Source: Alloiococcus otitis ATCC 51267 (GTDB taxonomy: Bacteria > Bacillota > Bacilli > Lactobacillales > Carnobacteriaceae_A). Taken from it: a stretch of 64,000 nt of DNA. The stretch spans positions 231,047 through 295,046 of the forward strand of contig NZ_JH992957.1 of the NCBI RefSeq assembly GCF_000315445.1, given 5' to 3'. Shown here one piece after another: positions 1-64,000 of the stretch (position 1 is its first letter; every line of letters starts with the position of its first letter). Made by a program: the position numbers and the translations under genes. The notes under the pieces were generated by a model that was not told where the DNA came from, did no database searches, and saw nothing but the letters and a program-made list of their open reading frames with translations.

Positions 1-519
1 TTAAAGGCCCTGGTTGAAAAAACCAATGCCAACTTAAGTCGGGTCATGCAAGAGTTGGACAAGTTATTCTTGTACCATTTAGATGACAAAATCATCACCG
101 TCCAGTCAGTTGACCAGGTCGTATCACCAAGCCTGGAAAGTAATGTCTTTAGTATTAATGACTATATTTTAAGCGGGCAAAGCCAGGCTGCTATACGGGC
201 CTTTAATGACTTAATTCAACAAAAGGAAGAGCCAATTAAAATCATCGCCATTATGATGAACCAATTCCGTTTATTATTGCAGGTTAAAATATTGCGGACT
301 AAGGGCTACCAACAAGGAGAGATCGCTAAAATCTTAAAAGTTCACCCCTACCGGGTTAAGCTAGCCATAGAGAAACAGGAGATTTTTTCCAAGCAAAGTC
401 TATCGACCGCCTACCGCTACTTAATTGAGTCAGATCATTTGATTAAAACGGGCAAGGTGACCTCGCAATTGCAATTTGAACTTTTTGCCCTACAATTTAA
501 AGATTCTGTCATGAATTAA
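1..519 (+). CDS. holA: DNA polymerase III subunit delta, C-terminal part (5' end outside window)
   Basis: The frame is open from base 1, so this is the C-terminal ~172 residues of a longer protein. HolA (~340 aa) is the clamp-loader delta subunit that opens the beta sliding clamp. The visible part matches its C-terminal helical collar domain, with a characteristic stretch (IMMNQFRLLLQVK, about 70 codons in) and an HPYRVKLA segment. The gene directly before rpsT is holA in many Firmicutes, which supports the call. An internal ATG at 46 is not the true start, because coding sequence continues upstream without a stop. Confidence 0.88.
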   Translation, partial: LKALVEKTNANLSRVMQELDKLFLYHLDDKIITVQSVDQVVSPSLESNVFSINDYILSGQSQAAIRAFNDLIQQKEEPIKIIAIMMNQFRLLLQVKILRTKGYQQGEIAKILKVHPYRVKLAIEKQEIFSKQSLSTAYRYLIESDHLIKTGKVTSQLQFELFALQFKDSVMN

Positions 520-520
520 C

Positions 521-549
521 TTGCTTTTTACTTGTATTTTTTGTAAACT
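521..549 (+). promoter_or_regulatory. sigma-A promoter of rpsT
   Basis: TTGCTT (521-526), 17-base spacer, TAAACT (544-549). It lies just after the holA stop and 58 bases before rpsT. Confidence 0.6.
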
Positions 550-552
550 GAT

Positions 553-579
553 TGAGTTAGCAAGCTAGCAACTAGCTCA
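553..579 (+). promoter_or_regulatory. hairpin in the rpsT leader
   Basis: TGAGTTAG (553-560) pairs with CTAGCTCA (572-579), one G-U pair, 11-base loop. No T-run follows, so it is not a terminator. It would be at the very 5' end of the rpsT mRNA and may affect stability or S20 translation (inference). Confidence 0.45.
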
Positions 580-606
580 GTTAGATTAGACAAGGAGTGT
601 TACAAT

Positions 607-858
607 ATGGCAAATAATCCACAAACTTTTAAACGTATTCGCCAAGATGAGAAAAAACGTCAACTGCATAAAAGTCAAATTACCGGGATGAGAACTGCTA
701 AGAAACGATTCTTAAAAGCAGCTCAAAATAATGAGGACAATGCCCAAGACCTATACCGACAAGCAGTTTCTGCTATAGACCGGGCTGTGACAAAAGGGCA
801 CATCCATAAGAATAAAGCTGCCCGTGACAAGTCACGTTTAGCTAAAAAATTAGGTTAA
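607..858 (+). CDS. rpsT: 30S ribosomal protein S20
   Basis: An 83-residue, very basic protein that is all helical in this family and binds 16S rRNA early in small-subunit assembly. Recognisable parts are the N-terminal [18 protein letters not shown], a central TAKKRFLKA segment and the C-terminal [17 protein letters not shown] tail. Length and sequence match bacterial S20. The start ATG follows an AAGGAG ribosome binding site. It has its own promoter at 521-549 and its own terminator at 868-936, so it is monocistronic. Position after holA is typical for Firmicutes. Confidence 0.97.
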
Positions 859-867
859 ATAAAGTCT

Positions 868-936
868 CCTATATTATGGTCTACCCAGCCAGTCAACTTG
901 CTTGCTGGGTAAGCTAATAATATAGGTTTTTCTTTT
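868..936 (+). terminator. rho-independent terminator of rpsT
   Basis: CCTATATTAT (868-877) pairs with ATAATATAGG (917-926), enclosing a second stem TACCCAGC/GCTGGGTA. It is followed by TTTTCTTTT. Confidence 0.75.
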
Positions 937-957
937 ACTTAGTCTTGAAATCAATCT

Positions 958-1090
958 GAAAGGGCAGGGACCGGACCTGGCCCTTGTTAGCTATACAAGG
1001 AGAGGACCAAGCGAAGACCACCCTTCCGGCTTTGTATGAAGATCCACTTGCTCGCTTTCGGTCATTTGGTCCTAGCTGGTTTACGTAAGC
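958..1090 (+). other. structured, GC-richer leader upstream of uvrB, function unknown
   Basis: The stretch between the rpsT terminator and uvrB can form several pairings: AAGGGC/GCCCTT around 960-984, ATACAA (993-998) with TTGTAT (1032-1037), AGGACCAA (1002-1009) with TTGGTCCT (1066-1073), and GGTTTA/TAAGCC at about 1078-1091. Some of these exclude each other. No clear promoter and no LexA-type box was seen. A 64-codon open frame on the minus strand here looks like chance. It could be a cis-acting leader or a small RNA. Confidence 0.3.
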
Positions 1091-1121
1091 CGATATAGAG
1101 AGATAAGTAAGGAGATTAGCC

Positions 1122-3116
1122 ATGACCAACCCAGATTCAGTTTTTGATTTACAGTCAAAATACCAACCTGCAGGTGACCAACCCCAAGCTATTAAAAAAA
1201 TTGCTCAAGGTATCTTAAACCACCAAAAAGAACAAGTCCTACTAGGGGGGACAGGGACAGGTAAGACCTTCACTATCTCCAATGTCATCCAGGAAGTCTC
1301 CAAGCCCACCTTGGTTATTGCTCATAACAAGACCCTAGCCGGACAGCTCTACACGGAAATCAAGGAACTATTCCCTAATAATGCAGTAGAGTACTTTGTT
1401 AGTTACTATGACTATTATCAACCTGAAGCTTATGTCCCTTCAACGGACACCTTTATTGAAAAAGATGCTTCTATTAATGACGAAATTGATAAATTGCGTC
1501 ACTCTGCCACATCTTCCATTCTGGAGCGACGGGACACCATTGTTGTTGCCTCTGTTTCTTGTATCTATGGTTTGGTCAATCCTCTCGACTACCGTGACCA
1601 TGTCCTTTCTTTAAGAGAAGGAACTGAAATGAGCCGGGATGAATTACTGGCTCGTTTGGTTGACATGCAATACGAACGGAATGACATTGACTTCCAACGG
1701 GGACGGTTCCGAGTCCGGGGCGATATCGTGGAGATTTTCTTGGTTTCCCGGAGTTCAGAGGCCATCCGGGTTGAGTTTTTTGGGGATGAAATCGACCGGA
1801 TCCGGGAAGTGGACGTTGTAACAGGTGAAGTAAGAGAATCCCTCAAGCATGTTGCCGTTTTCCCTGCCACCCACTTTGTCTCAAGCAAGGAACAAACGGA
1901 AGAAGCTATTCACTCCATCCGGGTGGAACTCAAAGAACAATTGAGCAAACTGAATGATGAAAATAAATTGTTAGAAGCCCAAAGACTAGAGCAAAGAACG
2001 GAATACGATATTGAAATGCTCAAGGAAATGGGCTATTGTTCAGGTATTGAAAACTACTCCCGTCACATGGATGGCAGAAAGCCGGGAGAACCCCCTTACA
2101 CCTTGCTTGACTTCTTCCCAGAAGATTCGCTTTTTATCATCGATGAGTCCCACATGACCATGCCCCAGATTCGGGGTATGTACAATGGGGACAAGGCCCG
2201 GAAGGAAATGCTGGTGGACTACGGTTTCCGCTTACCCTCTGCCTTAGACAACCGGCCCCTGCGCTTGGAAGAATTTGAAGACCGGGTGCCCCAAATTTGC
2301 TATATTTCAGCCACTCCAGCCGATTATGAATTAGATCGGTCCTCCCAAGTGGTGGAACAAATCATTCGTCCAACTGGCCTCTTAGACCCAGAGATTGAAG
2401 TGCGGCCGATTGAAGGTCAGATCGATGACCTCATTAATGAAATTCAAAAACGGATTGACTTGAATGAAAGAACCTTTATCACAACCCTAACCAAGAAGAT
2501 GGCAGAAGACTTGACCGACTACTTGAAAGAAGTAGGGATCAAGGTCCGCTACCTCCACAGTGATATCAAAACTTTGGAGCGGACTGAAATCATCCGGGAC
2601 CTCCGCCGTGGGGACTTTGATGTCTTGATTGGGATTAACTTGCTACGAGAAGGGTTGGATGTGCCGGAAGTTTCCTTAGTCGCCATTTTGGATGCGGACA
2701 AGGAAGGTTTCTTAAGAGGCACCCGGTCTTTGATCCAAACAGCAGGCCGGGCAGCCCGGAATGCCAGTGGTAAGGTCATCATGTATGCCGACCATATGAC
2801 GGATTCCATGAAAACTACAATCGATGAAACGGAAAGAAGACGGGCCATCCAACAGCAATTTAACGAAGACCACGGCATTACTCCTCAAACCATCCGCAAA
2901 GAAGTCCCTGACCTCATTAGTATTGCCAAGGTGGAAGACGACGATGGCCAAGGTTTGACCGAAGAAAAAATCAAAAAATTGTCCGTAGACGAAAGACGGG
3001 ACATGATCGACAGTATGGAATATGAAATGCAAGAAGCAGCTAAGAACCTTGAATTTGAGAAAGCAGCTAATTTAAGGGATGTTGTCATGGAAATTAAGAG
3101 TAAGTTTAAAGCTTAA
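1122..3116 (+). CDS. uvrB: excinuclease ABC subunit B
   Basis: A 664-residue DNA-damage recognition helicase of nucleotide excision repair. UvrA loads it on the lesion and it then recruits UvrC. Visible motifs are Walker A GGTGTGKT near residue 42, the aromatic damage-wedge hairpin ([11 protein letters not shown], about residue 95), the helicase DESH motif near 340, the late helicase motif QTAGRAARN, and a C-terminal UVR domain ([17 protein letters not shown]) that contacts UvrC. Length is normal. An AAGGAG site precedes the ATG. uvrA is not adjacent, so the gene stands alone here. The upstream leader has unusual secondary structure. Confidence 0.98.
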
Positions 3117-3147
3117 GTCTCTAGGCAAAGTGCTAAGGGTCAAAGGC

Positions 3148-3176
3148 TTGATTTTAACCATTCAGTATAGTATGAT
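3148..3176 (+). promoter_or_regulatory. sigma-A promoter of rpsO
   Basis: TTGATT (3148-3153), exact 17-base spacer, TATGAT (3171-3176). Transcription would start near 3183, giving a leader of about 100 bases before rpsO. Confidence 0.65.
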
Positions 3177-3220
3177 ATTTACCGTGTTGAACAAGCCAAG
3201 TAAGCACAGACCTTCGCTTG

Positions 3221-3253
3221 GATGGGCGATTCACCAACGCCATCTCAGTGAAT
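3221..3253 (+). promoter_or_regulatory. H-type pseudoknot in the rpsO leader, probable S15 autoregulatory site
   Basis: Stem 1 is GATGGGCG (3221-3228) with CGCCATC (3238-3244), one bulged G. Stem 2 is ATTCAC (3229-3234), inside the loop of stem 1, with GTGAAT (3248-3253). The interleaved order is that of an H-type pseudoknot. It ends about 20 bases before the ribosome binding site of rpsO. S15 is known to control its own mRNA through leader structures, including a pseudoknot in E. coli. The link here is inference. Confidence 0.5.
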
Positions 3254-3283
3254 GGATTCAATGAAGAGAAAGAGGTGGAACTT

Positions 3284-3553
3284 ATGGCAGTTTCTCAGGA
3301 AAGAAAGAACGAAATCATTAAGGAATATGCACTTCACGAAGGAGACACTGGGTCTCCAGAAGTCCAAATTGCCGTTTTAACTGAGGAAATCACGGAATTA
3401 AACGAGCACTCTAAAGTGCACAAAAAAGATTTCCATTCAAAACGAGGCTTATTGAAAAAGATCGGTCGCCGTCGTAATTTGTTAGCATACTTGCGAAATA
3501 AAGATATTACACGCTACCGTGAATTGATTAATCGTTTAGGATTACGTCGTTAA
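3284..3553 (+). CDS. rpsO: 30S ribosomal protein S15
   Basis: An 89-residue primary 16S rRNA-binding protein of the small subunit platform. The start [12 protein letters not shown] and the signatures GDTGSPEVQ and HSKRGLL are typical, as is the C-terminal [13 protein letters not shown] chose the ATG at 3284 because AGAGGTGG lies just upstream and the length equals the family norm. A longer frame from 3218 would run through the structured leader. It has its own promoter, a candidate autoregulatory pseudoknot and its own terminator. It is followed by pnp, as in many bacteria. Confidence 0.98.
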
Positions 3554-3565
3554 AATAAAGTAAAG

Positions 3566-3600
3566 ATAAGCGGGGTTCGGGTGAATCTCGCTTATTTTTT
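3566..3600 (+). terminator. rho-independent terminator between rpsO and pnp
   Basis: ATAAGCG (3566-3572) pairs with CGCTTAT (3589-3595), with extra pairing inside, followed by a T-run. No strong promoter is visible behind it, so pnp may depend on partial read-through. Confidence 0.8.
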
Positions 3601-3615
3601 AAGCAAACAAGATAG

Positions 3616-3687
3616 CATTACACAAGCTACTATACAAATATGAGTATTTAGGCGAGAATATTGATATTTGTAGAGTAGCGGGTAATG
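3616..3687 (+). promoter_or_regulatory. long stem-loop in the pnp leader
   Basis: Three aligned stem segments: CATTAC (3616-3621) with GTAATG (3682-3687), GCTACT (3626-3631) with AGTAGC (3674-3679), and TACAAATAT (3633-3641) with ATATTTGTA (3664-3672), with more pairing at the top. In E. coli a comparable pnp leader duplex is cut by RNase III and used for PNPase autocontrol. A similar role here is inference. Confidence 0.5.
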
Positions 3688-3706
3688 TTCAGAAAGGGAG
3701 TAGACT

Positions 3707-5827
3707 ATGACCAAAAAAGTATTTACCAAAGAATTTGCTGGACGAACCCTCCAAGTCGAAGTGGGCCAGCTTGCTAAGCAGGCTAATGCAGCAGTCTTAA
3801 TCCGGTATGACAACACTGCTGTCTTGACTGCAGTAGTCAACGGGGATGAGCCCAGCACCATGCCCTTCTTCCCCCTCATGGTGAATTATGAAGAGAAAAT
3901 GTACTCAGTGGGTAAAATTCCAGGTGGCTTTATTAAACGGGAAGGACGTCCGTCAGAACACGCCACTCTAACTGCCCGCTTAATTGACCGTCCTATTCGT
4001 CCCCTCTTCCCAGAAGGCTTTCAGTATGAAGTACAAATTTACAACACGGTGATGTCCGTTGACCCTGACTGTTCGCCTGAAATGGCCGCCATGTTTGGCT
4101 CTTCTCTAGCCCTTTCCATTTCTAGCCTGCCTTTTAATGGCCCCATAGCTGGTGTTAATGTCGGTCGGGTTGATGGGAAATTGATCATCAATCCAACTGA
4201 AGAAGAGGATGCAGCCTCTGATATCCACTTAACTGTAGCTGGTACTAAGGAAGCTATCAATATGGTAGAATCTGGAGCTGACCAGGTTTCTGAAGAAGAT
4301 ATGCTAGAGGCCCTCTTGTTTGGCCACCAAGCCATCCAAGACTTGTGTCTTTTCCAAGAAGAGATTATCGCTGAAATTGGCCAAGAAAAAATGGACTATG
4401 ACCTGGTCTTGCCGGATCCCGAATTGGTAGCTGAAGTGAAAGACCAGTTTAACGACCAAATGACCCAGGCCATCCAGACCAAGGACAAACAAGAGCGGGG
4501 TGCCAAGATTGAGGCCGTTAAAGAGGCCATCTTGGCTTACTACGAGGAAAAATACCAGGACCAAGACGAGGAATTCTTGGCCGACTTAGCCTCTGATGTC
4601 AAAGAAATAGCTGATGACCTGGAAAAAGAAGAAGTTAGACGCTTGATCACTGAAGAAAAAGTGAGACCAGACGGCCGGAAAGTCGATGAAATCCGTGACC
4701 TAGAATCAGAAGTAGGCCTCTTTGCCCGGGTTCATGGATCCGGTCTCTTTACAAGGGGGCAAACCCAGGCCTTGTCCGCCTTAACCCTAGGCCCATTAAA
4801 TGAACACCAAGTGATTGACGGCTTGAGTTCAGAAGAAGAAAAACGCTTTATCCACCACTATAACTTCCCAAGTTATTCAGTCGGGGAGACCGGTCGGCCG
4901 AAGTCACCAGGCCGGCGGGAAATTGGCCACGGTGCCTTGGGTGAGCGAGCTTTAGAACCCATCATCCCAAGCCAGGAAAATTTCCCTTACACTATTCGAC
5001 TGGTAGCAGAAGTCCTTGAATCCAATGGATCTTCTTCCCAAGCTTCCATCTGTGCCGGCTCCCTTGCCTTGATGGACGGTGGGGTTCCCATTAAGGCGCC
5101 AGTAGGTGGGATTGCCATGGGGCTTGTTATGAATAGCCCTGAAGAATATACTGTCTTAACAGACATCCAAGGTTTGGAAGACCACCTAGGAGACATGGAC
5201 TTTAAGGTAGCTGGGACCCGGCAAGGTATTACAGCCTTACAGATGGACATTAAAATTGAAGGGATCACCGAGGCGATTTTAAAAGAGGCCTTGGCTTCTG
5301 CTAAAGAGGCACGCTTGTCCGTTTTAGACAATATGGAAAAAGCAATCGCCCAGCCTCGCCCAGAACTCAGCCCTTATGCGCCTAAAATCAAGTCGATTAA
5401 AATTAAGCCCGACCAGATTAAAATTGTCATCGGTAAGGGCGGGGACCAAATTAACGAAATCATTGATGAAACTGGTGTTAAAATTGATATCGACGATGAC
5501 GGAAATGTTTCTGTTTATGGTCAAGACCAGGCCATGATTGACCGGGCTATTGAAATTATTGAAGAATTAACCGAAGAAGTGGAAGTCGGCAAAATCTACA
5601 AGGGTAAGGTTGTTCGAATTGAAAAATTCGGGGCCTTTGTTGAAATTATCAAGGGAACTGATGGCTTAGTCCACATCTCAGAACTAGCAGACGGTTTTGT
5701 GAGAAATGTCGAAGATGTTGTTAAGTTAGGAGAAGAGCTGGAAGTCCTAGTGACTGAAATAGACAGCAAGGGCCGGGTCAACTTATCCCGTAAACAGGCC
5801 CTTCATAAACTCGAAAAAGAGTCATAA
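3707..5827 (+). CDS. pnp: polynucleotide phosphorylase
   Basis: A 706-residue phosphate-dependent 3'-5' exoribonuclease that forms trimers and works in mRNA decay. Domain order: first RNase PH fold (about 1-210, with [16 protein letters not shown]), helical linker, second catalytic RNase PH fold (about 310-540, with [11 protein letters not shown]), KH domain (about 550-615, GXXG loop IGKGGDQI), and S1 domain (about 625-700, [15 protein letters not shown]). Length is normal and all domains are present. An AAAGGGAG site precedes the ATG. The gene follows rpsO across a terminator and has a long stem-loop leader suitable for autocontrol. Confidence 0.98.
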
Positions 5828-5850
5828 AATAAAACCAATCTGAAAAAAGC

Positions 5851-5885
5851 AAAAAGCTTGACTAGGAGTCCTAGTCAAGCTTTTT
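5851..5885. terminator. bidirectional terminator between pnp and the chorismate mutase gene
   Basis: Near-perfect 16-bp stem, AAAAAGCTTGACTAGG with CCTAGTCAAGCTTTTT, 3-4 base loop. T-runs form on both strands, serving the two converging genes. Confidence 0.9.
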
Positions 5886-5889
5886 CAAG

Positions 5890-6177
5890 TTAAGATTCTT
5901 GTGACTTTTCCCGCTTTTTTATCCATTTAGTCTGGTGGAGGCGGGAGATCCGCATCAGGTTTTGGTATAAGTCTGCAATCTCTTCCTTAAGGCTGTCATC
6001 ACTCAGGAAGGATTGGACCTTTGCAATCACTTGCTTTTCCCGGTCTTGGTCCAGAACAGCAATCTTGTTTTTTAGCTTGAGTTCGGCAATGGCTTCGATA
6101 GCTTGGCACCGTAATTCGAAGAGCCTGACAATTTCTTGGTCAATCCGGTCGATTTCCTTGCGTTGGTCTTCTAACAT
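5890..6177 (-). CDS. chorismate mutase, AroQ class
   Basis: A 95-residue all-alpha protein of the stand-alone AroQ chorismate mutase type. It converts chorismate to prephenate for phenylalanine and tyrosine synthesis. The N-terminal RKEIDRIDQEIVRLFELR helix is the family hallmark, with an early Arg, a DxD/E pattern and a following helix with the DREKQVIAKV segment. The tail is basic. The gene sits 14 bases behind the anion transporter gene on the same strand, so the two are probably cotranscribed. No other shikimate-pathway gene is nearby, so its pathway role cannot be read from context. Confidence 0.85.
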   Translation of the reverse strand: MLEDQRKEIDRIDQEIVRLFELRCQAIEAIAELKLKNKIAVLDQDREKQVIAKVQSFLSDDSLKEEIADLYQNLMRISRLHQTKWIKKREKSQES

Positions 6178-6191
6178 GGCAGTTCACTCCT

Positions 6192-7697
6192 TTAAGGTAG
6201 GTTTGACAAGAGGGTAGATCCAATGGGGTAGGCGACAAAGCTAGCGGATAAGATGCTGATTAAAAGTAGCCACAAACCATAGACAAAGCAGTCTTTGGCA
6301 TTCGTCCAGCCTGATCCGATGGCAATAGCTACATAAGGCATAGAGAGTGGGGTCATAAAGGCAAGAGATGCCATAAAACCAATTAAAGATGCGATTACTC
6401 CGGTATTTACTGGGAGTCCTTCTCCTGTTCGGGCATTTGTCAGTATAATTGTTGTGACTAAAGATACTGTCACCAGGTTTGAGGAAAAGTTGGTTTGGAG
6501 TCCAGCCCAGGTGACAAAAACGAAGACCATGACCAGAGGAGATAGTTGACCGATGATGGGGGCCAGGGCATGTTCAATTAGAGAAACAACTCCTAATTCT
6601 GGCATGGCCATGATGCTCCCTAAGGCTAAGCTAGCAGCAACCAATAACATACTAGGCCAAAAGACCCCTTTTCGAATAGCCTGGTCCAAATGAATAAGGG
6701 ACTGGCCTTCAATCCGGATGAAGGCTAGGAGGAAAGAACCAAGTAGAGGGGGGAAGGCTATCCCAGCCTGACTTAAAAATAGTCCAGCTTGAAGATCAAA
6801 TAGCTTTAAAACTTCTGGGAGAATCCATAGTATGACCACCAAAGCAAAAATAGAAACAGTCCACTTTTCCTTTCTATCCGCTTTAGGAATATTAGTTAGC
6901 AAACGAACGCTTGTTAAATATACTCCACTTAACTTCAATTTCCACACCCATCTTAACGAAAGGTAGAGGCAGATAAAGATAACTAGGCCTGCTGGGACAG
7001 CAAAGCTCATGTACATGCCGTTGGTCAATTCTACATTGAAAGCCGAATTGTAAAGACCCATAGCTGTGAGGGCAGAGATATGATTAATGGGGGTCATAGC
7101 TGTTCCTATGGCAATGGTCGAAAAAAGAGCAATGAGTAATTTGGAAGCATTTTTATCCCCTCTATTAAAGCCGAATTGGTCAACAATTTGTTCATAAACC
7201 GGAAAGGCAATCATGAATAAGATTGTGGGTGAAATAAAAGACGCAATAACTAAGCTAATTGCCAAGAAGGCAGTGGTAAACCGCCAAGGATTGGCCTGGG
7301 CCCACTTATTGTTAATGGCAAGTGAAGTTAACCGGTTAAGAAAGTGGGTCTCTTGTAATGCATGAGTGACTAAAAAGGTGAAAAACAAGAAAACGAAAGT
7401 AGTATTTCCGAATGATAACTCAAATACTTGGTTATAACTAATCTCTGGTAGAAAGCCCAAGCAAATTAAGCAGACTAGACTTGGCCAGTCAATGGCCACA
7501 AAGAGCCAGAGGATTATGCTAGCTAGGAAAATAGCTAGACTTGCATATGTATAGGTTGGCAAGTTTAAAAAGTTGGCAGAGGTCAAGCTGTTAACTAAGC
7601 TGGAGAATAAAATCATAAAAGCCAGGAATAGGCTGACCACTTGGCCTAGTGTCAATTGATTGGCTTGCTTTTTTGAGTCATATCTACAGGCCTCCAA
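6192..7697 (-). CDS. DASS/SLC13-type anion (dicarboxylate-like) transporter, start region probably frameshifted
   Basis: About 500 residues with some 12 hydrophobic segments, resembling the divalent anion:Na+ symporter (IT) superfamily. Two pseudo-repeats contain the motifs ISPTILFMIAFP and TNFSSNLVTVS, comparable to the Ser-Asn-Thr substrate motifs of the family. The open frame begins only at a TTG (7697) that lies within a GGAGG-like sequence. An ATG at 7681, nine bases behind that GGAGG, is one frame off and stops after 9 codons. With one extra A in the A6 run (7669-7674) it would read MTQKKQANQLTLG straight into the protein. So either translation starts at the TTG, or there is slippage, a real mutation or a sequence error. 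The substrate is not predictable. It is cotranscribed with chorismate mutase. Confidence 0.75.
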   Translation of the reverse strand: MEACRYDSKKQANQLTLGQVVSLFLAFMILFSSLVNSLTSANFLNLPTYTYASLAIFLASIILWLFVAIDWPSLVCLICLGFLPEISYNQVFELSFGNTTFVFLFFTFLVTHALQETHFLNRLTSLAINNKWAQANPWRFTTAFLAISLVIASFISPTILFMIAFPVYEQIVDQFGFNRGDKNASKLLIALFSTIAIGTAMTPINHISALTAMGLYNSAFNVELTNGMYMSFAVPAGLVIFICLYLSLRWVWKLKLSGVYLTSVRLLTNIPKADRKEKWTVSIFALVVILWILPEVLKLFDLQAGLFLSQAGIAFPPLLGSFLLAFIRIEGQSLIHLDQAIRKGVFWPSMLLVAASLALGSIMAMPELGVVSLIEHALAPIIGQLSPLVMVFVFVTWAGLQTNFSSNLVTVSLVTTIILTNARTGEGLPVNTGVIASLIGFMASLAFMTPLSMPYVAIAIGSGWTNAKDCFVYGLWLLLISILSASFVAYPIGSTLLSNLP

Positions 7698-7789
7698 ACT
7701 TTGCCCGCTTCTGTTGGCTTAAGTCTACTTTAAATTAGAGTCTACCTGGTCTTACTTAGGATTGCAAGAAATATATTAATTTAAATTAA

Positions 7790-7845
7790 TAAAAATCCAC
7801 CTTGGAGGCTGACCTTTAAGGTTAGACCCCAAGGTGGTAACAAAA
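7790..7845 (-). terminator. terminator-like hairpin downstream of birA (minus strand)
   Basis: CCACCTTGG (7797-7805) pairs with CCAAGGTGG (7829-7837), enclosing a second stem CTGACC/GGTTAG. Read on the minus strand it is followed by ATTTTTATT. It lies about 125 bases after the birA stop. The 265-base space between birA and the transporter holds no other supported gene. Confidence 0.65.
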
Positions 7846-7962
7846 AAGATTAAAATTGTGTAAATGTCAACTAAAGAAGTATTACTTGCTTGGTTAAAAT
7901 GAAAGGAGGATCTCGGTCTAATTAGCCAAGTCTTTCCTAGATTAACTTTGATAGAGACTGGC

Positions 7963-8946
7963 CTAGATATAGTGACCATACTGAGTTCGGATGGAAATCT
8001 CACTAGACAAGAGGACTTCTTCTTGCCCGCTTTTTAAGTCCTTGACTTTTAGGCCGCCATTGGATGCAATATCTAGCACTTTAACCTGACGGGCCGGCTT
8101 ATCTCCTTCATAGCTTAGGACTTCCTTGCCGATTAAAAGGGATTTCTCCCGACAAATAGCTAGAAAGGCTTGACCATCTTGCCTGTCTTTAAAGGCCTGG
8201 ATTGCCCGAACTAAATCCTCGATCAGCTTAGCTAAGAGCTGGTCGATATCTATCTCAAAGCCGACAGCCATTTTAAGGGAACCAGCCTTGTCTTGGAGGT
8301 CTTTAGGGAAATCTTCCAGGTCTTGGAAGAGGTTGAGACCAATGCCTAAGATGACATAGGAACGACCTGTTTCATCCTGGTCAAAAATAGGGAGAATGCC
8401 AGCGATTTTTCGCTGGTTTGCAATAAGGTCATTGGGCCATTTAATGCCTAAGTTGTCAAGGTAGGGGTCTAAGGACTGGCAAAGAGAAGCAGCTGTAATT
8501 TGGCTTAGAAGATAAACAGGTAGGTCTTTGGGGAAGTCTGGCAGGAGTAAGGATAAGGACAAACTTTTACCCATGGGGGACTGCCAAGGACGGTTGAGCC
8601 GGCCGACACCCGCTCTTTGACTGTAGGCCATAAAGGCGGTTGCCTCCTGAACGTGGTTTGCTGCCTGACGGGCTAAGGTGTTGGTGGAGTCGGTTACTTC
8701 TTCTAACTGGATAGGCAAGGAAAAGTCCGGCGAAAAATGTGCTTCAATTCCAGCTTGAGAGTAGAGGGGGTGGCCTAGGAATACTTGCTTATCTCCTGTC
8801 ACAAGGGGGAAGCCAAGGTTTTTGGCCTCTAGGATAAGGTCTTGAATTTGACTTGGGGAATTAGAGCTTGCTTGATTGAGTTCTTGGATGGTTAAGCCCT
8901 CAGGAAAGGCCTGGTTGAGCCGGTAGATAAGTGTTTGCTGGTCCAT
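7963..8946 (-). CDS. birA: bifunctional biotin-protein ligase / biotin operon repressor
   Basis: A 327-residue BirA. It makes biotinyl-AMP and attaches biotin to carboxylase carrier proteins. The N-terminal ~60 residues form a winged-helix DNA-binding domain (LTIQELNQASSNS), marking the repressor-type enzyme. The ligase core has RAGVGRLNRPWQS (variant of the GRGRxGRxW nucleotide loop), KWPNDL and GIGLN. The C-terminal SH3-like domain is present. The start ATG at 8946 follows a GGAGGAG site. It is divergent from rnjB, with a 147-base shared upstream region. No biotin synthesis genes are in the window. Confidence 0.93.
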   Translation of the reverse strand: MDQQTLIYRLNQAFPEGLTIQELNQASSNSPSQIQDLILEAKNLGFPLVTGDKQVFLGHPLYSQAGIEAHFSPDFSLPIQLEEVTDSTNTLARQAANHVQEATAFMAYSQRAGVGRLNRPWQSPMGKSLSLSLLLPDFPKDLPVYLLSQITAASLCQSLDPYLDNLGIKWPNDLIANQRKIAGILPIFDQDETGRSYVILGIGLNLFQDLEDFPKDLQDKAGSLKMAVGFEIDIDQLLAKLIEDLVRAIQAFKDRQDGQAFLAICREKSLLIGKEVLSYEGDKPARQVKVLDIASNGGLKVKDLKSGQEEVLLSSEISIRTQYGHYI

Positions 8947-9035
8947 TTTGCTCCTCCTTTTTGTTTGTAGTATACAAGATTAATGACTAGTCTACAATAT
9001 TCTAGTCCCAGCCATTAGTCATGCTCCAAGACTTA

Positions 9036-9044
9036 TGCTATAAT
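9036..9044 (+). promoter_or_regulatory. extended -10 promoter of rnjB
   Basis: TGCTATAAT (TG at 9036, TATAAT at 9039-9044). A recognisable -35 is lacking (TAGTCA at 17 bases), as is common for extended -10 promoters. Start would be about 40 bases before the gene. Confidence 0.55.
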
Positions 9045-9093
9045 AGCTATTAGCTTTTAGAACTGAAAAAATAAAAACATAAAGGTGAGAGAT

Positions 9094-10773
9094 TTGTCGA
9101 AAATTAAAATCATCCCCTTAGGCGGGATCAGAGAAAACAGTAAGAGTATGTATATTGTTGAAGTAGAAGACCAGATATTTATCCTGGACGTCGGCCTCAT
9201 GTACCCGGAAAATGAATTGTTTGGTATTGATGCTGTCATCCCAGACTTTACTTATTTAAGGGAAAATGCAGACCGGATTGCCGGGGTCTTTTTATCTCAC
9301 GGCCACGAGGATGCCATCGGTGGTTTGCCTTACCTCTTGGATGAGTTTGACCTCCCTGTTTTTGGCTCTGAATTGACCATTGAATTGGCTAAGTTGCAAA
9401 ACCAAAACCATGGCAACAGCAATTTTGATGACTTCCATGTGGTGGGTCAGGATACAGAAATTGATTTTGACGGGATCTTGATTAACTTTTTCCAAGTGAC
9501 CCACACCATTCCAGAATCAATGGGGATCTCTATCCGGACTGATGAAGGGAATATTGTCTACACTGGTAACTTTAAGTTTGACCAGAGTGCCCATGGGCCC
9601 TATAAAACGGACTTTAACCGGATTTCTGATATCGGCAAGGAAGGGGTCTTTGCCCTCTTAAGTTCCTCAATTGAAGCCGAAAGTCAAGAAGAGAATGTGT
9701 CGGACAAACGGGTTCAAAAAGTGGTCAATGAGTCCTTCATCCAAACCGATGGCCGGATTATTGTTGCAGCGGTGAAAAGTAATATATTACGAATCCAGCA
9801 AATCCTCAATGCCGCTAGTTTAACCAACCGGAAAATCTTTGTCACTGGTAACCAATTAACCGACATTTTAGATACAGCTGTCAAATTGAAAAAACTTTTC
9901 TTACCCGAAAAGAACTTGATCAAGCCAATTTCAGAAATTGACAAGTACAGAGACGACCAGATTGTGGTCTTAGAAACTGGGTCCAGTGGGGAGCCTATTA
10001 AGACCCTCAGACGGATGGCTACCAAGCAACACCAGCACGTTAACCTCAAAGAAGATGACCTGGTCTATATTGCTACCAGCCCTTCTATTGCCATGGAAGT
10101 TACCGTGGCCGAAACAGAAAATTTAATTTACCGGGCTGGGGCCAGGGTGGAGAAAATTTCAGATAAAATCAAGGCGTCAGGCCATGCTACCCCAGAAGAC
10201 TTACAGCTGATGATCAACCTCTTAAACCCTCGATTCTTTATCCCGGTCCAGGGCGAATACCGGATGTTGGCAGCCCATGCTGACTTGGCCCATGAAGCCG
10301 GCATCAATTATAGCCACATCTTCCTCTTGAGTAATGGGGAAGTCCTTGAATACCATAAAGGTAAAATGTCATCAACTGGAGAGGTGCCAGCTGACGATAC
10401 CCTGGTAGATGGGATCGGGATTGGCGATGTCGGCAATATTGTCCTCCGTGACCGCCGACTCTTGTCGGATGATGGGATCTTGGTTGCCGTGGTTACCATT
10501 GACCGGAAGAAACAAAAAATTGTGGCCGACCCCCATATTGTGACCCGGGGCTTTATCTTCGTTAAAGAAAACTATGATCTTATTAACGAAGCCAATGCTA
10601 TCGTCAAAAAGGTTGTCAAAAAGAACCTCAAAGACAATGATTTTGACTGGTCTTCCATCAAATCAGACATCCGAGATGACCTGAGCGACTACCTCTTCAA
10701 GCAAACCAAACGGAACCCTATTATCCTCCCCGTTATAATGGAGGTCAACCAAAGACGTTGGTATGACAACTAG
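9094..10773 (+). CDS. rnjB: ribonuclease J2-like protein with altered active site
   Basis: A 559-residue beta-CASP metallo-beta-lactamase protein. RNase J enzymes do 5'-3' exonuclease and endonuclease decay of mRNA, with J1 and J2 forming a complex. Here metal-binding positions differ from the catalytic J1 pattern: HGHEDA (about 69-74) in place of HGHEDH, TGNFKFD (Asn 159) where J1 has Asp, and PVQGE (Gln 386) where J1 has His. That pattern marks J2, the weakly active or structural partner. The start is the TTG at 9094, behind AAAGGTGAG. A GTG at 9085 lies inside that ribosome site. The C-terminal domain is intact. A J1 gene must lie elsewhere if the pair is complete. Confidence 0.88.
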   Translation: MSKIKIIPLGGIRENSKSMYIVEVEDQIFILDVGLMYPENELFGIDAVIPDFTYLRENADRIAGVFLSHGHEDAIGGLPYLLDEFDLPVFGSELTIELAKLQNQNHGNSNFDDFHVVGQDTEIDFDGILINFFQVTHTIPESMGISIRTDEGNIVYTGNFKFDQSAHGPYKTDFNRISDIGKEGVFALLSSSIEAESQEENVSDKRVQKVVNESFIQTDGRIIVAAVKSNILRIQQILNAASLTNRKIFVTGNQLTDILDTAVKLKKLFLPEKNLIKPISEIDKYRDDQIVVLETGSSGEPIKTLRRMATKQHQHVNLKEDDLVYIATSPSIAMEVTVAETENLIYRAGARVEKISDKIKASGHATPEDLQLMINLLNPRFFIPVQGEYRMLAAHADLAHEAGINYSHIFLLSNGEVLEYHKGKMSSTGEVPADDTLVDGIGIGDVGNIVLRDRRLLSDDGILVAVVTIDRKKQKIVADPHIVTRGFIFVKENYDLINEANAIVKKVVKKNLKDNDFDWSSIKSDIRDDLSDYLFKQTKRNPIILPVIMEVNQRRWYDN

Positions 10774-10827
10774 TTAAGAGAACTTTTTTCTAAATAATTA
10801 AAATTTCTAATGAAAATTGAAAAAACT

Positions 10828-10866
10828 AAAGAGCCCCATGGACATTCCCTCCATGGGGCTCTTTAC
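10828..10866 (+). terminator. rho-independent terminator of rnjB
   Basis: A 14-bp perfect stem, AAAGAGCCCCATGG (10828-10841) with CCATGGGGCTCTTT (10851-10864). The T-run is short (TTT). Confidence 0.8.
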
Positions 10867-10984
10867 TAGGTCAATTTTTTACAAAATAAAGCTAGTATAG
10901 GAAAAATAATGAAAGGGCATTAGTGGCAGGAAATATTTTTAATATTACATTTTCCCATTATGTCCCTATTTAGGCTCTTAAAAG

Positions 10985-11013
10985 TTGATTGTTCCCTTAA
11001 TATTTGTAATAAT
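10985..11013 (+). promoter_or_regulatory. probable promoter of the opuC operon
   Basis: TTGATT (10985-10990), 17-base spacer, AATAAT (11008-11013), in an AT-rich gap of 316 bases between rnjB and opuCA. The rest of that gap holds the rnjB terminator, an ATTACATT copy at 10944-10951 and the inverted repeat at 11028-11052. Confidence 0.4.
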
Positions 11014-11027
11014 TATAGTGTTGTTGA

Positions 11028-11052
11028 AATGTAACGATGTGAACATTACATT
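11028..11052 (+). promoter_or_regulatory. inverted repeat, candidate operator of the opuC operon
   Basis: AATGTAA (11028-11034), 11 bases, TTACATT (11046-11052): a perfect 7-bp inverted repeat just behind the probable promoter and 38 bases before opuCA. A further ATTACATT stands at 10944-10951. The binding protein is unknown. Confidence 0.45.
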
Positions 11053-11089
11053 AAAATATTTTACTAGACTTTAATGGAGGAGTGGCAAA

Positions 11090-12271
11090 ATGATCGAGTT
11101 CAAAAATATCAGTAAAGTCTACGGCGATGGGACCCGGGCTGTTGATAATTTGAATCTTACCATTGAATCGGGTGAACTAGTTGTCTTTATTGGTACATCC
11201 GGTAGTGGGAAAACGACTAGCATGCGGATGGTCAACCGGATGATCGACCCAACTGAAGGCGATGTCTTGATTGATGGTGAAAACATCAAAGACAAAGATC
11301 CAGTTGACCTTAGAAGAGGAATTGGTTATGTGATTCAACAAACCGGTTTAATGCCCCACATGACCGTCTATGAAAATATTGTCTTAGTTCCTAAGCTTTT
11401 AAAATGGGACGAGAAAGACATGCAAGACAAGGCAAGAGAGCTACTAGAAGCTGTCGATATGAACCCAGACGACTACTTAGACCGCTATCCTTCTGAATTA
11501 TCTGGTGGACAGCAGCAGCGGGTTGGAGTCATCCGGGCCTTAGCAGCTGACCAAGAAATCATCTTAATGGACGAGCCTTTCGGAGCCTTGGACCCGATCA
11601 CGAGGGAGGCTTTGCAAGACTTAGTCATTCAACTGCAAAAGGATTATGACCGAACTGTTATCTTTGTCACCCACGATATGGACGAAGCCTTGGACTTAGC
11701 AGACAAGGTGGCAATTATGTCAGAAGGGAAGTTAATCCAATATGATACCCCCCACAATATTGTGGCCAACCCTGCCAATGACTTTGTCAAAGAATTGATT
11801 GGGGAAGACCGGCTCAGCAAGGCTGGAAATGACCAACTGGTAGCTGATGTCATGTCGACAGACCCAGTGACTGTTCAATTGGGGACTTCCATCTCAGATG
11901 CTGTCGCTGTGATGCGGGATAAACGATTAACCAACTTGATTGTAACCGACGACAACAATATTGTTTACGGTGTCTTGTACTTAGAGAAAATCAACCAAGC
12001 TAATAAAGACAAGTTGGTTGATGACGTTATGGAACTGCCTAAAACCTATATCAAGCCTAACTCTTATATTAGAGAAATTGCAGAAAAAATGCTCAAACGT
12101 GGTGGCAAGTTCGAACTTGTCTTAGAAGATGATTACTCTCTGCAAGGCTACTTAACCCACACTGACCTGGTTGAAGTCGTCTACCATTCTATTTGGGGCG
12201 GAGAGAGTCCGAAAGACCAAGGCAAGGACGGACTTCAAGACTACAATGCAGCCAAACTAGAACAAGCATAG
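11090..12271 (+). CDS. opuCA: osmoprotectant ABC transporter, ATP-binding subunit with CBS domains
   Basis: A 393-residue ATPase of the glycine betaine/carnitine/choline (OpuC) importer family. Walker A is GTSGSGKTTS (about 37-46), the Q-loop follows at YVIQQTGLMPHM, the signature is LSGGQQQRVG (about 137), Walker B is IILMDEPFGALD, and the switch His is in VTHDMDEAL. The C-terminal ~130 residues are two CBS modules (starting near VMSTDPVTVQ). In the homologue OpuA such modules sense ionic strength. It is first in a four-gene operon with the classic order ATPase, permease, binding protein, permease. Spacing to the next gene is 13 bases. Confidence 0.92.
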   Translation: MIEFKNISKVYGDGTRAVDNLNLTIESGELVVFIGTSGSGKTTSMRMVNRMIDPTEGDVLIDGENIKDKDPVDLRRGIGYVIQQTGLMPHMTVYENIVLVPKLLKWDEKDMQDKARELLEAVDMNPDDYLDRYPSELSGGQQQRVGVIRALAADQEIILMDEPFGALDPITREALQDLVIQLQKDYDRTVIFVTHDMDEALDLADKVAIMSEGKLIQYDTPHNIVANPANDFVKELIGEDRLSKAGNDQLVADVMSTDPVTVQLGTSISDAVAVMRDKRLTNLIVTDDNNIVYGVLYLEKINQANKDKLVDDVMELPKTYIKPNSYIREIAEKMLKRGGKFELVLEDDYSLQGYLTHTDLVEVVYHSIWGGESPKDQGKDGLQDYNAAKLEQA

Positions 12272-12284
12272 GAGAGGGGATACG

Positions 12285-12926
12285 ATGCTTTCAGCTATAC
12301 AAGAGTTTTTCGCCCAAAATGGGCCGACCATGCTTCGCTTAATTTGGGAGCACATTTATTTATCATTCATTTCTATCCTTTTGGGGATTATCGTTGCTGT
12401 CCCGCTTGGCATTTTCCTAACCAGGGTGAATGACCGGGCAGCTAATGTGGTGATTACCATAGCCTCAATCTTACAATCCCTACCTTCCTTGGCCTTGCTT
12501 GCCTTGATGATCGTTTTTGTAGGGGTTGGTCAAGTACCAGCTATTTTAGCCCTCTTCATCTACTCCCTATTGCCAATTCTCCGCAATACCTATACCGGGA
12601 TTAAGTCAGTCGATGACAACTTAGTGGATGCAGCCCGGGGAATGGGGATGAAAAATGGCCAAATTTTGACCAAGGTCCAACTTCCTCAAGCGGCCCCCGT
12701 TATTATGGCTAGTATCCGCTTGTCCACTACTTACGTCATTGCTTGGACCACTTTGGCATCCTATATTGGGGCAGGTGGCCTTGGTGACTATATTTTCGGT
12801 GGACTCAGTCTATACGTACCTGAATTAATTATTGCGGGTATTGTGCCAGTTACCATCTTGGCCTTACTCGTTGATTTTCTCCTAAGCTTATTGGAAAAAC
12901 GCGTTACACCGGTGAACTTAAGATAG
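12285..12926 (+). CDS. opuCB: osmoprotectant ABC transporter, permease subunit
   Basis: A 213-residue BPD_transp_1 permease with about six membrane segments. The EAA-like loop that touches the ATPase is DAARGMGMKNGQILTKVQLP (about 114-133). Segments near WTTLASYIGAGGLGDYIF are typical of OpuC/ProW-type permeases. GGATACG upstream of the ATG serves as ribosome site. It likely pairs with the second permease (13901-14602) to form a heterodimeric channel with two copies of OpuCA. It is similar to, but not identical with, that second permease, which points to an old duplication. Confidence 0.9.
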   Translation: MLSAIQEFFAQNGPTMLRLIWEHIYLSFISILLGIIVAVPLGIFLTRVNDRAANVVITIASILQSLPSLALLALMIVFVGVGQVPAILALFIYSLLPILRNTYTGIKSVDDNLVDAARGMGMKNGQILTKVQLPQAAPVIMASIRLSTTYVIAWTTLASYIGAGGLGDYIFGGLSLYVPELIIAGIVPVTILALLVDFLLSLLEKRVTPVNLR

Positions 12927-12939
12927 GAAGGATGTCAGG

Positions 12940-13899
12940 ATGAATTTTAAAAAGATGATCAAAACAGCTAGTTTAGGTCTATCAGCCCTGGTACTTTCAG
13001 CTTGCACTTTTCCCGGCCTGGGTAATGTTGAAGCAGAAGATGAAAATACCATCCGGGTTGCTGGCCAGGCTTCAACTGAAGCAACGATCCTAACTTATTT
13101 ACTGGAAGACATGATTGAACACTATATTGACACCGACGTTGAAACCATCATCAACCTAGGCTCATCAACCATGGTCCACCAAGCTATGTTGTTAGGGGAT
13201 GCTAATGTAGGGGCTGCAAAATATACCGGGACCTCCTTAACCGGGGAAATGAACCAAGACCCCATTACCGAACCGGACAAGGCCCTTGAAGTTGTGGTGG
13301 AAGGCTTTGACCAAGAATTTGATATGGAATGGTATCCAACTTATGGTTTTGCTAACACCTATGCCTTCATGGTGACCCAGGATGTTGCGGATGAATACGG
13401 TTTTGAAAAAATTTCTGATGTCGGTCCTTATGCTGACGAATTAACAGCAGGTGTTGACTCTTCTTGGCTAGCCCGGGAAGGGGACGGCTATGATGACTTT
13501 GTTGAAGAATACGGCTTTGACTTCGGGACTGTTTACCTCATGCAGATTGGTTTGGTCTATGACGCCGTTGAAACCGGAGAGATGGATATTGTCCTCGGTT
13601 ATTCTACAGACGGCCGGATTGCCAGCTATGACTTGGTGGTTTTAGAAGATGACTTGAACTTCTTCCCACCTTATGATGCCAGTCCAGCTGTCAACCAAGA
13701 CCTCTTGGAAGACTATCCTGAGCTCAATGAAATCATGCTCAAGTTGGAAGAAAAAATCTCACCCGAGCAGATGCAGGAGATGAACTATATTGCTGACGAC
13801 ATGTTGATTGAGCCTGCTATTGTAGCCCAAACCTTCTTACAAGAGCACAATTATTTTGAAGATGCTGAACCTTACCTAGAACCCCAAGGAGGCGAGTAA
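12940..13899 (+). CDS. opuCC: osmoprotectant ABC transporter, substrate-binding lipoprotein
   Basis: A 319-residue extracellular binding protein of the OpuAC type. The N-terminus has two lysines, a hydrophobic stretch and the lipobox LSAC, so Cys 22 would be lipid-anchored. The mature part starts with an acidic linker, then IRVAGQASTEATILTYLLE and NLGSSTMVHQAML, typical of the choline/glycine betaine-binding fold. Quaternary-amine ligands are held by aromatic residues in this family. Several Tyr and Trp are present, but which form the box cannot be told here. It ends one base before the next gene starts. Confidence 0.9.
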   Translation: MNFKKMIKTASLGLSALVLSACTFPGLGNVEAEDENTIRVAGQASTEATILTYLLEDMIEHYIDTDVETIINLGSSTMVHQAMLLGDANVGAAKYTGTSLTGEMNQDPITEPDKALEVVVEGFDQEFDMEWYPTYGFANTYAFMVTQDVADEYGFEKISDVGPYADELTAGVDSSWLAREGDGYDDFVEEYGFDFGTVYLMQIGLVYDAVETGEMDIVLGYSTDGRIASYDLVVLEDDLNFFPPYDASPAVNQDLLEDYPELNEIMLKLEEKISPEQMQEMNYIADDMLIEPAIVAQTFLQEHNYFEDAEPYLEPQGGE

Positions 13900-13900
13900 G

Positions 13901-14602
13901 ATGGACACAATCATTCAAAACTTTGAAGGTTTGGAAGATGTTGCCAACATGTCGGTCTTCCAACAGTTCTTCTACTATTTTCAGCAAAATGGAGCCTATG
14001 TTTGGGACCAATTTGCTAGACACTTTTTAATCTCTATTTATGGTGTCTTACTGGCAGCTGTTATTGCCATTCCCTTAGGCTTTTACATTGCCAGAAAGTC
14101 CAAGTTGGCTGATTGGGTGATTACTATTGCCAACTTGATCCAAACCATTCCTTCTATTGCTATATTGTCCCTCTTTATGCTGGCAATGGGTTTGGGACCC
14201 AACACTGTTATTGCAACAGTTTTTGTCTACTCTCTCCTTCCCATTTTGAAAAACACTTATGCCGGGGTTAGAAATGTAGACCGGGCCGTGATGGACTCAG
14301 CGAAAGGAATGGGGATGACCCGTTGGCAACAAACCTACAAGGTTGAACTTCCCTTGGCACTTTCCGTTATTATGGCAGGCGTCCGTAATGCCCTCGTTGT
14401 TGGGATTGGGATTGCTGCCATTGGGACCTTTATCGGTGCTGGTGGTTTAGGCGACATTATCCAGCGAGGTGTCAATGCAACTGATGGGGCAGCCATCATT
14501 CTAGCAGGAGCTATTCCTATTGCCTTAATGGCCGTTATCATGGACGTTGTCTTTGGCTTGATTGAACGTTACCTTGACCCAGTTAAAGGGAAGACCAATT
14601 AA
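13901..14602 (+). CDS. opuCD: osmoprotectant ABC transporter, second permease subunit
   Basis: A 233-residue BPD_transp_1 permease, similar to the one at 12285-12926. Six hydrophobic segments are visible and the ATPase-contact loop is DSAKGMGMTRWQQTYKVELP (about 130-149). GIGIAAIGTFIGAGGLGDII is typical of the family. The ATG follows AAGGAGGCGAG, which overlaps the end of opuCC, indicating translational coupling. It is the last gene of the operon and is followed by two tandem terminators. Confidence 0.9.
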   Translation: MDTIIQNFEGLEDVANMSVFQQFFYYFQQNGAYVWDQFARHFLISIYGVLLAAVIAIPLGFYIARKSKLADWVITIANLIQTIPSIAILSLFMLAMGLGPNTVIATVFVYSLLPILKNTYAGVRNVDRAVMDSAKGMGMTRWQQTYKVELPLALSVIMAGVRNALVVGIGIAAIGTFIGAGGLGDIIQRGVNATDGAAIILAGAIPIALMAVIMDVVFGLIERYLDPVKGKTN

Positions 14603-14640
14603 CTAAAAGTAGGGCTAGGAAAAAGTCCAATTCCACAATC

Positions 14641-14677
14641 AAAAACCGGCGATTTCATGGAAAATCGCCGGTTTTTT
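14641..14677. terminator. bidirectional terminator behind opuCD
   Basis: AAAAACCGGCGATTT pairs with AAATCGCCGGTTTTT around the loop CATGG region. T-runs form on both strands, so it can also end the minus-strand gene at 14736-15056. Confidence 0.88.
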
Positions 14678-14680
14678 CCT

Positions 14681-14708
14681 AGGGGCTAGTTTTTCTAGCC
14701 TCTTTTTT
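14681..14708 (+). terminator. second tandem terminator behind opuCD
   Basis: AGGGGCTAG (14681-14689) pairs with CTAGCCTCT (14695-14703, one G-U), 5-base loop, then T-run. Works on the plus strand only. Confidence 0.65.
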
Positions 14709-14735
14709 ATAGCAAAACATGTCTTGTAGCTTGCC

Positions 14736-15056
14736 TTATAGGTAGCGGATATGGCGGATTTGACTGCCTGAGATTAGGTAGAGGGTCTTATGTTTTCGTC
14801 CCTTTATGACCAGGTGGTGGGACTGTTTAGACCTGCTAGGAGTGCCGACAAGTTCACTGATAATGCCGTCTCCTTGGTTGATTTGGATAGCAACCAAACG
14901 ACCCTGGCGGACAGCTTGCTTGACAAAGTGGGAAACTTGCTTCTTAGGCATTTGCGGTTTAATATCAAAGGACATAAATTCTGACTGGTTCATGAGACGA
15001 TCTTTTAGCTTAGATAAGTTACTTGGTCCGTAACTTCTATCGATTGGCTTTTCCAT
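14736..15056 (-). CDS. small uncharacterized protein
   Basis: 106 residues, basic, not recognised with confidence. The first half is polar and helical (SNLSKLKDRLMNQSEF). The second half has alternating hydrophobic strands (LVAIQINQGDGIISELVG, HHLVIKGRKHKTLYLI, IRHIRYL) that look like a small beta-barrel such as YolD-like or SH3-like folds. That resemblance is weak. The start at 15056 is supported by GGGGAGGAAG upstream and by a consensus promoter at 15091-15119. A longer frame to 15176 would overlap that promoter. It stands alone, divergent from the V-ATPase operon. Confidence 0.7.
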   Translation of the reverse strand: MEKPIDRSYGPSNLSKLKDRLMNQSEFMSFDIKPQMPKKQVSHFVKQAVRQGRLVAIQINQGDGIISELVGTPSRSKQSHHLVIKGRKHKTLYLISGSQIRHIRYL

Positions 15057-15090
15057 ATTTCTTCCTCCCCGAACAAATGTTTGCAAAGAT

Positions 15091-15119
15091 AGTTTACCGA
15101 ACTTTCGTTCCCGTGTCAA
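15091..15119 (-). promoter_or_regulatory. sigma-A promoter of the small unknown gene
   Basis: On the minus strand: TTGACA (15119-15114), 17-base spacer, TAAACT (15096-15091). It places the transcript start about 30 bases before the ATG at 15056. Confidence 0.7.
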
Positions 15120-15183
15120 TAAAAAATATCTTGTTAAAAATTGAACTAGTAAACCTGATTCGGTCTTGGTCGTCACAATATAA

Positions 15184-15211
15184 TTGACAAATACTGTCAG
15201 ATTGATAAAAT
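15184..15211 (+). promoter_or_regulatory. promoter of the V-ATPase operon with overlapping inverted repeat
   Basis: TTGACA (15184-15189), 16-base spacer, TAAAAT (15206-15211). The inverted repeat TGACA-AATAC-TGTCA (15185-15199) covers the -35 and could bind a regulator. The leader to ntpF is about 85 bases and can form a weak ATATC/GATAT hairpin. Confidence 0.55.
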
Positions 15212-15302
15212 TAACTTATAAGTGAAGACTATATCTGATGGATATTTTAGCTTCTAAATGTCGATTTGATAAAGTAGTCATAATCGAAAGGGGGGGCTAG
15301 TA

Positions 15303-15629
15303 GTGAACCAAGATGCAATTGATCAGGTTAAGGATGTTGAAAAACGTGCCAAAGACCTGCGTCAGGAAAGTGACCAGTCTATTAAAGAAATAAATCAAGA
15401 AAAGGACAAGGAACTTGACCGTATTCAAAAAGATTTGGATCAAGAATTGGAGGATTATCGGTCAGAACGTAAAGACCAGGATAGCAAGCGTTTGGATGAC
15501 AAGCGCGACCAATCCCAAAAAAATATAGACCAGGCGAAAGAAAGCTTTCGGTCTAGTTATGAAGACAAGGTCGACCAATTGTCACAAGAATTAACAGAGG
15601 AGGTGCTCAAAGCATATGGCAATTTCTAA
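15303..15629 (+). CDS. ntpF: V-type ATPase peripheral stalk subunit (NtpF)
   Basis: 108 residues, almost entirely charged and coiled-coil (DKELDRIQKDLDQELEDYRS and similar). This fits the stalk subunit called NtpF or G/H, which pairs with subunit E to hold the catalytic head. The sequence is too biased for firm family assignment. Position as first gene before the I subunit, as in E. hirae, carries the call. Start is GTG at 15303 behind GAAAGGGGGG. It overlaps ntpI by 14 bases. Confidence 0.8.
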   Translation: MNQDAIDQVKDVEKRAKDLRQESDQSIKEINQEKDKELDRIQKDLDQELEDYRSERKDQDSKRLDDKRDQSQKNIDQAKESFRSSYEDKVDQLSQELTEEVLKAYGNF

Positions 15630-17562
15630 AATGAAAAAATTGACCCTTCTTGCGGAACAAGAAAACAAAGACCAGCTTTTGCAATCCATTCAACAGTTGC
15701 AAAGTGTTGAAGTGATTCCTTTGCCTAAGGTGGTTGAAGAATCCATTGTCGATGATTTTGAAGTCACTAGCTCTAGGGACGAACAATCGGACAATGACCA
15801 ATTTTTTCAAGATGCAGAATATGCTTTAGACTACCTCAGTCAATTTGTTCCCAAACCGGGTTTAATTGCCAGTCTGAAAGCTAAAAGGGAAGTCTTGACC
15901 TTGAAGGACTTGCAAGATCAAGTTGACTTGGATGAGATCCAAGCCATCATAGACCGGGTATCTGAAAAAGAAGATCAATTAAATAAAGTGGAAGAAGACC
16001 TCAAAGCCTTGCGAGAGGAAGAAGCCTTCTTTAGAAGATGGAAGAAACTCAGCCACCACCCCAAGGAATTGAAGGAATTTGACCTCCTAGAAGTGATCTT
16101 AGGTTCGGTGGATGAGGACTATATTAAGCCCTTTAAAGAAGCTGTTGAAGACCTAGATGATACCACTTGGCAGGAAGTATACTCTAGCAAGGAAAGTCTT
16201 GGCTTGTATGTAATTACACCCAAAGACCAGGCCAAGTCAGTCCGGAGTGAACTAGCCCAATCTGGTTTCAGAGAATTAAATTATAAATACGACAAGTTAC
16301 CCGAGGAAGAACTGAAGGACAACCAAGACAAGCGGGTTCAACTTGTTGAGGAACGTAAGGCCATTAAAAAAGACTTGAGAACTTGGAAGGACGAAAAACG
16401 GTCTTTAGAATTAGCTATTGAATTCCTTTATAATAAGGGACAACGGATTAAGGCCAAAGACCTGGTCTTAAATAGCCAGCACCTCTTTTTGGCAAGCGGT
16501 TGGATTGAAGCTGACCAGGTTGATCTCGTAACCGACCAACTCAACCAGGACTTAGAGGATAATGTGGCTGTGATACCCGAGGATGTCATGGAAGAAGAAT
16601 ACGATGATGTCCCTGTTGTTCTGAAAAATAATGGCCTAGTCAAGCCATTTGAAATGCTGATTGAGATGTTTAGCTACCCCAAATACGGGGGTCTTGACCC
16701 AACGCCTTGGATTGCACCATTTTACTTCATCTTCTTTGGCATGATGTCAGCTGATGCGGGTTATGGTTTGCTCTTATTCTTGGTGACATTTGCAGGCTTG
16801 AAGATTATGGATTTAGGCCCTGACCAAGAACAAAATATTCGGTTCTTTATGTATAACACAGTGGCCACCATTATTTTAGGTTTAATATTTGGATCCTTCT
16901 TCGGATTTGAATTGCCTTTCCAAGTCTTAAACCTTCAAGATGATGTTATCACTGTCTTAATTATTTCGATTATCCTGGGTGTCATCCATATTATCCTTGG
17001 TTTCCAGTTGGATGCCTACTTTAAACACAAGGATGGCGACCACCTCCAAGCTTATATCGATGACCACTCCTGGTCCATGATCATAATTGGAGCTGTCGTC
17101 TTTGCAGCAGGTTTAATGTTAGGCTTGCCTTCTATCGTGGAAAACATCGGCATTGCCCTCATTGTCATCAACGCAATCGGCATTGTTATAGCCTCTATGA
17201 TAACCGGTAGCAATATCTTCGTTGGCTTCGGCCAAGGCTTGCTCGGTTTAACCGATGTAGCAGGGATTACAGGGGACATAGTCAGTTATTCCCGTATCAT
17301 GGCCTTGGGTGTGGCATCGGCTAACATTGGGATGGCCTTTAACTTACTGGTTAGTGTCTTCCCACCAGTCGTCCGGTTCACACTCGGTATCATCGTCTTT
17401 ATTGCCCTACACTTCTTAAACATCTTTATTGCCTTCCTTGGGGCATACGTCCACTCCCTCAGACTCCACTTCGTTGAAATGTTTGGCAAGTTCTATACTG
17501 GCGGGGGACGTAAGTTAGAGCCTCTAGGAACCTTACAAAAATATATTTGGATTAAAAAATAA
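15616..17562 (+). CDS. ntpI: V-type ATPase subunit I (membrane a-subunit)
   Basis: 648 residues. The N-terminal ~340 form the cytoplasmic stalk-attachment arm with coiled-coil stretches. From about residue 350 there are some 7-8 membrane segments, beginning at PFYFIFFGMMSADAGYG, which is characteristic of subunit I. The essential Arg of the ion half-channel is probably in the SYSRIMALGVASANIG segment (about 558). It carries ions past the rotating K ring. AGGAGGTG upstream lies within the end of ntpF, so translation is coupled. Confidence 0.95.
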   Translation: MAISKMKKLTLLAEQENKDQLLQSIQQLQSVEVIPLPKVVEESIVDDFEVTSSRDEQSDNDQFFQDAEYALDYLSQFVPKPGLIASLKAKREVLTLKDLQDQVDLDEIQAIIDRVSEKEDQLNKVEEDLKALREEEAFFRRWKKLSHHPKELKEFDLLEVILGSVDEDYIKPFKEAVEDLDDTTWQEVYSSKESLGLYVITPKDQAKSVRSELAQSGFRELNYKYDKLPEEELKDNQDKRVQLVEERKAIKKDLRTWKDEKRSLELAIEFLYNKGQRIKAKDLVLNSQHLFLASGWIEADQVDLVTDQLNQDLEDNVAVIPEDVMEEEYDDVPVVLKNNGLVKPFEMLIEMFSYPKYGGLDPTPWIAPFYFIFFGMMSADAGYGLLLFLVTFAGLKIMDLGPDQEQNIRFFMYNTVATIILGLIFGSFFGFELPFQVLNLQDDVITVLIISIILGVIHIILGFQLDAYFKHKDGDHLQAYIDDHSWSMIIIGAVVFAAGLMLGLPSIVENIGIALIVINAIGIVIASMITGSNIFVGFGQGLLGLTDVAGITGDIVSYSRIMALGVASANIGMAFNLLVSVFPPVVRFTLGIIVFIALHFLNIFIAFLGAYVHSLRLHFVEMFGKFYTGGGRKLEPLGTLQKYIWIKK

Positions 17563-17568
17563 CCATAA

Positions 17569-18066
<498 letters not shown>

Positions 18067-18102
18067 AAGCCTGATTGATAGTCATGATAAAGGAGGATGA
18101 CA

Positions 18103-18684
18103 ATGGCTGACTTAAAGCAGATTACCCAGCAGGTTATCGACAAAGAAAAAAAATCTTTAGATAGCAAGGTTGAAGAAGCGAAGCAAGCTGCAGATGAAGA
18201 AATTCAAGCTGCCAAGGAAAAAGCGGCTCAAGACAAGGAAAGACAATTGGAACGCCTTGACCAAGAAGCCTCCAACCAATATGACATTGAGGTCAATTCC
18301 ATTGCGATCAAGGAACGAAACGAGAAGTTAAAAATCAAGCAAGACTATATCAAACAAGTCTTAGCTAGCGTTCAAGATAAGTTGGACGACTTGAGTTCAG
18401 AAGATTTCCAAAAGTTTGCCCAAGGGGTTTTGAGTAACTTTAGTCAAGAAGGGGATGTGAAGCTCTACCTAGGCGACAAGTCTCAAGGCTTAGTGGACCA
18501 AGCATGGCTTTCAAACTTGGACATTCAAGGACTAAATGTGACCTTGGCTGAGACCACCATCAAGGGTGAGTCTGGTTTTACCCTTTCTAAAAAGGGGATT
18601 GAATTCAACTACTTGTTTAGCGAATTGATTGCTAACCGAAGAGATGACTTTGTCAGACAAATTAACCAAGAACTATTTTCTTAA
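18103..18684 (+). CDS. ntpE: V-type ATPase subunit E (stalk)
   Basis: 193 residues. The N-terminal ~80 are a long charged coiled coil (KVEEAKQAADEEIQAAKEKA). The C-terminal ~110 form the globular head that binds the catalytic subunits. This is the normal layout of subunit E, partner of NtpF. The start is the second ATG (18103), six bases behind AGGAGG. An ATG at 18097 directly abuts the ribosome site and is unlikely. The ntpK-ntpE gap is short. Confidence 0.93.
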   Translation: MADLKQITQQVIDKEKKSLDSKVEEAKQAADEEIQAAKEKAAQDKERQLERLDQEASNQYDIEVNSIAIKERNEKLKIKQDYIKQVLASVQDKLDDLSSEDFQKFAQGVLSNFSQEGDVKLYLGDKSQGLVDQAWLSNLDIQGLNVTLAETTIKGESGFTLSKKGIEFNYLFSELIANRRDDFVRQINQELFS

Positions 18685-18696
18685 GGAGGAGAGGAC

Positions 18697-19701
18697 ATGA
18701 AAGACAATGATTATGGATCATTGAACGTCACCATACGTGCTCAAGAAAACAAACTCCTTAAGCAAGGCCATTTTGACCGGATGATTGCGGCAGAATCTTA
18801 TGATGATGCGGTGAATATCTTGCGTGAGACGGTTTACCGGAATGACGTGGACGATATAAAAGAAAGTCGGGACTACGACTTGATGCTGACCCATGAATTA
18901 GAGCGGGTCTACCAAGAGATGTTCACTTCAACCCCCAATCCAGAATTGGTTGAATATGCAGCTTTAAGATACACCTATCATAATTTAAAAGTATTATTTA
19001 AAGAAGAATTTGCTGATCAAGACTTTTCAGACCTCTATATCAATATTGGTCGCTTTAGTATCCAAAGCTTGCGACGGGCCATCAAGGAAGGGCAATCAGA
19101 TCTCCTACCTGAAGAATACTTGCAGAGTATTTCAGAGGTCAAAGCCCAACTTGAGGAAAGCAAGCAAGCTTATGCTATTGATGTAATTTTAGACCGCCAT
19201 TACTTTGACCACTTGAAAAGCTTGGCTGACCGCCTGGGAATTGAAGATATCATAAATTTGGTTAAGCAAGAAGCTGATTATTTCAATATTTCAACAGCCA
19301 TCCGTGCCAGCAAACAAGGCCACAACCGTAATTTTATAGATGGTATTTTAACGGAAGTTGGCTACTTGGATAAGGAAAAATTAGTATCCAGTGCTGGTTT
19401 AGGCCTGTCAGAGCTAGAACGCTACTTGCGGACCAGTTCTTACCGGTCCCTGATTGAATCAGCTACTGACTCAGATAACAATGAAGTATCTGCTATCAAG
19501 GTAGATCAGTTGACAGACGATGCTTATATGAAGAAAATGAGAGAGGCTAAGTTACAAGCCTTTGGTCCCTTACCAACTATTGCTTATATCCATGCTAAAG
19601 AGGTAGAGGTTACTAACTTGCGGCTTGTCTTAGCTGGTAAAGAAAACGGTATTGATGCCGATACAATTAGAGAAAGGATGAGACTGAATTATGGCCAGTA
19701 A
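18697..19701 (+). CDS. ntpC: V-type ATPase subunit C (d-like)
   Basis: 334 residues, helical, of the V-ATPase AC39/d subunit family that seats the central axle on the K ring. Features are AALRYTYHNLKVLFKEEF near residue 90 and, close to the end, KEVEVTNLRLVLAGKENG, which is diagnostic (EVxNLRxIL). AAGGAGGAGAGG precedes the ATG. It overlaps ntpG by 11 bases. Confidence 0.94.
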   Translation: MKDNDYGSLNVTIRAQENKLLKQGHFDRMIAAESYDDAVNILRETVYRNDVDDIKESRDYDLMLTHELERVYQEMFTSTPNPELVEYAALRYTYHNLKVLFKEEFADQDFSDLYINIGRFSIQSLRRAIKEGQSDLLPEEYLQSISEVKAQLEESKQAYAIDVILDRHYFDHLKSLADRLGIEDIINLVKQEADYFNISTAIRASKQGHNRNFIDGILTEVGYLDKEKLVSSAGLGLSELERYLRTSSYRSLIESATDSDNNEVSAIKVDQLTDDAYMKKMREAKLQAFGPLPTIAYIHAKEVEVTNLRLVLAGKENGIDADTIRERMRLNYGQ

Positions 19702-20002
19702 AATTGGAGTAGTTGGCGATAAAGACTCAATCCTTGGCTTTAAGATGTTAGGCTTTGATGTCAGATTCGTTAATGATGGTCAAACAGCCAAAAAAACAAT
19801 TGATGAAATGGCTAAAGAAGATTTCGGTGTGATTTTTTTAACCGAAGAATTGGCCCAAGAAATCCCTGAAGCGATCGATCGTTATGACACAATGATGACA
19901 CCGGCTGTTATTTTAATCCCGAACCACAATGGCTCACAGGGTATAGGGAGATCACGGATCGAGAAGAACGTCGAAAAAGCTGTGGGTCAAAACATACTTT
20001 AG
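19691..20002 (+). CDS. ntpG: V-type ATPase subunit F (NtpG)
   Basis: 103 residues, the small alpha/beta subunit on the rotor axle (named NtpG in E. hirae, F in other schemes). The N-terminus [20 protein letters not shown] is characteristic. [16 protein letters not shown] segment and a [16 protein letters not shown] loop follow. It overlaps the end of ntpC by 11 bases and is followed at once by the ribosome site of ntpA. Confidence 0.94.
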
Positions 20003-20015
20003 GAGGGTGATGGAT

Positions 20016-21803
20016 TTGAGTAAAGGTACGATTGTTAGTGTCTCAGGTCCTTTAGTAACAGCTAAAGGAATGGAAGAAGCAGATATTCAAGATATTTGCC
20101 GTGTCGGTGAATTCGGCCTGATCGGCGAGGTAATTGACATGAGAGGCGACGTCGCTTCCATCCAGGTATATGAAGAAACTTCCATGGTTGGACCTGGAGA
20201 AGATGTTGTCATCACTGGTGAACCCTTGTCAGTTGAATTAGCACCGGGCATGATTTCGCAAATGTTTGATGGGATTCAACGTCCCTTAAAATCATTCGTT
20301 GAAAAAACAGAAAGTAGTTTCCTACAACGCGGGGTAGAGGTGCAAGCCTTAGACCGCGATAAAAAATGGGAATTTGAAGCCAAGGTCCAGCCAGGTGACC
20401 AAGTCGAAACTGGCGACATTATTGGGGTTGTCCAAGAATCTGCTGTTATTGAACACCGGATTTTGGTTCCACATGGCATCAGTGGCAAAGTGAGCTCGGT
20501 CGAGTCTGGTGAATATACAATTGAAGATGACTTGTACACCATTGAAACAGAGGATGGCGAAAAAACCTTCAATATGATTCAAAAATGGCCTGTTCGTCAA
20601 GGCCGTCCAGTGGCTCAGAAATTAAACCCGATTCAACCTTTAATTACTGGCCAAAGAGTTATTGACACCTTGTTCCCAGTAGCAAAAGGTGGGGCGGCAA
20701 CCGTTCCAGGTCCTTTCGGTGCTGGCAAAACGGTTGTCCAACACCAAATTGCTAAATTCGCCGACGTCGACTTAGTTGTCTACATTGGTTGTGGTGAACG
20801 AGGTAACGAGATGACCGAGGTTATTAACGAGTTCCCTGAATTGACTGACCCAGAAACTGGTAAGTCTATTATGGAGCGAACCATCTTGATCGCCAACACC
20901 TCTAACATGCCAGTGGCAGCCCGTGAAGCTTCTATTTACACCGGTATTACCATTGCTGAATATTACCGGGACATGGGCTACTCTGTGGCTGTCATGGCGG
21001 ACTCCACCTCTCGTTGGGCCGAAGCCTTGCGTGAGATGTCCGGTCGTTTGGAAGAGATGCCTGGGGATGAAGGGTACCCTGCCTACCTTGGATCTCGAAT
21101 TGCTGAGTACTATGAACGGGCGGGTATGGTCCAACCTCTTGGCAGTGATGAAGAACGTCGCGGTAGCATTACAGCCATTGGAGCCGTTTCGCCTCCAGGT
21201 GGGGATACTTCTGAACCGGTTACCCAAAACACTCTTCGTGTGGCGAAGGTCTATTGGGCGCTTGACTCTTCCCTATCTCAAAGACGGCACTTCCCTGCCA
21301 TCAACTGGCTAGATTCCTACTCCTTGTATTCTGACCGCTTGAACAAATATATCGGGGAAGACAATGACTTAGACTGGAATGACATTGTCAAACGTGCCCG
21401 GGTCATTTTACAAGAAGAGTCTGAATTAGAAGAAATTGTCCGTTTGGTTGGGGTGGATTCCCTATCCGAATCTGACCGAATCACCATGCTTGTAGCTTCC
21501 ATGATTCGTGAAGACTACCTCCAACAGAACGCTTATGATGATGTGGATGCTTACACTCCGCTATCCAAGCAATTAAAAATGATGCAGATTATCATGGACT
21601 TCGAAAGCCAGGCAAGAGAAGCGCTTGACGTAGGTTCTTACTATGATGAAATAGCCAAGGGGACTGGTGAAGTCAGAGAAAAAATTGGTCGGATGAAATA
21701 TATTGAAGCTGACGATATGGACAGCTTTGACGAAATCCACAATTCTTTGGAAGATGTTATGAAATCACTTGTTGAAAAAGGTGGTGTTGACTCCAATGCT
21801 TAA
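20016..21803 (+). CDS. ntpA: V-type ATPase catalytic subunit A
   Basis: About 595 residues, the ATP-hydrolysing subunit of the V1 head. It has the N-terminal beta barrel ([18 protein letters not shown]), the subunit-A-specific insert region, P-loop GPFGAGKTV (about 228-236), the catalytic Glu in GCGERGNEM and the Walker B region [15 protein letters not shown]. Length is normal. The start is uncertain: TTG at 20016 gives good spacing behind AGGAGGGTGA and matches the N-terminus of E. hirae NtpA, while ATG at 20010 sits only three bases behind AGGAGG. It overlaps ntpB. Confidence 0.96.
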
Positions 21804-23175
21804 AGAGTATAAAACAGTCTCAGATGTTGTTGGTCCCTTGATGACCGTTGAAGGCGTTGAGGGAGTTAAATTTGATGAGCTGGTAGATATCGAGCTCCAA
21901 GATGGGTCCAGACGACGGGGCCAAGTCCTGGAGATAGATGGTGACCGGGCAGTCGTTCAAATTTTTGAGGGGTCTTCAGGGATTAACCTACCAGAAACCA
22001 AGGTCCGCTTTTTAGGCAAGCCCTTGTCCCTGGATGTTTCCGAAGATATGATTGGCCGGATTTTTGATGGCATGGGCCAAATCAATGATGGGGGACCAGA
22101 GTTAATCCCAGAAAAATCCATGGATATCAATGGCCAGGCCATCAACCCAGTAGCCCGTAACTATCCTGATGAATTTATCCAAACAGGTATCTCAACCATC
22201 GACCACCTAAACACCCTGGTTCGAGGCCAAAAATTACCGGTTTTCTCTGCATCCGGACTCCCTCACGAGGAGTTAGCGGCCCAAATTGCCCGCCAAGCTC
22301 AGGTTGTGGGAACGGATGAAGAGTTCGCGGTTGTCTTTGCGGCCGTTGGGATCACTTATGAAGAAGCTGAATTCTTTATGAATGACTTCAGAGAAACAGG
22401 GGCGATCGACCGGTCTGTTGTTTTCATTAACCTAGCCGATGACCCGGCAATTGAACGGATTGCGACCCCTCGGATGGCCTTAACTGCAGCGGAATACTTG
22501 GCCTTTGAAAAGGACATGCACGTTTTAATCATTACAACAGACATGACCAACTATGCCAACGCCTTGCGTGAGGTTTCAGCCGCTAGACGTGAGGTCCCTG
22601 GCCGTCGTGGTTACCCAGGCTACCTCTACACCAACTTGGCTTCCCTATATGAACGGGCAGGTCGTTTGGAAGGAGCTAAGGGGTCTGTCACTCAAATCCC
22701 TGTCTTGACCATGCCTGAAGAGGATATTACCCACCCTATCCCTGACTTGACCGGTTATATTACCGAGGGGCAAATTATCCTCTCTCGTGAGCTAGAGAAC
22801 CAAGGAATTGAGCCTCCGATTGACGTCCTCCCTTCCTTGTCTCGGTTGAAAGATGAGGGGATTGGTGAAGGCAAGACAAGAGAAGACCATGCCCCAACCA
22901 TGAACCAAATCTTCTCTGCCTACGCACAAGGGAAAGATGCTAAGGAGTTGGCCAATGTCTTGGGTGACTCAGCCTTGTCAGAATCAGACAAGAAATATGT
23001 TGAATTTACCGACCGCTTTGAACAAGAGTATGTCAACCAAGGGAACTATACTGACCGGGCCATCGAAGAATCCTTAGACTTAGGCTGGGACTTGCTCAAA
23101 ATCTTGCCTCGTGAAGAATTGAAACGGATTAAAGATGACTTACTAGACAAGTACTTGCCTAAGGAAGAAGGGTGA
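21796..23175 (+). CDS. ntpB: V-type ATPase regulatory subunit B
   Basis: 459 residues, the non-catalytic nucleotide-site subunit alternating with A in the head. It begins [20 protein letters not shown] and has no Walker A lysine ([18 protein letters not shown] in its place), which separates it from subunit A. The SYSE-like region is present as [20 protein letters not shown]. The chosen ATG at 21796 overlaps the ntpA stop by 8 bases and follows AAAGGTGG. An upstream in-frame start at 21769 would lie deep in ntpA and has no family support. Confidence 0.97.
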
Positions 23176-23181
23176 GACTAG

Positions 23182-23847
23182 ATGGCTGATTTACTGAATG
23201 TCAACCCCACCCGGATGGAATTGTCCAACTTGAAAGACCGGCTTGAGCTAGCTAGTCGGGGTTATAAACTCCTCAAAGACAAGCAAGATGAACTCATGCG
23301 GCAATTCATTGAACTTGTCCGAAAAAACGACCAATTGCGCAAGGAAGTAGAAGACGATCTGGAAGAAGGGATGAAATCCTTCTCTGTCGCTAAGTCACTC
23401 TTGCATGAAAATTACCTGGAAGAGATTATGGCCATTCCTTCACGGTCGGTGGAGATGAACATTAACCGAAAAAATATTATGTCAGTTCAAGTTCCGCAAA
23501 TGAACTTTGACTATCATAATAAGTCTCAAGAAGATGAACCACTCAAGTATGGTTATCTCAACTCCAACAGTGAATTGGATGCTACCTTTGAACAGTTCAA
23601 TAACGTCATGTCCAAGATGCTGGACCTAGCTGAAATCGAAAAAACTTGCCAACTGATGGCAAGTGAAATCGAAAAAACGCGACGTCGGGTTAATGCCTTG
23701 GAACACTTGACCATCCCTCAGTTAGAAAATACTATTTACTTTATTCAGATGAAGCTGGATGAAAGTGAACGGGCTGAAATTACCCGCTTAATGAAAATTA
23801 AGGATATGGGCCAAGCGGAAGACCAAGAAGCTGAGGAAAAAGAATAA
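23182..23847 (+). CDS. ntpD: V-type ATPase subunit D (central axle)
   Basis: 221 residues, the coiled-coil axle that transmits rotation. The N-terminal [27 protein letters not shown] (27 residues; key part [10 protein letters not shown]) and the C-terminal [18 protein letters not shown] are hallmarks. It is the ninth and last gene of the operon, 6 bases after ntpB. The E. hirae accessory genes ntpH and ntpJ do not follow. A terminator comes next. Confidence 0.96.
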
Positions 23848-23860
23848 TGATTTCCATTAT

Positions 23861-23891
23861 AAAAGACCTTGTCAAACAAGGTCTTTTTTTA
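23861..23891 (+). terminator. rho-independent terminator of the V-ATPase operon
   Basis: AAAAGACCTTG pairs with CAAGGTCTTTT across a 5-base loop, followed by seven T. Confidence 0.9.
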
Positions 23892-23925
23892 ATATTCAGG
23901 TCAGTTAGATAGTCGTAAGATTGCA

Positions 23926-23986
23926 AAGGCTAAAAATAAGTGAGTCAGATTATCTTACCAGAGAAGTAGATAAAGCACTTAGCCTT
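23926..23986 (+). other. orphan extended hairpin between the ntp terminator and the patatin promoter
   Basis: Nested pairings AAGGCTA (23926-23932)/TAGCCTT (23980-23986), AGTG (23939-23942)/CACT (23976-23979) and TTATCT (23950-23955)/AGATAA (23968-23973). It is outside both neighbouring transcripts as predicted. It could be a small RNA or chance. Confidence 0.3.
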
Positions 23987-24040
23987 CCAACGGTAGACCT
24001 TATTTGACCATCCATATAAGTCCGGTCTAAAGTTTAAAGG

Positions 24041-24049
24041 TGTTATAAT
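24041..24049 (+). promoter_or_regulatory. extended -10 promoter of the patatin-like gene
   Basis: TGTTATAAT (TATAAT at 24044-24049) about 40 bases before the ATG. No clear -35. Confidence 0.45.
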
Positions 24050-24089
24050 AAGGGTAACCAAGCTGATAGAGAGTGGAGGAGGCTAGGTT

Positions 24090-26111
<2,022 letters not shown>

Positions 26112-26112
<1 letters not shown>

Positions 26113-26336
26113 TGTTATTAGAACCTTCATTAGACCGCTTGATGGACCGGATTGATTCTCAGTATTCTCTGGTCATGCTAGCAGCCAAACGGGCCCACCA
26201 GTTAGATGAAGCGGAAGACTTGGCTGATGAGCGCTTACTTGACCACTACAAGTCTGAACGGAATATCGGCAAGGCCCTGGAAGAAATAGAGTCAGGTGAT
26301 CTTGTGATTGACTCAAGCAAGTTAAAAGGCGAATAA
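26112..26336 (+). CDS. rpoZ: DNA-directed RNA polymerase subunit omega
   Basis: 74 residues. The conserved core is PSLDRLMDRIDSQYSLVMLA with AAKRAHQL behind it, which wraps the beta' C-terminus and helps polymerase assembly. The normal partner of gmk in Firmicutes and proteobacteria. It overlaps gmk by one base and ends before a strong terminator, so gmk-rpoZ is a two-gene unit. Confidence 0.95.
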
Positions 26337-26337
26337 G

Positions 26338-26393
26338 ATAAAGGCCCTTTACCAACCAGTTGCCTGCCTTGGTAAAGGGTCCTTTCTTTTTAA
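26338..26393 (+). terminator. rho-independent terminator of gmk-rpoZ
   Basis: AAGGCCCTTTACCAA pairs with TTGGTAAAGGGTCCTTT (one mismatch), then CTTTTTAA. Confidence 0.85.
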
Positions 26394-26513
26394 TTTAGCC
26401 AATCACAGGATAGAAGATGGGTCTGGCCACTTTTCTAACTGAGCAAGATAAGGTAAATTTTTCTTATTTTTGTTAAAATAAGCAGTGACTATCATATAAA
26501 GGGGTAGACTAAG

Positions 26514-27719
26514 ATGCTGAAAAATAAAAAGATAGCCTTATATGTTACTGGTGGTATAGCAGTATACAAATCACTTTATTTACTTAGGGAAATCATCAAA
26601 CAAGGCGGGGAGGTCCGGGTTGCCATGACTCAAGCAGCCTGTCAATTTGTTAACCCCTTATCTTTTCAGGTTTTAAGCCAAAAAAAGGTTCAGATTGACA
26701 CTTTTGAAGAAGGTCAGCCCGAATCGGTCAGTCACATTGATTTGACGGACTGGGCCGACTACTCCATCGTGGCTCCGGCAACTGCCAATATCATCGGCAA
26801 GCTGGCCAATGGGATTGGGGACGATTTTGTTTCAACAGCCTTGTTGGCAACGGACCACCCCATTTTTTTAGTCCCAGCCATGAACACCAAGATGTATGAA
26901 AATCCCGCTCTTAAGCACAACAAGGCCTTCCTTATTGAACAGGGTCATTACTGGATGGAGCCGGATATTGGATTTTTAGCAGAGGGCTACGAAGGCTTGG
27001 GTCGTTTTCCAGACCTAGACCGGATTATGGCGGAATTTAACCATTTCATTATTGCAAGGAATCCAGGTATCCTATCAGGTAAAAAAGTCCTCGTCACAGC
27101 AGGTGGGACGGTGGAGCGGATTGATCCAGTCCGGTATATTTCCAATGATTCTTCTGGTAAGATGGGCCATCAACTTGCTCAAGCGGCCTATGAAGCTGGG
27201 GCCCAGGTTAGCTTGGTAACAGCCAGTGACTTGCCGACCAGTCCCTTTATTGACCGCTTTCAGGTGGAGTCCACCTTAGACCTGTACCAAACAGTTAGTG
27301 ACCTTTATGACCACCATGACATTCTCATGATGGCCGCAGCGGTGTCTGACTACCGGCCAGTCAACCGGTCAGATAAAAAGATGAAAAAGCAAGATGATTT
27401 AACCATTGAACTGGAAAAAAATCCTGATATTTTGGCCGAAATGGGCCGGCGGAAAGACCAACAAATCAATGTCGGCTTTGCAGCAGAAACCCATAACCTT
27501 GAAGAATATGCCAAAAAAAAATTAGCCTCCAAACAAGCTGACTTGATCGTAGCCAATGAAGTGGGCCGGGGAGACCGGGGCTTTAATGCGGATGAAAATG
27601 CGGCCCTTGTTTTTTCTAGGGGCCAAGATCCGCTTGAGCTTCCCCTCCAGTCTAAAAAAGAAATGGCACAAAAGATTATTGAAGTGGTGGCCAGTAAATT
27701 GCCTGCTTCTCCCAAATAA
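26514..27719 (+). CDS. coaBC: bifunctional phosphopantothenoylcysteine decarboxylase / phosphopantothenate-cysteine ligase
   Basis: 401 residues, two steps of coenzyme A synthesis. The CoaC half (about 1-180) is a flavoprotein with VAPATANIIGKLANGIGD and PAMNTKMYENP. The CoaB half (about 190-400) has TAGGTVERIDPVRYISN, SSGKMG, AAAVSDYRP and a late KK...ADLIVANEV segment. Both halves are complete. AAAGGGG precedes the ATG. It opens a tight run of genes (priA, fmt, rsmB, prpC, prkC, rsgA, rpe, thiN) seen in the same order in other Firmicutes. Confidence 0.95.
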   Translation: MLKNKKIALYVTGGIAVYKSLYLLREIIKQGGEVRVAMTQAACQFVNPLSFQVLSQKKVQIDTFEEGQPESVSHIDLTDWADYSIVAPATANIIGKLANGIGDDFVSTALLATDHPIFLVPAMNTKMYENPALKHNKAFLIEQGHYWMEPDIGFLAEGYEGLGRFPDLDRIMAEFNHFIIARNPGILSGKKVLVTAGGTVERIDPVRYISNDSSGKMGHQLAQAAYEAGAQVSLVTASDLPTSPFIDRFQVESTLDLYQTVSDLYDHHDILMMAAAVSDYRPVNRSDKKMKKQDDLTIELEKNPDILAEMGRRKDQQINVGFAAETHNLEEYAKKKLASKQADLIVANEVGRGDRGFNADENAALVFSRGQDPLELPLQSKKEMAQKIIEVVASKLPASPK

Positions 27720-27742
27720 TCAACTTGGAAAGGAAAGTTTGA

Positions 27743-30169
27743 ATGACCGACCTAGCAGAAGTAATTGTGGACGTTCCGGTGATGCAGACCAACCATCCTT
27801 ATACCTACCGGGTTCCCCAAGACCTTGAAGCCAATATTGAGCCGGGCATGCGGGTGGTGGTCCCTTTTGGGAAGGGGAACCGACTAGTCCAAGCTTTTGT
27901 CGTCTCCTTGCTAAGTGATCAGGCCGACTTGGACCTAGACCCGGGCCAAGACCTTAAAGACATTGCTTCCGTAATGGATTTTAAGCCCCTTTTAAATGAA
28001 GAACTCTTGCAATTGGGCCAATATATGAGTCAAACTACCTATAGCTTCCAGATTAACTGCTACCAAACTATGCTGCCTGCTGTTTACCGAGCCCGGTATA
28101 ATAAACGGATCCAGCTCCTAGACACTGAAGATGACAACTTGCTTTACGACCTTTTCCAAGGCAAGGAAAGCATAGACTGGCAGGAAGCTGAAGACCGGGG
28201 GATCCTATCCCACTTAATGAAACTAGAAAAAGAAGGACAAGTGGCAGTCCACTACCTAGTGACGGATAAGCAAAACAAGAAAAAGGAAAAGTATATCAAG
28301 GCATGCTTGTCTCCGGATGCCTATCAGAACATTCTAGCAGACTTGCCAAGCAATGCTTACCGCCAAGCAGAGCTCTTAAAGCTTTTGGCTGACCACCCTG
28401 ACCCCCTCAACTGGCAGGAAGTGCGGAAAAAACACAAATTAACCAATGCCCAGGTCAAGACAGGCCAAGACCGGGGCTGGCTGGAAGTGACCTATAAAGA
28501 AGTCTTCCGCGACCCTCTCAAAGGTAGGGAAATAAAAGAGTCCAAGCCCTTGCCCTTAACTGAAGAACAAGCGACTGCCTTTGAAGCCATTAACCAAAGC
28601 ATTCAAGACCACTCCCATGAAGTTTTCTTACTGGAAGGGGTGACTGGGTCCGGTAAGACCGAGATTTACTTGCAAACCATTCATGAAGTTGTTCAAAAAG
28701 GCAGGGAAGCCATCGTTTTAGTGCCTGAAATTTCCCTTACCCCCCAGATGGTAGAACGATTTAAAAGTCGCTTTGGGGACCAGGTCGCCATCCTCCACTC
28801 TGGCTTGTCAGACAATGAAAAATATGACGAATGGCGCCGGATTGAACAAGGGTCAGCCAAGATTGTGGTCGGGGCTCGGTCCAGTATTTTTGCCCCCATC
28901 AAGGACTTGGGAATTATTATCATAGATGAAGAACACGAATCTACCTATAAGCAGGAAGAGACTCCCCGCTACCATGCCCGAGACATTGCCATTTGGCGCG
29001 GGGAATACCATCAAGCCCCGGTTGTCTTAGGCAGTGCTACACCGAGCTTGGAATCCCGGGCCCGGACTTTAAAGAATGTTTACACCCTATTAAGCCTAAC
29101 CAAGCGGGCCAATGCCCAGCCTTTGCCTGACATTGATATTGTAGACATGAGACAAGAAGTCAGCCAGGGCAACCGGTCTTCTTTTTCCTTGAACTTACAG
29201 GAGAAAATCAAAGACCGGTTAGCCAAAAAGCAACAAGTGGTCCTCTTGCTCAACCGGCGGGGCTTTTCATCCTTTGTCATGTGCCGGGACTGTGGCTTTG
29301 TCTTAGAGTGCCCTAATTGCGACATTTCTCAAACCCTCCACATGGATACCAAAACCATGAAGTGTCACTATTGCGGTCATGAAGAAGCCATTCCCCAACA
29401 GTGCCCTGAATGTGGCAGCCGGTCCATCCGCTATTACGGAACTGGAACGCAAAAAATAGAAGAAGAATTAGGCCAAGTCTTCCCTGAAGCCCGGATTATT
29501 CGGATGGATGTGGACACCACTCGGAAAAAAGGGGCCCATGAAAAACTCTTGGCCAAGTTTAGAAATCAAGAAGCAGATATTTTGCTTGGAACCCAGATGA
29601 TTGCCAAGGGCTTGGACTTTCCCAATGTCAGCCTGGTTGGGGTGATTAATGCCGACACTGCCTTGTCCCTACCAGACTTTCGGGCTCCAGAGTCTACTTT
29701 TGACCTCTTAACCCAGGTCTCAGGCCGGGCAGGGCGAGGTCAGGTGACTGGCCAGGTGGTTATCCAGTCTTACAACCCGGACCACTATGCCATCCAGTTA
29801 GCCAAGCACCATGATTATGAAAGTTTCTTCAAAAAAGAGATGGTCTTGCGCAAGGCCAGCCAGTACCCGCCTTTCTACTTCCTGGTCCGGATTACGGTTA
29901 GCCATGAAAATGAGGCCAAGGCTAGCAAGACCATGGGCCAAATTGTTCATTTTATCAAACCTGCCTTAAGCGACCAGGCTATTGTCCTAGGCCCTACACC
30001 AAGATCGATTGCCCGGACCCATAACCGCTACCACTTCCAGACTATCATTAAATACAAGCACGAAGACCGGATGCAAAACCGCTTGCACCAGCTTTTGAAA
30101 GCTAGCCAAAAGCAAGTGGCTCAGGGCTTGTTTATTTCGATCGACCCCAAACCCATGAACTTTATTTAA
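27743..30169 (+). CDS. priA: primosomal replication restart helicase PriA
   Basis: 808 residues. PriA reloads the replicative helicase at collapsed forks. It has an N-terminal DNA-binding region (about 1-110), P-loop GVTGSGKTEIYLQ (about 300), DEEH box (IIDEEHESTYKQEE), a zinc-binding module with eight Cys (CRDCGFVLECPNC ... CHYCG ... CPECG, about 515-560), and late helicase motifs (LLGTQMIAKGLDFPNVS, QVSGRAGRG). Length is normal. It starts 23 bases after coaBC with an AAAGGAAAG site. def, which often stands next, is missing between priA and fmt. Confidence 0.97.
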   Translation: MTDLAEVIVDVPVMQTNHPYTYRVPQDLEANIEPGMRVVVPFGKGNRLVQAFVVSLLSDQADLDLDPGQDLKDIASVMDFKPLLNEELLQLGQYMSQTTYSFQINCYQTMLPAVYRARYNKRIQLLDTEDDNLLYDLFQGKESIDWQEAEDRGILSHLMKLEKEGQVAVHYLVTDKQNKKKEKYIKACLSPDAYQNILADLPSNAYRQAELLKLLADHPDPLNWQEVRKKHKLTNAQVKTGQDRGWLEVTYKEVFRDPLKGREIKESKPLPLTEEQATAFEAINQSIQDHSHEVFLLEGVTGSGKTEIYLQTIHEVVQKGREAIVLVPEISLTPQMVERFKSRFGDQVAILHSGLSDNEKYDEWRRIEQGSAKIVVGARSSIFAPIKDLGIIIIDEEHESTYKQEETPRYHARDIAIWRGEYHQAPVVLGSATPSLESRARTLKNVYTLLSLTKRANAQPLPDIDIVDMRQEVSQGNRSSFSLNLQEKIKDRLAKKQQVVLLLNRRGFSSFVMCRDCGFVLECPNCDISQTLHMDTKTMKCHYCGHEEAIPQQCPECGSRSIRYYGTGTQKIEEELGQVFPEARIIRMDVDTTRKKGAHEKLLAKFRNQEADILLGTQMIAKGLDFPNVSLVGVINADTALSLPDFRAPESTFDLLTQVSGRAGRGQVTGQVVIQSYNPDHYAIQLAKHHDYESFFKKEMVLRKASQYPPFYFLVRITVSHENEAKASKTMGQIVHFIKPALSDQAIVLGPTPRSIARTHNRYHFQTIIKYKHEDRMQNRLHQLLKASQKQVAQGLFISIDPKPMNFI

Positions 30170-30182
30170 GGATGTGACTAAC

Positions 30183-31139
30183 TTGTACCGAGTTGTTTTT
30201 ATGGGGACACCCCAATTTGCAGTTCCGATTTTGGAGGGTCTCCTAGCTAATGAATCCCTAGAAGTAGTTGCTGTCGTGACCCAACCCGACCGGAAAGTTG
30301 GTCGCAAGGGAAAAATAACCCCGCCACCGGTCAAAAGACTAGCTCAAGACCAGGCTATCCCAGTCCTTCAGCCTGAGCGACTAAAAGGATCAGACCAGGA
30401 AAAAGACTTACTAAAACTTGCACCAGACTTGATTGTGACAGCTGCTTTTGGCCAGTACCTACCGCAAGAGATCTTGGACTTGCCAAAGTTTGCCAGTATC
30501 AATGTCCACGCCTCCCTCCTGCCTCGCTACAGGGGGGCTGCCCCCATCCATTATGCCCTATGGAATGGGGATCAGGAGACTGGGGTGACCATTATGCATA
30601 TGACCCAAGAAATCGATGCTGGCAATATCATTAGCCAGGCTAAATTAAAGATTGGACCAGAGGATGATACCGGGATCTTGTTTGAAAAATTAAGCTATCT
30701 CGGCCGGGACTTGTTAGAAGACACATTGGTCAAGATTTTTAAAGGGGAAGGACAGGGGGTCAAACAAGACCCCAGCCAAGTCACTTATGCCCCTATGATT
30801 AGCCGGAACCAAGAAGAGATCTCCTGGCAAGAACCAGCTCAAGACCTCTACAATAAGATCCGGGCCTTTAGACCTTTTCCTGGAACTTACACCTGGTTTG
30901 AGGGCGACCGGTTCAAAATTTGGGATTCTCATCTGGTTGACCAGAAAACGGACAAAAAGCCTGGCCAAATCGTGGAAGCTAGTAAAAAACAACTCCTGGT
31001 TGCTTGCGGGGACCAGACAATTTTAGCCTTAGACCAGGTCCAACCTGCTGGCAAGAGTCAGATGCCCGTTAAGAGCTACTTGGCTGGAGCAAAATTAGAA
31101 GAAGGGATGGAATTTGGCCAAATCAATGAAAGAAGATGA
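30183..31139 (+). CDS. fmt: methionyl-tRNA formyltransferase
   Basis: About 318 residues, formylates the initiator Met-tRNA using 10-formyl-tetrahydrofolate. The N-terminal catalytic domain has FMGTPQFAVPILEGL, the HASLLPRYRGAAPI loop with catalytic Asn-His-Asp (SINVHASLLP, later TIMHMTQEIDAG), and a C-terminal OB-like tRNA-binding domain (from about 205). I prefer the TTG at 30183, five bases behind AAGGATGTGA. A GTG at 30174 lies inside that site. It begins a few bases after priA and its end overlaps rsmB. Confidence 0.95.
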   Translation: MYRVVFMGTPQFAVPILEGLLANESLEVVAVVTQPDRKVGRKGKITPPPVKRLAQDQAIPVLQPERLKGSDQEKDLLKLAPDLIVTAAFGQYLPQEILDLPKFASINVHASLLPRYRGAAPIHYALWNGDQETGVTIMHMTQEIDAGNIISQAKLKIGPEDDTGILFEKLSYLGRDLLEDTLVKIFKGEGQGVKQDPSQVTYAPMISRNQEEISWQEPAQDLYNKIRAFRPFPGTYTWFEGDRFKIWDSHLVDQKTDKKPGQIVEASKKQLLVACGDQTILALDQVQPAGKSQMPVKSYLAGAKLEEGMEFGQINERR

Positions 31140-32505
31140 CCCAAGACAAGTGGCCTGCCAGGTTTTAGAGAAAGTCGACCAAGAAGCAGGTTACGCCAAT
31201 CTGGAAGTAAATGCGAGACTGGACAAGATGAATGCCAGCCAGGAAGATAAGAACTTAATGACTGCCTTAGTTTACGGAGTCCTCCAACACCAATACCTCT
31301 TGGATTTTTATTTAGAACCCTATATTAAAAAGCCTAAAAAGCTCCAGGCTTGGGTCCGGCAAGTCCTCCGCCTAGCCGTTTACCAGCTGGTATTTTTAGA
31401 CCATATTCCTGACTATGCAGCTATCAACGAAGCAGTTCAGTATGCCAAAAAAAGAGGCCACAAGGGGGTGTCTGGCCTGGTCAATGGAGTTTTACGGAAC
31501 TTCCTCCGCCACGACTTGAGGAACCCAAAAGACCTAGCAGACCCAGTAGACCGAATAAGGGTCAGTTATAGCCTGCCCAAGTGGTTGGTTGACAAATTGA
31601 TTACCCAATACGGTCAAAAGACCGCTATAGACATGGCAGCCTCTTATAATAAGCCGGCCAAGTTAAGCCTGCGGGTTAACTTGGACAAGGTCAGCCGGGA
31701 AGAGGCCTGTACCCAACTTGAAGCGAGTGGTTACCAGGTTCAAAAGAGTGACCTGGCTCCTTGTGGCCTTATTGTGGCAGGAGGATTGCCTACCAGCCAC
31801 CCGCTCTACCAGGCAGGAGCTATCCGAATTCAAGATGAGTCGGCAATGCTGGTGGGCCTAGCCTTGGATTTAAAGAGCCATTATAAGGTGGCTGATTTGT
31901 GTGCTGGACCCGGAGGCAAATCAGGCCACATTGCTTCTTATCTTAAAGCTGAAGCGGGTGGTCAACTCTATGCCTCAGATATTTATGACCACAAGCTGGA
32001 CTTAATTGAAGACAGCCTAGAAAGTCAAGGCTATGCTAGCTTGGCCCAAGTCAAAAAGCTGGATGGGCGTATAGCTGGTCAGGTATATCCAGACAACTAC
32101 TTTGACCGGATCCTAATTGATGCCCCTTGCTCCGGAATGGGCCTGTTGCGTAGGAAACCGGACATGCGCTACAGCAAGGATGTAGCCAGCCTGACTGCCT
32201 TGCCTGAGCTTCAATTGGCTATTTTAAATGCAGCCGGTCCCTTGTTGAAAGAAGGAGGCAAGCTGGTTTATGCCACTTGTACCATTTTGCAAGAGGAAAA
32301 CCAGGCAGTCACTCAAGCTTTTTTAAAGGAAAATCCTGAATTTTTCTTGGAAAAAATTCCTTTTGACCAAAGCCAGTACCTAGATAATGAAGGCCAGGTG
32401 ACTATTTTGCCTAGTGACTTTGATTCAGACGGCTTTTACCTGGCTCGTTTGGTAAAAAGAAAAGAGGCAAGTGGGAGTAGGCAGAGAGAAGATGAAAAGA
32501 GGTGA
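31126..32505 (+). CDS. rsmB: 16S rRNA (cytosine-967-C5)-methyltransferase
   Basis: About 459 residues. The N-terminal ~140 resemble the RNA-binding NusB fold (LMTALVYGVLQHQYLLDFYL). The C-terminal SAM domain has ADLCAGPGGKSGHI, the catalytic Cys motif DAPCSGMGLLRRKPDMRY and the second Cys in YATCTILQEEN, as in RsmB/Nop2 enzymes. The start is uncertain: ATG 31126 fits the family N-terminus, TTG 31114 has the better spaced AAGG site. Either way it overlaps fmt. Its stop overlaps the ribosome site of prpC. Confidence 0.95.
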   Translation: MKEDDPRQVACQVLEKVDQEAGYANLEVNARLDKMNASQEDKNLMTALVYGVLQHQYLLDFYLEPYIKKPKKLQAWVRQVLRLAVYQLVFLDHIPDYAAINEAVQYAKKRGHKGVSGLVNGVLRNFLRHDLRNPKDLADPVDRIRVSYSLPKWLVDKLITQYGQKTAIDMAASYNKPAKLSLRVNLDKVSREEACTQLEASGYQVQKSDLAPCGLIVAGGLPTSHPLYQAGAIRIQDESAMLVGLALDLKSHYKVADLCAGPGGKSGHIASYLKAEAGGQLYASDIYDHKLDLIEDSLESQGYASLAQVKKLDGRIAGQVYPDNYFDRILIDAPCSGMGLLRRKPDMRYSKDVASLTALPELQLAILNAAGPLLKEGGKLVYATCTILQEENQAVTQAFLKENPEFFLEKIPFDQSQYLDNEGQVTILPSDFDSDGFYLARLVKRKEASGSRQREDEKR

Positions 32506-32510
32506 CTCAT

Positions 32511-33278
32511 ATGCAAGTCGTTTTTAAATCCATCAAAGGTAAAAGGGAGTCTAACCAGGATTATATTCGGGTGACTAAGAGCCAAAGTAACTTATGCCTA
32601 GCAATCTTGTGTGACGGCATGGGAGGACATCAGGCAGGGGACTTGGCCAGCAAGATAGCAGCCGAGAACCTGGCTAAGTTATGGCAAGAATCCTACTTAA
32701 CTTCCAAAGAGGATATCATTTTATGGTTGAAAGACAAGCTTAACCAGACCAATCAACTGATTTACCAAGAAAGTTTGAAAGACCCATCAGTTTTTGGCAT
32801 GGGAACGACGGCGGTTTTGGCGGTTTTCTTAGATAAAGAAGTTATTTTTGCCAATGTTGGAGATTCTAGGGCCTACCAGGCTAGCCAGAACGGAGTTGAA
32901 TTAGTCACTGAAGACCACTCTTTTGCCTATGAATTATACTTAAATGGTCAAATCACAGAAGAAGAGGCCCGAACCCATCATCAGAGAAACATGCTAACCC
33001 GATGTTTAGGTTTGCCCCAGTCCCCCCAAGTCGATATTTTTGACATTCCCATCCAAAACAAGTACTATGTCATGCTTTGCTCGGACGGTTTGTCGGACGT
33101 ATTGACCAACCAGGCGATAGGAGAAATTTTGGGACAAGAGTCAAAGTTAGAGGATAAACTAACCAAATTAGTTGAAACAGCTTACGATGGAGGGTCAACC
33201 GATAACATTACAGTAGTCCTAGTTGACCTATTAGCTCATGGAGAGGAGGAAGACCAAAGTGAGCAGGAACAAGATTGA
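32511..33278 (+). CDS. prpC: PP2C-type serine/threonine phosphatase
   Basis: 255 residues, Mg/Mn-dependent phosphatase that opposes the kinase PrkC. Metal-binding motifs are complete: RESNQDY, CDGMGGHQAGDLAS, NVGDSRAY, CSDGLSDVL and STDNITVVLV. The start is the ATG at 32511 behind AAAGAGGTGA. A GTG at 32502 falls within that ribosome site. The last 20 bases overlap prkC, the usual coupled kinase-phosphatase pair of Firmicutes. Confidence 0.96.
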   Translation: MQVVFKSIKGKRESNQDYIRVTKSQSNLCLAILCDGMGGHQAGDLASKIAAENLAKLWQESYLTSKEDIILWLKDKLNQTNQLIYQESLKDPSVFGMGTTAVLAVFLDKEVIFANVGDSRAYQASQNGVELVTEDHSFAYELYLNGQITEEEARTHHQRNMLTRCLGLPQSPQVDIFDIPIQNKYYVMLCSDGLSDVLTNQAIGEILGQESKLEDKLTKLVETAYDGGSTDNITVVLVDLLAHGEEEDQSEQEQD

Positions 33279-35253
33279 TAACCGCTACAAGATCAAAAAA
33301 TTAATTGGAACAGGTGGTATGGCCAAGGTCTTCCTAGCCCGTGATATGTTTTTGGACCGAGATGTGGCGGTTAAATTACTGGCTAGTTCCTTTATTGATG
33401 ATCAAGAAAGTTTGAAACGTTTTCAAAGAGAAGCCATCTCGACAACGGAATTATCCCATGAAAATATCGTCAGCATTTACGATGTTGGCGAAGGAGCCCA
33501 TCCCTTTATCGTGATGGAGTATGTGGACGGAACCGACCTCAAGACTTACATAAAAGACCACTATCCTATCCCCAATGATACGATTATCGACATTATGAGC
33601 CAGATCCTAAGCGGGATTGAATATGCCCACAGCCGGGGCATCATCCACCGTGATATCAAACCTCAAAACATTTTAATGGATTCTAATGGCCAGGTGAAGA
33701 TTACGGACTTCGGTATTGCCCTAGCTGTTTCCCAGCATTCCATTACCCAGACCAACTCCCTTTTAGGAACGGTTCACTATATGTCGCCAGAACAGGCTAG
33801 GGGAGGGATGGCGACCCAAAAGTCCGATATTTATTCTTTAGGGATTGTCTTGTATGAGTTGTTGACGGGCCAAGTTCCCTTTAGAGGCGAATCTCCGGTA
33901 TCGATTGCCCTCAAGCACTTTCAAGAGGACTTACCGGATATTAGGGAGCAAAATCCCAATGTGCCCCAGTCCTTGGCCAATGTTGTCCTCAAGGCTACCT
34001 GTAAGGACTCTGACTTACGCTATGACTCTGTTTATGACATGAGACAGGACTTAATGACAGCTTTAGACCCAAGCCGGCAAAATGAGCCAGTATTTGTTCC
34101 CGAGTCCCGGGAACAAGAAGATACTATTGTTATGTCACCCATAGGAGACCAGCCTAGCATGAGCCAATCAGGAGCTAGTCATGATGACTCACTAGGCCCC
34201 CGACCGAGCCCAGCCCCTAAGAAAAAAAGGCGCTGGCCCCTTGTCCTAGCCCTTATCATCTTGGCCCTTCTCCTAGGGGGAATTGTTTACTTTATCATGA
34301 ATGCTGCTCCCAATCAGGTGGACCTGCCTGACTTGGAAAACCAGACACTTGAAGAAGCCGAGACTATTTTAGAAGACCTGCAGTTGCAAGTGGGTGAAGT
34401 GATCGAAGAGCCTAGTGAGGAGATAGAAGAAGGTCATGTGACCCGGTCTAACCCTGGTGCTGGCACCAAGGTCGACCTTGATTCGGAGATTGACCTCTTT
34501 GTTAGCACCGGCAGTGACTTGTTTAGCCTTGAGGATTTCACCGGCAGGAACTATGAAGAAGTCAGGGCCATTTTAACGGAAATTGGCTTTACGGTTGAAA
34601 GCAGGGAGGTCAGCCATAATGACATTGAAAGTGGCCAAATTGTTTCCCAAGACCTCTCACCCGGCCAGGAAGTTAAGCCAGAGGATACGACGATCACATT
34701 TGACGTTTCTACAGGTCCGGAAGGCTTTGCCTTTAGGGACTTAACAGGTTATACCCGGGTTGGGGTTGACGATTATATTGCTGACAATAATCTTAACCTG
34801 ACCGTTGACTATCAATCGTCAGACCAGATGGAAGAAGGCCTGGTGGTGGACCAGAGTCCGGAGCCAGGGACCACCTTGTTTGAAAATGATAGTGTAACTG
34901 TTATCTTCTCAACTGGACCTGCTGACGGTCAGGATGAAGAAGACGAAGGAGAAGAGGAAGAAGACCAGGAAGAAGACCAAGACCAAGCTAACTATGAGAG
35001 CTTCTCCCGCCTGGTTCAAATCCAGTACCAGCCAAGTGGACAAGAGGATGACCAAGAAGATCCTGTCCCGAATGAAATAGAAGTTTACATTGATGACGAG
35101 GAAAACAGTATGGATGAGCCTGTCTTATCCTTTGAAATTACAGAGGATGTTACCCGGACCCTTAACTTTGTCGTTAAGGAAGGGGAGTCTGCCTCTTACC
35201 GGATAGTGAGGGATGGGCAGGTCATTAAGGAAGAAGAAGTTCAAAATATTTAA
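33259..35253 (+). CDS. prkC: PASTA-domain serine/threonine protein kinase
   Basis: 664 residues. Kinase domain about 8-275: GTGGMAKVFLARD, VAVKLL, HRDIKPQNILMD, DFGIA, GTVHYMSPEQARGG. A basic-proline linker and one membrane helix (LVLALIILALLLGGIVYFIM, about 330-350) follow, then three PASTA repeats (about 354-420, 421-492, 493-556) that sense muropeptides or lipid II in this family. After them comes an unusual acidic run (DEEDEGEEEEDQEEDQDQ) and an ~85-residue extracellular C-terminal domain. Start is GTG 33259 behind GGAGAGGAGG. The kinase controls cell-wall growth and other processes in relatives. Confidence 0.95.
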   Translation: MSRNKIDNRYKIKKLIGTGGMAKVFLARDMFLDRDVAVKLLASSFIDDQESLKRFQREAISTTELSHENIVSIYDVGEGAHPFIVMEYVDGTDLKTYIKDHYPIPNDTIIDIMSQILSGIEYAHSRGIIHRDIKPQNILMDSNGQVKITDFGIALAVSQHSITQTNSLLGTVHYMSPEQARGGMATQKSDIYSLGIVLYELLTGQVPFRGESPVSIALKHFQEDLPDIREQNPNVPQSLANVVLKATCKDSDLRYDSVYDMRQDLMTALDPSRQNEPVFVPESREQEDTIVMSPIGDQPSMSQSGASHDDSLGPRPSPAPKKKRRWPLVLALIILALLLGGIVYFIMNAAPNQVDLPDLENQTLEEAETILEDLQLQVGEVIEEPSEEIEEGHVTRSNPGAGTKVDLDSEIDLFVSTGSDLFSLEDFTGRNYEEVRAILTEIGFTVESREVSHNDIESGQIVSQDLSPGQEVKPEDTTITFDVSTGPEGFAFRDLTGYTRVGVDDYIADNNLNLTVDYQSSDQMEEGLVVDQSPEPGTTLFENDSVTVIFSTGPADGQDEEDEGEEEEDQEEDQDQANYESFSRLVQIQYQPSGQEDDQEDPVPNEIEVYIDDEENSMDEPVLSFEITEDVTRTLNFVVKEGESASYRIVRDGQVIKEEEVQNI

Positions 35254-35265
35254 AAGGAGCGGTTT

Positions 35266-36147
35266 ATGCTAGAAGGGCAGATTACCAAAGCCTTGAGTGG
35301 ATTTTATTATGTAACAACTCAAAAAGGACAAACTTACCGGACCAAGGCAAGGGGACTTTTCCGCAAAAAAGAGCTAACCCCCTTGGTTGGGGACTATGTG
35401 ACCTTTGACTTAGAGGAAGGGCAAGACGGTACCATCCTTGAAGTCAAGGACCGGAAAAACCTTCTGGTCCGGCCTCCTATTGCCAATATTGACTTGGCCT
35501 TTGTTATCTCATCTGCGGTCGACCCTAAATTTTCCCAGCAGCTTTTGGACCGGATGCTGGTTGTCCTGGAGTCTATCCACATCCAACCAGCCATCTATAT
35601 CTCCAAGCTGGACTTGGCCCCCCATGACTTGGTTCATGAAATCAAGGTCCTGCAAGATTATTACCAGAACCTTGGCTATGACTTCCTCTGCCCGGAGGAC
35701 GGCCAGGTTAACCAAGGCCAAATGCAAGCTATTATAGGTCACAAGCGGGTGGTTTTTATGGGCCAGTCAGGGGTTGGTAAGTCAAGACTCCTCAACCAGC
35801 TTAATGACCAGTTGAACTTATTGACCGGTCAAACGTCAAAAGCCTTGGGGCGGGGCCGGCACACCACCCGGCATGTGGAACTCCTGCCTATTTTTGAAGG
35901 CTACATTGCTGATACCCCAGGTTTTTCTTCCCTCGACTTGGAGGGGATCGAAAAGGAAGAATTAAGCCAATACTTCCCAGAATTTTGGGCAAGAAGGGCC
36001 CAATGCAAGTTTTCGGGTTGCCTCCACTACAAGGAACCTAAATGTGCCGTCAAAGCAGGTGTCGAAACAGGAGATCTGGATTCAAACCGCTACCGCCACT
36101 ATGTCTATTTTTTAGAAGAAATAATGACACGCAAGCCAAAATACTAG
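35266..36147 (+). CDS. rsgA: ribosome small subunit-dependent GTPase A
   Basis: 293 residues, a circularly permuted GTPase in late 30S assembly. It has an N-terminal OB domain (about 1-70), permuted GTPase motifs with G4-type SKLDL before the G1 P-loop GQSGVGKSRL (about 166) and G3 DTPGFSSLDL, and a C-terminal zinc knuckle (CKFSGCLHYKEPKCAV). AAAGGAG precedes the ATG. It follows prkC by 12 bases, as in many Firmicutes. Confidence 0.96.
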   Translation: MLEGQITKALSGFYYVTTQKGQTYRTKARGLFRKKELTPLVGDYVTFDLEEGQDGTILEVKDRKNLLVRPPIANIDLAFVISSAVDPKFSQQLLDRMLVVLESIHIQPAIYISKLDLAPHDLVHEIKVLQDYYQNLGYDFLCPEDGQVNQGQMQAIIGHKRVVFMGQSGVGKSRLLNQLNDQLNLLTGQTSKALGRGRHTTRHVELLPIFEGYIADTPGFSSLDLEGIEKEELSQYFPEFWARRAQCKFSGCLHYKEPKCAVKAGVETGDLDSNRYRHYVYFLEEIMTRKPKY

Positions 36148-36165
36148 ACCCTAGAGGAGGCTATT

Positions 36166-36813
36166 ATGAAAATCGCACCATCCTTACTCAGTGCTGACTT
36201 TGCCAACTTGCAACGGGATGTCCAGGAAGTAGACCAAGCTGGAGCAGACTGGATTCATATTGATGTCATGGATGGGTCCTTTGTTCCCAACTTGACTTTC
36301 GGTCCCAACTTGGTCCAAGCTATCCGGCCTCATACCAACTTGCCCTTGGATGTCCACCTCATGGTTAACCAACCGGAAAAATTCATTGAAGCTTTTGCTG
36401 AAGCCGGGGCGGACTGCCTGTCGGTCCAAGTGGAGTCGACCCAGCACATCCACCGGGCCATCCAAATGATTAAAGACCAGGGCTTGAAGGCTGGTGCTGT
36501 GATTAACCCGGGAACACCCAACCAAGCCTTGACCCCCCTATTAAGGGATCTCGATTATGTCTTGGTGATGACCGTTAACCCGGGCTTTGGCGGTCAGGCC
36601 TTTATTCCTTCTTGCCTGGACAAGATAGATCAATTAGCCCAAGATAGGACTGAGCTTGGGTTAGACTTTGAAATCCAAGTGGACGGGGGCATCAATGACC
36701 AAACGGTTAAGCAAGCCCGGGATGCTGGCGCTAATATTTTTGTGGCTGGGTCTTTTATTTTTACCCAAGGGAAAAGCCCCAAAGACCAAATAGACAAGTT
36801 AAGAGAAGGGTGA
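36166..36813 (+). CDS. rpe: ribulose-phosphate 3-epimerase
   Basis: 215 residues, TIM barrel, interconverts ribulose-5-phosphate and xylulose-5-phosphate. Motifs: APSLLSADFANL, HIDVMDGSFVPNLTFGP, HLMV, MTVNPGFGGQAFIP and VDGGIN, with metal-binding His and Asp all present. AGGAGG precedes the ATG. Tightly packed between rsgA and thiN. Confidence 0.97.
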   Translation: MKIAPSLLSADFANLQRDVQEVDQAGADWIHIDVMDGSFVPNLTFGPNLVQAIRPHTNLPLDVHLMVNQPEKFIEAFAEAGADCLSVQVESTQHIHRAIQMIKDQGLKAGAVINPGTPNQALTPLLRDLDYVLVMTVNPGFGGQAFIPSCLDKIDQLAQDRTELGLDFEIQVDGGINDQTVKQARDAGANIFVAGSFIFTQGKSPKDQIDKLREG

Positions 36814-36821
36814 GTCAAGTC

Positions 36822-37463
36822 ATGACGGTTCATATTGTTTTAGGAGCCCCCTTAAAGGCCCAAGATTTGGATTTAGATTACCAAGAGGGGGACCTAGTTT
36901 TAGGAGTTGACGGAGGAAGCCTCTTAGTTAAACAAGCCGGTTACCCCCTAGACCTTGCCTTGGGGGATTTTGATTCTTTGACCCAGCAGGAATTAAAAGA
37001 GGTGGATGCCTACGCAAACCAGCGTTATGTCAAGCCAGACCAGGACCATACTGATTTTGAACTGGCCTTAGACCTAGCCCGGGACTACAGCCGGGACGAT
37101 TTAATCTATGTTTATAACTTTCAAGGAGGTCGAGTGGACCATTTTATCAGTATCAGTTATGTGGTTTACCTAGACCAATATGAAGACCTCATCCCACGTT
37201 TGTACTTGCTTGATCCTGCTAATACCGTTTCCTTTTGCCAGCCTGGGACTTACCAGATAAAAAAAGAGCCAGACAAAGACTACCTATCCTTTATAGCCAT
37301 GACGCCAGTATCAGGTTTATCCCTGTCGGGGGTTAAATACCCCTTGGAAGATGAGGATTATGCAGTCCCTAGAGCCCTTATCTCTAACGAATTCGCTGGG
37401 GGAGAGGACATGGTCTTAAGCTTCAGAAAAGGTTTAGTGATGGTCGTTCAAAGTAAGGGATAA
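36822..37463 (+). CDS. thiN: thiamine pyrophosphokinase
   Basis: 213 residues, transfers pyrophosphate from ATP to thiamine. Diagnostic parts: GVDGGSLLVKQAGYPLDLAL with GDFDSL behind it, DHTDFELAL, and GGRVDHFISI. The start is ATG 36822 behind AGAAGGGTGAG. A GTG at 36810, overlapping the rpe stop, is part of that site. It is the last gene of the long run from coaBC and is followed by a bidirectional terminator shared with rpmB. Confidence 0.93.
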   Translation: MTVHIVLGAPLKAQDLDLDYQEGDLVLGVDGGSLLVKQAGYPLDLALGDFDSLTQQELKEVDAYANQRYVKPDQDHTDFELALDLARDYSRDDLIYVYNFQGGRVDHFISISYVVYLDQYEDLIPRLYLLDPANTVSFCQPGTYQIKKEPDKDYLSFIAMTPVSGLSLSGVKYPLEDEDYAVPRALISNEFAGGEDMVLSFRKGLVMVVQSKG

Positions 37464-37467
37464 TAGG

Positions 37468-37507
37468 TATAAAAAAATCGAGGGTGTTTTCCCTCGATTT
37501 TTTTATA
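37468..37507. terminator. bidirectional terminator between thiN and rpmB
   Basis: TATAAAAAAATCGAGGG pairs with CCCTCGATTTTTTTATA, 6-base loop. The rpmB stop codon (37503-37505) lies within the downstream arm. Confidence 0.92.
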
Positions 37508-37691
37508 CGCGTTTAACTTTACCTGATTTTAGAGCTCGGGCAGAAACCCATACTTTTTTAGGTTTGCCGTCAACTAAGATTCTAACTTTTTGTAGGTTAG
37601 CACCAAAGGTCCGTTTAGAGTGGTTGTTGGCGTGTGAACGTTGGCCACCCCGTGATGCTTTACGTCCTGTTACATGACATTTTTTAGCCAT
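37503..37691 (-). CDS. rpmB: 50S ribosomal protein L28
   Basis: 62 residues, basic, with [15 protein letters not shown] at the N-terminus and [16 protein letters not shown] at the end. The N-terminal motif has a single Cys (KCHVTG), so it lacks the four-Cys zinc ribbon found in some L28 proteins. AAAGGAGGG precedes the ATG. It has its own minus-strand promoter and ends inside the shared terminator. Convergent with thiN and divergent from yloU, as in many Firmicutes. Confidence 0.97.
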
Positions 37692-37767
37692 GGTCTTCCC
37701 TCCTTTATTCCTAACAGCTTGTTGACTGGATCAAAACAAGCCTGCGAGCTAGTTTTCATACCTTGTT

Positions 37768-37796
37768 AAGTTACCACATATTTTAATTGGGATCAA
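37768..37796 (-). promoter_or_regulatory. promoter of rpmB
   Basis: On the minus strand: TTGATC (37796-37791), 17-base spacer, TAACTT (37773-37768), with a TG extension before the -10. Confidence 0.5.
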
Positions 37797-37812
37797 GCTT
37801 TTTTTGTTGGAT

Positions 37813-37871
37813 GTGGTATAATAAGCTCAATTAGCCTTGTACTTTTATACAGACCATATATATGGTAGAAT
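37813..37871 (+). promoter_or_regulatory. promoter region of yloU-fakA with a 12-base palindrome
   Basis: Two extended -10 elements are visible: TGGTATAAT ending near 37821 and TGGTAGAAT ending at 37871. The perfect palindrome CCATATATATGG (37854-37865) abuts the second -10 and may be an operator. Confidence 0.4.
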
Positions 37872-37944
37872 GCAAGGGTATTTATCTATTTGCATAGCAA
37901 TGCTTTCCCCTGACAGGGTTCGGGGAGTTGAAAGGGGCTAGGAT

Positions 37945-38307
37945 ATGTCACTCCTAATTAACAATGAAAATGGTAATATTGAAGTTTCAAATGATGTGAT
38001 AGCAACTATCGTTGGCGGTGCTGCAACCGAGATCTTCGGCATTGTGGGCATGGCTAGTCGCAAGCAGGTCAGAGATGGCTTAAACGAGATCTTAAAGCGT
38101 GACAATTACGCTAAAGGGATCGAAGTGCGACAAGAGCGAGACCAAGTCATCATTGACGTCTATATCATTGTCAGTTATGGCATTAAAATTACTGAAGTAT
38201 CTAAAAACGTTCAAGAACGGGTACGCTACCAGCTGAAATCGACTTTAGGGATTGAGGCTTCTTCTGTAAATGTCTTTGTCCAAGGTGTCCGTGTGTCAAA
38301 TCGTTAG
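37945..38307 (+). CDS. yloU: Asp23/Gls24 family protein YloU
   Basis: 120 residues of the alkaline-shock protein family. It begins with a strand-rich NGNIEVSNDVIATIVGGAATE and has FGIVGMASRKQ and VIIDVYIIVSYGIKI segments. The biochemical function of these proteins is poorly known. Some are membrane-associated. Its position directly before the fatty acid kinase gene is conserved in Firmicutes, which suggests a link to the cell envelope or lipids (inference). AAAGGGGC precedes the ATG. Confidence 0.9.
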   Translation: MSLLINNENGNIEVSNDVIATIVGGAATEIFGIVGMASRKQVRDGLNEILKRDNYAKGIEVRQERDQVIIDVYIIVSYGIKITEVSKNVQERVRYQLKSTLGIEASSVNVFVQGVRVSNR

Positions 38308-38331
38308 TCAGAAAGGGTATGAAAATATAAG

Positions 38332-40002
38332 ATGAATGAGATAAAAGCAAAAGATTTCAAAAATATGGTCAATACCGGCCGCAAGCGCCTGGATGATAAT
38401 GCGGAATATGTCAATTCACTCAATGTTTTCCCGGTACCTGATGGCGATACAGGCACGAATATGAACTTGACTTTTTCAACTGGGACAGAATCAGTCAATG
38501 AATCCCAGTCCGACCAGGTAGGGGACCTTGCTAAGTCCTTATCTAAAGGTCTCTTGATGGGGGCCCGGGGGAACTCGGGTGTTATCCTTTCCCAGCTTTT
38601 TAGAGGTTTTTCTAAAGCGGTGGAAGACAAGGAAACGTTAAGTGTTCAAGACTTTGCCGATGCCTTTAAGGCTGGTGTGGATTCAGCCTACAATGCGGTC
38701 ATGAAACCTGTTGAAGGGACCGTTTTGACAGTGGCTAGGGAAGCGGCAGAAGCTGGCTTAGAAGCAGCCCAAAGTCAAAAGGATATTATTGGCTTGATGG
38801 AAGCGGTCTTGGAACAAGGCAAGGCCTCCCTCAAAAAAACACCAGACCTATTGCCTGTTTTAAAAGAAGTCGGAGTCGTTGACAGTGGGGGTCAAGGCTT
38901 AATCTATATTTATGAAGGATTCTTGTCAGCCCTAACTGGAGAAGAGATTGTTGAAGATGACAACAAGGCTGACTTAGACCAGTTAATCAAGGCGGAGCAC
39001 CAGCAAAGTGGTGTCCATGATGCAGTTAAGTCAGAAGACATCCAGTATGGTTACTGTACAGAAATTATGGTGCGAATCGGAGAAGGCCGGACTGTAGACA
39101 GTGAATTTGATTATGACGAATTCCGGTCTTACTTGGACGGCTTAGGGGACTCCCTCTTGGTTGTGGCAGACGACGAAATTATCAAAGTCCACGTTCACAC
39201 TGAAACCCCAGGTGAGGTCATGAATTACGGCCAAAAATTTGGGTCCTTGATTAAGATTAAAGTTGACAATATGAGAGAGCAACACTCTCAATTATCCGGC
39301 GGTTCATCTGCTGGACAAGATGGTTCAGCCAAAGCCCAAGAGAAAAAAGACCTGGCTGTAGTTGCTGTGGCAGCAGGTGAGGGTGTAGCAGACCTCTTCC
39401 GATCTATCGGGGTCGATTGTGTTCTAACTGGGGGCCAAACCATGAACCCAAGTACCCAAGACTTGGTGAAGGCCTTGGACCAGGTTCCTGCTGACAACTA
39501 CATCATCTTGCCTAATAATAAGAACATCTTCATGTCAGCCAAGCAGGCAGTGGATGTTGCCTCAGCCAATGTCAAGGTGGTAGAAAGCCGGACCATCCAG
39601 CAAGGCTTATCGGCTATGTTAGGATATGACCCTAACCAGAACCTAGAGGCTAATGCAGAAGCCATGGCAGAGGAATCTTCCTATGTCGTATCCGGTGAAA
39701 TCACCTCGGCCACCCGCGATACCGAAATAAATGGAGTCGCTATTAAGAAAGATGACTACATGGGAATTGTGGATGGCGACATTGTCTTAGCCAAAAGTGA
39801 CCTTGAAGACTGCTTGCAGGCCACCATTCAATCCATGCTGGAAGAAGACAGTGAGATCATTACCATTATCTACGGTGAAGGTATCGACCAAGACACCGCC
39901 CAAGCTACGATCGATCGCTTGGTTGAAGCCTTCCCGGACTATGAAATTGAATCACACCAAGGCGATCAACCGGTCTACCCTTACCTTATCTCAGTAGAAT
40001 AG
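38332..40002 (+). CDS. fakA: fatty acid kinase catalytic subunit (DAK2 domain, YloV)
   Basis: 556 residues. The N-terminal ~200 are a DhaL/DAK2 kinase domain with the ATP-metal loop NVFPVPDGDTGTNM and ARGNSGVILSQ. The middle and C-terminal parts belong to the FakA-specific region, with EIMVRIGE and VHTETPGEV segments and a C-terminal DegV-like fold. With a FakB binding protein it phosphorylates exogenous fatty acids, feeding acyl-phosphate to the PlsX/PlsY route. plsX lies two genes downstream, which fits. Partner fakB is not in the window. Confidence 0.93.
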   Translation: MNEIKAKDFKNMVNTGRKRLDDNAEYVNSLNVFPVPDGDTGTNMNLTFSTGTESVNESQSDQVGDLAKSLSKGLLMGARGNSGVILSQLFRGFSKAVEDKETLSVQDFADAFKAGVDSAYNAVMKPVEGTVLTVAREAAEAGLEAAQSQKDIIGLMEAVLEQGKASLKKTPDLLPVLKEVGVVDSGGQGLIYIYEGFLSALTGEEIVEDDNKADLDQLIKAEHQQSGVHDAVKSEDIQYGYCTEIMVRIGEGRTVDSEFDYDEFRSYLDGLGDSLLVVADDEIIKVHVHTETPGEVMNYGQKFGSLIKIKVDNMREQHSQLSGGSSAGQDGSAKAQEKKDLAVVAVAAGEGVADLFRSIGVDCVLTGGQTMNPSTQDLVKALDQVPADNYIILPNNKNIFMSAKQAVDVASANVKVVESRTIQQGLSAMLGYDPNQNLEANAEAMAEESSYVVSGEITSATRDTEINGVAIKKDDYMGIVDGDIVLAKSDLEDCLQATIQSMLEEDSEIITIIYGEGIDQDTAQATIDRLVEAFPDYEIESHQGDQPVYPYLISVE

Positions 40003-40074
40003 TCAGACCAGGTGGTAGAAGAGTGGGAATGACTTGTTCATTTCCGCTTTTTTCATTTATAAAGGAGCAAGACC

Positions 40075-42102
40075 ATGTCAATTTATGACCCGGTAAAAAA
40101 CTTATCTGGAGTAGGGACCAAGCGTATGGAGGCCCTAAAGCAACTTGGCATTGAGACTATCATGGACCTCTTGACCTTTTACCCTTTCCGCTATGAAGAC
40201 TTAAGGGTCCGGAACATTGAGGAGATTGAAGATCGCGAAAAAGTTGTCTTAAGAGGGCTTGCCGTTTCCGATGGGGTAGTAAGTTACTTCGGCCGAACCA
40301 AAAGCCGGTTAAAATTTCGCCTCAATGTTGACCAGGCCATTATTCCGGTAACTTTTTTTAACCAGCCCTATTTAAAAAAACAAGTCAAGGCCAACCATGA
40401 ACTAACGGTCTTTGGGACCTGGGATTTGAAGCGCCAGTCCCTAACCGGGATCAAAATATTAAAAGCTGGAGAAAGTGATAGTCAAGAGGCTGTTTACCGG
40501 TCCAATAAGCAAATCAAGCAGAATACAATTTTTAAGTTAATCAAACAGGCTTGGGACAAGTACCAGGACCAAATTCCCCAGCTGATTCCCTATGACCTGA
40601 CTCAAAAATACCAGCTGGATGACTTTCCCACTGCTATACGGAAAATCCACTTTCCAAACCAGGACGATGACCTCGCTCGGGCTCGTACCAGTCTTATTTT
40701 TACTGAATTTTTTACTTACCAATTAAGCCTGCAAAAAATTCGTCGGGACCATTCCCAAACCAATCCTGGCTCAACCCTCCATTACAGTTTGCCAGACTTA
40801 AAGAATTTTTTTAAAAGCCTAGATTTTGACTTAACGGGGGCCCAAAAAAGGGTGGTCAATGAAATTTGCAAGGACTTACTCCAGCCCAAGCAAATGTTCC
40901 GACTTTTGCAAGGGGATGTCGGTAGTGGTAAAACGGTAGTGGCAGCAGCAGCTATCTATGCGGTTTTTACTGGTCGCAAACAGGCGGCTATCATGGCACC
41001 GACTGAAATCTTGGCCGACCAACATTTTGCAAGTTTTCAGGACTTGTTTGCTGGCACTGACCTCAAACAAGCCTTACTCAAGTCTTCCACACCCGCCAAG
41101 GAAAGGGAAAAAATCTTACTTGATTTAGCCCAGGGAGAAATAGACTTGTTGGTGGGAACCCATGCCTTAATCCAGGATGATGTCATCTTTAAAGACCTTG
41201 CCCTGGTTGTCATTGACGAACAACACCGTTTTGGGGTCAAGCAGAGGGGAAAATTACGGGAGAAAGGCCAGGATCCAGATGTCCTTGCCATGACAGCTAC
41301 CCCCATCCCCCGAACCTTGTCCATTACCGCTTATGGAGAGATGGATACTTCTATCATTGACCAGATGCCAGCGGGTCGCTTACCGGTTAAAACGATTTGG
41401 TTGCGTAATCAAAATTCCAGTCAAATGGTTAACTTTATCAAAAGAGAATTGGACCAAGGACGGCAAGCCTACGTAGTTTCCCCCTTGATTGAAGAGTCTG
41501 ACAACCTGGACTTGCAAAACGCCTTAGACCTCTTTGACCTTTATAACCAGGTCTTTACTAGCTATCAAGTGGGCCTTCTACATGGCCAGATGAAAAAGGA
41601 AGAAAGAGACCAAGTTATGGCAGCCTTTAAAGATAACCAGGTTCAAATTCTTGTTTCGACAACGGTAATAGAAGTTGGGGTTGATGTCCAAAATGCAAGC
41701 ATCATGATCATCCATGATGCTGACCGTTTTGGCCTAGCCCAGCTCCACCAATTACGGGGTAGGGTTGGTCGAGGAACAAGTCAAGCATATTGTATCCTTA
41801 TTGCTGACCCCAAGGGAGAGAATGGGGTGAAGCGGATGCAGGTAATGACCGAATCCAATGATGGCTTTTTCCTCAGTGAGAAGGACCTAGCCATGCGGGG
41901 GCCAGGAGATGTCCTTGGGAGTATCCAGTCGGGCCTGCCCCAGTTTAAAATTGGTGACCTAGTGGAAGACGCTCCCATTCTGGAAAAGGCCAGGATAGAA
42001 AGCATCCACTACCTCATCCAGGACCCAGACTTGTCCCAGAATATTGATTTAAAAACCTATCTTTTATATAATCAACCAAATAGCAAAGGATTGTTAGACT
42101 AA
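40075..42102 (+). CDS. recG: ATP-dependent DNA helicase RecG
   Basis: 675 residues. RecG remodels stalled forks and branch-migrates Holliday junctions. An N-terminal wedge/OB domain (about 1-150) comes first, then helicase motifs: LLQGDVGSGKTVVAA (about 277), MAPTEILADQH, VIDEQHRFGV (DEQH box), TATPIPRTL, STTVIEVGVDVQNA and QLRGRVGRG. Length is normal. AAAGGAG site. It is followed after 10 bases by plsX. Confidence 0.97.
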   Translation: MSIYDPVKNLSGVGTKRMEALKQLGIETIMDLLTFYPFRYEDLRVRNIEEIEDREKVVLRGLAVSDGVVSYFGRTKSRLKFRLNVDQAIIPVTFFNQPYLKKQVKANHELTVFGTWDLKRQSLTGIKILKAGESDSQEAVYRSNKQIKQNTIFKLIKQAWDKYQDQIPQLIPYDLTQKYQLDDFPTAIRKIHFPNQDDDLARARTSLIFTEFFTYQLSLQKIRRDHSQTNPGSTLHYSLPDLKNFFKSLDFDLTGAQKRVVNEICKDLLQPKQMFRLLQGDVGSGKTVVAAAAIYAVFTGRKQAAIMAPTEILADQHFASFQDLFAGTDLKQALLKSSTPAKEREKILLDLAQGEIDLLVGTHALIQDDVIFKDLALVVIDEQHRFGVKQRGKLREKGQDPDVLAMTATPIPRTLSITAYGEMDTSIIDQMPAGRLPVKTIWLRNQNSSQMVNFIKRELDQGRQAYVVSPLIEESDNLDLQNALDLFDLYNQVFTSYQVGLLHGQMKKEERDQVMAAFKDNQVQILVSTTVIEVGVDVQNASIMIIHDADRFGLAQLHQLRGRVGRGTSQAYCILIADPKGENGVKRMQVMTESNDGFFLSEKDLAMRGPGDVLGSIQSGLPQFKIGDLVEDAPILEKARIESIHYLIQDPDLSQNIDLKTYLLYNQPNSKGLLD

Positions 42103-42112
42103 GGAGGCAAAC

Positions 42113-43117
42113 ATGAGAATTGCAATTGACGCAATGGGCGGGGATAATGCCCCCCAAGCTATTGTAGCTGGAGCTATAAGGGCTGCCAGTGAACTGGACC
42201 AGGTAAACCTGGTCTTGTACGGTGATGAAGCAAAAGTAAATGAATTATTGGGTGAGAAACCTAGTAATATTGAAGTGGTAGCAACCAGCCAGGTTATTCA
42301 AGGGGACGACGAACCCGTCCGGTCAGTTAGAAGAAAAAAAGATGCATCTATGGTTCGGGCCGCTAGAGATGTGAAAGACGGCAAGGCTAATGCCTTGATT
42401 TCTGCTGGCAATACCGGGGCCTTGCTGACAGCTGGGACCTTAATTATTGGACGAATAAAAGGTTTAGACCGACCAGCCTTGATGGGGACTCTCCCTTCTT
42501 TATACAGTGACAAGGTCTTTCAACTGATGGACCTGGGAGCCAATGCCGACTGCAAGCCCCTAAACCTGGACCAATTTGCTGTCTTAGGTAGCTATTATGC
42601 CAAAAATATGCGGGGGGTTGACCAGCCTAAGGTAGCCCTTTTGAACAATGGGACTGAAGACAGCAAGGGCAATGACCTATCCAAGTCTGCCTTTGAACTT
42701 TTGTCAAAAAACCAGGCTATTGATTTTATTGGAAATATTGAAGCCAAAGAAATCCTACAAGCACCGGCAGATGTTATTGTGACAGATGGCTTTACCGGAA
42801 ATGCTGTCTTGAAGAGTATGGAAGGAACAGCTAAGGCAGTGATTGACCAGATCAAGTCCACCCTCAAGTCAGGTAGTGTCAAGACTAAACTAGGCGGTTT
42901 CTTGATCAAAAAAGACTTATCCAGCTTAAAAGACCTCCTGGATTATTCTAAAATTGGTGGCGCTGTCTTGTTTGGCACTCGGGCACCAGTTATTAAAACC
43001 CATGGATCGGCTAATGCTGAAGCTCTCTACCACACGGTCAAACAAGCCAGAGACATTATTGACAGCCAGGCTATTCAAGCTCTAAGTCAATATTTTGAAC
43101 AAGAGAAAATAAAGTGA
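42113..43117 (+). CDS. plsX: phosphate acyltransferase PlsX
   Basis: 334 residues, makes acyl-phosphate from acyl-ACP for membrane phospholipid synthesis. The start MRIAIDAMGGDNAPQAIVAG is typical. Also seen: SAGNTGALLTAG, GTLPSLY, DLGANADCKP, DGFTGNAVLKS. AAGGAGG site. It is followed by acpP, its substrate carrier. The fapR, fabD and fabG genes that flank plsX in Bacillus are absent. Confidence 0.96.
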   Translation: MRIAIDAMGGDNAPQAIVAGAIRAASELDQVNLVLYGDEAKVNELLGEKPSNIEVVATSQVIQGDDEPVRSVRRKKDASMVRAARDVKDGKANALISAGNTGALLTAGTLIIGRIKGLDRPALMGTLPSLYSDKVFQLMDLGANADCKPLNLDQFAVLGSYYAKNMRGVDQPKVALLNNGTEDSKGNDLSKSAFELLSKNQAIDFIGNIEAKEILQAPADVIVTDGFTGNAVLKSMEGTAKAVIDQIKSTLKSGSVKTKLGGFLIKKDLSSLKDLLDYSKIGGAVLFGTRAPVIKTHGSANAEALYHTVKQARDIIDSQAIQALSQYFEQEKIK

Positions 43118-43223
43118 AAATTCAGTAATCTCTAGCCTAAAGTATGGAAATAGTGTACAATACATGTATTAAATTAAGCCCTTTAAGATATGAGTAAGAA
43201 TTAAAAACGGAGGTAATGACCAA

Positions 43224-43466
43224 ATGGAAGACCAAGAAGTTTTTGACAAAGTTCAAAGTATTATTGTAGACCGCTTAGGTGTGGATGAAAGTAAAATCAC
43301 TCGAGAAACCCGCTTCCAAGAAGACATCGGAGCCGACTCCTTAGATATCGTCGAACTCATCATGGAAATGGAAGACTACTTTGGCCGTGAAATTTCGGAT
43401 GAAGAAGCAGAGCAGATGACCACAGTTGGTAAGGCTGTTGACTTCATTTCAGAAAATATTGACTAA
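43224..43466 (+). CDS. acpP: acyl carrier protein
   Basis: 80 residues, acidic. The phosphopantetheine attachment site is Ser in [10 protein letters not shown] (Ser about 39), after which comes the helix that contacts partner enzymes. GGAGGTAATG region serves as ribosome site. The 106-base gap after plsX holds TACAAT at about 43155, so it may have its own promoter. It ends the fatty-acid group. Confidence 0.96.
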
Positions 43467-43473
43467 ATCCTCA

Positions 43474-43500
43474 AAAAAACTTTTATTATTTTAAAGTTTT
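43474..43500 (+). terminator. weak AT-rich terminator behind acpP
   Basis: AAAACTT pairs with AAGTTTT. A later T-run at 43508-43513 follows. Low stability makes this uncertain. Confidence 0.35.
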
Positions 43501-43581
43501 ACTTGCTTTTTTAATTTTTATAATTAAAATAATAAATATAACCTTTAAGAAATGAGATTAATGAGATGGATATGATATCTT

Positions 43582-43615
43582 AAATTATTTCATTTTGCTA
43601 ATTTGGAAATGATTT
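43582..43615 (+). promoter_or_regulatory. hairpin abutting the oppD ribosome binding site
   Basis: AAATTATTTC (43582-43591) pairs with GAAATGATTT (43606-43615), 10 bp with one wobble. The oppD AAGGAGG starts at the next base. No consensus CodY box was found in this AT-rich gap. Confidence 0.4.
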
Positions 43616-43629
43616 AAGGAGGAAGGAAA

Positions 43630-44637
43630 GTGGCCATTGAAAACCGCTTATTAGAAGTCAATAACTTAGAAGTTGGTTTCCGCTTTGGGGAAGTCTACCA
43701 TAACGCAGTTGATGGTGTGTCGATCACCTTGGACAAGAATGAAATCCTAGCTATCGTTGGCGAGTCCGGTTGTGGTAAGTCCACCTTGGCAACTGCTATC
43801 ATTGGCTTGCATGACCCCCTCAACACTAAGATTTCTGGGGAGATCATCTACAATGATTTAGATTTAACTAACTTAAGCGAGAAACTCTACAACAAGATCA
43901 GGGGTAACGACATCGGTATGATTTTCCAAGACCCGCTTGGATCCTTGAATCCCGTGATGACCATTTATGACCAAATCGCCGAGTCTTTGATTTACCACTC
44001 TGAATTAAATGAAAAAGAAAGACGGGCCCGGGTTTTAGAACTCCTGAACCAGGTTGGGATTCCCCGACCAGAGCAAGTGATGAAGTCTTACCCCCATGAA
44101 TTATCTGGTGGGATGAGACAGCGGGTGGTGATCGCCATCGCCTTGGCCAATAAGCCACCCGTGATTATTGCTGATGAACCCACTACTGCCTTAGACGTGA
44201 CTATCCAAGCTCAAATTTTGGACTTGATGAAGGAAATCCAAGCAGAGACTGAATCAGGCATTATCCTCATTACCCACGACTTGGGTGTTGTGGCCGAGAC
44301 AGCTGACCGGGTAGCAGTCATGTATGCGGGCCAAATTGTGGAAGAAGCACCAGTCGATGTCTTGTTTAACGAACCTAAACACCCTTATACCCGGTCCTTA
44401 CTCAAGTCAGTTCCCCATGAATTAGAAGAAGGGGAAGAGTTGCACGTGATTCAAGGGAGTGTCCCCCCTCTAGAAGAATTGCCACGGACAGGTGACCGCT
44501 TCCGTAACCGGGTGCCTTGGTTGCCAGATGAAGCCTTTGACGAGAACCCGCAATTAACTGAAATTGCACCTAACCACAAGGTCAGAGGGAATTCCTGGAA
44601 GCATTTCTACTTTGAAGGGGAGGAGGACCAAAAATGA
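43630..44637 (+). CDS. oppD: oligopeptide ABC transporter, ATPase OppD
   Basis: 335 residues. Walker [12 protein letters not shown] (about 43), Q-loop in [14 protein letters not shown], signature LSGGMRQRV (about 157), Walker [12 protein letters not shown], switch His in ITHDLGVV, and the C-terminal oligopeptide-transporter region with [20 protein letters not shown]. The usual C-terminal Fe-S-type Cys cluster of some OppD proteins is not evident. Start is GTG 43630 behind AAGGAGG. It heads a five-gene operon in the order D-F-B-C-A and overlaps oppF by four bases. Confidence 0.94.
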
Positions 44638-45632
44638 GTTTAATTCAATTAGACAACCTCAAGGTCCACTACCCGATCCGGGGTGGCATTTTTAATACCA
44701 TCCAGACCTATGTCAAGGCCGTTGATGGAGTATCCATCACCATTGAATCTGGTAAAACATACGGCTTGGTAGGGGAATCCGGATCTGGCAAGACAACCAT
44801 TGGGAAAGCATTAATCGGTTTGGAATCCATTACCGACGGCCACATTTACTATGACGGCAAGGAAGTGACCAATAAGGCCAGAAGCCGGAAGAAGGAATAT
44901 GCCGATTACAATAAAGATGTCCAGATGATTTTCCAAGACTCAACCTCTGCCTTAAATCCTAAAAAACGGATCCGGGACGTCATCGCTGAACCCATCAATA
45001 ACTATTTCGACTACTCCAGTGATGAAGTTACTAGACGGGTGATTGAGTTACTTGAGATCGTCGGACTAAGTGAAAATGCCATGTACCGTTACCCTCACGA
45101 GTTCTCTGGAGGGCAAAGACAGCGGATCGGTGTAGCTCGGGCCGTAGCTTGCAATCCTAAATTAATCATAGCAGATGAACCTACATCAGCCCTAGACTTA
45201 TCGGTCCAGGCCCAGGTCTTAAACTTTATGAGACGGATCCAGACTGAATATGGTTTGAGTTACTTGTTTATCTCCCATGACCTAGGGGTTGTCAAACACA
45301 TGTCAGATGATATTGCCATTATGCACCGAGGACGGTTTGTAGAGCAGGGGGCCAAGGACAAGATCTACAATAACCCTCAACACATTTACACCAAGCGTCT
45401 ATTATCGGCCATTCCTGAAATGAATCCCAATACTCGGGAGGAACATAAGGCTAACCGCCAGCGGGTAGAGGCTGAATATAGGGCCCAAGAAGTAGAATAT
45501 TACGATCCTGACGGAAGAGTTTATGACTTGACCTACTATGAAGACAACCATTTTGTGGCCTTTAAACCAGACGCTAAGGATAGTGACCGTCAGGCGAAAG
45601 AAGTCGAAACTGCAAAAGGGGGACAAGCATAA
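44634..45632 (+). CDS. oppF: oligopeptide ABC transporter, ATPase OppF
   Basis: 332 residues, partner ATPase of OppD. Walker A GESGSGKTTIG (about 48), MIFQDSTSALNPKK, signature FSGGQRQRIG (about 157), Walker B IIADEPTSALD, SHDLGVVKHM. C-terminal extension is acidic and Tyr-rich. AGGAGG site overlaps the end of oppD; the stop overlaps the oppB start (TAATG). Confidence 0.94.
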   Translation: MSLIQLDNLKVHYPIRGGIFNTIQTYVKAVDGVSITIESGKTYGLVGESGSGKTTIGKALIGLESITDGHIYYDGKEVTNKARSRKKEYADYNKDVQMIFQDSTSALNPKKRIRDVIAEPINNYFDYSSDEVTRRVIELLEIVGLSENAMYRYPHEFSGGQRQRIGVARAVACNPKLIIADEPTSALDLSVQAQVLNFMRRIQTEYGLSYLFISHDLGVVKHMSDDIAIMHRGRFVEQGAKDKIYNNPQHIYTKRLLSAIPEMNPNTREEHKANRQRVEAEYRAQEVEYYDPDGRVYDLTYYEDNHFVAFKPDAKDSDRQAKEVETAKGGQA

Positions 45633-46594
45633 TGTGGAAAACAGTTGTTAGACGGATTTTAATTATGATCCCCCAGATCATTTTGTTAAGTCTATTAGTC
45701 TTTATCGTTGCTAATTTTATGCCTGGGGATCCGTTTACAGGCCTAATCGACCCGAATATGGATGCTAAACAGATTGAACAGATGCGTGAAGCTGCTGGAT
45801 TAAATGACCCCTTGCCAGTTCGGTATTTTAACTGGGTCACCAATGCCTTGCAAGGAGACTTTGGACGAAGTTTTACCCACCGGGTACCGGTCGCTACCAT
45901 TATTGGTCAGCGGGCCGCCAACTCCATTCGATTGGGGATTGTATCGATCTTCTTCTCCTACCTGATTGCCCTACCATTTGGACTTTTTGCCGGCCGGTAC
46001 AAGGATTCCTGGTTTGACTCACTTGTCTTGATATATAACTATGTCTCCTATGCCATCCCAGTCTTTGTCCTAGCCTTGTTAATGGTCTACATATTTGGCT
46101 ACCGACTTGGTTGGTTCCCAACGCGTGGGACGGTTAATGTCAACTTAAGACCAGGAACAATAGAATACTATCTCGATATGATCTACCGCTTGATCCTACC
46201 TGGCTTTACCAGTGGGGTGTTAGGGACTGTCTCCATTACCCAAACCCTAAGGAGTGAGGTTATCGACACCAAGAGTCGGGATTTTGTCCGCACAGCTCGG
46301 TCCAAAGGTGTTCCAGTCAATAAGGTTTACACTAAACACATTTTCCGGAATTCCTTCTTACCGATTGCCTCTTCCATTGGTTTCATCATTGTTACCTTGC
46401 TAAATGGTTCCATCTTTATTGAACAAATTTTTGCTTACAATGGTATGGGGGTCCTCTTCCTTAACAGTATTACTGGTCGTGACTATCCAGTCGTTGTATC
46501 CTTAGTCCTACTTTACGGGTTAATTGCCATTGTCGGTTCATTGATATCCGATATCATCATGACCATGGTTGACCCAAGAATTAGGATAGATTAA
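45632..46594 (+). CDS. oppB: oligopeptide ABC transporter, permease OppB
   Basis: 320 residues with about six membrane segments. The first helix (IPQIILLSLLVFIVANFMPG) and the following QMREAAGLNDPLPVRY are typical of DppB/OppB permeases. The ATPase-contact loop is FVRTARSKGVPVNKVYTKHI (about 224-243). AGGGGGAC in the end of oppF acts as ribosome site. Confidence 0.93.
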   Translation: MWKTVVRRILIMIPQIILLSLLVFIVANFMPGDPFTGLIDPNMDAKQIEQMREAAGLNDPLPVRYFNWVTNALQGDFGRSFTHRVPVATIIGQRAANSIRLGIVSIFFSYLIALPFGLFAGRYKDSWFDSLVLIYNYVSYAIPVFVLALLMVYIFGYRLGWFPTRGTVNVNLRPGTIEYYLDMIYRLILPGFTSGVLGTVSITQTLRSEVIDTKSRDFVRTARSKGVPVNKVYTKHIFRNSFLPIASSIGFIIVTLLNGSIFIEQIFAYNGMGVLFLNSITGRDYPVVVSLVLLYGLIAIVGSLISDIIMTMVDPRIRID

Positions 46595-46614
46595 AGCTAG
46601 AAAGGACGGAGCAT

Positions 46615-47574
46615 ATGCCGAAAGTTGATAGTAACTATGCGGAGTCTGTGGCCAGTGACGTTGAAAAATCGACACCACCTTTAGGCTTTAAAGTTATCAT
46701 CCGTGAATTTAAAAAAGATAAAGTTGCCTTGACCGCCTTAATCATCTTAATCTTGATTGCACTTTTTGTCGTCGCCTGGACCATCCGCTTAGATGTTCCA
46801 GAAGTTATGCGGGTTGATGTCTTCAACCGCTTCCACCCACCGGTAGAATTTGAATGGTCTAACTTCATCGATGCCTGGAACGGGGAGCGAACCTACCTCC
46901 TAGGGGCTGATGAAAGTGGGATTGATGTTTTTCACCAGCTAATTGTAGGGACCGGTAATTCTGTTATAATTGGTTTCTTGGTAACTACTATTATGGCCGT
47001 TATCGGTATTGGACTAGGGGTCATATCAGGTTACTATGGGGGAGCTGTTGACAATGCCATCATGCGGTTCACTGACTTTATCATGATTTTACCGACAACG
47101 ATGATCGTTATCGTATTTATTGTTATTATTCCAGAAGTAACAATTGCATCATTTGTTTTTATTATGAGTATCTTCGCTTGGACCGGTTTCTGCCGTACCA
47201 TCCGCAGTCGGGCCTTGTCAGAAGGGGAGCTGGATTATATCTCTGCTTCTAAGACCATGGGGACACCAACTTGGAAGATTATCCTAAGTGAAATGTTACC
47301 TAACTTGGCATCCTTAATTATGATCCAGTTGATTTTATCTTACGCAGCTAATATCGGCTTAGAGACAGGGTTGACCTTCCTAGGCTTTGGCCTACCGCCA
47401 GAGATCCCAACTTTGGGCACCTTGGTATCTGCTGCAACTTCTCCAGAGAACCTGGAGCTTAGACCTTGGGTTTGGTTGCCAGCATCATTGACTATCCTAA
47501 CCTTGATGCTGTGTATAAACTACGTCGGACAGGCTCTTAAACGGTCAACCGACGCTAAACAACGTTTAGGATAA
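46615..47574 (+). CDS. oppC: oligopeptide ABC transporter, permease OppC
   Basis: 319 residues. A cytoplasmic N-terminal segment precedes the first helix (LIILILIALFVVAW), as in OppC. A periplasm-facing insert contains LGADESGIDVFHQL, the OppC hallmark LGTDxxGRDV in variant form. The ATPase-contact loop is ISASKTMGTPTWKIILSEML (about 212-231). Pairs with OppB to form the channel. Confidence 0.93.
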   Translation: MPKVDSNYAESVASDVEKSTPPLGFKVIIREFKKDKVALTALIILILIALFVVAWTIRLDVPEVMRVDVFNRFHPPVEFEWSNFIDAWNGERTYLLGADESGIDVFHQLIVGTGNSVIIGFLVTTIMAVIGIGLGVISGYYGGAVDNAIMRFTDFIMILPTTMIVIVFIVIIPEVTIASFVFIMSIFAWTGFCRTIRSRALSEGELDYISASKTMGTPTWKIILSEMLPNLASLIMIQLILSYAANIGLETGLTFLGFGLPPEIPTLGTLVSAATSPENLELRPWVWLPASLTILTLMLCINYVGQALKRSTDAKQRLG

Positions 47575-47602
47575 GTATATTGACCTTATAGGGGGAATTA
47601 TT

Positions 47603-49513
47603 ATGTCATTAAGAAAGAAATATGCCATGCTAGTCGGATCAGCCAGTCTAGCTCTACTCTTAGTCGCTTGTGGCGGCGAAAGTAATGACGGGGGCAACGG
47701 GGGCGCAGATACTGAAGAAACTACCAGCGAAGAGACTGGTGAGGAAGCAGGTCAAGAAGGCGAAGGAGAAGGTTCAAGTGAAGACTCCGGTGAAGGTGAC
47801 CAGGCTGCTTCTGTACCGGAATTTGAATCCACTGTCTCTAATGAAGGCGACCCTATCGATGGCGGTGTAGCCCAGGTTGGGATCGTTTCAGACACAGCTT
47901 GGACTGGTATCTTTGACCACCAATTGTATCAAATTAATACGGACTCCACCATCGGAAGTTACTTCTTAGGTAATCTATTAACCCAGGATGAAAACTTCGC
48001 CTTAGTGGGTGGAGAAGAATGGGGAACAGCTGCGGATATCGAATTTGACGAAGACAATGCTACCGCAACCATTACCGTCCGTGACGGAGTCTACTGGCAT
48101 GACGGCGAGCAGGTTACCGCAGACGACGTAGTCTTTGCCCACGAAGTTATTGGGGACCCAGACTACACTGGTATCCGGTATGGGGATGAATTTACCAATA
48201 TTGAAGGGATGGAAGAATTCAAGGCAGGAGAAGCTGATTCAATCTCAGGCTTGGAATTGTCTGAGGACCAAATGTCCGTTACCATCCACTACAAGGACTT
48301 TAACCCTAAAATGACCCAGGCCGGCGGGGGCGTTTGGTCTTATGCTGCCCCTAGACACTACTTGGGTGATATTCCAGCTGCCGACCTAGAATCCCACCCT
48401 AATATCCGTGAGAACCCAATCGGCTTTGGTCCTTTCAAAGTTGACAACGTGGTCCCTGGGGAGTCCTTAGAGCTATCCGCTTTTGAAGACTACTATGACG
48501 GAGCGCCGAAGATCGACGGGATTACTATTGAACGGATTCCGGTATCAGGAGCCGTCGAAGCCCTTAGAGCCGGGGAATTTGACTGGGTTGATTCCATGCC
48601 GACCGACCAGTTTGATACCTTCCAGGACGGCATTCCTGGCTACACTACCCTGGGCTATCCAGGACAGTCTTACGACTACCTTGGCTTTAAGATGGGTGAA
48701 TGGGACAGTGAAAGTCAAAGTGTTCAATTTAACCCAGATGCTAAAATGGCTGACAAAAACTTGCGTCAAGCCATGGGATATGCTTTGGACATTGACCGGG
48801 TTGGGGAGACTTTCTACAACGGTCTACGACGCCGGGCCAACTCCCACATTGTACCGAACTTTGCTGACTTCCACCGGGATGACTTAGAGGGCTACCCATA
48901 TGATCCAGACCGTGCCAACCAATTACTGGACGAAGCCGGCTATGAAGACACTGATGGGGACGGCTTCCGGGAAGACCCGAATGGTGATCCATTAGAAATT
49001 ACCTATGCCGCTCGTGCGGGGTCAGAAGTGGCTGAACCAATTGCCCAATACTATATCCAAGCTTGGGAAGAAATTGGCCTTAACGTTTCCCTCTTGGAAG
49101 GACGACTCCACGAAGTTAATGCCTTCTACGACCGAGTTCAAGGGGACGATCCAGCTATTGATGTCTATGAAGCGGGTTGGGGAGTTGGATCCGACCCTAC
49201 ACCAGATGGTCTATACGGACCAAATGCGCCATTTAACTACCCACGTTACGAAAGTGAAGAAAACAACCAATTCCTAGCAGACCTGGTATCGGATGAATCC
49301 TTTGATGATGAATACCGCACCCAAGTCTTCTATGACTGGCAAGAATTCTTCATGGATGAAGCCCCAACAATCCCGACATTCTGGCGAACAGAGTTGCAGT
49401 TGGTTAACGACCGGGTATCCCAATTCGTACACAGTTCAGTCCCTGGTGCAGACCCTCAAGAATACGGGCTCAACCAAATTGAATTGTTAGCAAATCAACC
49501 TGTAACAGAATAA
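47603..49513 (+). CDS. oppA: oligopeptide-binding lipoprotein OppA
   Basis: 636 residues, SBP_bac_5 family. Signal sequence with lipobox LVAC (Cys about 23). Behind it comes an unusually long Gly/Glu/Asp-rich linker (about 24-75) before the folded part. Family segments: DGVYWHDGEQVTADDVVFA, NPIGFGPFKVDNV, KMADKNLRQAMGYALDIDRV. It captures peptides outside the membrane and delivers them to OppBC. It lies last in the operon, where an upstream TATA-like element could also allow separate expression. It ends before a strong hairpin. Confidence 0.94.
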   Translation: MSLRKKYAMLVGSASLALLLVACGGESNDGGNGGADTEETTSEETGEEAGQEGEGEGSSEDSGEGDQAASVPEFESTVSNEGDPIDGGVAQVGIVSDTAWTGIFDHQLYQINTDSTIGSYFLGNLLTQDENFALVGGEEWGTAADIEFDEDNATATITVRDGVYWHDGEQVTADDVVFAHEVIGDPDYTGIRYGDEFTNIEGMEEFKAGEADSISGLELSEDQMSVTIHYKDFNPKMTQAGGGVWSYAAPRHYLGDIPAADLESHPNIRENPIGFGPFKVDNVVPGESLELSAFEDYYDGAPKIDGITIERIPVSGAVEALRAGEFDWVDSMPTDQFDTFQDGIPGYTTLGYPGQSYDYLGFKMGEWDSESQSVQFNPDAKMADKNLRQAMGYALDIDRVGETFYNGLRRRANSHIVPNFADFHRDDLEGYPYDPDRANQLLDEAGYEDTDGDGFREDPNGDPLEITYAARAGSEVAEPIAQYYIQAWEEIGLNVSLLEGRLHEVNAFYDRVQGDDPAIDVYEAGWGVGSDPTPDGLYGPNAPFNYPRYESEENNQFLADLVSDESFDDEYRTQVFYDWQEFFMDEAPTIPTFWRTELQLVNDRVSQFVHSSVPGADPQEYGLNQIELLANQPVTE

Positions 49514-49527
49514 GGTCAATATCAAGT

Positions 49528-49566
49528 AAAAGCTTGCAAGCCAAAACGGACTTGCAAGCTTTTTTT
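49528..49566. terminator. terminator of oppA, bidirectional, target site of the intron
   Basis: AAAAGCTTGCAAG (49528-49540) pairs perfectly with CTTGCAAGCTTTT (49551-49563), 10-base loop, T-runs on both strands. The group II intron begins three bases behind the T-run. Confidence 0.9.
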
Positions 49567-50058
49567 ATGTGCGCCCGGCATGGGTGACAACTTGGTGGTG
49601 AAAGTCCATTGCAGGCCTGGCAGTAGGAACTGTTAGCTGAAGGCAAGGGTGTCCATCGTGAGGTGGAATCTGAAGGAAGCTGGAGGCAAACACTCGCACT
49701 GACGAACAGAAACTTCATATCAAGGCTGATTTGGGATGGATGAGCTTGCATAACAAAGTAAAGTCCAATACTGCACAAGTCCCTTTCAGTAAATGAAGCA
49801 GTGACATGAGTGGAAGGTTGTCACACCTTACTCGGGGAGGTCTCACTAGCGTTTAGTAGTAACAACGAATAGTGAGAAGTCAGCCGAGGTCATAGTAGCT
49901 ACGTTGTAGCGAAGGACTGAACAATATTCATACAAAGTATAGAACGGAGGTTAAAGTTTACGAATAGGACAGAAAACAATCGAAGAGATTGGCAATCGGT
50001 GGAGAGAATAGGTGGAACCGAAAGGGTAAGCCGATGCGTCTAGTAAACTTTAGGTGAA

Positions 50059-51354
50059 ATGACAGAAATGTATCGTAAGTCTCCAAACTTAATGGAGCAA
50101 GTTGTTGACAGAAGAAACTTGGAAACAGCAGCCAAAGCCGTTAAACGGAACAAAGGCGCTGCAGGTATTGACGGTATGACCGTTTTTGAGATAGAGGAGC
50201 ACATTCAAGCGTATTATCAACCCTTACGGAAGAAATTACTTGATGGAACGTATAAGCCTCAACCAGTTAAACGAGTAGAAATACCAAAGCCGAATGGAGA
50301 AAAACGAAAGTTAGGTATACCTTGTGTGCGGGATAGAGTTGTTCAACAAGCCATACGGCAAGTAATTGAACCGATTATAGACCCGCACTTCTATGACAAC
50401 AGTCACGGATTCCGACCAGGGAAAAGCACGCACAGTGCTCTCAAGCAATGTGCACAGTATTATAAAGAAGGCTATCGTGTTGTAGTTGATTGTGACCTCA
50501 AACAATGCTTTGACACGCTCAATCACGACAAACTTATCTATTATCTTGAACAGTACATCCAAAATAAAATGATACTGAAAATTATCCGTAAGTTTTTGAG
50601 AGCGGGTGTAATTGATTTGACTAGCGAATTTATCGCAAGTGAAACAGGGGCACCACAAGGTGGTGTTCTATCACCGCTTTTGAGTAATGTGTACTTACAT
50701 GAACTGGATAAAGAGTTGGTTAACCGTGGTCACCGATTTGTCCGATACGCAGATGACTTTGTCATCTACGTTAAATCAAAACGAGCCGGTGAACGGGTAA
50801 TGAACAGCATCACACGCTTTATTGAAAAAGACTTAAAGTTAATCGTCAATCAAGACAAAAGCCAGGTTGGGTCTCCTACCCGTTTAAAGTTTTTGAGCTG
50901 TCTGATGAAGCAAGTGAATGGGGATTATCGTTTTATCCCAACCAAAGAAGCCAAGCAGAAATTCAAACGCAGATTGAGAAAGCTGACCAGTCGTAAACGG
51001 CCAGGTACTTTTAAAAAGATAATGACTGAAATTAATCGAGTCACCCGCGGTTGGATTAATTACTTTGGTTTAGGCTTCATTAAAAGCTTTATCAAAGAAG
51101 TTGAGCAATGGTTAAATCACCGTATCAGACAGCTGATTCTTAAACGGTGGAAACGTCCACGAACTATTATACCAAAGTTGGAACAATATGGACTGGACTT
51201 AGATTCAGCCAAACGGATTGCGTATTCACGCAAAAAGTACTGGCGACTGTCATGCACACATGAATTTCATCGTGCAATAACAACAGAAAGACTCAGCAAG
51301 TGGGGCTTAGTTCCACTAAGCACTATCGCTGAGTCTGCTTACGCAAGATATTGA
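50059..51354 (+). CDS. ltrA: group II intron reverse transcriptase/maturase
   Basis: 431 residues. Reverse transcriptase domains include GIPCVRDRVVQQAIRQVIEP, SHGFRPGKSTHSAL, the DCDLKQCFDTLNH motif, PQGGVLSPLLSNVYL and the catalytic YADD box (FVRYADDFVIYV). The maturase domain X follows (GWINYFGLGF). There is no C-terminal HNH endonuclease, so integration would use replication-associated or single-stranded DNA. The frame is intact, so the element may be active. Codon use differs slightly from neighbours (more AAA, CGA/CGG and TTA codons), as expected of an imported element. Confidence 0.95.
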   Translation: MTEMYRKSPNLMEQVVDRRNLETAAKAVKRNKGAAGIDGMTVFEIEEHIQAYYQPLRKKLLDGTYKPQPVKRVEIPKPNGEKRKLGIPCVRDRVVQQAIRQVIEPIIDPHFYDNSHGFRPGKSTHSALKQCAQYYKEGYRVVVDCDLKQCFDTLNHDKLIYYLEQYIQNKMILKIIRKFLRAGVIDLTSEFIASETGAPQGGVLSPLLSNVYLHELDKELVNRGHRFVRYADDFVIYVKSKRAGERVMNSITRFIEKDLKLIVNQDKSQVGSPTRLKFLSCLMKQVNGDYRFIPTKEAKQKFKRRLRKLTSRKRPGTFKKIMTEINRVTRGWINYFGLGFIKSFIKEVEQWLNHRIRQLILKRWKRPRTIIPKLEQYGLDLDSAKRIAYSRKKYWRLSCTHEFHRAITTERLSKWGLVPLSTIAESAYARY

Positions 51355-51424
51355 ACCGCCGTGTACGGAACCGTACGCACGGTGGTGTGAGAGGTCGACT
51401 AGCCAATTAATGGCTAGTCTCCTA
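51354..51424 (+). ncRNA. intron domains V and VI (catalytic core and branch-point helix)
   Basis: Domain V: a 34-base hairpin with CCGCCGTG paired to CACGGTGG, a two-base CG bulge and a terminal TACG-GAAC-CGTA. Domain VI: GACTAGCC paired to GGCTAGTC, with a candidate branch-point A in the CCTACTCGAT end. Confidence 0.8.
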
Positions 51425-51443
51425 CTCGATTTGAGATATTTAA

Positions 51444-52256
51444 CTACACATTGAAGTAATCTTCTAGGTACCTAGCCAGACCATCTTCATCATTGCTGTA
51501 GGGGGTAATGTCGTTAGCAATCTCTTTTAGCGGTAAAATAGCATTATTCATGGCTACCCCAATGCCGGCATACTGGATCATTTCATAGTCATTGTTTTCA
51601 TCGCCAAAAGCTAAGATGTCATCCCGGTCTATCCCGTAGTACTTAGCCACTTGTTCCAAACCCATTGCCTTTTGGGTGCCGGAGGAGACAATTTCCAGGC
51701 AAGGGGCAAAGCCACCCCAAGTCCGGACTTCCACAAAATTACCGTAGTCTGCAATAATTTCTTTTTCCAACTTCCGCTGCAAGTACTTGTCTTGGGTAAA
51801 GACATTCACACAGGTGGCTTCTTGGTTAAAGACCTGGTTGCCAAGATACTTGGCTTGACCTGGTCCATGTGGGAAAAAATCAGGGTAGGGGATATAGTGA
51901 CTTGACGTATAAACTGAATCATCCACTTCAGCTGAAACTAGCTTGACCTTGTCATTATGCTTCAGCCGGAATAATTCACTAACCACATCGCTAGGCAGGG
52001 TGATTCGGTAGCCAGGCGACCAGTTTTTTTCTTGGGGGTGGTGGCAGTAGGCTCCGTTAAAATTAACCATGGGGGTTTTGAGGCCCAGGTCTTGGTAATA
52101 GTTAAAGCTTGTCCGGTAGGGCCGCCCAGTCACAATGGTCACAAGGTGTCCCGCCTCTTGGAGGGCCTTTATAACCCGGATGGTCCGTTTGGAAATTTTT
52201 TGCTGGGTGTTCAGGGTCGTTCCGTCCAAGTCAATGGCAATTAATTTTTGATTCAT
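51444..52256 (-). CDS. Cof-type HAD-family phosphatase
   Basis: 270 residues. HAD motif I is IAIDLDGTTLNT (nucleophile Asp about 8), motif II Thr in VTGRPYRTS, motif IV GDENNDYEMIQYAGIGVAM. The C2b-type cap lies between about 85 and 190. Such enzymes dephosphorylate sugar phosphates or nucleotides, including flavin precursors. The substrate is unknown. The gene ends 13 bases from the group II intron, and its natural terminator seems to be the hairpin now on the far side of the intron. GGAGGATAAG precedes the ATG. Divergent from the sufT-like gene. Confidence 0.92.
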   Translation of the reverse strand: MNQKLIAIDLDGTTLNTQQKISKRTIRVIKALQEAGHLVTIVTGRPYRTSFNYYQDLGLKTPMVNFNGAYCHHPQEKNWSPGYRITLPSDVVSELFRLKHNDKVKLVSAEVDDSVYTSSHYIPYPDFFPHGPGQAKYLGNQVFNQEATCVNVFTQDKYLQRKLEKEIIADYGNFVEVRTWGGFAPCLEIVSSGTQKAMGLEQVAKYYGIDRDDILAFGDENNDYEMIQYAGIGVAMNNAILPLKEIANDITPYSNDEDGLARYLEDYFNV

Positions 52257-52277
52257 CTTATCCTCCTAGTCAGGGTA

Positions 52278-52307
52278 TTTTTACCAATATTACCACAAAC
52301 GAAGCAA
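52278..52307 (-). promoter_or_regulatory. probable promoter of the HAD phosphatase gene
   Basis: On the minus strand: TTGCTT (52307-52302), 18-base spacer, TAAAAA (52283-52278). Confidence 0.4.
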
Positions 52308-52316
52308 AAAGCTAAG

Positions 52317-52333
52317 TTGTCTAGACTAGACAA
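52317..52333. promoter_or_regulatory. 17-base palindrome between divergent promoters
   Basis: TTGTCTAG-A-CTAGACAA, perfect 8-bp arms. It stands 15 bases before an extended -10 (TGGTAAACT, 52347-52354... TAAACT at 52349-52354) of the sufT-like gene and about 10 bases from the -35 of the minus-strand gene. Candidate operator. Confidence 0.45.
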
Positions 52334-52384
52334 GAGACATGGTTATGGTAAACTAAAGATAAGTTTAGATAGAGGGGGATTGAA

Positions 52385-52726
52385 ATGGCTGAACAAGAAG
52401 AAGTATGGTCGCAAGAAGAGATCGACCATATCAAGGATAAAATTATGCAGGCCATGGAAGCCGTCATCGACCCGGAATTAGGGATTGATATTGTCAACTT
52501 AGGATTGATTTATGAAGTTAATGTTTTTAACGGTGGTTATTGCGAAATGAAAATAACCTTGACCACTATGGGCTGCCCCTTGGCTGATGTGATCACAGAA
52601 GATATCCATAAGGCCATGGAAGAGATTGATGAGATCAATGAACTGGATGTCAAGCTCGTCTGGTACCCTGCCTGGGATACTTCTCGCATGACCCGGTATG
52701 CCCGTATTGCCCTAGGTATTCGGTAA
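52385..52726 (+). CDS. SufT/PaaD-like (MIP18 family) iron-sulfur assembly protein
   Basis: 113 residues of the MIP18/DUF59 family. The core is AVIDPELGIDIVNLGLIYEV and TLTTMGCPLADVI, where the single Cys (about 62) is the conserved family residue. Family members help mature iron-sulfur proteins. No suf genes are nearby, so this is an orphan copy such as YitW. GAGGGGG precedes the ATG. It has its own promoter and terminator. Confidence 0.87.
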   Translation: MAEQEEVWSQEEIDHIKDKIMQAMEAVIDPELGIDIVNLGLIYEVNVFNGGYCEMKITLTTMGCPLADVITEDIHKAMEEIDEINELDVKLVWYPAWDTSRMTRYARIALGIR

Positions 52727-52737
52727 AACAAGATTTT

Positions 52738-52785
52738 AAAAGAAGAGGGCCATGACCACGTCGTGTCATGCGCCTTTTCTTTTTG
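52738..52785 (+). terminator. rho-independent terminator of the sufT-like gene
   Basis: AAAAGAAGAGGGCCATGAC pairs with GTCATGCGCCTTTTCTTTT (internal mismatches), followed by a T-rich end. Confidence 0.75.
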
Positions 52786-52864
52786 CTTGCAACAGGCTTC
52801 TAACGAGCTAGCGAGATAAAATAAAAGATTGAAACAAATATGTCTTAGACGAAGAGGTGACAAG

Positions 52865-55800
52865 ATGACTTTTACCCACTTACAAGTGACCAGTGCTTAC
52901 ACCTTGATGGCTTCGACCATCCAATTGCCCCTCCTGATGGACCGCCTGAAGGAGCTTGGCATGGAGGCTGTTGCCTTGACCGACCACAATGTTATGCATG
53001 GAGCGGTCGAATTTTACCAAGAAGCCAAAAAGCATGGCATTAAACCCATTATGGGACTACGGGCTGACCTAGACGAAGGAATAACCGTCACCCTCCTGGC
53101 TAAAAACAAGGCTGGCTACCAGGCTCTCTTAGCCTTATCGACTGACCTTCAAGTTAACAAGCAGGCTATCAAGCTTGACCAAGTCCGTTCTGTGGCCCAG
53201 GACCTCTATACAATATTCCCAAGCTCTGACCCAAAAGTGAAAGCAGACCTCTTAGATAAGCAGGCAAGCAATTTGACCGCGATGACTCAGAACCTGCCCC
53301 ATGCATATTTGGGTCTGGTGCCAGACCAAGATCAAAAAATTTACCAGTTAGCCCGGACCTTGTCAGAATCTGGAGGTTTGAAAGTCTTAGCCTTAGCTGA
53401 CGTCCGTTGCTTGGAAGAAAGCCAAGTCTCCACTTTGGAAATCTTAAGCCACATCAAAGCCAACCAGAAAATTCAATTTGACACCCAGGCTCGGGAAAAT
53501 TATGCCCTGCGCAGTCCCCAAGAAATGGAGTCTTTTTTTAACCAGGTGGGTTTAGGTCAGGCCCTTAAAAATACTGAAGATGTAGCCCAGTCAGTAGACT
53601 GGTCCCTGGACCTCGGTCAGGCTAAATTGCCTGCATTTGACCTGCCGGAAGGGGAGACCAAGGACTCCTACCTTGGCAAGCTTGCCCAAAAAGGACTCCA
53701 AGAACGGGTTCCAGGCTACGGCCAAGACTACCAAGACCGTCTAGACAAGGAACTAGCGGTTATTTCTTCCATGGGCTTTTCGGACTACTTCCTGATTGTT
53801 TGGGACCTGATGCAATTTGCCCGCCAGGAAAAAATTGAGACTGGTTTTGGCCGGGGGTCAGCTGCCGCTTCTTTGGTATCTTATACCCTCTACATTACGG
53901 GGGTAGATCCCATACATTATGACCTCCTCTTTGAACGTTTTTTGAACAAGGACCGCTTTACCATGCCTGATATTGACCTAGATTTCCCAGACAACAAGCG
54001 CCAGGTCATCTTGGACTATGTCTACCGGAAGTATGGTCCTGACCATGTGGCCCAAATTTTGACCTTTGGGACCTTTGCGGCTAAGTCCTCCATCAGGGAA
54101 ATTATGCGGACCTTGGGTTACAAGAATGAAGACATGAAGACCTGGTCCCAGGCCATACCAGATACCGTCAACATCAGCTTGTCAAAGGCCTATGACGAGT
54201 CGAAAGACCTTCAAAAACTGGTCCAGCAAAGCCATGAAAATGAGCGGATCTTTGCCATGGCCCAGGATATCGAAGGCCTGCCAAGGAACTATTCAACCCA
54301 TGCGGCCGGTGTCGTCATGTCAGACCAGCCCTTGGTTCAGTCCCTGCCCCTACAAGTAGGTAACGGAAAGATCCCCAACACCCAATTTACCATGGGGGAT
54401 GTGGAAGCAGTCGGCTTACTCAAGATGGACTTTTTGAGTTTAAAAAATTTAACCATTCTAGCAGACTGCTTGAACTTTAGCCAGTATGAAGGGCAGGGAG
54501 GGGGTATAAGTAAACAAGATATACCAATCGACGACCCTAAGACCCTGGACCTTTTTGCCCGGGGAGACACAAATGGGGTCTTCCAATTTGAAAAAGAGGG
54601 AATCAAAAAGGTCCTCCGCCAGCTTCAACCCACTTCTTTTGAAGATATCGTCGCCACCAACGCCCTCTACCGCCCCGGTCCCATGGGGCAAATTGAGAAT
54701 TATATTAACCGTAAACATGGTCAAGAAAAAATTATCTACCCCCATGAAGACTTAAAGGACATCCTTGAAGTCACTTATGGCATTATTGTCTACCAGGAAC
54801 AAGTCATGCAGGTAGCTACCCAACTAGCTGGCTATAGTTTGTCGGAAGCTGACCAATTGCGGCGGACCATGTCCAAAAAAATCCAGTCAGAAATGGACCA
54901 GGGCCGGGAAAAATTTATAAGAGGGGCCTTGAATAAGGGCTACAGTGAGTCAGTAGCCCGAGAGGTTTATGACTATATTGCAAAGTTTGCCAACTACGGC
55001 TTTAACCGGGCCCATGCGGTTGCCTACTCCATGCTGGCCTACCACATGGCCTACTTTAAGGCCCACCAACCTAAGTCTTTTTTTGCGGCTGTGATGAAGG
55101 CAGACTGGGGCAACAAGGCTAAAATTTACAAGTATGCCCATGAAGTCCGGGCTAGAAAAATCAAACTACTAAAACCAGACATCAACCAAAGCCTTGGATC
55201 TTTTACGGTCCGGCAGGAAGGCATTCAAGTGGGGATAAAGATGGTCAAGGGGGTGGCTAGTCCCTTTGTCAACCACATCCTTGAAATTCGGAAGGAAAAA
55301 GGGGCCTTCACTAGCCTGCGGGATTTTTGTGAAAAAATTGACAGCCAATTCTTAAACCAAGACCCCATTGAAGCCTTGATTTTGGTGGGGGCCTTTGACC
55401 AAATAGGCCCTAATCGGCGGACCATGTTGGCAGGCTTGGAAGCAACGATTGAATTCGTGGCCAAAAGTTCGGGAAATATCACCCTTTTTGACACCCTCAA
55501 GCCCCGCCAAGAAGACCTGGAAGAGTTTAGCCCAAAGGACCTCATTCAATATGAAGAAGAATTAACCGGTTTTTACTTCTCCAGCCACCCCTTGAGCCGG
55601 TATGACTCCTTGCGACAGGACTTAAAAACGTCCTTTATAGCTGATTTAGAAGAGGGCCAATCCTGCCAAGTCTTGGGCCAGCTGGTTCAAGTCCGGAAAA
55701 CCCAGACTAGAAACCAACAACCCATGGCCTTTGTTAGCCTGGCTGACCAAACAGGACAAATTAGCCTGGTAGTCTTTCCGAATGTTTACCGACAATGCCT

Positions 55801-56143
55801 ACCTTACCTCAAAGAAGGGGAGGCCCTGGTCGTCTCAGGCAAGGTAGAAGTTAGGAAGGGAGAAATCCAGCTAAAAGTCCAGACCATGGAAGAAGCCAAC
55901 CAGGTCCAAAAAGAGTCTAAGAAGCTTTACCTGAAATTTGCTGACTTAAACCAGGAAAGAGACAGTTTTAGTCAAGTGCAAAAGATCTTGGCCCAACACC
56001 CTGGCCAGAAGCGAGTGATTGTTTACGACCAGGCCAGCCAGCAAGCACTCCAGCTCAAAGCAAAATTTAATTTCGACGGACGGACGGATACCCTAACCCA
56101 GCTCCAAGACCTCCTAGGCCAAGACTCCTGTATCTTAAAATAA
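52865..56143 (+). CDS. dnaE: DNA polymerase III alpha subunit DnaE
   Basis: 1092 residues, the DnaE-type replicase that in Firmicutes works beside PolC. N-terminal PHP domain (about 1-200), in which the usual HxH metal motif reads TSAYT, so it is probably degenerate. Polymerase palm with PDIDLDFPDNKRQ (about 377), fingers, and VYQEQVMQVA. There is a helix-hairpin-helix region around 800 and a C-terminal OB domain (CQVLGQLVQVRK, about 935). No 3'-5' exonuclease domain, as usual. Start is the ATG at 52865 behind GAGGTGACAAG. The longer frame from 52829 would include the leader. accDA does not follow. Confidence 0.96.
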   Translation: MTFTHLQVTSAYTLMASTIQLPLLMDRLKELGMEAVALTDHNVMHGAVEFYQEAKKHGIKPIMGLRADLDEGITVTLLAKNKAGYQALLALSTDLQVNKQAIKLDQVRSVAQDLYTIFPSSDPKVKADLLDKQASNLTAMTQNLPHAYLGLVPDQDQKIYQLARTLSESGGLKVLALADVRCLEESQVSTLEILSHIKANQKIQFDTQARENYALRSPQEMESFFNQVGLGQALKNTEDVAQSVDWSLDLGQAKLPAFDLPEGETKDSYLGKLAQKGLQERVPGYGQDYQDRLDKELAVISSMGFSDYFLIVWDLMQFARQEKIETGFGRGSAAASLVSYTLYITGVDPIHYDLLFERFLNKDRFTMPDIDLDFPDNKRQVILDYVYRKYGPDHVAQILTFGTFAAKSSIREIMRTLGYKNEDMKTWSQAIPDTVNISLSKAYDESKDLQKLVQQSHENERIFAMAQDIEGLPRNYSTHAAGVVMSDQPLVQSLPLQVGNGKIPNTQFTMGDVEAVGLLKMDFLSLKNLTILADCLNFSQYEGQGGGISKQDIPIDDPKTLDLFARGDTNGVFQFEKEGIKKVLRQLQPTSFEDIVATNALYRPGPMGQIENYINRKHGQEKIIYPHEDLKDILEVTYGIIVYQEQVMQVATQLAGYSLSEADQLRRTMSKKIQSEMDQGREKFIRGALNKGYSESVAREVYDYIAKFANYGFNRAHAVAYSMLAYHMAYFKAHQPKSFFAAVMKADWGNKAKIYKYAHEVRARKIKLLKPDINQSLGSFTVRQEGIQVGIKMVKGVASPFVNHILEIRKEKGAFTSLRDFCEKIDSQFLNQDPIEALILVGAFDQIGPNRRTMLAGLEATIEFVAKSSGNITLFDTLKPRQEDLEEFSPKDLIQYEEELTGFYFSSHPLSRYDSLRQDLKTSFIADLEEGQSCQVLGQLVQVRKTQTRNQQPMAFVSLADQTGQISLVVFPNVYRQCLPYLKEGEALVVSGKVEVRKGEIQLKVQTMEEANQVQKESKKLYLKFADLNQERDSFSQVQKILAQHPGQKRVIVYDQASQQALQLKAKFNFDGRTDTLTQLQDLLGQDSCILK

Positions 56144-56245
56144 TGACTGCTATCCACAATTCTTACTGAAAATAAAAGAAAGTTTTTCAATTTAATGTTA
56201 CTATAGAAGTGACAGATAATGACCAAAAAGTAAAAAGGGTGATGA

Positions 56246-57214
<969 letters not shown>

Positions 57215-57246
57215 ATTTAAAACAAAAAAGGATTGTGAGTGAATTG

Positions 57247-59004
57247 ATGAAAAAAACCAAGATCGTTTGTACCATAGGTCCTGCCAGTGAATCTCCTCAG
57301 GTTCTCGACCAATTAGTTGCTGAAGGCATGAATGTTGCTCGCTTGAATTTTTCCCATGGGGACCATGAGGAGCACCTAGCACGAATTAAAAATATCCGGC
57401 AGGCTGCCCAAAAAGCCAAAAAGCACATTGGAATTATGCTAGATACCAAGGGACCTGAAATTCGGACCCATGATATGAAAGACGGTTTGGTGAATATTAA
57501 TAAGGGCGACCAAATCCGGATAGCCATGGAGGAGGTGGAAGGGACCAAGGAAAAATTTTCCATCACCTATCCAAACCTCATCCAGGATGTTCACGTGGGA
57601 TCGAGTATCTTACTGGATGACGGCTTGATCAACCTACAAGTGACTGACATTGACCAAGACAAGCAAGAAATTGTTACCAAGGCCCTCAATAGTGGAAATT
57701 TAAAAAATAAAAAGGGTGTCAATGTGCCGGGAGTTTCCGTTAACTTGCCTGGGATTACCGAAAAAGACCGGAAAGATATTATCTTTGGTTTGGAAAACGG
57801 GATAGACTTTATTGCTGCATCCTTTGTCCGCCGTCCTTCTGATGTGTTAGAAATCACTGAATTGCTAGAGGAATACGATGCCATGCATGTGCAGATTATT
57901 CCAAAAATTGAAAACCAAGAAGGGGTCGACAACCTGGAAGAAATTGTCAATGTATCAGATGGTTTGATGGTTGCCCGGGGGGACTTGGGAGTTGAAATTC
58001 CAGCTGAGGAAGTACCAATCGTCCAAAAACAAATGATCAAACACTTAAACTCGGTTGGCAAACCCGTTATCACAGCTACCCAAATGTTAGACTCCATGCA
58101 GGTTAACCCCAGACCTACCCGAGCTGAGGCATCTGACGTGGCTAATGCTATTTTTGATGGAACGGATGCCATTATGCTCTCAGGCGAGACAGCTGCAGGG
58201 GACTACCCTGTGGAAGCTGTCCGTACCATGGCTAATATTGCGGTCCGGACCGAAACAGCCTTGGTTGGTCAAGATGCTTATTCACTCAAACAATTCGACA
58301 AGTCAGACTTGTCCGAAGCCATTGGGCAAGCAGTTGGCCACACTGCTAAGAACTTGAAGATTAAAACCATTGTGGCAGCAACTGAATCTGGCCACACTGC
58401 CCGGATGATTTCCAAATTCCGGCCCCAAGCCATTATTTTAGCTGCAACTTTCTCAGACCAAACAGCCAAAAGCCTTTCACTCAAATGGGGGGTTGTTCCA
58501 ACGGTTGTTAACAAACCCAAGTCTACGGATGATATGTTCAACCTAGCTACCCAAAAATCGGTCGAGGGTGGCTTTGTAGAAGAAGGCGATTTAATTTTAA
58601 TCACAGCCGGCGTCCCAGTTGGGGAAAGAGGGACAACTAATGTCATGAAAATTCAAATGGTTGGCTCCAAGCTAGTAGAAGGCCAAGGGGTTGGCAACAA
58701 GTCTATTGTCGGCAAGGCTTATGTAGCAAATTCAGCTGACCAAGCCAATGTCAAGATGGTCAAAGGTGGTGTCTTGGTTGCCAAAACCACCGACAAGGAC
58801 TACTTGAGTGCCATTGAGCGAGCTTCTGCCATCGTGGTCGAGCAGGGTGGCTTGACCTCCCATGCCGCAGTTGTCGGTATTGCCATGGGGATTCCGGTTG
58901 TGGTCTCAGCTAAAAATGCCACTAAATTAATCAATGATGAGGAAGTCATCACAGTTGACGGCCGGCGGGGAATTGTTTACCGCGGGGCAACGTCAGCGAT
59001 TTAA
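57247..59004 (+). CDS. pyk: pyruvate kinase with C-terminal PEP-utilizer domain
   Basis: 585 residues. TIM barrel with [25 protein letters not shown], the active-site [17 protein letters not shown] and ATQMLDSM. An allosteric C domain follows, and then an extra ~110-residue domain found in Bacillus-type enzymes, with the phospho-His-like motif [12 protein letters not shown] (about 535). The ATG at 57247 gives the B. subtilis length. A GTG at 57235 in frame has an AAAAGG only three bases away and cannot be excluded. Confidence 0.96.
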
Positions 59005-59018
59005 AACCAGAAAAAGCT

Positions 59019-59048
59019 GGGTGATTCACTAGGGTCACCCTTTTTTCT
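59019..59048 (+). terminator. rho-independent terminator of pfkA-pyk
   Basis: GGGTGA (59019-59024) pairs with TCACCC (59035-59040), followed by TTTTTTCTTTT. The cvfB ribosome site lies just behind, so some read-through is possible. Confidence 0.78.
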
Positions 59049-59066
59049 TTTAGGAGGACTGAACTG

Positions 59067-59927
59067 ATGAAAGATCTTGGTAAAATTGTAAAAGCCCTCA
59101 TTGTAGACCAGGTTGAGGGAGTCTATTTGGCCCAAAAGGAGGGGGAGACCTACGAGGTCAAAAGCGATAAACCTCTCCAACTAGGCCAAACGGTAGATGC
59201 CTTTGCCTACCTTAACCAGGACAAGCAAAAGGTGATGACGGTGGATTTACCTATTGTGAGCTTGGATGATTATGGTTGGGCCCGGGTGGTTGACCGCAAG
59301 CGGGGCTTGGGCGTTTTTGTCGATATTGGCCTAGAAGACAAGGATATTGCCATTTCCTTGGATGACTTGCCTGAAGAAGTCAAGTATTGGCCCAAAAAAG
59401 ATGACCAGGTCTATATTAACTTGTGGACCGATAAAAAAGATCGGCTGTGGGGCAAACTGGCTAGTCCTGACTTGTTTAAGACCATGACCAACAAGGGGAC
59501 GGCCAGTTTGCACAATAATGATGTGACAGGTCGGGTTTTGGACTTGAAAGCTGCGGGTGATTATCTTATCACTGGCGATAATTACCTGGCCTACCTGCCC
59601 CAAACTGAAAAAGAAGAAGAAACCAGGCTAGGCCAAGAAGTTAAAGGCCGGATTATTGGCTTAAGAGAAGATGGGGTCTTGTACTTGTCGACGAAACCGA
59701 GGGCTCATGAAGTGATTGATGAAGATGCCCAGATGATTTATGCAGCCATCTTAAGAAGCCCCAACCAGGCAATTCCCTACCACGACAAGAGCGACCCCCA
59801 AGCTATTCGGGATTATTTTGGGATCAGTAAGGGGCAATTCAAGCGGGCGGTGGGCCACTTGATGAAGGATAATTTAGTGGCCCAAGACCAGGAAAAGACC
59901 TATTTGCTTCATAATAAAAATAAATAA
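59067..59927 (+). CDS. cvfB: CvfB-like S1 RNA-binding regulatory protein
   Basis: 286 residues made of repeated S1-type beta barrels and a C-terminal winged helix (YFGISKGQFKRAVGHLMKD, about 250-268). The DYGWARVVDRKRGLGVFVDI segment is the core S1 motif. In Staphylococcus aureus CvfB affects virulence gene expression by binding RNA. In B. subtilis the homologue is YitL. AGGAGG precedes the ATG. It is probably cotranscribed weakly with pyk or from an unseen promoter. Confidence 0.9.
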   Translation: MKDLGKIVKALIVDQVEGVYLAQKEGETYEVKSDKPLQLGQTVDAFAYLNQDKQKVMTVDLPIVSLDDYGWARVVDRKRGLGVFVDIGLEDKDIAISLDDLPEEVKYWPKKDDQVYINLWTDKKDRLWGKLASPDLFKTMTNKGTASLHNNDVTGRVLDLKAAGDYLITGDNYLAYLPQTEKEEETRLGQEVKGRIIGLREDGVLYLSTKPRAHEVIDEDAQMIYAAILRSPNQAIPYHDKSDPQAIRDYFGISKGQFKRAVGHLMKDNLVAQDQEKTYLLHNKNK

Positions 59928-60044
59928 TCAAGTGAAAACTATTGTTAAATCCCCACAAATATTTTATAATTGTTACAAATAAGTTATTATCAATATTTAT
60001 ATAAGATATCTAGTTTGTAATTAATATAAAGTGAGGGGCTAGGC

Positions 60045-60509
60045 ATGAGTCAAACATTATTAGATCAAATCAAAGATACCCTGTCTGAGGCTGGTTACAA
60101 GTTAACGCCTCAGAGGGAAGTTACGGTTCAAGTGATGATTGACCAGGAAAATGAACGATTGAGTGCTGAAGAGATTTACCTAAAGGTTAAAAATAATAAC
60201 GTGGGCATTGGCCTGGCCACCGTTTACCGGACCTTGGAAATTTTGACAGATTTGAATATTCTAAATAAGGTCACCTTCCAAGATGGTCTGGCCCGGTATG
60301 ACCTCAATAAGCACCCCAACCAGCATAAACCCCACTATCTCTTGTGCCTATCCTGTGGAAAGATTGAAGAGGTAGCCAGTGACCATTTGAAAGGGGTCGA
60401 GGAAGAAATTGAAAGCCAGTACCATTTTAAAATTAAAGACCACCGTCTGATTTTTCACGGCATCTGCCAGGAATGCCAAATGAAAGAATCGCAAGATGAA
60501 TTAGAGTAG
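60045..60509 (+). CDS. fur: Fur family transcriptional regulator
   Basis: 154 residues. The N-terminal winged helix ends in IGLATVYRTLEILTDLNIL, the recognition helix of Fur proteins. The metal-binding C-terminal half has HKPHYLLCLSCG and GICQECQ, giving two CxxC zinc pairs. Fur, Zur and PerR cannot be told apart by motif alone. The gene order fur-xerD-deoB-punA equals that of B. subtilis fur, which favours Fur. GAGGGGC precedes the ATG. A very AT-rich upstream region contains ATTATCA (59986-59992), a Fur-box half, so autoregulation is possible. Confidence 0.88.
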   Translation: MSQTLLDQIKDTLSEAGYKLTPQREVTVQVMIDQENERLSAEEIYLKVKNNNVGIGLATVYRTLEILTDLNILNKVTFQDGLARYDLNKHPNQHKPHYLLCLSCGKIEEVASDHLKGVEEEIESQYHFKIKDHRLIFHGICQECQMKESQDELE

Positions 60510-60517
60510 GGACAAGT

Positions 60518-61429
60518 GTGGAAACAGGAATTTTACAAGACTATCTTTATTTTTTACGGGTTGAGCGTGGCCTGTCCGAAAACTCCATCAAGAGTTATGA
60601 AAGGGACATTCGGCAATTTATCACTTTTTTGCAAGATAAGAACCTAGTTAGCTTTAATCAGACAGACCGCTATACCATCTTGTCTTTTTTGCAGGACCAG
60701 CGACAAAAAGGCAAGTCTAACAATTCCATGGTCCGGATGGTGTCTTCTTTACGTAAATTTTTCCAGTTCCTCAAGCAAGAATCTTATATTGACCAGGACC
60801 CCATGACCCTCATTGACTCGCCCAAGAAAGGCAAGGTCCTCCCCCAGGTGATCAGCCAGGAGGAAGTAGAGCGGTTAATTGAAATGAGTGACACTAAGAC
60901 GGTACTGGGCTTGAGAAACCGGGCCATCTTAGAGGTCTTGTATGCGACAGGCTTGAGGATTTCTGAACTGATACACTTGAAACTAACGGACCTCCACCTG
61001 ACCATGTCCTTGATCCAAACCAAGGGAAAAGGGGACAAGGAACGGATTGTTCCCATTTCTGACACGGCCATTTATTGGTTGCAAGACTACTTAGAAAACA
61101 GCCGTGAAAGACTTTTGGCAAAGTCAGGCCAAGAGACCAATATCGTCTTTCTTAATGCCCGGGGACGGCCCTTGAGCCGGCAAGGTTTATGGAAGAAAAT
61201 CAAGCAACTGGTCAACCAGGCGGGCATTAAAGCCCAAGTGACCCCCCATACCCTCCGCCATTCCTTTGCCACCCACTTACTGGAGAACGGGGCTGATTTG
61301 CGAATTGTCCAAGAACTACTGGGCCATTCGGATATTTCGACCACCCAAATTTATACCCATATTACCAAGCAAAGACTCCAGGATGTCTACAATGCCTACC
61401 ATCCTCGGGCTAAAAAGAATAAAGAGTGA
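60518..61429 (+). CDS. xerD: site-specific tyrosine recombinase XerD
   Basis: 303 residues, resolves chromosome dimers at dif with XerC. The SAM-like N-terminal domain ends near 100. Catalytic residues: Arg in ATGLRISELIHL (about 145), Lys in GKGDKERIVP, HxxR in HTLRHSFATHLL (about 244), His in LLGHSDIS and the nucleophile Tyr in TTQIYTHI (about 283). All are present. Start is GTG 60518, 9 bases after fur, so the two are coupled. The stop lies inside the terminator stem. Confidence 0.95.
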   Translation: METGILQDYLYFLRVERGLSENSIKSYERDIRQFITFLQDKNLVSFNQTDRYTILSFLQDQRQKGKSNNSMVRMVSSLRKFFQFLKQESYIDQDPMTLIDSPKKGKVLPQVISQEEVERLIEMSDTKTVLGLRNRAILEVLYATGLRISELIHLKLTDLHLTMSLIQTKGKGDKERIVPISDTAIYWLQDYLENSRERLLAKSGQETNIVFLNARGRPLSRQGLWKKIKQLVNQAGIKAQVTPHTLRHSFATHLLENGADLRIVQELLGHSDISTTQIYTHITKQRLQDVYNAYHPRAKKNKE

Positions 61430-61448
61430 GCTCATGAGCTCACTCTTT
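61421..61448. terminator. terminator of fur-xerD
   Basis: AAAGAGTGAGCT pairs perfectly with AGCTCACTCTTT across CATG. The xerD stop TGA (61427-61429) is inside the stem. T-run short. Confidence 0.8.
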
Positions 61449-61513
61449 TCTACCTTAAGGCTTATTGCTTCCTATGAATAAAGCTTAGTAAGGGGATTTC
61501 GCAATGAAGTCTC

Positions 61514-61534
61514 TGCAAGAATACTTGCATTTTT
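61514..61534 (+). terminator. small terminator-like hairpin in the deoB upstream region
   Basis: TGCAAG (61514-61519) pairs with CTTGCA (61524-61529), 4-base loop, followed by TTTTTA. It could be a second terminator behind xerD or an attenuator for deoB. The rest of this 189-base gap is AT-rich, with no clear promoter. Confidence 0.4.
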
Positions 61535-61618
61535 AGCCTCACTCACTTATGATTTACTAAAAAGCAACTTGTATAAAAGTAATAAATGTAATTTTTATAA
61601 AAAGGAGAAGGGAAGACC

Positions 61619-62788
61619 ATGAAATTTAACCGTATCCACTTACTCGTCTTGGACTCAGTTGGGATTGGCCAAGCTCCAGATGCTCAAGATTTTGGCGATG
61701 AAGGCAGTCATACCTTAGGTCATATCGCTGACCAGGTGGGCTTAACCATCCCCAACCTAGAAAAACTAGGCTTGGGTAAGATTGAAGACTTAAAAGGAGT
61801 TGCCAAGCCGGACCAAAGCCAGGCTTACTATACCAAACTGGAAGAAGTATCAGCCGGCAAGGATACTATGACTGGCCACTGGGAAATTGCTGGTTTGAAT
61901 ATCCAGACTCCTTTTCGAGTTTTTCCGGATGGTTTTCCCGATGACTTAATCCAAAAGATCCAAGACCACACCGGGCGAGACGTAGTGGCCAATAAGCCGG
62001 CCTCTGGAACTGAAATTATTGAAGAATGGGGTCAGCACCAGCTGGATACGGGCGACTTAATTATCTATACTTCAGCTGACCCAGTCTTGCAGATTGCAGC
62101 CCACGAGGAGGTTATTCCCCTTGAAGAATTGTATGATATCTGCGAATATGTGAGAAGTATAACCAAAGAAGAGCCTTATATGATTGGCCGGATCATTGCC
62201 CGCCCCTACATTGGGACCCCTGGCAACTTTGAGCGGACCAGTAACCGCCATGACTATGCCTTGAGCCCCTTTGGCAAAACTGTTCTCAACTATTTAGAAG
62301 AAGCGGGTTATGAGGTGAAGGCAGTTGGTAAGATTTGGGATATCTTTAATGGGTCAGGGATAACTGATGCGGTTCGGACCCAGTCAAATGATGATGGGAT
62401 CACCAAGCTACTAGAAGTGATGGACCAGGACTTCACCGGCCTTAGCTTTACCAATCTGGTGGATTTTGATGCCAAGTTTGGTCACAGAAGAGATGTTCAA
62501 GGCTACGGCCAGGCTATTGAAGCCTTTGACCAACGTTTGCCAGAATTGCTGGACAAGTTAAGAGAAGATGACTTACTCTTAATTACAGCTGACCACGGCA
62601 ATGACCCTACTGCTTCAGGGACCGACCACACCAGAGAATACGTCCCCCTTTTAGCTTATTCCAAGTCCTTTAAGGAGCCAGGTCAACTTAGTCAAGGCTA
62701 CTTTTCTGATATTGCTGCCACAATTGCTGCTAACTTTGACCTTGACCAGGTTGAAAACGGCAAGAGTTTCTTGAACTCATTAAATTAA
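61619..62788 (+). CDS. deoB: phosphopentomutase
   Basis: 389 residues, alkaline-phosphatase superfamily, interconverts (deoxy)ribose-1-phosphate and 5-phosphate. Metal-binding [17 protein letters not shown] at the N-terminus, the phosphorylated Thr in [13 protein letters not shown] (about 85), and the late metal motifs TADHGNDPT and [21 protein letters not shown] site. It is the first of a two-gene nucleoside salvage unit with punA. Confidence 0.97.
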
Positions 62789-62798
62789 GGGGGAAGCT

Positions 62799-63614
62799 AT
62801 GACACTAATAGATGACATTAACCAAGCCCAAGCCTATTTAAGGGACCAGGGAATGGGCCAGGCTGAAATTGGCCTGGTATTAGGATCAGGTCTAGGAGAC
62901 TTAGCTGACCAGGTAGACAACCGCCTGGCTATTCCCTACCGAGATATTCCCCACTTCCCAACTTCTACCGTATCAGGCCACCAAGGGCTCTTGATTTTTG
63001 GTGACTTGGCGGGCAAAAAAGTCTTGGCCATGCAAGGACGGTTTCACTACTATGAAGGCTACACCATGAAAGAAGTGACTTTTCCCATAAGGGTCATGAA
63101 GGCACTAGGAGTTCACAGTCTCTTAGTCACCAATGCTGCTGGCGGGGTAAACCCTAACTTTAAGCCTGGAGACTTGATGTTGATCAAGGACCAGCTGAAT
63201 CTGACCGGAGACAACCCCTTGATAGGTTTCAACCATGACCAACTTGGTCCTCGTTTTCCAGATATGAGTCAAAGTTATGACCAAGATTACCAAGAACTTA
63301 TTTTGGGCCAAGCAGAAAAGTTGGGCATTTCTCTACAAGAAGGGGTCTATGCCGGTTTGTCAGGACCGACTTATGAAACACCAGCTGAAGTCAAAATGGT
63401 GGGTATTTTAGGCGGGGATGCCGTGGGGATGTCAACGGTGGCTGAAGCCATTGTTGCTAAACACAGTCAAATGAAATTGGCTGGCCTATCTTGTATCACC
63501 AACTTAGCTGCTGGCTTACAGGAGAGCTTGAGCCATGAAGAAGTGATTGAGACTACCCAGGCAGTCAAAGACAAGTTTAAATCCTTGGTCTTAGCCTTTT
63601 TGGAGACTATTTAA
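62799..63614 (+). CDS. punA: purine nucleoside phosphorylase (trimeric type)
   Basis: 271 residues, splits inosine and guanosine into base and ribose-1-phosphate, which DeoB then isomerises. Motifs of the trimeric class: GLVLGSGLGDLAD, VSGHQGLLIFG, MQGRFHYYEGYTM, VTNAAGGVNP, GLSGPTYETPAEVKM, and Asn in CITNLAAGL (about 238), typical of 6-oxopurine specificity. It lies 10 bases after deoB with an AAGGGGG site. A hairpin (CCTGGC/GCCAGG) follows at about 63626-63644, without a T-run. Confidence 0.95.
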   Translation: MTLIDDINQAQAYLRDQGMGQAEIGLVLGSGLGDLADQVDNRLAIPYRDIPHFPTSTVSGHQGLLIFGDLAGKKVLAMQGRFHYYEGYTMKEVTFPIRVMKALGVHSLLVTNAAGGVNPNFKPGDLMLIKDQLNLTGDNPLIGFNHDQLGPRFPDMSQSYDQDYQELILGQAEKLGISLQEGVYAGLSGPTYETPAEVKMVGILGGDAVGMSTVAEAIVAKHSQMKLAGLSCITNLAAGLQESLSHEEVIETTQAVKDKFKSLVLAFLETI

Positions 63615-63737
63615 GAATATTTTGAACCTGGCCAGTATTGCCAGGGACTTCAAGTCTGAGGATGGGGCTCAGTTCATAGGCTTCGAGATTGAGGCTGAAT
63701 TTGTTTAGCAAAAGATTGTTTAAAAAGGAGTAACAAG

Positions 63738-64000
63738 ATGTTAACTGCATTTAAATCAGATTACGAAAAGATAGCAATGGGTTTGTTATCTTATATTGAT
63801 GATTTAAAAGTAACCTCCCGTCTTAAAGAGGAGATGGACCTCTATACTGATGAGGATAACCGTCAGCTTTTTTTGTGGAAAAGTGACGAAACGGATGACT
63901 TTTGTGGGGTCATTGGAATTGAAGAAAACGATGATTTGATCTTGGTTCGCCATATTGCTGTCAATCCCTCTTACCGGAATGAGGGAATTGCCTACCAAAT
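63738..64000 (+). CDS. ribT: GNAT-type acetyltransferase, RibT-like (3' end outside window)
   Basis: The first 87 codons are visible and open to the edge. The start ATG lies behind AAAGGAGTAAC. The sequence MLTAFKSDYEKIAMGLLSYI at the beginning and VRHIAVNPSYRNEGIAYQ at the end resemble RibT of Firmicutes, a GNAT protein found near scpA-scpB. The motif VNPSYRNEGIA is the acetyl-CoA loop (variant of QxxGxG/A). The rest of the fold is cut off. Its natural substrate is unknown. Confidence 0.72.
   Translation, partial: MLTAFKSDYEKIAMGLLSYIDDLKVTSRLKEEMDLYTDEDNRQLFLWKSDETDDFCGVIGIEENDDLILVRHIAVNPSYRNEGIAYQ

Follow-up and report, generated by a model that had tools for sequence, protein, structure and literature searches.

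The rpsO leader of the window is very likely the known Bacilli S15 operator, and its P2 loop probably pairs with the Shine-Dalgarno region

The leader of rpsO in the window, by which we mean the whole 64,000-nucleotide stretch of DNA analysed, is a nested structure in which a basal helix, P1, is followed by a one-by-one mismatch and by a second helix, P2, with a nine-base loop, as established by covariation among related leaders. On grounds of sequence and structure it is very likely that this leader is the known S15 operator of the Firmicutes or Bacilli, so that S15 binding and repression are predicted for it. We propose that the Bacilli (Firmicutes) S15 leader is a cis-acting operator in the rpsO 5' UTR in which S15 would stabilise a pseudoknot between the P2 loop and the Shine-Dalgarno (SD) sequence, a reading to which we give a probability of about 0.7. 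The interest of the window's leader rests on the correlation between loop and SD.

The leader comprises about 100 bases (3184-3283), located between uvrB and rpsO and directly 5' of the rpsO start at 3284. In the list of open reading frames, the forward strand carries a gene at 1122-3116 and another at 3707-5827, which we take to be uvrB and pnp from recognition of their protein sequences, pnp being the next gene downstream of rpsO. The rpsO gene itself (3284-3553, forward strand) is an open reading frame for ribosomal protein S15 of 89 amino acids, with phmmer matches to S15 chains, the best being 7nhk_p at 1.2e-43. A promoter-like site, TTGATT-17-TATGAT (3148-3176, forward strand), scored 9/12 in a consensus scan, and transcription would be expected to start from it at about 3183-3186. 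Since the scan found two such sites in the region against 1.6 expected from shuffles, this site is weak evidence when taken alone; its position agrees with the start of the structured leader. A hairpin followed by a T run 3' of rpsO (3562-3599, forward strand; -20.6 kcal/mol, z -5.95) is a probable intrinsic terminator, and is absent from the output of the consensus scan.

The comparison was based on rpsO loci located through the S15 protein, which was found in 25 of 27 genomes of the window's family and in 196 of 198 genomes of a sample of its order. A search of a genome collection with the same protein gave 524 places, of which the best 80 were used as named loci. The resulting 116 rpsO loci gave 103 distinct leaders of 98 bases once 13 identical duplicates had been dropped. 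These 103 leaders align along the whole element, from Lactobacillales to Bacillaceae, with nine invariant columns, and the leaders of Alkalibacterium and Marinilactibacillus also occur in some members of the window's family, which points to Lactobacillales as the order of the window. Two record titles are at odds with their sequences: L029, titled Streptococcus sp., has a leader identical to that of Carnobacterium maltaromaticum (L028), and the leader of L067, titled Roseburia sp., resembles those of Oceanobacillus and Virgibacillus; mislabelled records or foreign contigs may be the cause.

In the window, the 5' arm of P1 (3211-3218) pairs with 3247-3255, leaving U3253 bulged, and the 5' arm of P2 (3220-3228) pairs with 3238-3245, leaving G3226 bulged. 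The P2 loop, AUUCACCAA, occupies 3229-3237 and is among the most conserved parts of the alignment. In the 103 leaders, 89.3% of the cells of the nested P1 and P2 pairs are paired, compared with 79.6% (sd 0.5) in shuffles; 177 cells show two-sided changes, compared with 52.3 (sd 9.5), and such changes occur at 11 of the 16 pairs. None of 500 shuffles was as high on any of five measures, and the proposed register is the best among slid versions, which pair in 27-49% of cells. The pair 3215/3250 in P1 illustrates the exchange, with UA in 70 leaders, CG in 20, GC in two, AU and UG in one each and no pair in nine. The basal G-C pair of P2 is kept in all 103 leaders; for three of the middle pairs of this helix, pairing is missing in 26-31 leaders each. 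The combined fold of 3211-3255 (-16.7 kcal/mol) is also the minimum free energy structure, and RNAalifold recovered P1 and P2 in part, with 12 pairs. The stability of the whole leader (118 nt) is ordinary (z -0.25), and that of 3183-3262 reaches z -1.41; the support for the structure is therefore covariation and not energy.

Upstream of P1, the fold of 3183-3262 contains a further hairpin, P0 (GUGUU/AGCAC, 3184-3207). Measured against letter shuffles, the 32 nucleotides before P1 have a mean z of -1.61 in the 46 leaders classed as Lactobacillales and of -0.39 in the 57 others, and z falls below -1 in 32 of the former as against 15 of the latter. P0 thus appears to be common in Lactobacillales leaders and weak elsewhere, and the junction may gain a helix from it. 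In the window's leader, CCAAG at 3196-3200 can also pair with the conserved CUUGG at 3217-3221, on the border of P1 and P2, which would give a possible competing fold.

The original prediction had placed an H-type pseudoknot here, in the manner of the E. coli S15 site, composed of GATGGGCG (3221-3228) with CGCCATC (3238-3244) and of ATTCAC (3229-3234) with GTGAAT (3248-3253). The arms are present as written and do interleave, and the second ends 18 bases before the ribosome site GAGGTGG (3272-3278). Compensatory change across relatives had been named as the test, and it separates the two stems. Stem 1, seven pairs with G3226 bulged, is conserved as part of hairpin P2. Stem 2 is not supported, because the compensatory changes favour a nested helix sharing its 3' arm: GTGAAT lies within the 3' arm of P1 and covaries with 3213-3218. 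We rejected stem 2 since only 59.7% of its cells are paired, compared with 89.3% for nested P1 and P2, and its central C-G pair (3232/3250) is broken in 82 of 103 leaders. The six-base complementarity, perfect in the window, amounts to a duplex of -4.1 kcal/mol taken alone, and contiguous Watson-Crick runs of five or more between the loop and the P1 3' arm occur in just two of the 103 leaders, the window's own (six) and L114 (five). It is true that the 59.7% exceeds the 30-40% of slid registers, and that only 2 of 500 shuffles were as high in percentage paired and none in covariation score; we take this excess to reflect the conserved UCACC loop and the shared P1 arm. The remaining counts do not rise above shuffles, which were as high in 343 of 500 cases for two-sided pairs, 64 for two-sided cells and 462 for pair types. 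Given also its competition with the covarying P1, we regard the pseudoknot as originally drawn as hardly credible. The observation behind it was a good one, with the wrong partner assigned to the loop: a pseudoknot may well be involved, through the SD and not through GTGAAT.

The base of P2 in the window consists of G3220.U3245 followed by G3221-C3244 (5' side at 3220-3221), a GU/GC motif that is nearly invariant in the covariation alignment: the first position is G.U in 92 of the 103 leaders, A-U in seven, U-A in two and unpaired in two, and the second is G-C in all 103. The motif is like that described for the S15 site in helix 22 of 16S rRNA (PMC4684408), where S15 recognises a three-way junction and, roughly one turn of the helix from it, the GU/GC motif (PMC4684408). 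According to the same source, the rpsO leader of G. kaustophilus appears to mimic both the junction and the motif (PMC4684408). Binding and repression by S15 have been published for the G. kaustophilus/B. stearothermophilus leader (PMC4684408, PMC5100602, PMC10931766), the B. stearothermophilus operator is described as a three-way junction (PMC10931766, PMC8470358), and a Firmicutes operator was recovered in the survey of PMC4137082.

A covariance model of P1 and P2, termed R1, was built from 95 leaders, eight more of the 103 having been removed as identical in the core. R1 matched 161 of 299 Bacilli genomes at E<=0.001, with one match each, a lower bound because strict filters were used. Two genomes (G486 and G491) encode an S15 that is 100% identical to the chain of PDB 1A32, which we take to be that of B. 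stearothermophilus. R1 matches their rpsO leaders (L233 and L234) at E 1.2e-14, and ten other searched loci of the Geobacillus-like family at 1e-14 or better. The presence of a match before rpsO in the two genomes with the 1A32 S15 makes it very likely that the leader is the known Firmicutes S15 operator. The covarying P1 and P2, the GU/GC motif and the kinship with the published S15 leader thus speak for the broader claim of the original prediction, namely a structured rpsO leader and probable S15 feedback site. Its suggestion of a solution distinct to the window's lineage is contradicted by the spread of the same element over Bacilli, including the two genomes with the 1A32 S15. S15 leaders are a textbook example of the same problem being solved by unrelated RNAs; with the window's leader assigned to the Bacilli family, one presumed new solution drops out.

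It could be argued that the leader serves some other task, such as mRNA stability, ribosome standby, or control by RNase III or PNPase, and is no S15 operator. S15 binding by the window's leader is itself a prediction, and pnp lies next downstream; nevertheless, the near invariance of the GU/GC motif and the occurrence of the same element before rpsO in the two genomes with the 1A32 S15, a group with published S15 control, make such an explanation very improbable.

The output for the 138 genomes that R1 did not match names 20, which all belong to the window's order (family f4 with 17, f9 with two and f5 with one). rpsO is present in the searched members of these three families despite the lack of an R1 match under the strict filters, and their S15 leader may have been lost or replaced. 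In family f24, L171 and L172 match the model over its full length, but the match of L173-L175 is confined to P2 (positions 9-42), and P1 may be altered in these three leaders.

We consider it likely, from sequence comparison, that the P2 loop pairs with the SD. In the window, UUCACC of the loop (3230-3235) is complementary to GGUGGA (3274-3279) in the SD region GAGGUGGA (3272-3279), with four Watson-Crick pairs, one U.G and one U-A, and a duplex energy of -8.1 kcal/mol. For a wider view, 109 leaders were added from genomes matching R1, drawn from 30 returned loci (including that of the window) and 80 hand-picked loci, the latter spread over families by place and family code and chosen before their sequence was known; the window's own copy (L134) was left out. 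Nine of the 109 were set aside, as their rpsO start was not located (L121, L123, L124, L125, L138, L141, L142, L219 and L226). With the loops assigned from alignment columns, the 103 leaders found by S15 protein and the 100 added ones form a set of 203, in which the genomes of L132/L094 and of L131/L072 are probably counted twice; it reduces to 173 distinct loop/SD combinations without exact repeats. Rarer loops may be under-represented among the added leaders, because R1 includes the loop letters. The 103 protein-found leaders are free of this bias and give the same picture.

Loop and SD share at least four contiguous Watson-Crick pairs in all 173 distinct combinations and in all 103 protein-found leaders, and the control targets reach four pairs with the loop in 32 of 103 leaders (the stretch just upstream of the SD) and in 19 of 103 (the 5' 20 bases). 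The mean run is 4.68. Exchanging loops among leaders lowers it to 4.38 (sd 0.04; none of 1000 rounds reached 4.68), and shuffling the loop letters lowers it to 3.40 (sd 0.06). Most of the gain over shuffled letters is kept after swapping (4.38 of 4.68), which is to be expected where one loop type and one SD type dominate. In the 203 leaders, the loop carries CACC in 149, CUCC in 52 and something else in two. The SD lacks GGUG in 31 leaders, all of which have CUCC loops and GGAG in the SD, and never where the loop is CACC (0 of 149); the remaining 21 CUCC loops face SDs containing both GGAG and GGUG. The distinct combinations are divided in the same manner: 122 have CACC, none of these with a GGUG-less SD, 21 have CUCC with both motifs, 28 have CUCC with a GGUG-less SD, and two are of other types. 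Among the protein-found leaders the corresponding counts are 77, 0, 19, 5 and 2, all five GGUG-less SDs being opposite CUCC. Unusual loops come with matching SDs: AACCC with GGGUG in L022 (ACCC/GGGU matched), UCACUC with GGGUGA in L051 (CACUC/GGGUG, one U.G), UCUCC with GGAGA in L096 and, among the added leaders, CCACCCC with GAGGGGUG in L199 (CACCCC/GGGGUG matched).

The statistical weight of this correlation depends on how kinship is treated. Fisher values for loop against SD class are 7e-23 for the 203 leaders and 5e-4 for the protein-found set, both inflated since kinship is ignored. With loop-SD pairs fixed in one register, 86.8% are paired, compared with 85.4% in shuffles (7 of 500 as high); the covariation score was equalled in 22 of 500 shuffles and the number of two-sided pairs in 267 of 500. 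This count is weak because the SD varies hardly at all and the classes pair in different registers; class counts and swap tests were used for that reason. The putative helix is also short, at four to seven pairs. A tree of pnp and S15 was obtained by a quick search under a simple model from 151 of 157 rows, six without a pnp match having been dropped, and two of the 151 with a loop of neither class were left uncounted. It is better resolved than the tree of rpsO alone. On this tree the SD class changes at least ten times and the loop class at least eight times; over six independent, well-supported pairs, 4.1 changed the same way, 0.0 the opposite way and 1.9 showed no difference (p 0.06-0.125, median 0.125). 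On the poorly resolved rpsO tree, three independent pairs gave 1.7 the same way and 0.0 the opposite way (p 0.5-1). The covariation of loop and SD on trees is consistent in direction and not significant.

From these elements we infer a mechanism in which free S15 that 16S rRNA has not taken up would bind the leader in the way it binds 16S rRNA, recognising both the GU/GC motif with which P2 begins and a junction at a distance of about one helical turn. Its binding would stabilise the pairing of the P2 loop with the SD. The loop would then act as a built-in anti-Shine-Dalgarno, through which an excess of S15 would close the ribosome site and reduce further S15 production. Uptake of S15 by rRNA would let the weak loop-SD helix open, after which the 16S tail could compete for the SD. 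Should the loop-SD pairing be confirmed, it would provide a concrete off-state for the Bacilli family that is testable with natural loops.

The main rival is steric hindrance without loop-SD pairing. In that explanation, P1 and P2 form the S15 site, and what keeps the loop constant is either a contact with the protein or its likeness to the 16S 3' tail. Complementarity of the loop to the SD would then be incidental, and bound S15 would repress by its presence. PMC10931766 states that a junction stabilised by S15 may prevent ribosome binding; in addition, few parts of the leader are as conserved as the loop, and the tree tests fall short of significance. Against it stands that the loop class tracks the SD class and that odd loops come with matching odd SDs; we hold the steric explanation to be unlikely and prefer the S15-stabilised pseudoknot. 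A stronger form of the pseudoknot reading can be hypothesised, in which the P2 loop is an exchangeable anti-SD clamped by S15, the CACC/GGUG and CUCC/GGAG classes co-evolve along with rare compensated variants, and repression is due to this pairing and not to a nested three-way junction, all of this being previously undescribed; we advance it only tentatively and with more doubt than belief. In the part of the S15 literature covered, which extends neither to the original operator papers nor to the Bacilli survey, we found no mention of a loop-SD pseudoknot in Bacilli, and it may well be published.

The closest known system is the G. kaustophilus/B. stearothermophilus rpsO leader (Gk-mRNA), which shares with the window's leader its place upstream of rpsO, the P1, P2 and loop matched by R1, and the GU/GC motif. 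A probable further likeness is that the SD would lie within the element, all previously characterised structures being said to encompass a predicted SD (PMC4137082). Within this group the window's leader differs by the addition of P0 and by an SD of GAGGUGGA where L233 has GGGAGGUGAA. For the Gk-mRNA operator, published descriptions speak of a three-helix or multi-stem junction mimicking h20/h21/h22; in the window's leader P1, P2 and the putative loop-SD helix would make up three helices, with P0 as an extra one in Lactobacillales.

The E. coli rpsO pseudoknot resembles what is predicted for the window's leader in S15 feedback on rpsO, in a pseudoknot near the ribosome site and in the GU/GC motif. 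It differs in its helices and in that the P2 loop of the window would pair with the SD itself; moreover, no such Rfam family is found at E 10. Rfam holds an S15 family, presumably that of the E. coli rpsO pseudoknot under RF00114, and a search of Rfam 15 gave no leader family at the gathering level. Relaxing the threshold to E<=10 on 3100-3320 brought up two unrelated families and again no leader family. As Rfam 15 has no match to the window's leader, a model of the Bacilli S15 leader family would help annotation. The E. coli pseudoknot is described as embracing the SD and the start codon and trapping the 30S subunit (PMC10931766). The mycobacterial rpsO 5' UTR also has a pseudoknot with a GU/GC motif (PMC8470358, PMC10931766), which, compared by description only, differs in being placed upstream of the initiation site. 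In Thermus thermophilus and Rhizobium, too, S15 controls its own gene through an rpsO leader that imitates a portion of the rRNA site (PMC4684408); again by description only, these operators have other secondary structures.

Two further RNA elements were observed in the window. The pnp leader contains a long hairpin (3614-3689), the stretch 3600-3706 folding at -31.8 kcal/mol (z -7.62, 0 of 200 shuffles as good). By analogy with the pnp of E. coli, the hairpin is possibly a processing or autocontrol site of pnp. Lastly, Rfam matches to group II intron domains (D1-D4-3, D1-D4-1 and Intron_gpII) are found at 49652-51430 on the forward strand.
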